DNA from: an uncultured Desulfocapsa sp.
GTDB lineage: Bacteria; Desulfobacterota; Desulfobulbia; Desulfobulbales; Desulfocapsaceae
Assembly: GCA_947311475.1 (NCBI GenBank)
Contig: CAMZLK010000107.1
Coordinates: forward strand, 1-40,816
DNA length: 40,816 bases
Direction: 5' to 3'
A program made the translations under genes and the position numbers. Position 1 is the first letter of the stretch, and each line of letters starts with the position of its first letter. Below are positions 1-40,816 of this stretch, piece after piece. A model generated the notes under the pieces. The model did no database searches and had not been told where the DNA came from. It worked only from the letters and a program-made list of their open reading frames with translations.

Positions 1-1128
1 CTTGCCAAAGAAGGGGCTGATGTGAAAGTTGTGATGACTGAATCAGCATGTCGTTTTGTGGCGCCTTTAACCTATGCCGCTTTGTCTGGGAATCCTGTGC
101 TGACTGATATGTTTGCAGCAGAAGAAGCACACTCTATGTCTCATATCGAACTTGGCAGGGATGCAGATCTTGTTCTGATTGCCCCGGCTACTGCAAACAC
201 CATAGCAAAGCTGGCACATGGTTTTGCAGATGATCTATTGGCAACAACAGTGCTTGCTGCATCGTGCAAAGTTCTTGTGGCTCCTGCCATGAACAGTGCA
301 ATGCTTTTAAATTCTGCAACAAAAAGAAATCTTGCACTATTAATAGAACTTGGGCATGAGATAATAGAACCAGAATCAGGCAAAATGGCATGCAAAACCG
401 ATGGCCCGGGACGCCTTCCTGAATGGGATGATGTGCGCGAACAACTTCTTGCAGCTCTTGTAATTCAGGATCTTCAAGGTGAAAAAATTCTTATAACTGC
501 AGGCCCTACGCGTGAAGCTCTTGATCCTGCCAGATTCCTGAGCAATAGATCTTCTGGGAAAATGGGATACGCGCTTGCACGTACTGCAAGGAGGCGTGGG
601 GCTGAAGTATTACTCGTAAGCGGCCCAACAGCACTTTCAACTCCCCATGGTGTACAGCGACTGGATATCCAGACAGCAGAAGAGATGCATGCTGCTGTGA
701 TGGAACATTGTACGAAAATGTCAGTCATTATTAAATCTGCAGCAGTGAGTGATTTTTGTCCTGAACAAACAGAGCTTGAAAAAGTAAAAAAAGATGCTGC
801 AAAATTTGTTCTTAATCTAAAACAGACACCTGATATCTTAAAAATACTTGGTCAAAATAAAGACCAGTATGGCTATCTTCTGGTTGGTTTTGCAGCTGAG
901 AGTTGTGATCATCGTAAAGCTGGAGAGAAAAAGCTCATCAAAAAGAATCTTGATCTCATTGCAATTAATGATATTGCCGGCAAAAATACTGGCTTTGAAG
1001 TGGATACCAATGAAGTGACTCTACTTGATAGTTCCGGTTTCACAGAACTTCCCTTGAGCAGTAAAGAAGAGACTGCCAATCTGATTCTTGACAGAGTTGT
1101 TTCCCAGTTGCATCAGAAAAGGTCCTAA
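1..1128 (+). CDS. coaBC: Bifunctional phosphopantothenoylcysteine decarboxylase / phosphopantothenate-cysteine ligase, 5' truncated by window edge
   Basis: Second and third steps of CoA synthesis from pantothenate: ligation of cysteine to 4'-phosphopantothenate, then FMN-dependent decarboxylation. The frame is open from base 1 (L-A-K-E-G-A-D-V), so the true start lies outside the window; an internal GTG at 22 is not the start. The N-terminal flavoprotein domain shows SHIEL with the family histidine, the APATAN segment, APAMN (the PxMN signature) and MACKTDGPGRL around the expected active-site cysteine. The CoaB half begins near nucleotide 480 with ITAGPTREALDPARFLSN and carries SSGKMG, a lysine-rich K-V-K-K-D stretch and a late NDI motif. 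Both domains look intact. The MFS gene starts 5 bases after the stop, so the two are probably co-transcribed. Identification is secure; only the extreme N-terminus is missing. Confidence 0.95.
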   Translation, partial: LAKEGADVKVVMTESACRFVAPLTYAALSGNPVLTDMFAAEEAHSMSHIELGRDADLVLIAPATANTIAKLAHGFADDLLATTVLAASCKVLVAPAMNSAMLLNSATKRNLALLIELGHEIIEPESGKMACKTDGPGRLPEWDDVREQLLAALVIQDLQGEKILITAGPTREALDPARFLSNRSSGKMGYALARTARRRGAEVLLVSGPTALSTPHGVQRLDIQTAEEMHAAVMEHCTKMSVIIKSAAVSDFCPEQTELEKVKKDAAKFVLNLKQTPDILKILGQNKDQYGYLLVGFAAESCDHRKAGEKKLIKKNLDLIAINDIAGKNTGFEVDTNEVTLLDSSGFTELPLSSKEETANLILDRVVSQLHQKRS

Positions 1129-1133
1129 TCCTC

Positions 1134-2342
1134 ATGAGTATGTCTCCAAAAGAACAATCCATACTTAAAGTGACCTGTTTCGGTCATTTTATGAGCCATT
1201 TTAATATGCTGGTTTTTCCAGCTGTGCTGTTACCGCTCACTGCTCAAATGGGTATGAGTATGGGGCAGGTGCTGGCGCTCTCTTTCTGGATGTATCTTCT
1301 TTTTGGAGTAACTGCACTTCCCTGGGGACTGCTTGCAGATCGCTTTGGATCAAAACCTTTGCTTTTATTGTTTCATCTTGGCGCTGGTCTCTGTGGATTC
1401 CTCGCTGCCATGAATGTTTCCAATCCTTTTGTTTTCAGCTTATGCCTTGGTGGCATAGGCATTTTTTCAGGGATCTATCACCCTGTTGGCCTTGGCTGGA
1501 TAGCGAAAGAGTTTGAAAACACCAGCCAGGGAATGGCTTACAATGGCATATTTGGTAATCTTGGTTTAGCTACTGCCCCCATTTTAGCAGGTATTGTCAA
1601 TTATTTCTGGGGAGTGAAGGCTGTTTATCTGGTACTTGGTGTTGCAAATGTGAGCGGAATAGTCCTTCTTTATTTTGCACGTAATGGACACAGGGGCAAA
1701 AAGCCTGACAACAATATTGTTAAAAAGACGAAAAGCTCCCTTGCACCATTCCTGACACTTTTGGTTGCAATGATGCTTGGTGGCGTTGTGTACCGGGCAA
1801 CCACCGTAACATTACCAGCTTATTTTGAGTTACAGAATCGGGATTTGTATCAGAGTTTTATGGCAATTGCGGGTCAGGGGGGATCTGCCAATGTTTTTGC
1901 CACACTCATAACCTCATTTATTTATCTGGTGGGGATGGCCGGACAGTACTATGGCGGCAGAGTGGGGCAGTCGGTTGATCTTGGCAGGGGATATCTTGTT
2001 TTTCATCTGATTACCATCCCAGCAGTCCTTGCCATGGCAGTGACTTCCAATATGCCGTTGGTTCTCTTTGCCATGATCCATTCATTCTTCTTACTCGGTA
2101 TGCAGCCTTTGGAAAATACTCTGGTTGCAAGGCTCAGCCCCCCTGAACTGCATAGCTCTGCCTATGGACTGAAGTTTATACTGACCTTTGGTGTCGGGGC
2201 ACTCAGTGTAAATATGGTCTCTTATATTAAAGAAATCCATGGTTTTGGCGGGGTATATGTTGGCTTAGCTTTTGTTTCAACAATTTTGGTTGGCGTAATA
2301 CTCCTGCTGAATCATTTCCGTAAAGTGAAAAGAGCAAGTTGA
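1134..2342 (+). CDS. MFS transporter, fosmidomycin-resistance (Fsr)-like group
   Basis: A 402-residue integral membrane protein with about twelve hydrophobic segments in two halves separated by a basic loop near residues 182-200 (RGKKPDNN, VKKTKSS). The A-like loop between helices 2 and 3 reads GLLADRFGSKP, the usual MFS signature. The segment GIGIFSGIYHPVGLGWIAKE resembles the GxxxGxYHP region of Fsr-type exporters, so export of a small organic compound is the most likely role; the substrate cannot be told from sequence. It begins 5 bases after coaBC. Two in-frame ATGs (1134 and 1140) are possible starts; the first is used. A link to CoA metabolism is suggested only by position. Confidence 0.8.
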   Translation: MSMSPKEQSILKVTCFGHFMSHFNMLVFPAVLLPLTAQMGMSMGQVLALSFWMYLLFGVTALPWGLLADRFGSKPLLLLFHLGAGLCGFLAAMNVSNPFVFSLCLGGIGIFSGIYHPVGLGWIAKEFENTSQGMAYNGIFGNLGLATAPILAGIVNYFWGVKAVYLVLGVANVSGIVLLYFARNGHRGKKPDNNIVKKTKSSLAPFLTLLVAMMLGGVVYRATTVTLPAYFELQNRDLYQSFMAIAGQGGSANVFATLITSFIYLVGMAGQYYGGRVGQSVDLGRGYLVFHLITIPAVLAMAVTSNMPLVLFAMIHSFFLLGMQPLENTLVARLSPPELHSSAYGLKFILTFGVGALSVNMVSYIKEIHGFGGVYVGLAFVSTILVGVILLLNHFRKVKRAS

Positions 2343-2446
2343 TATTACCGGCTGTTTAAGGTGTTTTGGAATATCATGGTTTGGTAAAATAATAATTGGG
2401 TCTTCAAGCCCTTGAGTTGCATAAGAAATTTGTTCCTTTCTGTAGG

Positions 2447-2464
2447 GGGGACTGAAAAGTCCCC
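2447..2464. other. Short GAAA-capped hairpin between convergent genes
   Basis: GGGGACT and AGTCCCC form a perfect 7-bp stem around a GAAA loop, in the 149-bp gap between the convergent MFS and SulP genes. There is no T-run on either side, so it is not a textbook intrinsic terminator, but it could stabilise 3' ends or assist termination. Confidence 0.4.
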
Positions 2465-2491
2465 GGTTCTTGATATCAACATCTGTTAGTC

Positions 2492-4231
2492 TCACTCATC
2501 GAGTGTTATGCCGTATCTTTCCCTGGCTTCTGCGATACTTTTATAGAAATTATCTTTACCGACAAACTTAATAAATCCGGAACGTTCCATGACTTCAATG
2601 ATCTGAGGTTTCAAATCTACAAAGGTTAAATCTTTTTCCTGTTCGCGCAGGTTGGTCACAAGTTCCCTGAGCATTAACTCGCCCGAAGCGTCAATTTCAT
2701 TAATACCTGCACCGTCAAGCAGAACTCTCTCAGCCTGAGGATTTTGATGAAAAATATCATTTACCGCGTCCTCAAAATAGGACACATTTGCAAAATATAA
2801 TTGACCGTCAAAACTCATGACAGGATTTCTTACTTGACGATGTTGTCCCTCACAATCGGTACAGGTAATCTCAAGGTTACTGACAATCTGGACATGGGGT
2901 CTCATGGTCTTGTAGAGATGAAGACCAAGTGCTACAGAACCACCGAGTAGAATACCATTGACGATATGAGGCGCAAAGAGCAGGGAGGCGAAAAAGGTTA
3001 TCCAAGCACTGATACCGTCAAATTTATCCACCTTCATGGCGTGAATCATTGCCTTAAAATCAATAAGACTGGCAACTGCCATAATGATGATGGCAGCCAA
3101 AACCGCCTGAGGGAGAAAGCCAAGAAACTGGGTGAAAAAAAGCAGGGTCAGGAAAACCATACCTGCTGCAAAGACAGATGACATCCCGGTTTTACCGCCG
3201 GCGGCAAAATTTAGTGCCGTACGTGAAAAAGATCCACTGGTTGGATAGCAACTGGAAAAGCTTCCTACCAGGGCTGAAACGCCCTGGCCGATCATCTCCT
3301 GGGTTACATCGATCTTTTGGCCGCTCTTGGGTGCAATAGCCTTGTTTACTGAATTAAATTCCATAAAACCGATGAACATGACTACAAAAGCCCCTGGAAT
3401 CATGTGAATCATCATGTTTAAATCAAATGCAGGTAGAGCAAATTTAGGCAGCCCGGGAGGAACATAACCCACAACCGCAACAAAACGCCTGCTGGCTTCA
3501 GTTGCAACCGGCAGGTTTGGGTCAACTGCATGAAGGTCTGCCCACCCCATGAACTTAACAACTATTGAACCAAGAGTGACGACAACTAATGCTGCAGGAA
3601 CTTTGGGTAGGTATTTTTTTAAAGCCCAGAGGATAACCAGTGCGCTTAGTCCGATCCCAAAGGTTGGTAGATGTATCTCCCTCGGGATGGCAATAAAAAC
3701 ATTTAAGATATCATGTAGATAAAAATTACTTCGTTGCATTTGGACCCCGAAGATCTTGCTGATCTGGGATGAGCTGATGATCAGGGCCCCGGCGTTGATG
3801 AAGCCACGAATAACCGGTTGCGACAGGAAGTTTCCCATAACGGTGAGTTTAAATACCCCGATTAGCAATCGTACTGCCCCCACCATAAAAGCTAAAAGAA
3901 TGGCCAGGCCGATGTATCGCTCTGAACCGATAAAGTTTGGGTCTCCAATACCAAAAGGAGTAAGCGTTGCCATAGTCAGCAGAGATGTCATGGCAACCGG
4001 ACCGGTGGCAAGATGAAATGAGGAACCCCACATGGCGCCGATGAGGCCGGGAAGTAATGCAGCGTACAGACCATAAATGGGCGGCAGACCTGCCAGTTGA
4101 GCATAGGCCATTGACTGAGGAATCAAAACTAGAGAGACCGCAATACCAGCCACAAGGTCAGCTCTGAGGTTTGGCCCGTTGAGGAGCGGACCCCAATTGA
4201 GGAAAGGAAATATTTTTTTTATGATATTCAT
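2492..4231 (-). CDS. SulP-family anion permease with C-terminal STAS domain
   Basis: Predicted inner-membrane transporter of the SulP/SLC26 family (sulfate, or possibly bicarbonate or another anion). The N-terminal part, NLRADLVAGIAVSLVLIPQS followed by MAYAQLAGLPPIYGLYAALLP, is the classic SulP signature, followed by about ten more hydrophobic segments. The last ~120 residues form a cytoplasmic STAS domain (LLDGAGINEIDASGELMLREL). A GTG at 4297 would add 22 residues, but the ATG at 4231 (MNIIKKIFPFLNWGPLL) is the usual family start and gives about 579 residues. Neither start has a clear Shine-Dalgarno, and the longer one overlaps the transposase scar on the other strand. A sulfate role is plausible in a sulfur-metabolising organism but not proved; bicarbonate is the main alternative. 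Confidence 0.88.
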   Translation of the reverse strand: MNIIKKIFPFLNWGPLLNGPNLRADLVAGIAVSLVLIPQSMAYAQLAGLPPIYGLYAALLPGLIGAMWGSSFHLATGPVAMTSLLTMATLTPFGIGDPNFIGSERYIGLAILLAFMVGAVRLLIGVFKLTVMGNFLSQPVIRGFINAGALIISSSQISKIFGVQMQRSNFYLHDILNVFIAIPREIHLPTFGIGLSALVILWALKKYLPKVPAALVVVTLGSIVVKFMGWADLHAVDPNLPVATEASRRFVAVVGYVPPGLPKFALPAFDLNMMIHMIPGAFVVMFIGFMEFNSVNKAIAPKSGQKIDVTQEMIGQGVSALVGSFSSCYPTSGSFSRTALNFAAGGKTGMSSVFAAGMVFLTLLFFTQFLGFLPQAVLAAIIIMAVASLIDFKAMIHAMKVDKFDGISAWITFFASLLFAPHIVNGILLGGSVALGLHLYKTMRPHVQIVSNLEITCTDCEGQHRQVRNPVMSFDGQLYFANVSYFEDAVNDIFHQNPQAERVLLDGAGINEIDASGELMLRELVTNLREQEKDLTFVDLKPQIIEVMERSGFIKFVGKDNFYKSIAEARERYGITLDE

Positions 4232-4335
4232 TTTTATATTGATCAGAAGTGGGTAAAAAAGATTCTTTTCTATACTACTGAAAATTTGATTTGTCACGTG
4301 TGATAGTTAATAGTAGGGATTCCACTCGTGTTGTT

Positions 4336-4554
4336 ATGCCCAGAGTTCACCTTGTCGCATCCCTGTTAGGTCGTTGGTGGCTTGGAATTCATCAAGGGGC
4401 AATTCGTCCAGTGCAACTTGAGGATTATCTTGATGAATTCACATTTGGGTTTAATCGCCGGAAATCAAACGCTCGGGGCTTGTTGTATTACCGGCCAATG
4501 CAGCAAGCTGTAAACTGTGCTCCTGTCCTACGGCGAAAGATTGTGGGAGGATGA
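4336..4554 (+). pseudogene. C-terminal remnant of an IS1595-family (ISXO2-like) transposase
   Basis: About 72 residues beginning MPRVHLVASLLGRWWLGIHQ and containing YLDEFTFGFNRR, then RGLLYYRPMQQAV. This matches the conserved C-terminal block of ISXO2-like DDE transposases, in which a long LPRVH...LLKRW..GTHQGA...YLDEFTFRFNRR segment ends the protein. The catalytic DDE core and the zinc-ribbon N-terminus are absent; upstream sequence runs directly into the SulP 5' region on the other strand. It is therefore a dead scar of an old insertion. Terminal inverted repeats were not recognised. The frame stays open upstream to a TTG at 4291, but those residues do not look like transposase. Confidence 0.75.
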
Positions 4555-4774
4555 CCACACCATATGGTATGTGGTTGGGTTAACAGTACACTCAGTAAAA
4601 AGAAATCGTATTAAAAATTGGTGGATAGAGGGATACACTCGGTGAAGGTTTTGATTTACTGATTTGAATGAGACGATATTGTTATGAATATAAAATTGAA
4701 AACCGTGTAACTTTTACAGCAAAAATTCTTTGTTACTTTGCTCTACCATTTGGCTTTCAAGCCTAAAGACATTA

Positions 4775-4955
4775 AGGAGCCGTCCGGAAATAACTTGAAT
4801 ATCTCGTATCTCATCTTCAGGTCATCTTTGTTCGATCTTCAATCACAAAATCCTCAGCGTAGCACAACTACGCTTGCGGTTTTGTTCAATCAGATCGAAC
4901 GAACCTGACCTCAATCTGAGCACGATATCGTCCAGCTTATTTCCGGACGGCTCCT
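4775..4955. repeat. 181-bp imperfect palindrome with perfect 19-bp terminal inverted repeats (element C)
   Basis: The ends are exact inverted repeats: AGGAGCCGTCCGGAAATAA at 4775-4793 and its complement at 4937-4955. Further in, CAGGTCA..TTGTTCGATC pairs imperfectly with GATCGAACGAACCTGACCT, and the centre contains a small CGTAG/CTACG hairpin, so most of the element folds back on itself. There is no ORF. It resembles a MITE or large repetitive palindrome in form. Only one copy lies in this window, so dispersal is inferred from form and not seen. Confidence 0.75.
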
Positions 4956-4974
4956 AAGACAGTTTATGTTTAGT

Positions 4975-5129
4975 GATAAACTCGTAAAAAGGTTAAAATC
5001 TCGATGGCTAAGTAAAAAGCTTCATATGTGAGGCGCAAAATTTTTGTTTAATTTCGGCGTACTAAGGTACGTTGAAATTGAACAAAAAATGTAGCAACGA
5101 AGCAGATGAAGAGTTTTTACGACGCCATC
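4975..5129 (+). repeat. Dispersed repeat family A, copy 1 (most complete)
   Basis: It begins GATAAACTCGTAAAAAGG and ends GAGTTTTTACGACGCCATC. The middle (5041-5089) is a long hairpin in which a TTTTTGTTTAATTTC arm pairs with GAAATTGAACAAAAA around CGTAC/GTACG. Copies or partial copies occur at 31963-32051 (same orientation) and 40632-40816 (mainly inverted). No ORF. It sits 125 bp from the 3' end of the SQR-like gene. Confidence 0.8.
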
Positions 5130-5253
5130 TTTAGTGACTTACTCCTGAAAAGGAGTAAAAAAAAAACAAGAAAACCGAAGTGTTTCAAACTCAAATTATT
5201 AGCATAAGCAACAAGGCACTCACTTGCGGTTTATACGCTTTAGTGGAATCTTC

Positions 5254-6423
5254 TCACATTCCTGGTATTCGAGGTATTTTTCCTAGTTTGGAGTTTTTAC
5301 AGTACCAGCCCCAACCTTTTTTTATCCAATGCCCTACAATAGGCATCGGTATTATTTTCCCACCGTTGTTATCGCGGGATACAAATGCCGCACCATTTCC
5401 TGTATCCATGACACACAAAATTTTAAGGTGATCCATATAACTCTTTTTTGAGTCTATATTCTGTATAGCATTAAAAATATTATAGGCTACATTTTTAGCC
5501 ATAACTTCAGCCACATGCCCTTGTTTGGCTCTCCACTCTGGGCCAAGCAGTGACGCTGAGTCTCCTATTGCGTAAATGTCTTCAAATCCTTCAATCTCAT
5601 TGTATTCATTGGTTACGACAAAGCCTGCGTCACTTAACGGAAGTCCGGAACTGGTAGTAATATTGTGTCCTGTACCTGCAGAGATAAACATGGTTAAGTC
5701 AGATTCTATTTTTGTACCATCTTCAAACTCTATTCCATCTTCTACAAATTGTTTTATTTTCACACCTATTTGTTTGTGTATATTACTCACTTTGAACATT
5801 TTATTTAACATAGCGAGGGCTTTGTCACCCATTTTTTGTCCTGGCTTTTCCATAGGTGCAAAGAAAGTAAGTTCAAAATTTTCTCTAATACCTTTTTTTG
5901 TTAAATACGTATCTATATTGAAAAGTACCTCAAAAGCTGGTCCCCCACGCACTGCAGAGCTATCTTTAGCATTCCCGCCAAATCCGATAGCTATTTTTCC
6001 AGCATTTTTAAGAATCAATGCATCAAGTCGTTCGTAAAGCCCTGTTGCTTCTTCCGGTTTCCCACAAATAGAAAGGGTATGTTCCATCCCTTTGTGTTGT
6101 ATTTTGCCTTGACCCAATGCAACCACTATATAATCGTATTCATTTAAAACACGTCCACTTTGTAATACTACTTTTTTTCTGTGGGCATCAAAACTTGTAA
6201 CGGCATCTACAATAAGCTGGAAACCATGTTTCATTGCTAACTGATCAAGAGGAACAGAGACATCTTCTTTTGTTACTTCACCCGTAGGTATCCATATGGA
6301 AATAGGGTAGATATAAAAATAATCTCTATCACTCACTAAAGTGACTTCGATTTTCTGCTTACGAAGATGAATGGCTGCTTCAACACCTGCAAAGCCACCA
6401 CCTAATATCAAAACACTACTCAT
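5254..6423 (-). CDS. Sulfide:quinone oxidoreductase-like FAD/NAD(P)-disulfide family flavoprotein
   Basis: A 389-residue flavoprotein with an N-terminal Rossmann motif LILGGGFAGVEAA (residues 5-17) and a second FAD segment EDIYAIGDSAS. Overall form is that of SQR/NDH-2 relatives that pass electrons to quinone at the inner membrane. Of the three cysteines used by classical SQRs, the one in LKILCVMDTG (Cys337) aligns with the late catalytic cysteine and SICGKPEEA (Cys120) may correspond to the first. The middle position, before GGPAFEVL, reads NAKDSSAVR and has no cysteine. A third cysteine lies near the C-terminus (WYCKN, Cys375). The longer frame to 6522 is rejected because CAGGAGATA precedes the ATG pair at 6426/6423; 6423 gives better spacing. 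The gene is visibly AT-richer than its urease neighbours. Sulfide oxidation is likely but unproven; a flavocytochrome-c-like or other quinone-reducing role is possible. Confidence 0.75.
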   Translation of the reverse strand: MSSVLILGGGFAGVEAAIHLRKQKIEVTLVSDRDYFYIYPISIWIPTGEVTKEDVSVPLDQLAMKHGFQLIVDAVTSFDAHRKKVVLQSGRVLNEYDYIVVALGQGKIQHKGMEHTLSICGKPEEATGLYERLDALILKNAGKIAIGFGGNAKDSSAVRGGPAFEVLFNIDTYLTKKGIRENFELTFFAPMEKPGQKMGDKALAMLNKMFKVSNIHKQIGVKIKQFVEDGIEFEDGTKIESDLTMFISAGTGHNITTSSGLPLSDAGFVVTNEYNEIEGFEDIYAIGDSASLLGPEWRAKQGHVAEVMAKNVAYNIFNAIQNIDSKKSYMDHLKILCVMDTGNGAAFVSRDNNGGKIIPMPIVGHWIKKGWGWYCKNSKLGKIPRIPGM

Positions 6424-6906
6424 CATTATCTCCTGAATTTTACTGTTTTTTTTACTTATCCGGGTGATAAGTAACAACTTTTTGAGGGGAACCGTCAGAG
6501 GTGGGGAAAATACTCTCAACACGCCTCTGTAGGCATTAAACTCTTATCACATAACTTGCAAACAGGTTGGTGCTACAGGTAAACTGATGCTCAAAAATGT
6601 GCACTATTCTTTCTCCATCCAAGTACTACAATACCATACAAAAAACGCCCTTGAAAAGTCAATCTCCTTACTGAAAAAAGAAAAGATGCACGATTGTATT
6701 CCGGGTAGGGTAGAGCACTGACCCAGCAGGTTCTTAGGGGTTTTTTATTGATGTCTAGTAGGCTTTCTTGGTGTGTAAGTCGTAGATTTTCTGATCCTAC
6801 CGTAATGGTTTACACATTGCCTGAAGATGTGTTTTGGGTAAATGGAGAATTTCTGGTATCTCTCCCACGATTAGTAGGGAGCGCGGTAAACAGTGGTCAA
6901 TCCTTT
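6424..6906. other. 483-bp gap between ureG and the SQR-like gene, no recognisable gene
   Basis: It contains the end region of the urease operon and the upstream region of the SQR-like gene, both on the minus strand. I see no clear terminator after ureG (only a weak 5-bp CTCCC/GGGAG stem around 6863-6882) and no convincing promoter. A 53-codon plus-strand frame (6751-6912) overlaps the ureG stop and has no family resemblance I recognise. Confidence 0.5.
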
Positions 6907-7533
6907 TTATGAATTACCCAGCATACCTTCGCGTAAAATAAAGGATAAAATTTCATCCGCTCCCTGCCCATTTTTCATATTGGCAAAAATATAGGGGCGC
7001 TCACCCCGCATTTTTTTTGTATCTTTGTCCATAACATCAAGAGAAGCCCCAACCATTGGTGCCAGGTCGACTTTGTTAATTACCAGTAGGTCAGATTTTG
7101 TGATACCCGGGCCGCCTTTGCGTGGAATCTTGTCGCCTGCAGCTACGTCAATGACATAAATGGCAAGGTCGGCCAGTTCCGGGCTGAAAGTGGCACTGAG
7201 GTTATCTCCACCGCTTTCAATTATTATCAGGTCGAGGTTTGGAAATTGTATGATGAAATCATCAACTGCAGCAAGATTCATGGATGCATCTTCCCGAATG
7301 GCAGTGTGAGGGCAACCGCCTGTTTCCACTCCAGTGATACGTTCAGCAGGGAGAGCCTTGCTTTTGGTGAGGAATTTGGCATCTTCACGCGTGTATATAT
7401 CGTTTGTGACGACTGCGACCTGATACTGATTACGCATTTTTCTGCATAGAACCTCGATTAGGGCAGTCTTTCCAGAACCAACGGGGCCGCCAATGCCCAG
7501 GCGAAGAGGTGAAGATGTTGTATCGTTTATCAT
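6907..7533 (-). CDS. ureG: Urease accessory GTPase UreG
   Basis: SIMIBI-class GTPase that powers nickel transfer into apo-urease in complex with UreD and UreF. 208 residues, full length. P-loop [13 protein letters not shown] (about residues 15-27), the [12 protein letters not shown] segment, metal-binding CPH in [15 protein letters not shown], the [18 protein letters not shown] motif and guanine-specificity NKVDLAP are all present. It is the last gene of the urt-ure unit, 38 bp after ureF. UreG is often highly conserved and this copy has no missing key residue. Confidence 0.97.
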
Positions 7534-7571
7534 GATTAAGAGCTCTTTATGAATTATGGGTTTTGCTATTA

Positions 7572-8240
7572 TTATGATCGGTAAAGCCTTGTGTATTGGG
7601 TTTCATGCATGGAACAGGCAAGTGCCAAAGCAGGACTTGAAGCACCTATCTCCCGGTCTTTTATCTGGAAGCCATATTCTACAATACGTGGAATTTCGGG
7701 AATAAACTGCATCAGTAACTGCTGTCCCTGCGTTTGCCCAAGAGGAATGATTTTAATGCCTGTGATAACCTGGTTTTCCAGCCAGGCCCAGACATAGCCC
7801 TGTGCTGCATCCTGCAGGCCGATTTTCCATTGAATCGCAGCCAGCACATATCCTGCCAGCTGGCTTTTTTGGAGTGTTGTTGTCGAGATACGTGTTTTTA
7901 ACAGGTTGAGGCTCTCAAGGAGGGTGGTAAGAGCCCTGCCACGTGTCTGTTCTTCTTCCTGGAGCTCGGAGCTTTCCCGACAAGCAAGAAGAATTCTACA
8001 CCAATGCGTCAGTTTTTTCTGGTCATTATTTTGTATTGCAATGTACATCCGTAAAAGCAAGGGGATGTCCACATACGCCATGGAGTGTTCAGCCAGATCA
8101 AGAAGCCATGATGCAAGGCTTTTACTATCATATATCCAGCCGTTTTCCACTGCCCATTCAAGCCCTTGGGAGTAGCTGAAAGCTCCTGTGGGTAATGTGG
8201 GACTGACCAGATGTAAAAGACGCAGCAGGGAGTTATTCAT
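7572..8240 (-). CDS. ureF: Urease accessory protein UreF
   Basis: Helical chaperone that bridges UreD and UreG in the nickel-insertion complex. 222 residues from the ATG at 8240 ([20 protein letters not shown]), with the conserved [16 protein letters not shown] start of the family and a C-terminal [20 protein letters not shown] tail. A longer frame to 8294 exists but would run 62 bases into ureE. The chosen ATG overlaps the ureE stop by 8 bases (ATGAATAA), typical of translational coupling in urease operons. Confidence 0.93.
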
Positions 8241-8685
8241 GGTGATGACTGTGGCTGTCGTTGGCGTCACCATAGGCTCCGGTTTCCGGTTCAAATGGTG
8301 CTTCGATTTTGACCGGTGAAAATCCCAGTCCTAGTATCATTTCATCCAGCACATGGTCATGCAGGTAGCAGAGGTGATCCGGGCTGATCTGCAGATCAAC
8401 ATGGCGATTTCCCAGATGGTAACAGAGACGCGAAAGCTGTAATGAATCATTGCAATACACAAGTGACAAAGTTTCGCTGGCTGCCAGTATCTCCACAGTA
8501 AATTCATCTGCATTGCTTATGATATCGCCGCCTCGAAGGATAGCGCCGCGTTCCATGAAGAGACCAGCCTCTTCACCCGTGTCGAGCAAAACCCTTTGAC
8601 GGCTTTTAGTCCGTTTGCTCCAGGGCAGTGTGAGTGTTGTCTTTGCTTTTTTACAATGGCTGTCTTTTTTTGTGAGTTGTATCAT
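8233..8685 (-). CDS. ureE: Urease nickel metallochaperone UreE
   Basis: Dimeric nickel-binding protein that delivers Ni(II) to the UreG/UreF/UreD complex. 150 residues. The N-terminal domain has RVLLDTGEEAGLFMERGAIL; the C-terminal ferredoxin-like domain has CYHLGNRHVDLQ, with the conserved interface histidine, then LHDHVLDEMILGLGF. It ends in a short His-rich tail, SHSHHHE, a weaker version of the His tail seen in some UreE proteins. The start is one base after the ureC stop and the stop overlaps ureF. Confidence 0.94.
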   Translation of the reverse strand: MIQLTKKDSHCKKAKTTLTLPWSKRTKSRQRVLLDTGEEAGLFMERGAILRGGDIISNADEFTVEILAASETLSLVYCNDSLQLSRLCYHLGNRHVDLQISPDHLCYLHDHVLDEMILGLGFSPVKIEAPFEPETGAYGDANDSHSHHHE

Positions 8686-8686
8686 A

Positions 8687-10390
8687 TCAAAAGAGAAAAT
8701 AACGTTGTGCCATGGGCAGGATTGAGGCGGGCTCGCAGGTTAAAAGCTCTCCGTCTGCTCTTACTTCATAGGTTTGGGAATCAACTTCAATATCGGGCTG
8801 GTAGTTATTTAACACCATGTCTTTTTTCTGCACTGTTCTACAGTTTTTACACACGCCAATTTTGGAGCGCAGGCCGAGGGTTTCAGCAATGCCCTCATCT
8901 TTTGCAGATTGTGAAAGAAAGGTCAAGCTCGTGGCATTTCCTGCTGTTCCCAAAGCGCCAAACATGGGACGATAATGTACCGGTTGAGGGGAAGGGATGG
9001 ATGCATTGGGATCACCCATCGGGGCTGCTGCGATCATCCCGCCTTTTAATATCAGGCTTGGTTTAACACCAAAGAGTGCAGGCTTCCAGAGCACAAGATC
9101 TGCAAATTTGCCTTTTTCCACAGAGCCAACTTCATGACTGATACCATGGGCAATTGCCGGATTGATGGTATATTTTGCGATATAACGTCTAACCCTCAGG
9201 TTATCATGGTGGCCAGGATCCCCTGAGAGGCTGCCTCGTTGTACCTTCATCTTATGTGCCGTCTGCCAGGTACGAATGATCACCTCGCCCACACGACCCA
9301 TTGCCTGTGAATCCGAGGCAATCATTGAAAATGCACCAAGATCATGAAGGATGTCCTCAGCAGCGATGGTTTCCCTGCGAATCCGGGATTCCGCAAAGGC
9401 CACATCTTCTGCAATCTTTGGATCAAGATGGTGGCAGACCATAAGCATATCGAGATGTTCATCCACTGTGTTAACGGTGTAGGGTCTGGTGGGGTTTGTT
9501 GATGAAGGAAGGACATTGCTGAGGCCACAGGCACGGATTATATCAGGAGCATGTCCACCACCGGCACCCTCTGTATGGTAGGTATGAATAGTTCTGTCCT
9601 TAAAGGCTGCCATGGTCTGTTCCACAAAACCGGATTCATTTAGGGTGTCGGTGTGGATGGCCACCTGTACATCCATAAGCTCAGCCACTGAGAGACAATT
9701 GTTGATGGAAGCAGGTGTCGTGCCCCAGTCTTCATGGAGTTTAAGACCCATGGCACCGGCTTTCACCTGCTCAACAAGCGACTCAGGAAGGCTGGTATTG
9801 CCTTTTCCAAGGAAACCAAGATTCATGGGGAGAGAATCAGCTGCCTGTAGCATCCTGTGAATATTCCAAGGACCGGGTGTACAGGTGGTGGCATTGGTTC
9901 CGGTGGCGGGGCCGGTACCGCCACCAAGCATGGTGGTAATGCCACTCATTAAGGCCTCTTCAATTTGCTGGGGGCAGATAAAATGGATATGGGAATCTAT
10001 TCCCCCGGCTGTAACAATAGATCCTTCCCCTGCAATGGCTTCTGTTCCTGGCCCAATGATGATATCAACTTTCGGTTGAACATCAGGATTGCCTGCCTTT
10101 CCCACACCACTGATTCGTCCGTTTTTAATGCCGATATCGGCTTTGATTATGCCATGGTGATCAAGGATCAGGGCATTGGTTATCACCAGATCTGCCACCA
10201 TCTCTCCTGTCTGCTGGCTCTGTCCCATTCCGTCACGAATTACTTTGCCGCCGCCAAATTTTACTTCATCCCCGTAAATTGTACGGTCTTCTTCCACTTC
10301 TATCCAAAGTTCAGTATCCGCCAGACGTACACGATCACCAGTTGTGGGGCCAAACATCTCTGCGTATGCACTTCGATCTATAGTCTTCAT
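8687..10390 (-). CDS. ureC: Urease alpha (catalytic) subunit
   Basis: Hydrolyses urea to ammonia and carbamate at a dinuclear nickel site in the cytoplasm. 567 residues, standard length. Every catalytic residue falls at the canonical Klebsiella number: His134 and His136 (SHIHFICP), carbamylated Lys217 and His219 (GLKLHEDWG), His246 (AIHTDTL), His272 ([10 protein letters not shown]), the flap residues Cys319 and His320 (MVCHHLD), Arg336 (ESRIRRE) and Asp360 ([11 protein letters not shown]). The C-terminus ends in the usual AQRYFLF. The start overlaps the ureB stop by 4 bases (ATGA). A functional enzyme is expected. Confidence 0.98.
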
Positions 10391-10710
10391 TTTTTATTAC
10401 CCTCATCAAGTGGACCCATAACGACGCCATTAAAACCAAATACTTTACGCAAGCCAGCATAGGCTACAAGTTCGACTTTTCGGTTTTGGCCAGGTTCAAA
10501 CCGAATGGCGGTTCCTGCAGGGATATTCAGGCGGAATCCACGTCCTTCTGTTCGATCAAAAATGAGTGCCTGATTAGTTTCAAAAAAATGATAATGAGAT
10601 CCCACCTGTATTGGGCGGTCGCCACTGTTGGCAACATCGATTATTTTAGTTTCGCGCCCTTTGTTGATTTCAATGTGCCCGTTGGCTGTGATTATTTCTC
10701 CAGGTATCAT
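10387..10710 (-). CDS. ureB: Urease beta subunit
   Basis: Small structural subunit of the (UreABC)3 holoenzyme. 107 residues, beginning [16 protein letters not shown] and containing [21 protein letters not shown], the family signature, then [23 protein letters not shown]. It overlaps ureA upstream and ureC downstream by 4 bases each (ATGA), which indicates translational coupling. UreA and UreB are separate genes here, unlike the fused form of Helicobacter. Confidence 0.97.
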
Positions 10711-11021
10711 AATGCCCCCTTTACAATTGGGTCGTGGACAGTAACAAGTTTGGTACCATCCGGGAAGGTTGCCTCTACCTGTACGCTATCGATCATGTCT
10801 GCAATGCCTTCCATAACATCATCAGTACCAAGTAGTGTTCGACCATAGTCCATAAGTTCTGCAACAGTCTGGCCATCCCTTGCTCCTTCAAGAACCGCTG
10901 CACTTATAAAGGCTACAGCTTCGGGGTAGTTCAGTTTCAGGCCGCGTTCCTTTCTTCTCTCTGCAAGAAGTCCTGCAGTGAAAAGCATGAGTTTATCTTT
11001 TTCTCTTGGGGTCAGTTCCAT
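10707..11021 (-). CDS. ureA: Urease gamma subunit
   Basis: Smallest structural urease subunit, 104 residues from the ATG at 11021 ([20 protein letters not shown]). It includes [20 protein letters not shown] and [20 protein letters not shown], both standard for the family. A longer frame up to 11072 is rejected because it would overlap ureD and the family starts at [11 protein letters not shown]. A GGAG lies 10 bases before the chosen ATG, slightly far but usable. Confidence 0.96.
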
Positions 11022-11046
11022 GGTAAGTAGTCTCCTGGGTTGATGG

Positions 11047-11901
11047 TCAGGTGGCCCATATACGTGGTGCACAACCGTTTCTATTTATAATTTGAGGCCG
11101 TATCAGGGCCCATAACTCTGCAAACAATGCATGTGCGGCAAAGGTGGAATAACCAAGGTATCGTATGATCAGCAGTTCATTGTGAAGAAGTGTTGCTCCA
11201 AACATGGCGGTTTTTTCTTCAGGGACCAGTTCCCGAATGGTATTAAGCATGTCGCAGTTGCCGTTTGTGCTGATAAACGTTGCCGTTACCGGAAAGTCAC
11301 GGAGACCGGTGGGGCGTTGCAGATCCTGTTCATTGTTTACCCGGAACTGATCCATAAAGAGAATTGTATCTTCCCGGTACAGGCTGAGTCTTGTACGCAG
11401 TTGCCCTGTTGTAAAATGGTTTTTATTTACAGGTAGACCAAGACAAAGTATCTCCCATCCCATAAAAGTTGCTGTCGCTGAAAGATCAATGCGTGTTTCA
11501 CATAGAGCATCTGCACCTGGGAAAACAATTGTATCCTGGGGGAACCATTCAAGGGTCGCATCTTTTTCGACTTTCAGGTGTTGTTTCTGTTTTGCAAGTC
11601 TTCCACCGGAACGATAAAATTTTGTTGATCCAGGCGTGGTGAGAAGAACTGATGCATTTTTTTTCACGGTGGCCTCAATCACCAGTCTATCACCACCCAC
11701 AATACCCGCTGGCGGATGGAGGATATACGTATGGCAGACTTCTTTTCCTTCAGGGTAGAGTGGGCGCTGAACCACAAGCGGCCCCTTATGCCGGTTGCGA
11801 CTGAGAACTGTTTTTCCCCGAAAGCGTTCAAATTCAAGTTGCAGATGTCCTGTCCAGCCGGCTGTGGTTGTAAGCTTATACGATGGTACAGGTGCGTTCA
11901 T
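11047..11901 (-). CDS. ureD: Urease accessory protein UreD (UreH)
   Basis: Scaffold chaperone that binds apo-urease and, with UreF and UreG, guides nickel insertion. 284 residues. Diagnostic pieces are [20 protein letters not shown], then [29 protein letters not shown] and [16 protein letters not shown]. It starts 8 bp after urtE and ends 25 bp before ureA, tying the transporter block to the enzyme block. The full complement of maturation factors (D, E, F, G) is present. Confidence 0.95.
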
Positions 11902-11909
11902 ATTGCTGA

Positions 11910-12605
11910 TTAAACAGTAAGATATTTAGTGATGAGTTGTGTGTCGAGGGTATCCATGGCGCCAGTGGCAACAGATCTTCCACGATCCAGAATGGTAAAG
12001 GTATCTGCGACACTTCGTGCAAAGGGGAGTTTCTGTTCAACCAGCAGCACAGTCATGGAGAGGTCATCTTTCAGCCGATTAATAATCTCACCGATTTCCT
12101 GCACAATATTAGGTTGAATCCCCTCCGTTGGTTCATCGAGGATGAGTAGTGTGGGATCAAGGACCAGCGCTCGTCCAATGGCTAGCTGCTGTTGTTGGCC
12201 GCCAGAGAGATCGCCGCCCCTCCGGCTGAGCATTTCATGGAGTACGGGGAAGAGTTCAAAGATAAGCCCTGGAATCTTTTTCTTTTTTATGCGTCCGGTG
12301 CTGAGCCCTATCTCAAGGTTTTCCTGAACAGTGAGCAGAGGAAAAATCTGCCGTCCCTGTGGAACATAGCCAATACCCATGGCTGCACGTTGTTCAGCAG
12401 GATAGTTACCAATGTTCTTTCCTTCAAGAATCATATTTCCTGATCGTATGGGAAGAAGTCCCATAATACATCCCAGCAGGCTGGTTTTGCCAACACCATT
12501 TCGCCCCATCAGGCAGGTGCATTGTCCTTTGGCAACCAGAAGGTCAATATCCCAGAGAGTATGACTTTCACCGTAATACTGGTTTACGTTTTCGATGTGC
12601 AGCAT
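11910..12605 (-). CDS. urtE: Urea ABC transporter ATP-binding subunit UrtE
   Basis: LivF-type ATPase of the branched-chain-amino-acid/urea ABC importer class. 231 residues: Walker A GRNGVGKTS, signature DLSGGQQQQLAIGRAL, Walker B LLILDEPTEGIQPNIV, H-loop region LLVEQKLPFA. The phrase EPTEGIQPNIV is typical of UrtE as opposed to LivF. It lies 3 bp after urtD and 8 bp before ureD. The substrate is assigned from this context. Confidence 0.94.
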   Translation of the reverse strand: MLHIENVNQYYGESHTLWDIDLLVAKGQCTCLMGRNGVGKTSLLGCIMGLLPIRSGNMILEGKNIGNYPAEQRAAMGIGYVPQGRQIFPLLTVQENLEIGLSTGRIKKKKIPGLIFELFPVLHEMLSRRGGDLSGGQQQQLAIGRALVLDPTLLILDEPTEGIQPNIVQEIGEIINRLKDDLSMTVLLVEQKLPFARSVADTFTILDRGRSVATGAMDTLDTQLITKYLTV

Positions 12606-12608
12606 AAA

Positions 12609-13439
12609 TTATCCTCCAAGATAGACTTCAATGACCTGTTGGTTATTTTGCACTTCGTCCATGGTGCCTTCGGCTAGAACCGTTCCCTGATGCAGAACTG
12701 TGACCTTATTGGCAATGGAACGGACAAAATCCATATCATGTTCCACCACAATAACACTGTGGTCTCCTGCAAGAGAGGTGAGCAGTTCTGCTGTCCTTTC
12801 CATTTCCTGATGAGTCATTCCCGCAGCAGGCTCATCCACTAAAAGTAATTTTGGATTCTGCATTAGAAGCATACCTATTTCGAGCCACTGCTTCTGCCCG
12901 TGTGACAATGCACCAGCAAGACGTGTGGACTCTTCCTGAAGACCAATGATCTTCAGTACTTCATCTATTCGGTGCCGTTCCTGTTCTCTCAGGCGTGCTG
13001 TTAATACAGTCCAAACCCCTTTGTTCCCGGCAAGTGCAAGTTCCAGGTTGTCAATAACAGGATGAAATTCAAATACTGTTGGCTTCTGGAACTTACGACC
13101 AATTCCAATGGCTGCAATTTCCGGCTCATCCATCTTGAGCAGATTGATTTGCTGGCCGAACCAGGCAGAACCGCTGTCCGGCGCTGTTTTTCCGGTTATG
13201 ATATCCATCATTGTGGTCTTTCCGGCACCATTGGGACCTATGATACAACGCAGTTCACCGTCCCCGATATAGAGATTTAGATTGTTAATGGCTTGAAACC
13301 CATCAAAACTGACACTTATCCCCTCAAGATATAAAATTATACCGTGGGTGAGATCAAGATCCGGCGGGGTGTCAGGGATGAGGAATTCAAAAACCTGGTC
13401 GCGGCGCATAAAGTTGCGCATGGCATCAAGTGATTTCAT
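12609..13439 (-). CDS. urtD: Urea ABC transporter ATP-binding subunit UrtD
   Basis: LivG-type ATPase, 276 residues. Walker A GPNGAGKTTMMDIITGKT, signature LSHGQKQWLEIGMLLMQ, Walker B LLLVDEPAAGMTHQEMERTA, H-loop VVEHDMDFVRSIA. The LSHGQKQWLEIG form of the signature and DEPAAGMT are characteristic of UrtD. The start overlaps the urtC stop by 4 bases. About 35 residues precede the ABC domain (MKSLDAMRNFMRRDQVFEFL), which may be a family extension or an upstream start choice. Confidence 0.94.
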   Translation of the reverse strand: MKSLDAMRNFMRRDQVFEFLIPDTPPDLDLTHGIILYLEGISVSFDGFQAINNLNLYIGDGELRCIIGPNGAGKTTMMDIITGKTAPDSGSAWFGQQINLLKMDEPEIAAIGIGRKFQKPTVFEFHPVIDNLELALAGNKGVWTVLTARLREQERHRIDEVLKIIGLQEESTRLAGALSHGQKQWLEIGMLLMQNPKLLLVDEPAAGMTHQEMERTAELLTSLAGDHSVIVVEHDMDFVRSIANKVTVLHQGTVLAEGTMDEVQNNQQVIEVYLGG

Positions 13440-14524
13440 ATAACGTGTTCCTTTTTTCGTAAGAGCCCTGTCACGCCACGAGGCAGGAGTAAGGTAACCA
13501 ACACAAAAAGCGCACCTAAAGCAAAGAGCCAGGCATCTGGCATGGCCGCTGTGAGGTAACTTTTGGAATAGTTAACCATCAAAGCTCCTGCAACTGCGCC
13601 ATACAGTGTTGCCCGACCACCAACTGCCACCCATATAACAATCTCTATGGAGCCAAGGGGTGAAAATTCATTGGGGTTAATGATCCCTACCTGTGGTACA
13701 TATAAAGCTCCTGCAATGCCTGCGAGTATGGCAGAGAAGGTGAAAATCCACAATTTGACGTTCTCCACCCGATAACCGATAAAACGGGTTCTATCTTCCT
13801 GGTCACGAATTGCAGTACACACCTTGCCAAGTCGTGATCTGGTAATATAAAGGCAACTGAGATAGCCAAGCCCCAGAGCAAGTCCCGATGCTATAAAGAG
13901 GCCGGCACGAGTTGCATCTGACTGGAGAGAAAAGCCGAGGATATCCTTAAAGTCGGTAAGCCCATTATTGCCGCCAAAGCCCATTTCATTTCTAAAAAAA
14001 GCAAGGAGCAGGGCGTAGGTTAGAGCCTGAGTCATGATGGAAAGATATACACCGGTAACACGGGATCGAAATGCGAGCCAGCCAAAAACCAGAGCCAGAA
14101 GGGCAGGTATGAGTACCACCATAAGCATGGCAAACCAGAACCACTGGAAACCATGCCAGAACCAGGGGAGCTGTTCCCAGTTGAGAAAAACCATAAAATC
14201 CGGGAGAAGGGGGTTGCCGTAAACACCACGGCTGCCAATTTGACGCATCAGATACATGCCCATTGCATAGCCGCCCAAGGCAAAAAAAGCACCATGTCCA
14301 AGGCTCAGTATCCCCATGTAGCCCCAGATCAGATCAACTGAAATTGCAAGAAGTGCATAACAGAGATATTTACCAAGCAGGGCCATTGTATAGCTCGAAA
14401 CATGGAAAATGCTCGTTTCAGGGAGGAGCAGGTTGCATGCCGGAACTAAAATGGTCACCAGGGCAAGCAGCCCCAGTGTAATGTTGCTGCCGGTATCTTT
14501 GCTGAGTAGTTTTATAATCGTCAT
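13436..14524 (-). CDS. urtC: Urea ABC transporter permease UrtC
   Basis: LivM-type inner-membrane permease, 362 residues with about nine to ten hydrophobic segments. WGYMGILSLGHGAFFALGGY is the family signature, followed by FRSRVTGVYLSIMTQALTYA and GGNNGLTDF, both typical of UrtC. The C-terminal EIVIWVAVGGRATLYGAVAG is the conserved cytoplasmic coupling region. It starts 3 bp after urtB and overlaps urtD. Confidence 0.94.
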   Translation of the reverse strand: MTIIKLLSKDTGSNITLGLLALVTILVPACNLLLPETSIFHVSSYTMALLGKYLCYALLAISVDLIWGYMGILSLGHGAFFALGGYAMGMYLMRQIGSRGVYGNPLLPDFMVFLNWEQLPWFWHGFQWFWFAMLMVVLIPALLALVFGWLAFRSRVTGVYLSIMTQALTYALLLAFFRNEMGFGGNNGLTDFKDILGFSLQSDATRAGLFIASGLALGLGYLSCLYITRSRLGKVCTAIRDQEDRTRFIGYRVENVKLWIFTFSAILAGIAGALYVPQVGIINPNEFSPLGSIEIVIWVAVGGRATLYGAVAGALMVNYSKSYLTAAMPDAWLFALGALFVLVTLLLPRGVTGLLRKKEHVI

Positions 14525-14527
14525 AAG

Positions 14528-16159
14528 TTATTCCGCCGCGCGCCCCTTTTGAGGGAATAATCCCTGGGGACGTTTCTGGATAAAAAGAATGATAAATACA
14601 AGGATCAGGATCTTGGCGAGTACTGCACCTGCCCAGGGCTCAATGAATTTATTGGCAACACCCAGTGTTAAGCCGCCAATCAGTGTTCCCCAAAGGTTGC
14701 CAACCCCTCCAAAAACAACCACCATAAATGAATCAATAATATAGGCCTGTCCAAGGTTGGGGCCAACATTGGTAAGTTGAGCAAGAGCCACCCCTGCAAT
14801 ACCTGCAATGCCGGAACCAAGCCCAAATGTAAGCGCATCAACCCGTGCGGCCTTCACCCCCATGGCGCGGGCCATGGCACGATTTTGAGATACTGCGCGA
14901 ACTTGAAGGCCAATTGAGCTTTTACGCAGAAGCAGATAAAGCCCGGCAAAGACCAGCATGGAGAAGATGAGGATGGTTATTCGGTTGGTGGTAAGTGAGA
15001 GTATTGGATTGATTTGAATGGAACCACTCATCCAGGAAGGTGTTGCCACACTGCGATTCAGTGGTGAAAATATGGATCGTACTGTTTGCTGGAGTATGAG
15101 GCTGATACCGAAGGTTGCCAGCAGGGTTTCCAAAGGGCGTCCATATAGAAATCGAATTACGGAACGTTCGATGATAATCCCTGTGACTCCTGAGACAATA
15201 AATGCCGCTGGAATCGATAGTATTAAGGCGATACCAATGGAATTGGGCAGTAATTGTTGTATTACATAGGTTGTGTAGGCTCCAAGCATGATGAGCTCTC
15301 CATGGGCCATATTGATAACTCCAATTACCCCGAAAGTAATGGCAAGGCCTATGGCAGCAAGAACCAGAACCGAGCCAAGGCTGAGTCCAAAGAATAGTTT
15401 TTCAATAAATCCATAGAAGCTGATTGAGGATGCAATGGAAGCCAGTGCGGATTCTGCTTTAGCACGAACTGCATCGTCTTTGCTTTTCCCGAGAAGGGTC
15501 ATGAGTTCATTCCGGACTGCGGGATTGAGATTTCCGGAAAGATCAGAAATTGCAGCTAGTATTTGTGTCGTGTCATCGGTTTTCAGTTTGGCTATGGCCG
15601 TAGCTGTAGCTAATGCTTTTCGTACTTTGTTATCTGTCTCTTTCTGCAGCAGTTCTGCGAGCAGGAGACTGTCCCGGGGGGTGAGGTTTTTGATTAATTT
15701 GTTTACTGCCTGCAGGCGAGTAGTGGAACTCGGGCTGGCAAGATCTATTCGTGCAAGACTTGCCTTCAGGGAGCTTCGCAGTTTATTGTTTATTGTAATC
15801 TTTTTCAGTTTCCTTTTTTTCACAAAGCCAAGTTGCTCTCCTGTGAGGGCAGAGCTGATTTTGGCTTGCGCACTCTTGATTTCTGCATAGACCAGAGTGT
15901 CATCCTTTTTTACCCGGTAAAGTTTACCTTCCAGCATGGCCTGGAGGATGGATTTGGCACGTGAATCACCGCTGTCTGCAACTTGTTTTGTTGCCAGTGC
16001 CTTTTCCTTGAAATTTCCATGAAGGAGATGGCCTATTCCTTCTGTAAATTGAGTTTCTTTTTCGGTCTGTAGGCAAAAAGCAGATTGAGAAAAGAACAGA
16101 GTAAGGAGTAGGGCGGGGATAAACAGCTTGAAATGGAGAACACGTAAAAAAATATGCAT
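14528..16159 (-). CDS. urtB: Urea ABC transporter permease UrtB with N-terminal periplasmic domain
   Basis: LivH-type permease, 543 residues. The first ~30 residues look like a signal peptide or anchor (LFIPALLLTLFFSQSAFCLQ). Residues ~30-240 form a soluble, helix-rich HEAT-like region (DSGDSRAKSILQAMLEG, TPRDSLLLAELLQKETDNKV), typical of full-length UrtB. The permease domain begins near residue 250 and includes GLAITFGVIGVINMAHGELI and VFGGVGNLWGTLIGG. It is separated from urtA by 228 bp carrying a terminator-like hairpin and a long inverted repeat, but is tightly joined to urtC. This gap probably sets the binding protein apart in expression level. Confidence 0.93.
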   Translation of the reverse strand: MHIFLRVLHFKLFIPALLLTLFFSQSAFCLQTEKETQFTEGIGHLLHGNFKEKALATKQVADSGDSRAKSILQAMLEGKLYRVKKDDTLVYAEIKSAQAKISSALTGEQLGFVKKRKLKKITINNKLRSSLKASLARIDLASPSSTTRLQAVNKLIKNLTPRDSLLLAELLQKETDNKVRKALATATAIAKLKTDDTTQILAAISDLSGNLNPAVRNELMTLLGKSKDDAVRAKAESALASIASSISFYGFIEKLFFGLSLGSVLVLAAIGLAITFGVIGVINMAHGELIMLGAYTTYVIQQLLPNSIGIALILSIPAAFIVSGVTGIIIERSVIRFLYGRPLETLLATFGISLILQQTVRSIFSPLNRSVATPSWMSGSIQINPILSLTTNRITILIFSMLVFAGLYLLLRKSSIGLQVRAVSQNRAMARAMGVKAARVDALTFGLGSGIAGIAGVALAQLTNVGPNLGQAYIIDSFMVVVFGGVGNLWGTLIGGLTLGVANKFIEPWAGAVLAKILILVFIILFIQKRPQGLFPQKGRAAE

Positions 16160-16191
16160 GGTGTCAGATTCTCTGGTTTAGGTACAATGGT

Positions 16192-16230
16192 AAAAAGATC
16201 GGAAGCCATGAAATGTAAAGGCTTCCGATC
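16192..16230 (-). terminator. Intrinsic terminator-like hairpin between urtA and urtB
   Basis: Read on the minus strand, GATCGGAAGCC pairs perfectly with GGCTTCCGATC (11 bp, 12-nt loop) and is followed by TTTTT. It sits 33 bp before the urtB ATG. It would be expected to reduce but not abolish read-through, giving more UrtA than membrane components. Confidence 0.75.
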
Positions 16231-16260
16231 AGTATTGGCAGCATATTTGACTGCTGCTGA

Positions 16261-16379
16261 CCCGCATTTCTCATGAACAAACATTTTGTCAATAAAAGGC
16301 CAACAGTTTGGATTCATAACTGAAGCCAACACATTCCCAGCACCTTATTGTTTTACAAAATGTTCATGAGGAATGCGGG
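16261..16379. repeat. Split inverted repeat, arms of 29 and 25 bp, in urtA-urtB spacer
   Basis: Left arm 16261-16289 and right arm 16355-16379 are complementary apart from a 4-base bulge in the left arm and one mismatch (left CCCGCATTTCTCATGAAC; right ends in GTTCATGAGGAATGCGGG). The loop is about 65 nt. The right arm lies 8 bp from the urtA stop. It may be a small mobile palindrome or an mRNA-stabilising 3' structure for urtA. Confidence 0.7.
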
Positions 16380-16387
16380 GATAAGAA

Positions 16388-17674
16388 CTATTTGTTACCA
16401 GAGCAACTTCCTGTCTTTACATTGAAGTTTCCGCAGGAAAGTGGGCTGCGCCAGTCAGATATAAGGTCTTTTGACCCTTCAAGGTAGTCAGACCAGGCAT
16501 CACCGGCTACCTTTCCTGCTGTCTGCCATACGATCTCAAACTGCCCATCTTCCTGGATCTCTCCAATCAGAACAGGTTTTGTGATATGGTGGTTTGGCAT
16601 CATTGCGGAATATCCGCCTGAAAGATTTGGAACGGTAACACCGATGATTGCTTTCTGTACCGCATCAGAATCAGTTGTTCCGGCTTTTTCGACTGCTTTG
16701 ATCCACATGTTAAACCCAATATAATGCGCTTCCATGGGGTCATTTGTTACTCGTTTGTCACTCTTGATAAATTTTTGCCAACTCTCAATAAAGGCATCAT
16801 TGGCCTCACTATCCACACTCATAAAATAATTCCATGCAGCGAGGTGCCCGACAAGAGGTTTTGTATCAATCCCTGAGAGCTCTTCTTCACCAACGGAAAA
16901 AGCAACCACTGGAATGGTATCGGAGCTGATACCCTGATTGCCGAGTTCTTTATAAAATGGGACATTGGCATCGCCGTTAATGGTTGAAACGACAGCTGTT
17001 TTTTTGCCCTCTGTTCCAAATTTTTTGATATCTGAAACAATGGACTGCCAGTCAGAGTGACCAAATGGTGTGTAGTTGATCATGATATCAGCGTCTGCAA
17101 CTCCCTTGGACTTAAGGTAGGCCGCCAGAATTTTGTTAGTGGTTCGTGGGTAAACATAGTCGGTACCGGCAAGAACCCAACGTTTCACATTCATGTCATT
17201 CATCAGGTAGTCAACTGCAGGAATGGCCTGCTGGTTTGGCGCAGCACCGGTGTAAAAAACATTTTTTGAGGACTCTTCGCCTTCGTATTGTACAGGGTAG
17301 AAGAGAAGACTGTTCAGCTCTTCAAAAACCGGAAGTACAGATTTTCTGGAAACGGATGTCCAGCAGCCAAAAACAGAAGCGACATGCTTTTTTTCAATGA
17401 GTTCACGAGCTTTTTCAGCAAAAAGTGGCCAGTCAGACGCAGGGTCTATCACCACTGCTTCAAGCTGCTTCCCCAGAAGCCCACCTTTTTTATTTTGCTC
17501 TTCAATCAACATGAGCATGGTGTCTTTTAAGGTGGTTTCACTAATTGCCATGGTACCTGACAGAGAATGCAGAACGCCAACCTTGATGGTCTCGGCGGCC
17601 ATGGCCTGGCCGCCAAGTACAGATCCAATGGATAGTGCACAGCCGAGCATGGCTGCAAGTATTTTTGTTTTCAT
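16388..17674 (-). CDS. urtA: Urea ABC transporter periplasmic substrate-binding protein UrtA
   Basis: Type I periplasmic binding protein that captures urea. 428 residues from the ATG at 17674, with a clear Sec signal peptide (MKTKILAAMLGCALSIGSVL, cleavage after QAMA, then AETIKVGVLHSLSGTMAISE). The FGCWTSVSRKSVLPVFEE and LLFYPVQYEGEESSKNVFYT segments are diagnostic of UrtA as opposed to LivJ-type proteins. A GGGAGAAG precedes this ATG by a good spacing. A longer frame to 17758 is rejected: it would add 28 residues before the signal peptide and overlap the promoter. First gene of the urea operon. Confidence 0.95.
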   Translation of the reverse strand: MKTKILAAMLGCALSIGSVLGGQAMAAETIKVGVLHSLSGTMAISETTLKDTMLMLIEEQNKKGGLLGKQLEAVVIDPASDWPLFAEKARELIEKKHVASVFGCWTSVSRKSVLPVFEELNSLLFYPVQYEGEESSKNVFYTGAAPNQQAIPAVDYLMNDMNVKRWVLAGTDYVYPRTTNKILAAYLKSKGVADADIMINYTPFGHSDWQSIVSDIKKFGTEGKKTAVVSTINGDANVPFYKELGNQGISSDTIPVVAFSVGEEELSGIDTKPLVGHLAAWNYFMSVDSEANDAFIESWQKFIKSDKRVTNDPMEAHYIGFNMWIKAVEKAGTTDSDAVQKAIIGVTVPNLSGGYSAMMPNHHITKPVLIGEIQEDGQFEIVWQTAGKVAGDAWSDYLEGSKDLISDWRSPLSCGNFNVKTGSCSGNK

Positions 17675-17753
17675 TTTCTTCTCCCTCATTGTTATTTTTG
17701 AAAATATACTTCGTCTGTTTTTGCGAAGTCGTTTTGATTTCGGATTGTTGTAG

Positions 17754-17770
17754 AGCACATGGCATGCCAG
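17754..17770 (-). promoter_or_regulatory. Candidate sigma-54 (-24/-12) promoter for urtABCDE-ureDABCEFG
   Basis: Minus-strand CTGGCATGCCATGTGCT fits YTGGCACGNNNNTTGCW at all fixed positions but two, with GG and GC separated by the obligatory 10 bases. Transcription would start near 17743, about 70 nt before the urtA ATG. A GGTGC/GCACC inverted pair lies just upstream (17783-17805), reminiscent of NtrC half-sites but closer than usual. Nitrogen control of urea uptake through sigma-54 is known in other bacteria; here it is inferred from the motif. Confidence 0.6.
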
Positions 17771-18137
17771 TTATGGATGTTTGGTGCAGGTGCTGTGTAA
17801 GGCACCGTATACATGGGTTAAAAAAAAGGAGAGGCTGTTTATTGGGTTTGAGAAAGCTGCAAAGAATACGAAAATGTACCATACCTATAGGGAGAAGTCA
17901 CATAAATGTAATATTCCTGCTTGCGGGTTTTTCGGTTTTTAAAAGGTGTTGTTATGAGAAGGATGAATGGCAACAATGTCTGTTGTCTTGCTGTTACAAG
18001 GCTGAGTGGTGGGCTGTCAAGGTGTTAAGTTGGTTGTGAAAAAGTAAAAACCATCAGGTGGGGGGAGGGAGTCTGTCAGATGGGAGGTGAAAACGATCCT
18101 GATAAATACGTGGAGAACCGTATTCATCAGGAAGACT

Positions 18138-18303
18138 GGGAGATTGTCCGTGAACGGTTTTTTGCGCAAACTCTTCAGAATTAAAAAAAATAATGCTCGG
18201 GATATCAAATGTATGGCTGTGTTTGTTTTTTTAAAATTCTTTGATTTTGACCAGGCAAGGTGAGGAACGAGATTCCGAAATGCATATTCATGGACAAGTT
18301 CCA
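18138..18303 (+). repeat. Dispersed palindromic repeat family B, copy 3 (diverged)
   Basis: Ends GGAGATTGTCCGTGAA and TTCATGGACAAGTTCC are imperfect inverted repeats (13 of 16). The core GCAAACTCTTCAGAATT and AATAATGCTCGGGATATCAA matches the copies at 23371 and 40399. It carries an extra right-arm module, roughly GGTGAGGAACGAGATTCCG, that those copies lack on that side; copy 2 has its complement in the left arm. It abuts the glnS stop. Confidence 0.75.
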
Positions 18304-18306
18304 GGT

Positions 18307-19995
18307 TTATTTTTTCCTTTTAGCCCAGGAATCACGTAATCCGACGGTTCGGTTGAAAACCAGCTTGCCTGGTCTTGAGTCTTTGGAGTCCAGACAAAAA
18401 TATCCCTGTCGTTCGAACTGTACGGATGAGCCGGGTTTCAGGTTTTCAAGGGATGGTTCAACCAGACAGTTTGTAAGGGATGTGAGAGATTGGGGATTCA
18501 GGTGTTCTTTAAAGTCCACATCTTTGTCCTCATCCGGGTTTTCCACATTAAACAGCCGGTCATACATTCGGATTTCACAGCTAAGGGACTGTGCCGCTGA
18601 GACCCAGTGAATAGTCCCCTTTACTTTGCGTCCATCGGGTGCATTTCCACCATGGGTTTCAGGGTCGTAGGTGCAATGGAGTTCCAGGATTTTCCCGGTG
18701 GTCTCATCTTTTACCACTGAAACACAGGTAATAAAATAAGCGTAACGCAGGCGAACTTCACGCCCTATATCAAGCCGGAAAAATTTCTTTGGCGCATTTT
18801 CCAGGAAATCGGTGCGTTCAATGAATATTTCCCTTGAGAAGGGAAGTGTTCTTGTGCCCATGTCCGGGTTTTGAGGGTGGTTTTTAGCTATAATATCTTC
18901 AACCGTATCTTTTGGATAGTTGGTGATAACAACTTTTAAAGGATCAAGTACCCCCATTACCCGTGGAGCAATAACGTTTAGATCATTACGTACTGCATTT
19001 TCAAGTACACCCATATCGATCCAGCTGTCTCTTTTCCCAATTCCGATTTCTTTACAAAAATCCCGGATGGATTTAGGCGTGTATCCACGACGCCGGAGTC
19101 CTGAGATGGTGAGCATCCTGGGATCATCCCAGCCACTCACAAGATTGTCCCGTACAAGCTGCATCAGTTTACGTTTTGACATCACCGTGTAGCTGAGATT
19201 TAACCGGGCAAATTCAATCTGTTGCGGGTGGGATGGTGTTTCGAGTACATCAAGTACCCAGTCGTACATCGGTCTATGGTCTGCAAATTCAAGGGTGCAG
19301 AGAGAATGGGTGATGTTTTCCAGTGAATCAGAAAGGCAATGGGTGTAGTCGTACATGGGGTAGATGCACCATTTGTTACCTGTTCGATGATGATGTACAT
19401 TCATGATCCTGTATATAATAGGATCTCGCATGTTAAGATTTGGGGATGCCATATCAATTCTGGCACGCAGCACATGACTGCCCTCCTCAAATTTACCGTC
19501 CTTCATTCCCTGAAACAGTTCAAGGTTTTCTTCAATGGATCTGTTCTGGTACGGGCTCTCTTTTCCTGGCTCTGTGAGTGTGCCCCGGTATTCCCGCATT
19601 TCGTCAGCCGTAAGGTCACAGACAAAGGCCTTTTCTTTTTTGATAAGTTCCACGGCAAAGTCGTAGAGTTTATCGAAATAGTCAGAAGCGTAAAAAAGAT
19701 TATCACCCCAATCGAATCCGAGCCATTTCACATCTTCCTGGATGGACTTCACATAGGCGTCTTCTTCTTTACTTGGATTGGTGTCATCAAAGCGCAAATG
19801 GCAAGGGCCATTGAACTCTGATGCTATACCAAAGTTAAGACAGATTGATTTAGCATGACCAATATGGAGAAAACCATTTGGTTCAGGTGGAAAACGCGTT
19901 ACAGGAGTTGGGTGTTTACCACTTTTTTTGTCTTCTGTAACAATCTGTCTGATAAAATCAAGGGGCTTCTCAGTCGTTTCTTCGGTGGGTGCCAT
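18307..19995 (-). CDS. glnS: Glutaminyl-tRNA synthetase
   Basis: Charges tRNA-Gln directly with glutamine. 562 residues from the ATG at 19995 ([20 protein letters not shown]). Class I motifs: HIGH variant in [20 protein letters not shown] and KMSKS variant VMSKRKL, followed by the GlnRS-specific [20 protein letters not shown]. The C-terminal half contains the beta-barrel anticodon-binding domains. A longer frame to 20145 would overlap gltX and is rejected; AGAAAGA precedes the chosen ATG. It follows gltX by 25 bp and is probably co-transcribed. Bacterial GlnRS is generally regarded as derived from a eukaryotic source by transfer; its presence suggests a direct route, though GatCAB elsewhere cannot be excluded. 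Confidence 0.96.
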
Positions 19996-20020
19996 TATCT
20001 TTCTCTTTTTCTTTTCTCTG

Positions 20021-21502
20021 TTATGTTTCGAATAATTTTCCAACATTGCGCAATCGTTTAACAACACGTTCCTGCCCAATGGCCATGAGTATGTCAAACA
20101 TGGATGCGCCGGCGAGCTGGCCTGTGACAACAGTACGCATGCCATTGATGAGAATACCCGGCTTTATATCAAGTTCTGTTGCAAGATCACGTGCTGTCTG
20201 CTCAGTGGTCGCAATGGTGAAATCCTCTAATTTCTCATAGCGGTCTGCAAGTATTGGCAACCATTCTTTTAAGCCCTCATGTTTCAGGACATTTTTCTTT
20301 AATGGTTTTGCTTCCACCGGGAAATCATCTGAAAAGTATGCACGGCCAAGATCTGCAAAATCCGTAAGAACCCGGAAACGATCCCTGATAAGATTGAGTG
20401 TCTGCTCAAACCATTCCTTCTTATCGTTCTCATATGATTCGTCCCAGAGGCCCTCTTTTTCAAAAAAAGGTTTGACCATGGCAGCAATCTCGGCAATGGG
20501 CATGGTTCGTAAATAGTGTTGATTTATGGCAATGGCTTTTGGATCGGTAAAGAATTTAGCATTATCTTTCTGGTAGTTGAAGATTGAATTTGCTTTATTG
20601 ATTCGTTCAAGGCTGAATGCTTCAATCATCTCTTCTTTGGAAAATATCTCTGTGTCATCTCCTGATGACCAACCTAGGAGTACGAGGAAATTAGACAGAG
20701 CCCAGGGAATAAAACCATGTTTTTCATAAAATTGAACAGCCACAATTTCTCCATGGCTACGTTTGGAGATTTTTGCTTTTTTGAGATCAAGGGTCAATGG
20801 CATATGGGCAAAGACAGGAACCGGAGCGTCGAGCGCTTCGTATAAAAGAACCTGGCGCAGGGTGTTTGTCATGTGATCCTGTCCTCGAATAATATGGGAA
20901 ATTCGATCCCGAATATCATCAACAACATTGCAGAGCAGGTAGAGAGGTTTTCCGGTTGAGCGGACAATGACAAAATCCTCTATTTCGTTGTAATGGGATT
21001 TTATCTCTCCCAGAACTTTGTCGTCATAGCTGAGGATTTCGTCTTTTTGGGGAACTTTAAAGCGGACAACAAAGGGGAGTCCGGCAGCTTCTTTTTCTGT
21101 GATTTGTTCCTGCGTCAAATTTCGGCAGGTTCCATCGTATCCATATGTGGATTTATTAGCCTGGGCAACTTTTCGTTTTTCTTCAAGTTGCTCTTTGGTG
21201 CAATAGCATTTATAGGCCTTGCCCTCATCGAGTAGTCGTTTGGCAGCTGCCACATGATCAGCATCAAAATCTGTCTGGAAGTAAGGGCCTTCATCCCAGT
21301 CAATACCCAACCATTTCATACCATCAATAATCCCTTTGATGGATTCCTCTGTGGAGCGATCTGCATCAGTGTCTTCAATGCGAAGGATTAATTTCCCACC
21401 TGTTTTTTTAGCATAAAGCCAGTTGTAGAGTGCCGTTCGGGCACCACCTATATGAAGATAGCCAGTTGGGCTGGGAGGAAATCGTAGTCTTGTTTCAGTC
21501 AT
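20021..21502 (-). CDS. gltX: Glutamyl-tRNA synthetase
   Basis: Charges tRNA-Glu. 493 residues, normal length. HIGH motif in [20 protein letters not shown], zinc-binding-region cysteines in [18 protein letters not shown] variant AKISKRSHG, and a C-terminal helical anticodon-binding domain ending in [16 protein letters not shown]. It is transcribed away from serA from a good sigma-70 promoter (21556-21584) and followed by glnS. With a dedicated GlnRS next door it is probably the discriminating type, but that cannot be shown here. Confidence 0.96.
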
Positions 21503-21555
21503 GGGAAAACCTGTATGGTGTTTATCGGAATCTATTGTGTTGTAAAGTAAGCTGC

Positions 21556-21584
21556 ATAATAAGGTTGTTGTATATCGTTTTCAA
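21556..21584 (-). promoter_or_regulatory. Sigma-70-type promoter for gltX-glnS
   Basis: On the minus strand, TTGAAA (21584-21579), a 17-bp spacer and TATTAT (21561-21556). The start would be near 21549, giving a leader of about 47 nt before the gltX ATG. Confidence 0.65.
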
Positions 21585-21616
21585 CCAGTTTGTTCAATAG
21601 CCACATATATTTTTTG

Positions 21617-21645
21617 TTGTTCTCTTTGCTCTAACTCGTTATACT
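21617..21645 (+). promoter_or_regulatory. Sigma-70-type promoter for serA
   Basis: TTGTTC (21617-21622), a 17-bp spacer and TATACT (21640-21645). The start would be near 21652, about 120 nt before the serA ATG. It is divergent from the gltX promoter, with the two -35 boxes about 32 bp apart, so shared control is possible. Confidence 0.6.
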
Positions 21646-21771
21646 TTGTTCTTTTTGATTATTCTTGTGAAAGATATTTTACAGGTATGAGAGAAAAAAT
21701 AATTAATGAAATGAGAAGATAAATCTGTCTCCTGTCGTGCAGGGGATGTTCAGGGAAGAGAAGGAGTAAGA

Positions 21772-23358
21772 ATGAAGGTATTAATTAGTGACAGTATGTC
21801 CCCTTTAGGGGAGAAAATCCTGGCCGATGCCGGGCTTGATGTTGATGTGAAAACCGGACTGTCTCCGGAAGAGTTGCAGACAATCATAGGGGATTATGAT
21901 GGCCTGGTCGTTCGTAGTGCCACTAAAGCCACTGCCGAGATCATTGGTGCTGCCGAAAATCTGAAGGTTATCGGACGTGCCGGAATTGGCCTTGATAATG
22001 TGGACATTCCGGCTGCCAGCCAGAAGGGTATTGTTGTTATGAATGCCCCCGACGGCAATGCGACAACGGCAGCTGAACATGCCATTGGTATGATGATGGC
22101 TCTTTCCAGGAATATTCCACAGGCCACCGCTTCCATGAAAGAGGGGAAGTGGGAGAAAAAGAGTTTTATGGGGCGTGAGCTCACAGGAAAAACTTTTGGC
22201 ATCTTTGGGATAGGACGTATTGGTGCAATTGCAGCGAGCCGCGCCCAGGGCTTGAAAATGAAGGTTATTGCCTACGATCCCCACATGCCAAAAGAAATGG
22301 TGGATAAGCTTGGTGTGGAACTTGTGAGTGTTGAAGAGCTGGCCAGGCGTGCTGACTATATTACAGTTCATGTTCCCCTCACCAAAGAAACTGCCAATGC
22401 GCTCTCCACTGAATTTTTCACGAATATGAAAAAGGATGCGATGTTCATTGACTGTGCCCGTGGCGGAGTTTGTGATGAAGAAGCTTTATACAAGGCTCTC
22501 GTTGATGGTGAAATTGCGGGTGCTGCACTTGATGTTTTTGCCAAGGAACCAACGACCAAAGAAAACTGCCCGCTTCTTGGCCTGAATAATTTTATATGTA
22601 CCCCGCACCTTGGTGCATCAACCAGTGAAGCACAGGAAAATGTAGCAACAGCCATCGCAGAACAGGTCGCAGAGTATTTGAACAAAGGTGTGGTGACAAA
22701 CGCTGTAAATGTCCCCTCTGTCAGTGATGATGTGCTCGCTCAGGTGGGCCCCTATATTAAACTTGGTGAAATGTTGGGATCTCTTCATATGCAAATTGCC
22801 AAGGGCGGTGTACAGGAAGTATCTCTTGAATACTCCGGAGAGTTGGCTGAGTTGAATACCAGTCCTGTTACAGTTGCTTTCCTGAAGGGACTTTTTACAC
22901 CGATCCTGCAAGACGCGGTTAATTATGTGAATGCTCCCGTTATTGCCAAAGATCGTGGTATTCGGGTGGTTGAATCAAAGAGTGACGAATCCAGTGATTT
23001 TGTGAATGTGCTTCGTATAAAAGTAAAGACAAATGAAGGTGAAAACGAGCTGGTAGGGACGGTGTTTGGGAAAAACGAGCCTCGCCTGGTTCGTCTCAAC
23101 ACTTTCCGTTTAGAGGCTGAAGCATCTGGTCCCATGCTTCTTGTGTACAACAATGATGTTCCAGGTGTTATCGGAGCACTCGGAACCATCCTTGGCAGTA
23201 ACGGGGTGAATATCTCACGTATGACCGTTGGGCGGGAAGAAGCATCCAGCCAAAATATTATTTTTCTCAGTACAGATTCTTTGATTTCCAAAGAGCTGCT
23301 GGAAGAGGTTGTGCAACTCGATAATATCGATAATGCTCTGGCCCTTGAGCTTGTGTAA
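21772..23358 (+). CDS. serA: D-3-phosphoglycerate dehydrogenase
   Basis: First committed step of serine synthesis: NAD-dependent oxidation of 3-phosphoglycerate. 528 residues, the long form. The N-terminal substrate domain has LVVRSATK; the nucleotide-binding fold has GIFGIGRIG (143-151); the active site has FIDCARGG with the arginine and CTPHLGAST with the histidine. An intervening ASB domain (about 320-450) precedes a C-terminal ACT domain (VPGVIGALGTILGSNGVNIS), the usual site of serine feedback. AAGGAG precedes the ATG. It is followed by repeat B copy 1 and a terminator. Confidence 0.96.
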   Translation: MKVLISDSMSPLGEKILADAGLDVDVKTGLSPEELQTIIGDYDGLVVRSATKATAEIIGAAENLKVIGRAGIGLDNVDIPAASQKGIVVMNAPDGNATTAAEHAIGMMMALSRNIPQATASMKEGKWEKKSFMGRELTGKTFGIFGIGRIGAIAASRAQGLKMKVIAYDPHMPKEMVDKLGVELVSVEELARRADYITVHVPLTKETANALSTEFFTNMKKDAMFIDCARGGVCDEEALYKALVDGEIAGAALDVFAKEPTTKENCPLLGLNNFICTPHLGASTSEAQENVATAIAEQVAEYLNKGVVTNAVNVPSVSDDVLAQVGPYIKLGEMLGSLHMQIAKGGVQEVSLEYSGELAELNTSPVTVAFLKGLFTPILQDAVNYVNAPVIAKDRGIRVVESKSDESSDFVNVLRIKVKTNEGENELVGTVFGKNEPRLVRLNTFRLEAEASGPMLLVYNNDVPGVIGALGTILGSNGVNISRMTVGREEASSQNIIFLSTDSLISKELLEEVVQLDNIDNALALELV

Positions 23359-23370
23359 GAAGTACCTGGG

Positions 23371-23508
23371 AGTCTGTCCGAGAATGCCCCTTTTGCCCAA
23401 ACTCTTTAGAATTGTCAAAAAATAATGCTCGCAATATCAATCATATGGCTGCGCTTATTTTCTGAAAATTCTTCGATTTTGAACAAAATGTCTATTCTCG
23501 GACAGGCT
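23371..23508 (+). repeat. Dispersed palindromic repeat family B, copy 1 (short form)
   Basis: 138 bp bounded by inverted repeats AGTCTGTCCGAGAAT (23371-23385) and ATTCTCGGACAGGCT (23494-23508), 14 of 15 matched. The internal sequence is nearly identical to copy 2 at 40399-40563 but lacks its ~22-bp left-arm module. It starts 12 bp after the serA stop. Confidence 0.85.
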
Positions 23509-23525
23509 CTTGATATGTTAATTCG

Positions 23526-23565
23526 AAAAACCGGGCCAGTCAGAATGGCTCGGTTTTTTTCTTTT
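23526..23565 (+). terminator. Intrinsic terminator after serA
   Basis: AAAAACCGGGCCA pairs with TGGCTCGGTTTTT across a 7-nt loop and is followed by more T residues (TTCTTTT). It ends the serA transcript just beyond repeat B copy 1. Confidence 0.85.
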
Positions 23566-23594
23566 GTGTCTCACTCTTCGTTGTAGAGGAAAGT

Positions 23595-23939
23595 ATGGTT
23601 TCTGAATATGAGCAGGATTGCCCTTGTGGTGATGGCGAAGTACCGGATCAGGAAGGAGGGTGTGTAATGCCCGAGGTCACTTTTATGGCCTTTATCATGT
23701 CTCTCAATACCTCAGCCTTGTTTCACCTGGGCGAAATTGCAGATCCTCAAACTGGCGAAAAAATAATTGATTTTTCTTTGGCCAGGCATGCCATTGATAC
23801 TCTTGTGCTGTTGCAGGAAAAAACCAAAGGGAATCTGGATTCTGACGAATCTGAAATGTTGAAGAATCTTCTCTACGATGTGAAAATGAGATTTGTTCAG
23901 GTTGCAAAAGACAGCAAGAAAGACACTAAATCTTCCTGA
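23595..23939 (+). CDS. DUF1844 family protein
   Basis: A 114-residue soluble protein. The C-terminal ~85 residues, VTFMAFIMSLNTSALFHLGE then ARHAIDTLVLLQEKTKGNLD and MLKNLLYDVKMRFVQ, match the DUF1844 family common in Deltaproteobacteria, whose function I do not know. The first 25 residues are cysteine-containing and acidic (CPCGDGEVPDQEGGC), a variable leader in the family; an internal ATG (MPEVTFMAF) is an alternative start. The stop lies 1 base before the ispE ATG, so translation is probably coupled. Confidence 0.8.
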   Translation: MVSEYEQDCPCGDGEVPDQEGGCVMPEVTFMAFIMSLNTSALFHLGEIADPQTGEKIIDFSLARHAIDTLVLLQEKTKGNLDSDESEMLKNLLYDVKMRFVQVAKDSKKDTKSS

Positions 23940-23940
23940 A

Positions 23941-24831
23941 ATGATTCCTCCTGATACTGTACTTGTTGTTTCAGCCCCGGCGAAGGTAAATCTCAGCCTT
24001 CATATTCTTGGAAAACGGCCCGATGGCTTTCATGATCTTGACAGTGTGATGCAGAAGATTTCCCTTGCAGATTCAGTGACTCTACAGCGCCGGGAGGAGC
24101 CTGGAATCCATTTGTTCTGCCCAGATTCAGGCTTACCCGAAGATAACTCAAATTTGGTCTGGAAGGCGGCAAAAGCATTTCTTGATGTTACAGGTTTACA
24201 GAATAAATATGGTGTTTCCATCGTACTTGAAAAAAAAATACCAATTGCGGCAGGATTGGGTGGTGGAAGCAGTGATGCTGGAGCTGTGCTGACTGGTTTG
24301 AATCGTCTTTTTCAAACAGAAATTCCGAAAAAGACATTAGTGGGGGTGGCAAAATCACTTGGCGCGGATGTTCCGTTTTTTGTTGTACCGGATTCTTCTG
24401 TGCGTGCCACAGGTATTGGTGATAAAATGGAAGGACACGGAACATTAGAAGATTGTTCATTATTATTAGTTAATCCTGGCTTTTCTGTGCCTACAGCATG
24501 GGTTTATGAAAATTTTACGTTGACAAGGATTGATAAAGATTCTAATCTGTCTGATTGTCGTAAAAATGAGAGCTTGGATGAAGTATGTTGTTCATTGTAT
24601 AATGATTTGGAAACAGTGACAATTGCACGTTACCCCGAGATTCAGACAATCAAAGAAACCATGCGTGATAATGGGGCTTTGGGGACTCTCATGTCAGGAA
24701 GTGGTCCAACTGTGTTTGGTGTTTTTCCTGATGTTGTTGGTGAAAACATTCAATTACAGACGTGTGTTGGAAAACTTACAGAAAGATATGGGGCAGGAGT
24801 GTTCGTCACCAGACCTTTTGAAAGTGATTAG
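23941..24831 (+). CDS. ispE: 4-diphosphocytidyl-2-C-methyl-D-erythritol kinase
   Basis: ATP-dependent kinase of the MEP isoprenoid pathway, GHMP superfamily. 296 residues from the ATG at 23941. N-terminal APAKVNLSLHILGKRPDGFH, ATP-binding loop IPIAAGLGGGSSDAGAVLTG, and C-terminal LMSGSGPTVFGVF are all present. A TTG upstream at 23893 would overlap the DUF1844 gene by 47 bases and is not favoured. The gene is tightly packed behind DUF1844 and is followed by tRNA-Gln, a common order in this group. Confidence 0.95.
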   Translation: MIPPDTVLVVSAPAKVNLSLHILGKRPDGFHDLDSVMQKISLADSVTLQRREEPGIHLFCPDSGLPEDNSNLVWKAAKAFLDVTGLQNKYGVSIVLEKKIPIAAGLGGGSSDAGAVLTGLNRLFQTEIPKKTLVGVAKSLGADVPFFVVPDSSVRATGIGDKMEGHGTLEDCSLLLVNPGFSVPTAWVYENFTLTRIDKDSNLSDCRKNESLDEVCCSLYNDLETVTIARYPEIQTIKETMRDNGALGTLMSGSGPTVFGVFPDVVGENIQLQTCVGKLTERYGAGVFVTRPFESD

Positions 24832-24904
24832 TTGAAGTTGTTAGGGAAGTGTAATTGGTTCCAGCTGCTGTAGTTAAAATGCAGTGTCTGGAAGCAGTTA
24901 CAAA

Positions 24905-24980
24905 TGGGGCGTAGCCAAGCGGTTAAGGCACCAGGTTTTGATCCTGGCATGCGGAGGTTCGAATCCTCCCGCCCCAGCCA
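24905..24980 (+). tRNA. tRNA-Gln (anticodon UUG)
   Basis: 76 nt with encoded CCA. Acceptor stem TGGGGCG pairs with CGCCCCA, discriminator G. The D-arm region has TAGCCAAGCGGTTAAGGC, the anticodon arm CCAGG-TTTTGAT-CCTGG gives anticodon TTG, and the T arm GGAGG-TTCGAAT-CCTCC is perfect. It lies between ispE and prs. Confidence 0.97.
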
Positions 24981-24999
24981 TATTGTTTTAAAATGTCTC

Positions 25000-25064
25000 A
25001 TTTCGCCCGTTTAAGTCCGGTTACATAGCTTACGTACTGTGAACCGGGGTTAAACGGGCGAAAT
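25000..25064. other. Strong hairpin between tRNA-Gln and prs
   Basis: ATTTCGCCCGTTTA (25000-25013) pairs exactly with TAAACGGGCGAAAT (25051-25064). The stem continues inside through CCGGTT/AACCGG after a small internal loop. There is no T-run, so it is not a standard intrinsic terminator. It could define the tRNA 3' boundary for processing or act on prs expression; a small palindromic repeat is also possible. Confidence 0.6.
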
Positions 25065-25122
25065 TGGTGCATTGGAAGAAAATAAAAACCATATTTCAGA
25101 TCACTGTACTGAGAAAATAATT

Positions 25123-26061
25123 ATGCCGAATATCATCAAGATCTTTTCTGGAAATGCCAATCCACTTATGGCACAGGAAATTACTGATTACCTGAATATG
25201 CCCCTTTCGGTGGCAGATGTTAAGCAGTTCAGTGATGGTGAAATATTCATTGAGATAAAAGAAAATGTTCGCGGTGCCGACGTTTTTGTTGTTCAGCCAA
25301 CCTGTACGCCGGTAAACGATAATCTCATGGAACTGGTGATTATGGTTGATGCCTTGAGGCGAGCTTCTGCAAGAAGAATTACCGCTGTGGTTCCTTATTA
25401 TGGTTATGCCAGGCAGGATAGAAAGGTTGCACCGCGTGTTCCAATTTCAGCAAAAGTTGTTGCCGAAATGTTTATGGCAGTCGGTGTTCGCAGAGTTCTC
25501 AGTATGGATCTCCATGCCGGACAGATTCAAGGCTTCTTTAATATACCAGTGGATCATCTTTATGCTGCACCCGTTATTCTTGACTACATTAAAGACAAAT
25601 TCAGTGACGTGGTAATGGTTTCTCCCGATGCCGGTGGTGTTGAAAGAACCCGAGCCTTTGCCAAGCGTCTTGATGCCGGACTTGCAATTATAGATAAACG
25701 TCGTGAACGCGCAAATGAATGTGAAGCCATGCACGTAATTGGAGACGTGAAAGGTAAGACTGCAATTCTCCTTGATGATATGGTAGATACGGCAGGCACC
25801 CTTTGTAGTGGTGCTAAAACGCTTATGGAACATGGAGCTAAAGAAGTCCACGCTTGTTGTTCCCATCCGGTACTTTCGGGACCTGCTGTTGAGAGATTAA
25901 ATAAATCAGTTATCAGCTCGCTGGTGGTTACCAATTCTATTCCTTTGCGTGGTGATGCCTTGAAATGTGATAAGATTAAAGTGCTGTCTGTGTCAAAGCT
26001 ACTGGCTGAGGCCATTGACTGTATTCATACAGAAGGCTCCATCAGTTCATTATTTGTGTAA
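25123..26061 (+). CDS. prs: Ribose-phosphate pyrophosphokinase
   Basis: Makes PRPP from ribose 5-phosphate and ATP for nucleotide, histidine and tryptophan synthesis. 312 residues from the ATG at 25123 ([20 protein letters not shown]). Diagnostic segments are [30 protein letters not shown], the metal site [15 protein letters not shown] and the PRPP loop [18 protein letters not shown] at 25072 would add 17 atypical residues inside the hairpin region and is rejected. No strong Shine-Dalgarno is seen before the chosen ATG. Confidence 0.96.
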
Positions 26062-26148
26062 CTGACGAGCTGTAAATAAAAGATATTAGATATTGATATA
26101 AATCCCGATGTGTTATGTTTAACATTGTATTGGGACCAAGGAGGATAT

Positions 26149-26781
26149 ATGTTTCAAGTAGATGTTGCCGCTTCAAAGAGAGAGAATTTTGGGAAATGTG
26201 CCATGCGTCGCCTGCGGGGAGATGGAAATACACCGGCTGTATTGTATGGTAACAATAAGGACGTTATGGCGCTTCAGCTTGAAACTGTTCCTTTTGTGAA
26301 AAGTCTTTTTCAGATCAGTCGTAAAAATGCCATTGTAAATCTTTCCATTGATGGTGGTGATACCCGTCATGTGATGATGAAAGAGATTCAGACAGATCCA
26401 GTTGATGACAGTTTGGTTCATGCCGATTTTTTTGAAATCGATTTGCAAACACCCAAATCGTTTGCAGTACCAATAGAATTAACCGGTACAGCCAAGGGTA
26501 CAGATCTTGGTGGTGAGCTGACTATCCATAACTCGACTGTTCAGGTAGAAGGCCTGCCACTTGAAATTCCTGACACTGTCAGTGTCGATATTTCCAATCT
26601 TGCCATCGGTGATTCAATTGCTTATTCAGACATCGAATTTTCCGGTAACGTTACAATGCTTTCTGATGCCTCAGATATTTTCGTTGAGATTACATCTGCT
26701 CATGAAACTCTTGAAGAAGATGAGGTTGAGCTTAGTGCGTCTCCTGAGTCTGGCGATAAGAACGGTGCAACGACCGAATAG
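26149..26781 (+). CDS. rplY: 50S ribosomal protein L25 (CTC form)
   Basis: 5S rRNA-binding protein of the large subunit, in the long CTC form with an extra C-terminal domain. 210 residues from the ATG at 26149, which is preceded by AAGGAGG. N-terminal FGKCAMRRLRGDGNTPAVLY and MKEIQTDPVDDSLVHADFFE are typical; the C-terminal domain includes VEGLPLEIPDTVSVDISNLA and ends in an acidic tail. An upstream in-frame ATG at 26110 is rejected for lack of a binding site. The order prs - rplY - pth is conserved in many bacteria. Confidence 0.95.
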   Translation: MFQVDVAASKRENFGKCAMRRLRGDGNTPAVLYGNNKDVMALQLETVPFVKSLFQISRKNAIVNLSIDGGDTRHVMMKEIQTDPVDDSLVHADFFEIDLQTPKSFAVPIELTGTAKGTDLGGELTIHNSTVQVEGLPLEIPDTVSVDISNLAIGDSIAYSDIEFSGNVTMLSDASDIFVEITSAHETLEEDEVELSASPESGDKNGATTE

Positions 26782-26807
26782 CAAAACGCAGAAGACGTTG
26801 AGCATAT

Positions 26808-26849
26808 GTCCGGAAGGAACCTCTGCGGGTTCTTTTCGGATTTTTTTTT
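26808..26849 (+). terminator. Intrinsic terminator after rplY
   Basis: TCCGGAAGGAACC pairs with GGGTTCTTTTCGGA around a short loop and is followed by nine T residues. It lies 27 bp after the rplY stop and immediately before pth; partial read-through or a separate pth promoter is implied. Confidence 0.85.
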
Positions 26850-26865
26850 GAAAGGAACTGGCAAG

Positions 26866-27459
26866 GTGGCCGAAGAAAGATATTTGATTGTGGGGCTTGG
26901 TAATCCCGGTCAGAAATATGAAAAAACCCGGCATAACGTTGGCTTTCAAATTGTTGATGCGATTGCAGGTAGTGAAAATGAATCTCTTAAGCTTGCAAAA
27001 TGGGACGCATTATATAATACCCTCTCTTTATGGGAAGCAAGATTGTATTTTGTAAAGCCTCAGTCTTTTATGAACCTTTCCGGGAAATCTGTTGCCCGTT
27101 TTGTCGATTTTTTTAAGATCCCATCCGGCAATATACTTGTTGTACATGATGATATTGATATGAATCCCGGGCGATTAAAACTTGTTGCAGGTGGCGGCCC
27201 TGGGGGACATAATGGCATTCGCTCACTAATCCAATGCCTCGGCACCAGGGCTTTTTTTCGGCTTAAGTATGGCGTTGGGAGGCCTGGAAAAGAAGGTGTA
27301 CACGCTGAAATCCCCGTTGATCGGTATGTTTTGGGGGGCCTGTCTGGAGCGGAGCAGGAGTTACTCAATAGAAGGATTCCTTGTCTCGTTGACGGGGTTG
27401 AGGCTTTTGTAAAATCCGGAAGTCAACAAGCAATGAATATAATCAACTCGGTGAAATGA
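26866..27459 (+). CDS. pth: Peptidyl-tRNA hydrolase
   Basis: Recycles peptidyl-tRNA that drops off ribosomes. About 197 residues from the GTG at 26866, preceded by AAGGAA. Core motifs: YLIVGLGNPGQKYEKTRHNV with the catalytic histidine, KPQSFMNLSGKSV, VHDDIDMNPGRLKL and GGPGGHNGIRSL. A longer frame from an ATG at 26806 would run through the rplY terminator and is rejected. Length and residues are standard. Confidence 0.94.
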   Translation: MAEERYLIVGLGNPGQKYEKTRHNVGFQIVDAIAGSENESLKLAKWDALYNTLSLWEARLYFVKPQSFMNLSGKSVARFVDFFKIPSGNILVVHDDIDMNPGRLKLVAGGGPGGHNGIRSLIQCLGTRAFFRLKYGVGRPGKEGVHAEIPVDRYVLGGLSGAEQELLNRRIPCLVDGVEAFVKSGSQQAMNIINSVK

Positions 27460-27598
27460 TTTACACGTTTCCCTTTTTTAAGTAATGGTTTTTTCGAAGC
27501 GTATTGTGTCCATGTGTGGTATAATTAATAATTGGTACTATTTTTGGCTCCAATTATTTGTTCTGTTATTTTAATGACTACTGTCAGAGTCAGGCATT

Positions 27599-27626
27599 TT
27601 CAACATGCTTCGGACCAGATGTTGAA
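27599..27626. other. Small inverted repeat upstream of carD
   Basis: TTCAACAT and ATGTTGAA are separated by 12 bases, 60 bp before the carD start. It could be an operator or a leader hairpin; nothing else supports a role. Confidence 0.3.
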
Positions 27627-27685
27627 CATTTTCAGTGTCTATGGAAGTGTTTGTCTCAATCCCTATGTTATTTCAGGAGGATGCT

Positions 27686-28165
27686 TTGTTTGTTCAAGGT
27701 GATATGGCCGTTTATCCGGCCCATGGTGTAGGTGTTATTGAAGCTATTGAAAGTCAGACTGTTGCTGGGATCGATCAAGCTTTTTATGTAATGAAGATCC
27801 TTGATAATAATATGAAAATAATGATTCCAACAGCTACCAGTGATAATGTTGGTCTTCGTGCCATAATTAGTAAAAAAGAAGTAGAGGCTGTACTTGATAT
27901 CCTGAAGGACAGGGAAACGGAAATTGGTGCACAAACCTGGAATCGTCGTTACAGAGATTACATGGAAAAAATTAAAACCGGTTCTATCCATGAAGTTGCT
28001 GCTGTTCTTCGTGATTTATATCTTCTGAGCGTTGATAAAGACCTCTCTTACGGAGAGCGGAAGATGATGGACACTGCCAAGAATCTGCTGGTTACGGAAA
28101 TTTCACTCGCCCGTAAAGTTGATGAGACCAAAATTGAAAAAATGATTGAAAAGATGTTCAATTAA
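27686..28165 (+). CDS. CarD/CdnL-family transcription regulator
   Basis: RNA-polymerase-beta-binding protein that stabilises open promoter complexes in related families. 159 residues from a TTG at 27686, five bases after a perfect AGGAGG; this gives FVQGDMAVYPAHGVGVIEAI, the expected CarD N-terminus. A longer frame from 27635 adds 17 unrelated residues, and an ATG at 27704 would cut into the Tudor-like domain. The C-terminal helical domain includes TWNRRYRDYMEKIKTGSIHE and VLRDLYLLSVDKDLSYGERK, close to the CdnL pattern. It stands alone between pth and the pseudouridine synthase. Confidence 0.9.
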   Translation: MFVQGDMAVYPAHGVGVIEAIESQTVAGIDQAFYVMKILDNNMKIMIPTATSDNVGLRAIISKKEVEAVLDILKDRETEIGAQTWNRRYRDYMEKIKTGSIHEVAAVLRDLYLLSVDKDLSYGERKMMDTAKNLLVTEISLARKVDETKIEKMIEKMFN

Positions 28166-28224
28166 TTTGAGTAAAAATTGTGTGTCTGTTGTTAACCTCA
28201 TATTTTTAGGCATGGCATCCTGTC

Positions 28225-29214
28225 ATGGTCTCTCCTGATTTAAATATTTCTTCTCCAGACAAACCAACTGCGACACTTGAAGTCAGAGTGTCCGCAGAGA
28301 TGGCCGGTATCCGATTTGATCATTTTCTGATGCAATGTATTGCTGATTCTTCCAGAAGCTGCCTTGCCCAATCCATTCGTCTTGGTCTTATGTTGGTTGA
28401 TGGGAAGAAGAAGAAGAGTAGTTATCGATTGAAAGCGGATGAGTTTATCAGTGGGACAGTTTTTCAGGCTACTGCGCCTGAAATAATAGCCCAAAAGGTT
28501 CCTTTTGATATTCTCTTTGAAGATGATTCTCTTATCATTCTTTCCAAACCTCCAGGAATTGTGGTTCATCCAGGGGCGGGGAACCCGGATTTTACTCTTG
28601 TGAATGGTCTACTCCATCATTGTCAGGAGATTGCAGATGTCGGAAACCAGATACGGCCTGGTATTGTTCATCGTCTCGATAAGGATACTTCCGGAATAAT
28701 GGTAGCTGCAAAAACTGCTACCTGCCATCGATTACTCATTGATGCATTTAAGGATAGAACCGTTGATAAGGAATACGTCGCACTTGTTTTTGGTTTTTTA
28801 AAACAAAAAAATGGACGGATCGTTGCACCTATCAGCAGGCATCCCAAACATCGTCAGAAAATGACAGTATGTGACGAGGGGAAGGGGAGATATGCCGCTA
28901 GCAATTGGCAGGTTCTTGAAGAATATTCCGAAGGGTGCAGTCTTGTTCGTGTTCAAATTGAAACAGGAAGAACCCATCAGATACGTGTACATTTCTCCTC
29001 TTTTGGCCATCCTGTTGCTGGTGATATGCTATACGGAAGAGCCAGAAATACCAGGAAATATCCACGCCAGATGCTCCATGCTCACAGCTTGACTTTTATT
29101 CATCCCATAAGCGGTGAAAAACTGGATTACTCAGCCCCTGTTTGGCAGGATTTCCAGGAAATAGTAGATGAGCTGCGTTGTCAAAAGTTTGAAAAGATAA
29201 TGGAATTCACGTGA
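28225..29214 (+). CDS. RluA/RluD-family 23S rRNA pseudouridine synthase
   Basis: Isomerises uridines in 23S rRNA. 329 residues. An N-terminal S4 RNA-binding domain (IRFDHFLMQCIADSSRSCLA, with GLMLVDGKKKKSSYRLK) is followed by the catalytic domain with IVHRLDKDTSGIMVAAKT (catalytic Asp in RLDKDTSG), then ETGRTHQIRVHFSSFGHPVA. Domain arrangement and size match RluD, but RluA-family paralogs are hard to separate by eye, so no symbol is given. It overlaps coaE by 4 bases. Confidence 0.93.
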   Translation: MVSPDLNISSPDKPTATLEVRVSAEMAGIRFDHFLMQCIADSSRSCLAQSIRLGLMLVDGKKKKSSYRLKADEFISGTVFQATAPEIIAQKVPFDILFEDDSLIILSKPPGIVVHPGAGNPDFTLVNGLLHHCQEIADVGNQIRPGIVHRLDKDTSGIMVAAKTATCHRLLIDAFKDRTVDKEYVALVFGFLKQKNGRIVAPISRHPKHRQKMTVCDEGKGRYAASNWQVLEEYSEGCSLVRVQIETGRTHQIRVHFSSFGHPVAGDMLYGRARNTRKYPRQMLHAHSLTFIHPISGEKLDYSAPVWQDFQEIVDELRCQKFEKIMEFT

Positions 29215-29834
29215 ATATTGCAGTTACAGGTGGCATGGGTTCAGGCAAAAGTTTTGTGGCTGAAACGCTTGCGGAGATGCTGTATGCTGAAAATAGTAGC
29301 GCTGATTTGATTTGTCGCAAGCTCCTTGAACCAGGGCAGGCAGTTCATGATGAAATGGTTAAACAGTTTTCTGCAGATTTCTTTCTGGAAAATGGTGCGC
29401 TGAATAGACGATATTTACGGAAAAAGATCTTTACTGATGCTTTACTTCGTCAAAAAGTTGATGATCTCCTTCACCCCCTTGTACGTAAAGAAATACTTCA
29501 TAGGTGCATAGTTGCGGAGGCGAGAGGAGTTAGCCTTGTGATTGAAGTTCCTCTACTTTTTGAAAAGGGATGGCAGAGAGATTTTGATACAACACTCGTT
29601 GTTTATGCTGATGAAGAAACCTGTATCAAGAGAATAAAAGAACGTGATCTGGTGTCAATTGATGAGGCGAAAAAGGGGATAGCCTGTCAGATGCCTCTTC
29701 TGGAAAAATGCAGGATTGCCGATTGGGTAATTGATAATTCCGGTTCTTTCGGCGCCACCCTGGAAAAACTTACAGAATTTAAACAAAAAATACCTGAAAG
29801 CCATCTTTTTATGAGAAAACATCGAGAACAATGA
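29211..29834 (+). CDS. coaE: Dephospho-CoA kinase
   Basis: Last step of CoA synthesis: phosphorylates dephospho-CoA at the 3' hydroxyl. 207 residues, GTG start inside the end of the pseudouridine synthase gene (GTGA overlap). P-loop VTGGMGSGKSFVAE at the N-terminus, DLICRKLLEPGQAV near residue 33, LHPLVRKEI and the lid region VIEVPLLFEKGWQRDFDTTL. A strong promoter begins 8 bp after its stop. Confidence 0.94.
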   Translation: MNIAVTGGMGSGKSFVAETLAEMLYAENSSADLICRKLLEPGQAVHDEMVKQFSADFFLENGALNRRYLRKKIFTDALLRQKVDDLLHPLVRKEILHRCIVAEARGVSLVIEVPLLFEKGWQRDFDTTLVVYADEETCIKRIKERDLVSIDEAKKGIACQMPLLEKCRIADWVIDNSGSFGATLEKLTEFKQKIPESHLFMRKHREQ

Positions 29835-29841
29835 AAAAGGC

Positions 29842-29870
29842 TTGACAGCTTTTTACTGAAATCTTACTAT
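29842..29870 (+). promoter_or_regulatory. Strong sigma-70-type promoter for rho
   Basis: Consensus TTGACA (29842-29847), exactly 17 bp, then TACTAT (29865-29870). The start would be near 29877, leaving a leader of about 440 nt before the rho ATG. The -35 box begins 8 bp after the coaE stop. Confidence 0.75.
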
Positions 29871-30319
29871 AGCTTTAATCAAGAAGATATTCCTGCCTTG
29901 TTTTTTGATCGAAATAGAGAATACAGTAGCCTGACGCAGATAAACTGCAAGTAAGTGCTTTGTTGCTATTCATAACGGTTTGATATTATTTACTCTCACA
30001 TATTCTTGTTTTTTTATTGCAGGAATTATGGAGTAAGGTACTAATAAGAACACATTTCAGTTTAATTTAACCTGATTTACTATTTAATTTTTTCTTAAAT
30101 ATCCTATCTAACAATACCCCTAGTTCGTCTAAATTGATATAAACAGAGATATGTGATCTCAGTCTATGGCTGGTTAAGATTGCTTCTATTTCGCGGAAAG
30201 AGAATATTTGATACCCTTAACTAATTTAACGCCTTTTGTTTATCGTATCTGATCAAATAAACGGTATTTTACCATTTCACATCCCCGCCAAACAGCCCTC
30301 ACAATGGAGAACAGAATTA
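29871..30319 (+). other. ~440-nt untranslated leader upstream of rho
   Basis: AT-rich, with no ORF longer than a few codons after any plausible binding site. In E. coli, rho is autoregulated by attenuation in a long leader; length and position here are compatible with that, but I see no terminator hairpin or obvious C-rich rut track. Near the end there are two short C-rich runs (ATCCCCGCC, CAGCCCTC). Confidence 0.45.
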
Positions 30320-31570
30320 ATGAATCTGGCAGAATTAAAACTTAAAAAAATTGCCGATCTTGTCAAACTTGGACGTACGCTCAAAGTTGAAAATGTAAAT
30401 ACACTGCGTAAGCAGGAGTTGATATTTGCTATCCTTCAGGCAAAGGCGGATAAAGACGGAAAGATGAGGGGCTCCGGGGTGCTGGAAATCCTGCCTGATG
30501 GTTTTGGTTTTTTACGTGCACCTGACTATAATTATCTTCCGGGGCCTGATGATATATATGTGTCTCCATCACAAATTCGTCGCCTTGGACTTCGCACAGG
30601 TGATACCATAGAAGGACACGTTAGAGCTCCTAAAGATGGTGAACGCTATTTTGCACTGTTAAAAGTTGAGGCTGTTAACTTTGATTCCCCAGAGGCTGCA
30701 AAGAAAAAGACAGTCTTTAGTAATCTTACCCCTCTCCATCCTGAAGAAAAATTTAATCTGGAAATGGAGTCTCATAATTATTCCATGCGCTTAATGGATA
30801 TGATGTGTCCCATCGGGAAAGGACAGCGTGGTTTGATAGTAGCCCCTCCAAGAACCGGTAAAACCGTGCTTATTCAGAAACTCGCCAACGCAATTGCCAA
30901 GAATCATAAGGAAGTCTACCTTATTGTTTTACTGATAGATGAACGTCCTGAAGAGGTAACTGAAATGCAGCGTACGGTTGAAACAGCAGAGGTGGTCAGT
31001 TCCACCTTTGATGAGCCTCCGCAACGTCATATCCAAGTTGCTGAAATGGTAATTGAAAAGGCCAAAAGACTGGTTGAACATAAGAAAGATGTTGTAATTC
31101 TTCTTGATAGTATCACTCGTTTGGCCAGAGCTTACAATACAGTTACTCCGGCAAGTGGTAAAATCCTTTCAGGTGGTGTTGAGGCCAATGCTCTCCATCG
31201 TCCCAAACGATTTTTTGGTGCTGCAAGAAATATCGAAGAAGGCGGCAGCTTGACCATTATTGCTTCAGCACTTGTTGAGACAGGAAGCCGTATGGATGAA
31301 GTTATCTTTGAGGAGTTTAAAGGAACGGGAAACATGGAAGTGGTGCTCGATAGAAAAATGTCAGACAGGCGTATCTATCCTGCCATTGATCTTAAGAAAT
31401 CAGGGACTCGCAAGGAAGATCTGCTGCTTGAACCGGTTCTTCTTAACCGGGTCTGGATTCTTCGTAAGCTTCTCGCTTCAATGAATCCTGCCAGTGGAAT
31501 GGAGTTTCTTCTCGATAAGCTGAAACAGCATGAAACAAATGAAGATTTCATTAATTCCATGAACACTTAG
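30320..31570 (+). CDS. rho: Transcription termination factor Rho
   Basis: Hexameric RNA-dependent ATPase that ends transcription. 416 residues from the ATG at 30320 ([20 protein letters not shown]), preceded by GGAGA. The N-terminal RNA-binding OB fold has [20 protein letters not shown], the P-loop is [13 protein letters not shown], Walker B region [16 protein letters not shown], and the R/Q-loop region [20 protein letters not shown] is intact. An upstream ATG-less extension to 30236 is not protein-like. It sits in the conserved coaE - rho - rpmE - prfA order. Confidence 0.97.
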
Positions 31571-31714
31571 CCGGTTTTGGTAAACGCGATATTTTACTTC
31601 GAGAACTGTTTTTAGTTGAAATTATTGTTGGGTTTTATTACATTCTTTTCTCTTAAACTATTCAAAGATAAATGTGTTCTAAAAGGGCACTCTTCTATTT
31701 AAGGAACTATAATT

Positions 31715-31930
31715 ATGAGAAATGATATACATCCTGAATATCATAAAATTACAGCTGTTTGTGGTTGTGGTAATGAAGTCGAACTTGGGTCTGTTAATTC
31801 TGAAATGGAAGTTGAGATCTGTTCGGCCTGCCATCCTTTCTTTACTGGGAAACAGAAATTGATTGATACCGCCGGACGCATCGAGAAGTTTAAGAAACGT
31901 TACGCAAAGCATTTCGACCAAAAAAAATAG
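31715..31930 (+). CDS. rpmE: 50S ribosomal protein L31, zinc-binding type
   Basis: 71-residue ribosomal protein. The cysteines in [10 protein letters not shown] and [20 protein letters not shown] are those of the zinc-binding (C+) form of L31. AAGGA precedes the ATG. The usual rho - rpmE - prfA neighbourhood supports the call. Repeat A copy 2 separates it from prfA. Confidence 0.96.
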
Positions 31931-31962
31931 TATAACAGCTTGTCATCATCCCATAATTGTTT

Positions 31963-32051
31963 GATTTTTGTTTAATTTTGGCGTACTTAGATCCGTTGAA
32001 ATTAAATAAATTGCAGCAACGAAGCAGATGAGGAGCTTTTACGACGCCATC
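31963..32051 (+). repeat. Dispersed repeat family A, copy 2 (right half only)
   Basis: It corresponds to the hairpin and right end of copy 1: TTTTTGTTTAATTTTGGCGT, then GCAGCAACGAAGCAGATGAG and ACGACGCCATC. The left half of copy 1 (TAAACTCGTAAAAAGG onward) is missing. It lies in the rpmE-prfA spacer in the same orientation as copy 1, so it would be transcribed if the two genes share an mRNA. Confidence 0.8.
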
Positions 32052-32128
32052 AATCCATGACTTGTAACTATTATACAGGTTGTGGATTTTCTATTTTGTT
32101 CTAACGCAGTTCTCTTCGGTATTCCCTC

Positions 32129-33199
32129 ATGTTAGATAAACTTACAGACCTTGATGAAAAAATATCTCATCTTGAAGGGAGACTTTCTGATCCATCCCTT
32201 ATTGCAGATCAGAAATCCTATCAAAAAGTGGTTCAGGAACATTCACATTTCTCGAAACTTCAGGTGCTCTATGATAAGCTTGATAGAGTAATTGACGATA
32301 TTGCAGATAATCGTGAACTTCTTCAGGAAGGGGACGATGATTTAGAACTTCTGGATCTTGCCCGTGAAGAAATCGATGAACTGACAGCTCAGGAAAAAAC
32401 ACTTGAGCAGGATATTCTGCTTCTTCTTCTACCGAAAGATCCAAATGATGAGCGTAATACTTTCCTTGAGATTCGTGCCGGAACAGGCGGAGATGAGGCT
32501 GCACTTTTTGTAGCGGATCTTTTTAGAATGTATTCGCGTTATGCAGAATCTCAGGGCTGGAAAGTTGAAGTTATGAGTTCCAGTAATCTTGGGATTGGAG
32601 GATTTAAGGAGATCATTGCCCTTATCAGCGGTAATGCAGTCTTTTCAAAACTTAAGTATGAAAGTGGTGTACACAGAGTACAGCGAGTGCCGGAAACCGA
32701 GACCCAGGGACGAATCCATACATCAGCTGTAACAGTTGCTATCCTTCCTGAGGCCGATGAGGTTGAACTCAATATTAATCCAAGTGAGCTGAAGTTTGAT
32801 GTTTATCGAGCTTCTGGTCCTGGTGGTCAGTCAGTAAATACCACTGACTCTGCTGTTCGTATCACGCATTTACCCACAGGTCTTGTGGTAACCTGCCAGG
32901 ATGAGAAATCTCAGCATAAAAACAAGGCCAAAGCGCTTACTGTTTTAAGGGCTCGTTTACTCGATAAGATGGAACAGGAACACCACGATAAGATCTCAGA
33001 AGCAAGAAGAAGTCAGGTGGGAACAGGTGACCGCAGCGAACGTATTCGGACCTATAATTTTCCTCAAGGTCGAATGACTGATCATCGTATTAACCTTACT
33101 CTCTACAAGCTTGATTCGATAATGGCCGGTAAATTGGAAGAAGTTCTTGTACCACTCATTACCCACGATCAGGAAGAAAAGTTGAAATTGATTCAGTAG
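32129..33199 (+). CDS. prfA: Peptide chain release factor 1
   Basis: Recognises UAA and UAG and releases the finished peptide. 356 residues. The GGQ loop reads [20 protein letters not shown]. The codon-recognition region around [19 protein letters not shown] shows the P-E-T form (PxT-type of RF1, as against SPF of RF2), and the N-terminal coiled helices ([20 protein letters not shown]) are normal. prmC, whose product methylates the GGQ glutamine, begins about 20 bp downstream. Confidence 0.96.
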
Positions 33200-33220
33200 A
33201 AGCTGGGTTTGGGAGGTGTT

Positions 33221-34096
33221 TTGCTGATTCGGGAGCTGCTTCAGAAAGCATGGTTACGGCTTGAAAAAGCAGGAGTAGACAGTCCCGAGGTTGATGCCGG
33301 ATTACTCCTTGGCCATTGTCTTGGCAAATCACGTACTGAACTATACCTGATGGCTGATGATAAGCTTTCAGTAGAAAAGGTGCAACTGTTCTTCAATTTT
33401 ATTGCCCGACGTGAACAGCGTGAACCGCTTGCCTATATATTGGGCTTCCAGGAGTTCTGGTCCCTTGATTTTCTGGTTTCTCCTGATGTCCTTATCCCCC
33501 GACCTGAAACTGAATTGCTCCTTGAAAAAGCACTCAAGGTCGGATCCCGGAAAATTCAGGATCCAGGGGTAATAGTTGATCTTTGTTGTGGCAGTGGCGT
33601 CATAGCGATTATCCTTGCAAAAGAACTGGGACGAAAGGTTTTGGCCATAGACCTTTCCATGGAGGCTCTTCTCGTTGCCAGAGAAAATGCTAAAAAGCAT
33701 TGTGTCTTACATCTTGTGAGTTTTCTTCAATGTGATCTGTTATCTGCCATAAAAGCCGTACCCTGCATCTCGCTTGCCGTGTCTAATCCTCCCTATGTCA
33801 GTGAACAGGATATTGCTACTGGGTTACAGCCGGAAGTGGATCGCTACGAGCCTCATCTTGCCCTAGACGGTGGAAACAAAGGACTTCAGATAATAGAAAG
33901 GATTAACCTGGAACTTCGATGCCGAATGACACAAGGAGCTGAGTTGTTTATGGAAATTGGGGCTGATCAAGGGGGCGATGTGTTGTCAATTTTTAAAAAA
34001 GAACAAAAACTTACTAAAAGTTTTACAGAACTTCTAATAGAAAAAGATTATGCTGGCCATGATCGGATATTTCATGCGAAACTGGAAACACAGTAG
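33221..34096 (+). CDS. prmC: Release factor glutamine N5-methyltransferase
   Basis: SAM-dependent methylation of the GGQ glutamine of release factors. About 291 residues. The N-terminal helical domain has EREPLAYILGFQEFW-like sequence (REQREPLAYILGFQEFW), followed by VLIPRPETELLLEKAL, SAM-binding VDLCCGSGVIAIILAKEL and catalytic SNPPYVSEQD. The start is uncertain: a TTG at 33221 follows GGGAGG by 4 bases; an earlier TTG at 33209 is possible. No ATG is available near the expected N-terminus. Placement right after prfA is classic. Confidence 0.92.
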   Translation: MLIRELLQKAWLRLEKAGVDSPEVDAGLLLGHCLGKSRTELYLMADDKLSVEKVQLFFNFIARREQREPLAYILGFQEFWSLDFLVSPDVLIPRPETELLLEKALKVGSRKIQDPGVIVDLCCGSGVIAIILAKELGRKVLAIDLSMEALLVARENAKKHCVLHLVSFLQCDLLSAIKAVPCISLAVSNPPYVSEQDIATGLQPEVDRYEPHLALDGGNKGLQIIERINLELRCRMTQGAELFMEIGADQGGDVLSIFKKEQKLTKSFTELLIEKDYAGHDRIFHAKLETQ

Positions 34097-34127
34097 AATA
34101 ATATAAGCTCCCAAGGAAAGAGTCAGG

Positions 34128-35399
34128 ATGGATAAGTTAGTAATAGAAGGTGGCAGAACGCTTAAAGGCGAGGTGAGTATCAGTGGTGCAAAAAATGCTG
34201 CGCTACCTCTCATTGCCGCGAGTTTGCTTGCTCCGGGGGTTCATGTTTTGCACAATGTACCTGATCTGCGTGATACGAGGACTATTCTTCGTCTGTTGGA
34301 GTCTCTTGGACTTAGCTGGGAGCGTGAAGGGACTACTCTTAAAATTGATGGTACGGGCTTACGTTATTCTGAAGCATCCTATGATCTTGTAAAAACGATG
34401 AGGGCATCTGTGCTTGTGCTCGGTCCATTACTTGCCCGTCTTGGACGCGCCAAGGTCTCTCTTCCTGGTGGTTGTGCCATTGGTGCCCGTCCGATCAATT
34501 TTCATCTGATGGGATTTGAACAACTTGGTGTAAGGTGTGATCTTGAACACGGCTATGTTGACGCTTATATAGATGGAAGAATGCAGGGGGGTACTGTTTA
34601 TTTTGACATTCCTTCTGTAACCGGAACTGAAAATCTGCTCATGGCTGCAGCTTTGGCCAAGGGAACCACGATAATTAAAAATGCTGCAAGGGAACCGGAA
34701 ATCGGAAACCTGATAGATATGCTCGTTGCCATGGGAGCAGATATCGAAGGTAAAGATGGTGACCGCTTAACCATTCATGGTGTTGAGCAATTAAAAGCTG
34801 CTGAAAGTCGTATAATACCAGATAGGATTGAGACGGGAACCTATGCCATAGCCGTATGTGCTGCTGGTGGTCGTGCAGTGATAAACAATTGTGATCCCGG
34901 CCATCTGCCGTCTCTTTTCGATAAACTTCGTCTGGCCGGTGTGGATGTTGAAATTGGCACGAAATCCATACGCATCAATGCCGATAAAAAGATAAATGGT
35001 ATTCAGGCAGTGGATGTTACCACAATGCCCTATCCAGGGTACCCAACAGATTTACAGGCCCAATTTATGGCACTCATGACAATGAGTGACGGGCTCAGTG
35101 TGGTCCATGAGACTATTTTTGAAAATAGATTTATGCATGTGGCAGAGTTACAGCGCATGGGAGCAGATATACAGATAGATGGCAGACTCGCCATGGTCAA
35201 AGGCCTTGGCAGGAGTGCTCTCAAAGGAGCCCAAGTCATGGCAACGGATCTACGTGCAAGCTCATCGCTTGTTATTGCTGGTCTTGCAGCAGAGGGCCGA
35301 ACAGATATATCCAGAATTTATCACCTGGAACGCGGTTATGAAGATATGGTCGGAAAACTTACTGCACTCGGTGCTACAGTTTGGAAAGAGGACGAATAA
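34128..35399 (+). CDS. murA: UDP-N-acetylglucosamine 1-carboxyvinyltransferase
   Basis: First committed step of peptidoglycan synthesis: transfers enolpyruvate from PEP to UDP-GlcNAc. 423 residues. SGAKNAALP carries the conserved Lys22-Asn23, and [15 protein letters not shown] carries the PEP-binding Cys116, so fosfomycin sensitivity of the enzyme itself is expected by family knowledge. [18 protein letters not shown] is the conserved catalytic Asp region. AAGGAA precedes the ATG. It ends the plus-strand housekeeping block and is convergent with pilS. Confidence 0.97.
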
Positions 35400-35420
35400 A
35401 ACCTGACCCCTGATCTTTTA

Positions 35421-37148
35421 TTATTCCCGAGGAAGGGGTAAGCAAACCGTAAATTTTGCCCCTCCAAGGGATGAAGCACTAACTGCTATGGTTCCGTTGT
35501 GTTCTTCTATCATTTGTTTGATAATAGCAAGCCCAAGCCCAGTACCATCAACCCGTTTTGTGTAAAAGGGTTCAAAGATTCTCTCTTCTCTTCCCGGCTC
35601 TATTCCGGGCCCGTTGTCTTCCACAGTTATTTCTGTTTTTCCCGAGTGGTCATTTTCTTCATATTCTTTAGCCTTTATGGATATCTGTTCTTCTCCCGCT
35701 GATGCAAAGGCAAGGGCGTTTTGCAACAGGTGGTTGAGGATGGTAAAGAGTTGGTACTGATCAGCCCACACGTCCACAACTTCTTCTGTGGCTATCGTAA
35801 GTTTGATAGTCGCTGTCGGCCACGTGGGGGCAAGCTTTGCTACTTCGATCACTTCTTCAAGACAGCGTTTCAGAGAAAACCAATCTTTTTCAGCATGTTC
35901 CGGTCTTGCAAATTTCAGGAAATCAGAAACGGTATTGGAAAGTCGGTTGGATTCCCGTAAAATGATATTGACAAGCTCCAGATTGGCCTGTTTTTCTGTG
36001 GAGTTACTTGATTTGAAATCATTTGCCAGTACTTGGGCAGAGCCGGAGATAGCAGTTAACGGGTTTCTGAAATCATGGGCGATACCCGCACTCATACGCC
36101 CGATGGCAGCAAGTTTTTCAGCCTGTTGCATCTGTTTTTCAAGGCGCTCAACCTCACTGATATCTTGAATTGTTATTATTTTACAATTTTCGCAAAGGTC
36201 ATTATTTGCATCTGTGGGATCATCAGTTAAGGTCTGTGATGGTTGTAAATGAGCATAAGAGTAGCCAATGCGTGTTCGTTTATTGTTCTTTCGTATGAGT
36301 TCTGCTGAATGACGAGAGCCTTTTGTGCTGAAAGTGACGTTGGGAAAAAAAAGATGGAAATCGTTCTGCAGTAAATCGTCTAAGGAATACCCGGTGATGA
36401 GTGTGGCGGCATTATTAACGGAAGTGATTCGATTATTAGCATCTGTCGTGATAATACCTGTTGAGATATCATCGAATATTTGTTTGTACAAAAGGCTTAA
36501 TTGATCATATTCCCGTTCCGAATAAGAAAGTGCATCTTCTGTTTTTCTAAGCCTTCCGGCAAAGAGACTGCTGAGAACTGCCGTTAAGAAGAAAATGAGT
36601 CCGTAGACGGCAAAGAGGTTGAGTGTTGCTAAGCTAGCTTGGCCATAATCATAGAATGGTACTTTCAGTAAAGAGGGAAATATCTGATTATATTCAAGTG
36701 CGAGAACAATGGCAAATTGTAGAGTAGCAGCACTAGCTGCTATCAGGCCTCCGAGGCGAGGTAAAATAAGGCCACCTGAAATAATGGGAAAAAAATAGAT
36801 TGGAGAAAAAATTGAAGCTGAGCCACCAGTGTAATAAATAAGAATAGAAACGACAAAAGTATCCAGCAGGATCTGAGATAACCCAAAACGGCGGGTGTTT
36901 ATATTCGTTTTCAGGAAAATAAAGCCGGATGCGATGGAAGTGCCATAAACAAAGATGATAAAAATGAAGAGATGCGCAGGTGGCAGAAGGATAACATTAA
37001 AATCCCTAGATTGCAGATAAGCACTCACCCCCAAAATTAATGTGTATAACACAACACGAAGAAACAGCATCCAGAGGAGCTGGTTCACCAGGAGTACGGC
37101 CAGCGTTCTTCTTTCGACGGGATATTCCTTCTCTACGCGTGATGACAT
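35421..37148 (-). CDS. PilS-like membrane sensor histidine kinase
   Basis: 575 residues. About six hydrophobic segments lie between residues 15 and 195 (LLWMLFLRVVLYTLILGVSA; AHLFIFIIFVYGTSIASGFI; then YYTGGSASIFSPIYFFPIIS). This N-terminal sensor form, with YYTGGSASxFSPxY, is that of PilS. A PAS domain (about 215-330) is followed by HisKA with GIAHDFRNPLTAISG (His358) and HATPase boxes VEDNGPGIEPG and GTGLGLAI. The ATG directly follows the stop of the regulator gene, so the two are one transcription unit. PilS controls type IV pilin in Pseudomonas and Geobacter; no pilus gene is in view, so the target here is unknown. Confidence 0.88.
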   Translation of the reverse strand: MSSRVEKEYPVERRTLAVLLVNQLLWMLFLRVVLYTLILGVSAYLQSRDFNVILLPPAHLFIFIIFVYGTSIASGFIFLKTNINTRRFGLSQILLDTFVVSILIYYTGGSASIFSPIYFFPIISGGLILPRLGGLIAASAATLQFAIVLALEYNQIFPSLLKVPFYDYGQASLATLNLFAVYGLIFFLTAVLSSLFAGRLRKTEDALSYSEREYDQLSLLYKQIFDDISTGIITTDANNRITSVNNAATLITGYSLDDLLQNDFHLFFPNVTFSTKGSRHSAELIRKNNKRTRIGYSYAHLQPSQTLTDDPTDANNDLCENCKIITIQDISEVERLEKQMQQAEKLAAIGRMSAGIAHDFRNPLTAISGSAQVLANDFKSSNSTEKQANLELVNIILRESNRLSNTVSDFLKFARPEHAEKDWFSLKRCLEEVIEVAKLAPTWPTATIKLTIATEEVVDVWADQYQLFTILNHLLQNALAFASAGEEQISIKAKEYEENDHSGKTEITVEDNGPGIEPGREERIFEPFYTKRVDGTGLGLAIIKQMIEEHNGTIAVSASSLGGAKFTVCLPLPRE

Positions 37149-38531
37149 TTATGATGATCCTATGTCATATTTTTTCACTTTATACCGCAGACTCCTGAAG
37201 CTCACCTGAAGGAGCTCAGCGGCTTTCATCTTTGAGTTTCCACTCTTTTCCAGGGCAGCAGTAAGGCATCTTTTCTCCGTTTCTGCCATGACCTCATCAA
37301 GGCCCATATCAAAAAGTTCTTCCTCATCGGCAACCACTTGAAACCTGGAGGCTGTTTGTGGTGCTCCCCCTGCGCTTTCTGAACGGAAGGAGGACAGAGT
37401 CAGACTTTCCGGCAGGATAATATTTGATGATTCAAGGGCAACGCCTCGTTCTACAATATTCTCAAGTTCACGAACATTTCCAGGGAAGTCATATTTCATT
37501 AATACTTCCATGGCATAAGAGGACATCTCCTGTACTTCCTTACCAAACAGTTTTGAATATTTTTTAAGAAAGAAATCGACCAGTAATGGGACGTCACCTT
37601 TTCGTTCACGAAGGGCAGGAACGCGGAGTGGAACAACAGCGAGGCGATAGAAAAGATCCTCCCTGAATCTGCCTGCCATGATTTCTTCTTCAAGAATTTT
37701 GTTTGTTGCAGCAATAATACGGACGTTGACATTTTGAACCCTGGTTCCGCCGACAGGTTTAATCTCACGTTCCTGAAGAACACGAAGTAATTTGGTCTGG
37801 ATGATAGGGGTGAGTTCACCTATTTCATCAAGAAAGGCAGTACCGTTATCGGCCAGTTTAAATAATCCCTGTTTGTCATTCACTGCTCCGGTAAAAGACC
37901 CTTTGACATGGCCAAACAATTCACTCTCCATGAGTTCTTCAGGGATGGCGCTACAGGTAATGGGGATGAACTCCTGTTTTGAGACCTGGGAATGGCGGTG
38001 AATGGACTGGGCGACCAGTTCTTTTCCTGTACCTGATTCACCCAAGATAAGGACATTGGCGGGAGTGATGGCAATCCGCTTTATCATCTCAAAAATCTTT
38101 ATCATTTCCCGGCTTTCACCTATGATTTCCGGAAATTCTTCAGAAATGGATTTGTCGTCTGCTTTTTGTTTGCCTTTGGATGTCGCAGCCAGAATAACTG
38201 ATTTGATCTCATCCACATTAAATGGCTTGCTGATATAGTCAAATGCTCCGTTTTTCATGGCAAAAACAGCATCATCAGGGGAGGCAAAAGCTGTGATCAT
38301 TACAACGGGTAAAGATGGGTGTTTTTCTTTAATATTGTTTAAGAGTTCAAGGCCATCCATACCGTCCATGCGAATGTCACTGATAACCAGATTGAAGCTC
38401 CGTTCTTCAATTACGTCGAGTGCCTGAGCACCTCCGGGGGCAGTTTCTACCAGATAGCCTTCTTTTACAAGAAGGATCTTGAGGAAGTCGCGCATACTGC
38501 GTTCATCATCTACAACGAGGATTGAAGTCAT
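37149..38531 (-). CDS. PilR-like sigma-54-dependent response regulator
   Basis: 460 residues: receiver domain (ILVVDDERSMRDF, phosphoacceptor Asp52 in SDIRMDGMDG, Lys102 in SKPF), AAA+ domain with Walker A GESGTGKE (164-171), the sigma-54 contact loop as GSFTGA (211-216, the Ser variant also seen in PilR) and Walker B GTAFLDEIGEL, then a Fis-type helix-turn-helix ending SFRSLRYKVKKYDI. It directly precedes the PilS-like kinase. It would activate sigma-54 promoters; a link to the candidate -24/-12 site upstream of urtA is not implied, since NtrC-type proteins are the usual activators there. Confidence 0.9.
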   Translation of the reverse strand: MTSILVVDDERSMRDFLKILLVKEGYLVETAPGGAQALDVIEERSFNLVISDIRMDGMDGLELLNNIKEKHPSLPVVMITAFASPDDAVFAMKNGAFDYISKPFNVDEIKSVILAATSKGKQKADDKSISEEFPEIIGESREMIKIFEMIKRIAITPANVLILGESGTGKELVAQSIHRHSQVSKQEFIPITCSAIPEELMESELFGHVKGSFTGAVNDKQGLFKLADNGTAFLDEIGELTPIIQTKLLRVLQEREIKPVGGTRVQNVNVRIIAATNKILEEEIMAGRFREDLFYRLAVVPLRVPALRERKGDVPLLVDFFLKKYSKLFGKEVQEMSSYAMEVLMKYDFPGNVRELENIVERGVALESSNIILPESLTLSSFRSESAGGAPQTASRFQVVADEEELFDMGLDEVMAETEKRCLTAALEKSGNSKMKAAELLQVSFRSLRYKVKKYDIGSS

Positions 38532-38660
38532 ATGTCTCTGTTAGGGGGGTGAAATGTTTATGTGAGTGTGATCTGTTTCGCTGAAAAAAGTCTCATAAAG
38601 AAGAGAAAAACAGTCCTCCGCTCAGTGAAATCTACAGCAAAACAGTATTATTTCCAAATT

Positions 38661-38939
38661 TTATATTGTGAGAAAATTGTAATCGTTCACGATTTGCTCT
38701 TTTTCCGATTTTTTCATTTGTTTGATTTGGTATTCTCTTTTACAGGCAAGAGACCGAGAGGAGAGCCTTTCCTGGTATACCAGGATAACCGGTCTTCGAC
38801 CCCGTGTATATTTTGCTCCTTTTTTGCTATGATTGTGTTCTTGTATGCGCTGGCTGATATCGGTTGTGATACCGGTATACAAAGATGCATCACTGCAACG
38901 GAGCAGGTAAACATACCAAGGTGTTTTTTGGGTGGACAT
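38661..38939 (-). CDS. GIY-YIG domain protein (UPF0213-like)
   Basis: 92 residues from the ATG at 38939. PWYVYLLRCSDASLYTGITT is the GIY-YIG core in the YVYLL...LYTGIT form, followed by DISQRIQEHNHSKKGAKYTR with the conserved arginine region, and LVYQERLSSRSLACKREYQI. This matches small stand-alone GIY-YIG proteins of the YhbQ type, which are suspected nucleases. It lies between pilR and the octaheme cytochrome, all on the same strand, but a terminator separates it from the latter. Confidence 0.88.
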   Translation of the reverse strand: MSTQKTPWYVYLLRCSDASLYTGITTDISQRIQEHNHSKKGAKYTRGRRPVILVYQERLSSRSLACKREYQIKQMKKSEKEQIVNDYNFLTI

Positions 38940-38961
38940 CAATAATTCCCGTTAAAATATA

Positions 38962-39010
38962 AAAAAAAGGCCCATGATATTTTCAGTTAAGAATAATACC
39001 ACAGGCCTTT
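38962..39010 (-). terminator. Intrinsic terminator after the octaheme cytochrome gene
   Basis: On the minus strand AAAGGCCTGTG pairs with CATGGGCCTTT around a ~26-nt AT-rich loop and runs into eight T residues. It lies 29 bp after the cytochrome stop codon. Confidence 0.75.
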
Positions 39011-39038
39011 TGGAACTGCATAAATTTAAAAACAACTG

Positions 39039-40325
39039 TTATTTTTTATGGGTTGCTCTCATTGTTCTTGCGAGTTCTTTTACTTCTCCCAGATCTTCAG
39101 TCATCATGTTCCAACCGTACCAGTAGGCATAGTCGGGGTTGACGTGGAAAAATGCCTGGTATGCCCGCATGCGGTGTTTCATGTACATGCGTACCAGAAT
39201 CTGGTCAATATAGGACAGCTTATCCAGTTCCTGATCCCAGTTAGCGCCATTGGTGTGCATCATGGTGAGAAGGAAGGGGTAGTTAAAAGGATATGCAGCT
39301 GGTTTCTCAATGATTCCGTCTTTGTAGAGAGCAGCAACGGTTTCAATGGCTTCTGCCATCAGGCGGTCAGCTTTTGAAAGAATTGCATCGCCAGCGTCAA
39401 GCTGTGTTTTTGCATAATTCATGGAATGACACTGAGTACAGGTCTTGAGCATTTTATCACGCTCTTTTTGCCAAGATGCCTGATCCGCGCGAACCATATC
39501 AACAGACAATACTACGTTAAGAAGATCTGTGGTCTTACCACTTTCCGGATCAATAACTCCCAGTGCTTTCAGGATGGTAATACGATCAGCTTTTTCCTGT
39601 GCATCTTCAGGAAAAGGAAGACGTACACCAAGGAATCCCCAGGCAGTGTGGTTTTCGTGGGTTCCATCAGGAAGATGACAGGTCTGACAGGTGGGTGCTG
39701 TGGCAGACCCTGGCAGATCTCCAGCCAGCTTTGCAAAGTAGCGCATACCGTGCTTGGAGCTTGACCACATTTCCCATTGTGGGTGATCGTAGCCCATGTG
39801 GCACTGTTGACAGGCCCTTGGGTTAGTTGCTTCCTTCTTGGAGAAGGTGTGACGGGTATGACATTCGTCACAGGAGTTAGTTTGGTAACGATACCCTGCA
39901 TCAAGCTGAGCTTTTACCTCAGCATCAGTTCTGATACCCATATTGTGACAACCGCCACAACCGCGTCCACCTTCTATCAACTCATCTGGTGCCATATGGG
40001 TTGCAGGGATAGCATTTAGTACTGCCCATCCATAGTTATGCTTACCCTTTTTAAAAGATTCGAACTGCTCTTCATGACATTCGGCACAGACGGCCTCATT
40101 GGGCAATTTTGCCTTTAAGAAATCTTCTGCGGTGGAGTGTGCGTCTCCGTGACAGGTTGAACAGGTGACATCATTTTTCGAATGCTCAGATGTTTTCCAG
40201 TCCGCGACCATGCCAGGGGACACCTTGGTGTGACATTCAACACATTTGTCAGCTGCCCCGGCAATTCCTGCTGTGGACAACAGAACAAAGGCACCTGCAG
40301 CCAGTACTGTTTTTAATTGAATCAT
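39039..40325 (-). CDS. Octaheme c-type cytochrome, hydroxylamine oxidoreductase (HAO) family
   Basis: 428 residues, exported to the periplasm by a Sec signal peptide (LKTVLAAGAFVLLSTAGIAG, cleavage near AGA-A, residues 24/25). Eight CXXCH haem sites: Cys28, 55, 80, 123, 152, 172, 213 and 296. The order and spacing, with RGCGGCHNMG as haem 4 (the catalytic position in HAO), CDECHTRHTFSKKEATNPRA at haem 5 and CQQCHMGYDHPQWEMWSSSK at haem 6, fit the HAO family. It is shorter than Nitrosomonas HAO. Several tyrosines occur in NPDYAYWYGW (about 392-400), but I cannot say whether one is the haem-crosslinking tyrosine of true oxidases. In non-nitrifying anaerobes such proteins are thought to reduce nitrite or hydroxylamine. 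GGAGG precedes the ATG. No NrfH/CycX-type quinol partner is visible in the window. Confidence 0.87.
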   Translation of the reverse strand: MIQLKTVLAAGAFVLLSTAGIAGAADKCVECHTKVSPGMVADWKTSEHSKNDVTCSTCHGDAHSTAEDFLKAKLPNEAVCAECHEEQFESFKKGKHNYGWAVLNAIPATHMAPDELIEGGRGCGGCHNMGIRTDAEVKAQLDAGYRYQTNSCDECHTRHTFSKKEATNPRACQQCHMGYDHPQWEMWSSSKHGMRYFAKLAGDLPGSATAPTCQTCHLPDGTHENHTAWGFLGVRLPFPEDAQEKADRITILKALGVIDPESGKTTDLLNVVLSVDMVRADQASWQKERDKMLKTCTQCHSMNYAKTQLDAGDAILSKADRLMAEAIETVAALYKDGIIEKPAAYPFNYPFLLTMMHTNGANWDQELDKLSYIDQILVRMYMKHRMRAYQAFFHVNPDYAYWYGWNMMTEDLGEVKELARTMRATHKK

Positions 40326-40351
40326 TTTTCCTCCCGACGGTGAAAATGGTT

Positions 40352-40382
40352 AATATAAAATCCTTGTCGCCTTTCCACAAGG
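40352..40382 (-). promoter_or_regulatory. Possible promoter and overlapping inverted repeat upstream of the octaheme cytochrome
   Basis: On the minus strand TTGTGG (40380-40375), a 17-bp spacer and TATATT (40357-40352), about 26 bp before the ATG. CCTTGT/ACAAGG (40362-40367 and 40377-40382) form an inverted repeat over the -35 box. The -35 match is weak; an FNR/CRP-type site is conceivable, but the half-site spacing is one base short of the usual TTGT-N10-ACAA. Confidence 0.35.
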
Positions 40383-40398
40383 ATACTTAGGATATGCC

Positions 40399-40563
40399 AG
40401 GAGCCTGTCCGAGAATGCCCTTTCGGAGTCTCGTTCCTCGCTACCTGCCCAAACTCTTTAGAATTGTCAAAAAATAATGCTCGCAATATCAGTCATATGG
40501 CTGCGCTTATTTTCTGAAAATTCTTCGATTTTGACCAAAATGCCTATTCTCGGACAAGCTCCT
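40399..40563 (+). repeat. Dispersed palindromic repeat family B, copy 2 (long-left form)
   Basis: 165 bp with inverted-repeat ends AGGAGCCTGTCCGAGAAT (40399-40416) and ATTCTCGGACAAGCTCCT (40546-40563), 17 of 18 matched. The core is almost identical to copy 1. A ~22-bp module (CGGAGTCTCGTTCCTCGCTA and two more bases, near 40424-40445) is inserted in the left arm; its approximate complement occurs in the right arm of copy 3. Confidence 0.85.
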
Positions 40564-40631
40564 AGTCATATTACAAATAATTCAAGTATAAGTAAAAGTG
40601 AATCATAATTCTTTGATATAAGTCAAATGTT

Positions 40632-40816
40632 GATGGCGTCGTAAAAACTCTTCATGTGCGCCTCGCATATGAAGTTTTTTACTTAGCCATCGGGATTTTA
40701 ACCTTTTTACGAGTTTATCAAATGTTGATAAACTCGTAAAAAGGTCGAAAACAAGATGGACTTGGAAAAACCTTCATATTCGAGGCACGGAAATTTCTTA
40801 TCTTTTCGGCGTACTA
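40632..40816 (-). repeat. Dispersed repeat family A, copy 3: head-to-head pair, cut by window edge
   Basis: 40632-40720 is the inverted complement of copy 1 without its central hairpin module: GATGGCGTCGTAAAAACTC is followed at once by GCGCCTCGCATATGAAG and then by CCTTTTTACGAGTTTATC. After a short AAATGTT spacer a second, diverged unit starts in the opposite direction (GATAAACTCGTAAAAAGGTC) and runs to TTTTCGGCGTACTA at the edge. The junction GTTTATC-AAATGTT-GATAAAC is itself palindromic. Confidence 0.75.

Follow-up and report, generated by a model that had tools for sequence, protein, structure and literature searches.

In sediments, bacteria that reduce sulfate or disproportionate sulfur encounter nitrite and NO, and the HAO-like octaheme cytochrome genes that they carry have no settled role. 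One such gene, found in an uncultured Desulfocapsa sp., raises the question of whether its product reduces or oxidizes nitrogen compounds, and of what purpose it serves as an apparent orphan. The window analyzed here (40,816 nucleotides) comprises all of contig C107 from a draft genome (G000) of 3.16 Mb in 220 contigs, 95.6% complete. The octaheme gene is an ORF on the minus strand (39039–40325) that starts with ATG and codes for 428 amino acids. Elsewhere the window contains genes for urease and for an ABC transporter of the urea type (6907–17758, read from translations), and a match to the Rfam family 5_ureB_sRNA was found at 9955–10237 (plus strand, 81.6 bits). The match is antisense to a urease-like ORF (8687–10390) and therefore may reflect coding conservation and not an RNA gene.

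The protein has eight CxxCH motifs (residues 28, 55, 80, 123, 152, 172, 213, and 296) that consume all 16 of its cysteines, in agreement with the heme count of the initial annotation. Over the whole window the corresponding DNA pattern gave 14 matches, eight of them within this ORF, against 3.36 expected per window by shuffling, and none of 100 shuffles attained 14. The N-terminus resembles a cleavable Sec signal, cut perhaps after AGA at residue 23–25. The fourth motif (CGGCH, residues 123–127; 39945–39959, minus strand) aligned with heme 4 of HAO, which we take to be the catalytic heme. Asp180 and His181 (39783–39788, minus strand) aligned with Asp267 and His268 of NeHAO, a pair that presumably has its role at the catalytic heme, and neither residue varies in any of the 98 orthologue rows. 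The initial annotation had remarked that the protein was only 428 residues long. The length is correct, but it is not a sign of truncation because the orthologues are similarly long, and with all eight motifs kept a truncated or degraded HAO could be ruled out. Among the paralogues many have 413–468 amino acids and others 500–594. The protein is a complete, compact member of the HAO-like family.

This family assignment, already proposed in the initial annotation, was supported. Pfam PF13447 matched the protein at E 7.5e-25, and no NCBIfam model attained its cut-off. Searching the PDB with a profile of 33 orthologues retrieved 10 sequences, of which seven were named HAO-like or hydrazine dehydrogenase (HDH), the other three being 4qo5 (“hypothetical multiheme protein,” which we take to be IhOCC of Ignicoccus) and two weak matches (ONR 8rv0, 6i5b). 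The best match was kustc0458 (6h5l, E 2e-31), and there were further matches to Brocadia and Kuenenia HAO, Nitrosomonas HAO, HDH and 4qo5, with ONR at E 1e-4. A first monomer model from 33 close rows had a pLDDT of 68.3 and a second one from 41 rows reached 76.6, a moderate quality, with residues 141–190 (around hemes 5 and 6) at block means of 43–59. The fold search with the model placed 6h5l on top (Z 19.0, 28% identity over 339 residues, rmsd 3.9), together with HAO chains (Z 17.4–16.1), HDH (16.1) and 4qo5 (15.2). Below these HAO-type chains there was a gap, and then came ONR (Z 7.5–7.2) and NrfA (7.4 at most). Chains of OTR and MccA were absent from the list of fold scores, an absence that by itself excludes nothing. 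MccA is recognized by its CX15CH heme motif. Neither this motif nor CxxCK, the signature of ONR and OTR (PMC12142623), occurs in the 428-residue sequence. The octaheme families ONR, OTR, and MccA, named in the initial annotation as the alternative placement, were in this way ruled out by the heme motifs, and ONR also by the fold score. Eight c-heme motifs in the HAO order and the HAO fold place the protein within the octaheme HAO-like superfamily (OCC). A rough unrooted tree separated the family and its nearest sisters from all else (branch support 0.999), and another branch (0.997) set apart from the rest the epsilonHAO-like paralogues of the Met type that belong to the same order, with kustc0458 and HAO joining between the two groups.

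The choice between an oxidase-like and a reductase-like protein had been left, in the initial annotation, to the presence of the tyrosine of the P460 crosslink. NeHAO (Nitrosomonas), KsHAO (Kuenenia), Brocadia HAO, and HDH all contain His-x7-Tyr, the tyrosine being preceded by threonine, and pairwise alignments among these four structures were gapless between the histidine and the tyrosine. This tyrosine at His+8 is presumably the residue crosslinked to heme 4. At the same spacing from His394 our protein has not tyrosine but Trp402 (codon 39120–39122, minus strand), with Tyr401 and Tyr403 on either side. The same His-x7-Trp is found in kustc0458 (HAOr), a reductive protein without the Tyr-heme crosslink, which aligned gaplessly with the octaheme at this site. 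His394, Trp402, and Tyr403 were present in all 96 usable orthologue rows (the other two of the 98 stop short of the site), and position 401 was Tyr in 90 of the 96. In the paralogues, Met or His followed by Trp eight residues later was found in 24 of 31 rows, seven not matching the pattern, and position 403 was His in many of them (WWHG or HWHG types). Three longer relatives with ten CxxCH motifs (L125, L127, and L130; 542–560 amino acids) have the same His-x7-Trp-Tyr-Gly ending as the octaheme family, and a smaller sister group (L143 and L030, ca. 46% identity) has HLMPDYTTWYG at the key site.

Judged by sequence spacing alone, the crosslinking tyrosine of the oxidative HAO and HDH is missing and, as in HAOr, Trp takes its place. 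This Trp has been described for Campylobacterota proteins, in which the epsilonHAO rule is a Met eight residues before it (PMC8940962, after Haase); here the anchor is His394 and not Met. The automatic alignments were less clear. Both HMMER and MAFFT put the tyrosine of NeHAO (Tyr467) on Tyr401 and that of KsHAO on Tyr403. Since NeHAO and KsHAO align gaplessly with each other and yet the two placements conflict, at least one of them must be wrong. Calling this clade oxidative or reductive from an automatically aligned tyrosine column is therefore unsafe, because three adjacent positions compete for it. The presence of Trp402 at the tyrosine spacing would favor reduction over oxidation, a strong indication but not proof, because the alignment programs are one residue apart and Trp402 has conserved tyrosines on both sides.

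A scan of named genomes detected 494 related stretches, from which we took the best 80 (identity of at least 64%). The nearest named match carried the title Desulfocapsa sulfexigens, and Desulfobulbaceae or Desulfocapsa stood in the titles of many others. Among these best 80 of 494, the titles also included Desulforhopalus, Desulfuromusa, Malonomonas, and Desulfoprunum, as well as MAGs titled Krumholzibacteriota, Zixibacteriota, Acidobacteriota, and Gemmatimonadales. Over 56 genomes (this one and 55 relatives) the octaheme had a match in 44 at 1e-10 and in 30 at 1e-90 or below, the weaker matches being mostly distant HAO-like paralogues or fragments. One relative carries, besides an intact copy, a copy of the octaheme family with two in-frame TGA codons (G010:C58:34637–35848). 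NrfA and the octaheme coexist in relatives such as G002, G007, G010, G013, and G018, and co-occurrence with NrfA was uninformative. The Prismane family was matched in 56 of 56 genomes, and as such a match can be Hcp or CO dehydrogenase alike, its co-occurrence tells nothing.

The gene had also been described as an orphan with no quinol dehydrogenase or nitrogen-oxide gene adjacent. Downstream, within the window, this is so; upstream the statement covers just the 491 bases that remain before the contig, and with it the window, ends. An adjacent partner cytochrome of the kustc0457 kind is likewise missing from the window, the upstream side of which ends with the contig. The relatives bear out the orphan state more broadly. 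We tabulated 75 of the 80 named loci within the available flank, and another ORF with at least three CxxCH motifs was located nearby in five of the 75 (L038, L050, L059, L101, and L104; smaller cytochromes uncounted). Neither a CycX/NrfH-like nor a tetraheme quinol dehydrogenase partner is conserved over the 75 loci (L101 and L104 may be exceptions), and the octaheme gene stands alone in most relatives. In L101 (1407–3403) the octaheme gene is followed on its own strand by a four-heme ORF (183 amino acids) 97 bp downstream and then by another octaheme ORF, possibly forming an operon in this one relative. The four-heme ORF of L104 (176 amino acids) is divergent and lies 614 bp upstream of the octaheme gene. 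A conserved operon partner could be discarded: the recurring neighbors are, judging by their translations, a divergent tatC-like gene upstream (ca. 20 loci) and, downstream, a GIY-YIG gene and an NtrC-type regulator, and they seem to reflect synteny within the lineage. Neighbors of the nitrogen-stress type were seen as well, namely hcp (L014 and L063), HPP-CBS (L016) and, named from translations, an frdX-like gene immediately preceding the octaheme gene (L102 and L106), hemerythrin-like genes (L015, L027, L028, and L050) and flavodiiron-like genes (L063, L096, L103, and L105), but they are given little weight because there is no background rate to set them against.

Two other heme proteins of this genome deserve a description. 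One, on contig C38 (L112, 4105–8397), is an HAO-like octaheme of 528 amino acids and of the Met-x7-Trp type, in a row with a tetraheme cytochrome, an FeS protein and an NrfD-like protein (from translations) that resembles a four-gene locus of Thermosulfurimonas and Dissulfuribacter (PMC5276818). The other, on contig C124 (L174, 2292–4175), is an eight-heme protein of 628 amino acids and the only match of the genome to Cytochrom_C552 (NrfA-type), partial and at 49 bits.

A palindrome, TTGACTTAWGTCAA, was seen upstream of octaheme orthologues. Its relaxed form, TTGAYNNNNRTCAA, was found in 32 of 93 octaheme upstream regions vs. 3 of 340 regions before other genes from the same loci (Fisher 1.3e-20); for the strict form, TTGACNNNNGTCAA, the counts were 18 of 93 vs. 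3 of 340 (Fisher 1.8e-10), P values that are not to be taken literally since the loci share ancestry and the test treats them as independent. As a reference, random segments of the same loci contained the relaxed form in 3.8%. In 29 of the 32 cases the palindrome begins 83–149 bp upstream of the ATG, and it stands out from flanks that have diverged, since a comparison of 8-mers showed 92 of the 93 upstream regions to be distinct. It was also present in loci whose titles name Geobacteraceae, Desulfuromonadaceae, Desulfuromusa, and Desulfuromonadales (L047, L054, L058, L067, and L070). The perfect palindrome is missing from 61 of the 93 upstream regions, and none was detected in the eight loci titled Krumholzibacteriota/Krumholzibacteriia or Zixibacteriota.

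This palindrome equals the HcpR consensus given for deltaproteobacteria other than Desulfovibrio (Geobacter, Desulfotalea, and Desulfuromonas), wyTTGACnnnnGTCAArw (PMC1274295), a close variant of which appears in PMC545781. At the level of the family, a TTGACnnnnGTCAA-type operator like that of the HcpR regulon precedes the octaheme gene in these 32 of 93 cases. The best-scoring 30 CRP/FNR loci from the relatives all encode a protein with the Pro-Glu recognition helix that has been described for the HcpR1 of such deltaproteobacteria (PMC1274295). The regulatory idea may be partly anticipated, since Table 10 of PMC545781 places a cytochrome c gene of Desulfuromonas (390999) next to frdX1 with a site of this kind, and this gene may belong to the octaheme family described here, although the table itself does not call it an octaheme. 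A search of the open-access literature found no report tying this octaheme family to HcpR (the accessible part of PMC10949509 deals with a bacterium without HaoA and names HcpR only in a reference), and we regard the enrichment of the palindrome before the octaheme orthologues as new. It would link a large clade of stand-alone octahemes to the NO response.

The copy in the window departs from this arrangement. Its HcpR/FNR-type palindrome, TTGATATAAGTCAA (40613–40626), fits only the relaxed form, one half-site departing from the strict motif, and lies 288 bp before the start codon vs. ca. 107 bp in the near relatives, a displacement of ca. 180 bp. Between the palindrome and the gene there is a MITE-like repeat element of ca. 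165 bp (40399–40563) with 18-nt terminal inverted repeats (94% complementary), present in at least 40 places of the genome at E < 1e-40 (40 of 154 candidates scored), including 23394–23509. As the repeat separates the displaced palindrome from the gene, HcpR control may be weaker for this copy. Neither the palindrome nor the intervening repeat had appeared in the initial annotation. Just past the palindrome, on the side of the contig end, a second inverted repeat is located (40660–40786; 62-nt arms, 81% complementary, 3 nt between them). In the draft genome the relaxed motif occurs in 24 places vs. 13 for a reversed control. We inspected 21 of them, and 13 were inside ORFs or downstream of genes and eight before genes. 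The latter are found 135 bp before hcp (NCBIfam hydroxylamine reductase, 802.8 bits), 76 bp before an FrdX-like ferredoxin gene, 92 bp before a CBS and HPP-membrane-protein operon, before a ResB gene (a site that is inside a 75-aa ORF), before the octaheme gene and, in three of the eight cases, before genes that have nothing evident to do with nitrogen oxides (by their translations an frr-like gene, a purA-like gene and one for an ABC-ATPase). The HcpR1 gene was not found in this draft genome (95.6% complete), where the best match was 26% identical. The only full CRP/FNR-type protein found in it (contig C126, 218 amino acids) was rejected as HcpR1, with a recognition helix SRQ and this 26% identity.

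We consider it likely, though well short of certain, that the octaheme is a reductive HAO-fold protein serving the nitrosative-stress response, most probably by detoxifying NO or hydroxylamine under HcpR. A reductive or NO-detoxifying role had already been guessed at, and Trp402 and the HcpR-type palindrome would both support it. From these features we infer the following scheme. The protein would be a soluble periplasmic cytochrome with the HAO fold, of the crosslink-free, reductive type. From the periplasmic cytochrome pool, electrons would travel through the bis-His hemes to heme 4 and there reduce NO, hydroxylamine or nitrite, with ammonium as the most likely end point and with Asp180 and His181 supplying the protons. 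Heme 4 is expected to be free of a Tyr bond, favoring reduction, because Trp402 occupies the position of the tyrosine of oxidative HAO and HDH. In the lineages carrying the palindrome, an NO-responsive HcpR1 would switch on the octaheme together with hcp and frdX.

A respiratory role, with the octaheme as an energy-conserving terminal reductase that replaces NrfA in nitrite ammonification, seems unlikely to us. A full NrfA was not found in this genome, HAO-like octahemes have been proposed as nitrite reductases of ammonifying sulfur bacteria (PMC5276818), and a second octaheme of Desulfurivibrio dismutans, whose family is left unstated in the accessible part of PMC12142623, is strongly upregulated with nitrate. 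However, a quinol-oxidizing partner is not conserved, NrfA and the octaheme are found together in relatives, and the other HAO-like octaheme of this genome, in its row with tetraheme, FeS and NrfD-like proteins, looks more respiratory. Stress defense is also the better fit to a motif that the octaheme gene has in common with hcp and the FrdX-like gene. It is quite unlikely, too, that the HAO scaffold has been turned to electron transfer or to a substrate other than nitrogen compounds, e.g., metals, sulfur oxyanions or extracellular electron transfer. The substrate is not evident from the sequence, the gene is an orphan in sulfur and metal reducers, and even HAOr reduces nitrite slowly (0.52 nmol/min/mg; PMC12485887), but the invariance of Asp180-His181 speaks against such a role and the palindrome indicates nitrogen oxides.

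The conserved tyrosines flanking Trp402 leave room for an oxidative P460-type enzyme, in which Tyr401 or Tyr403 of a neighboring subunit would be bonded to heme 4 and hydroxylamine or a related compound oxidized. Besides the invariance of Tyr403 and the frequency of Tyr401, the HMMER pairings of both tyrosines with those of NeHAO and KsHAO go in this direction, and a separate His-to-Tyr change reported within Desulfobacterota (PMC12758564), which may refer to the column of position 403, would fit. Against this, NeHAO and KsHAO are gapless from histidine to tyrosine and both, with HDH, have the Tyr at His+8, where the crosslink-free kustc0458, gapless against our protein, has Trp; we find such an enzyme distinctly unlikely. 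A bolder version, in which the His-to-Tyr change at 403 (with Tyr401) gave strict anaerobes an independent P460-type octaheme with its own bond to heme 4, so that Desulfobulbales would oxidize hydroxylamine or NO-derived compounds under NO control, is very unlikely.

Returning to the reductive, stress-related protein that we favor, it has the HAO fold and would be of the reductive type, and it represents a subfamily for which no assay was found in the open-access literature. Among the known systems, kustc0458 (HAOr of Kuenenia, 6h5l) is the closest, being the best match in sequence and fold and sharing the His-x7-Trp and the Asp-His pair. However, its solved chain has 517 residues, ca. 90 more than the 428 found here, both fall on separate branches of the rough tree, and it has the partner kustc0457 (PMC12485887), whereas the octaheme gene lacks a conserved partner. 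The HAO of Nitrosomonas and Kuenenia (1fgj, 4fas, and 4n4j) and HDH (6hif) share the fold (Z 16.1–17.4), the eight heme motifs and the Asp-His pair, but have Tyr at His+8 in place of Trp402. The epsilonHAO-like reductases (Campylobacterota proteins and Met-x7-Trp paralogues) also have Trp eight residues after the anchor, yet theirs is Met and not His394, they lie apart in the tree (0.997), and the octaheme again differs in having no conserved partner. 4qo5 has the octaheme HAO fold in common (Z 15.2), at 23% identity and with 521 residues. With the HcpR regulon of deltaproteobacteria, the octaheme upstream regions share the palindrome. On the whole, the protein would work most like kustc0458, minus the conserved partner gene.
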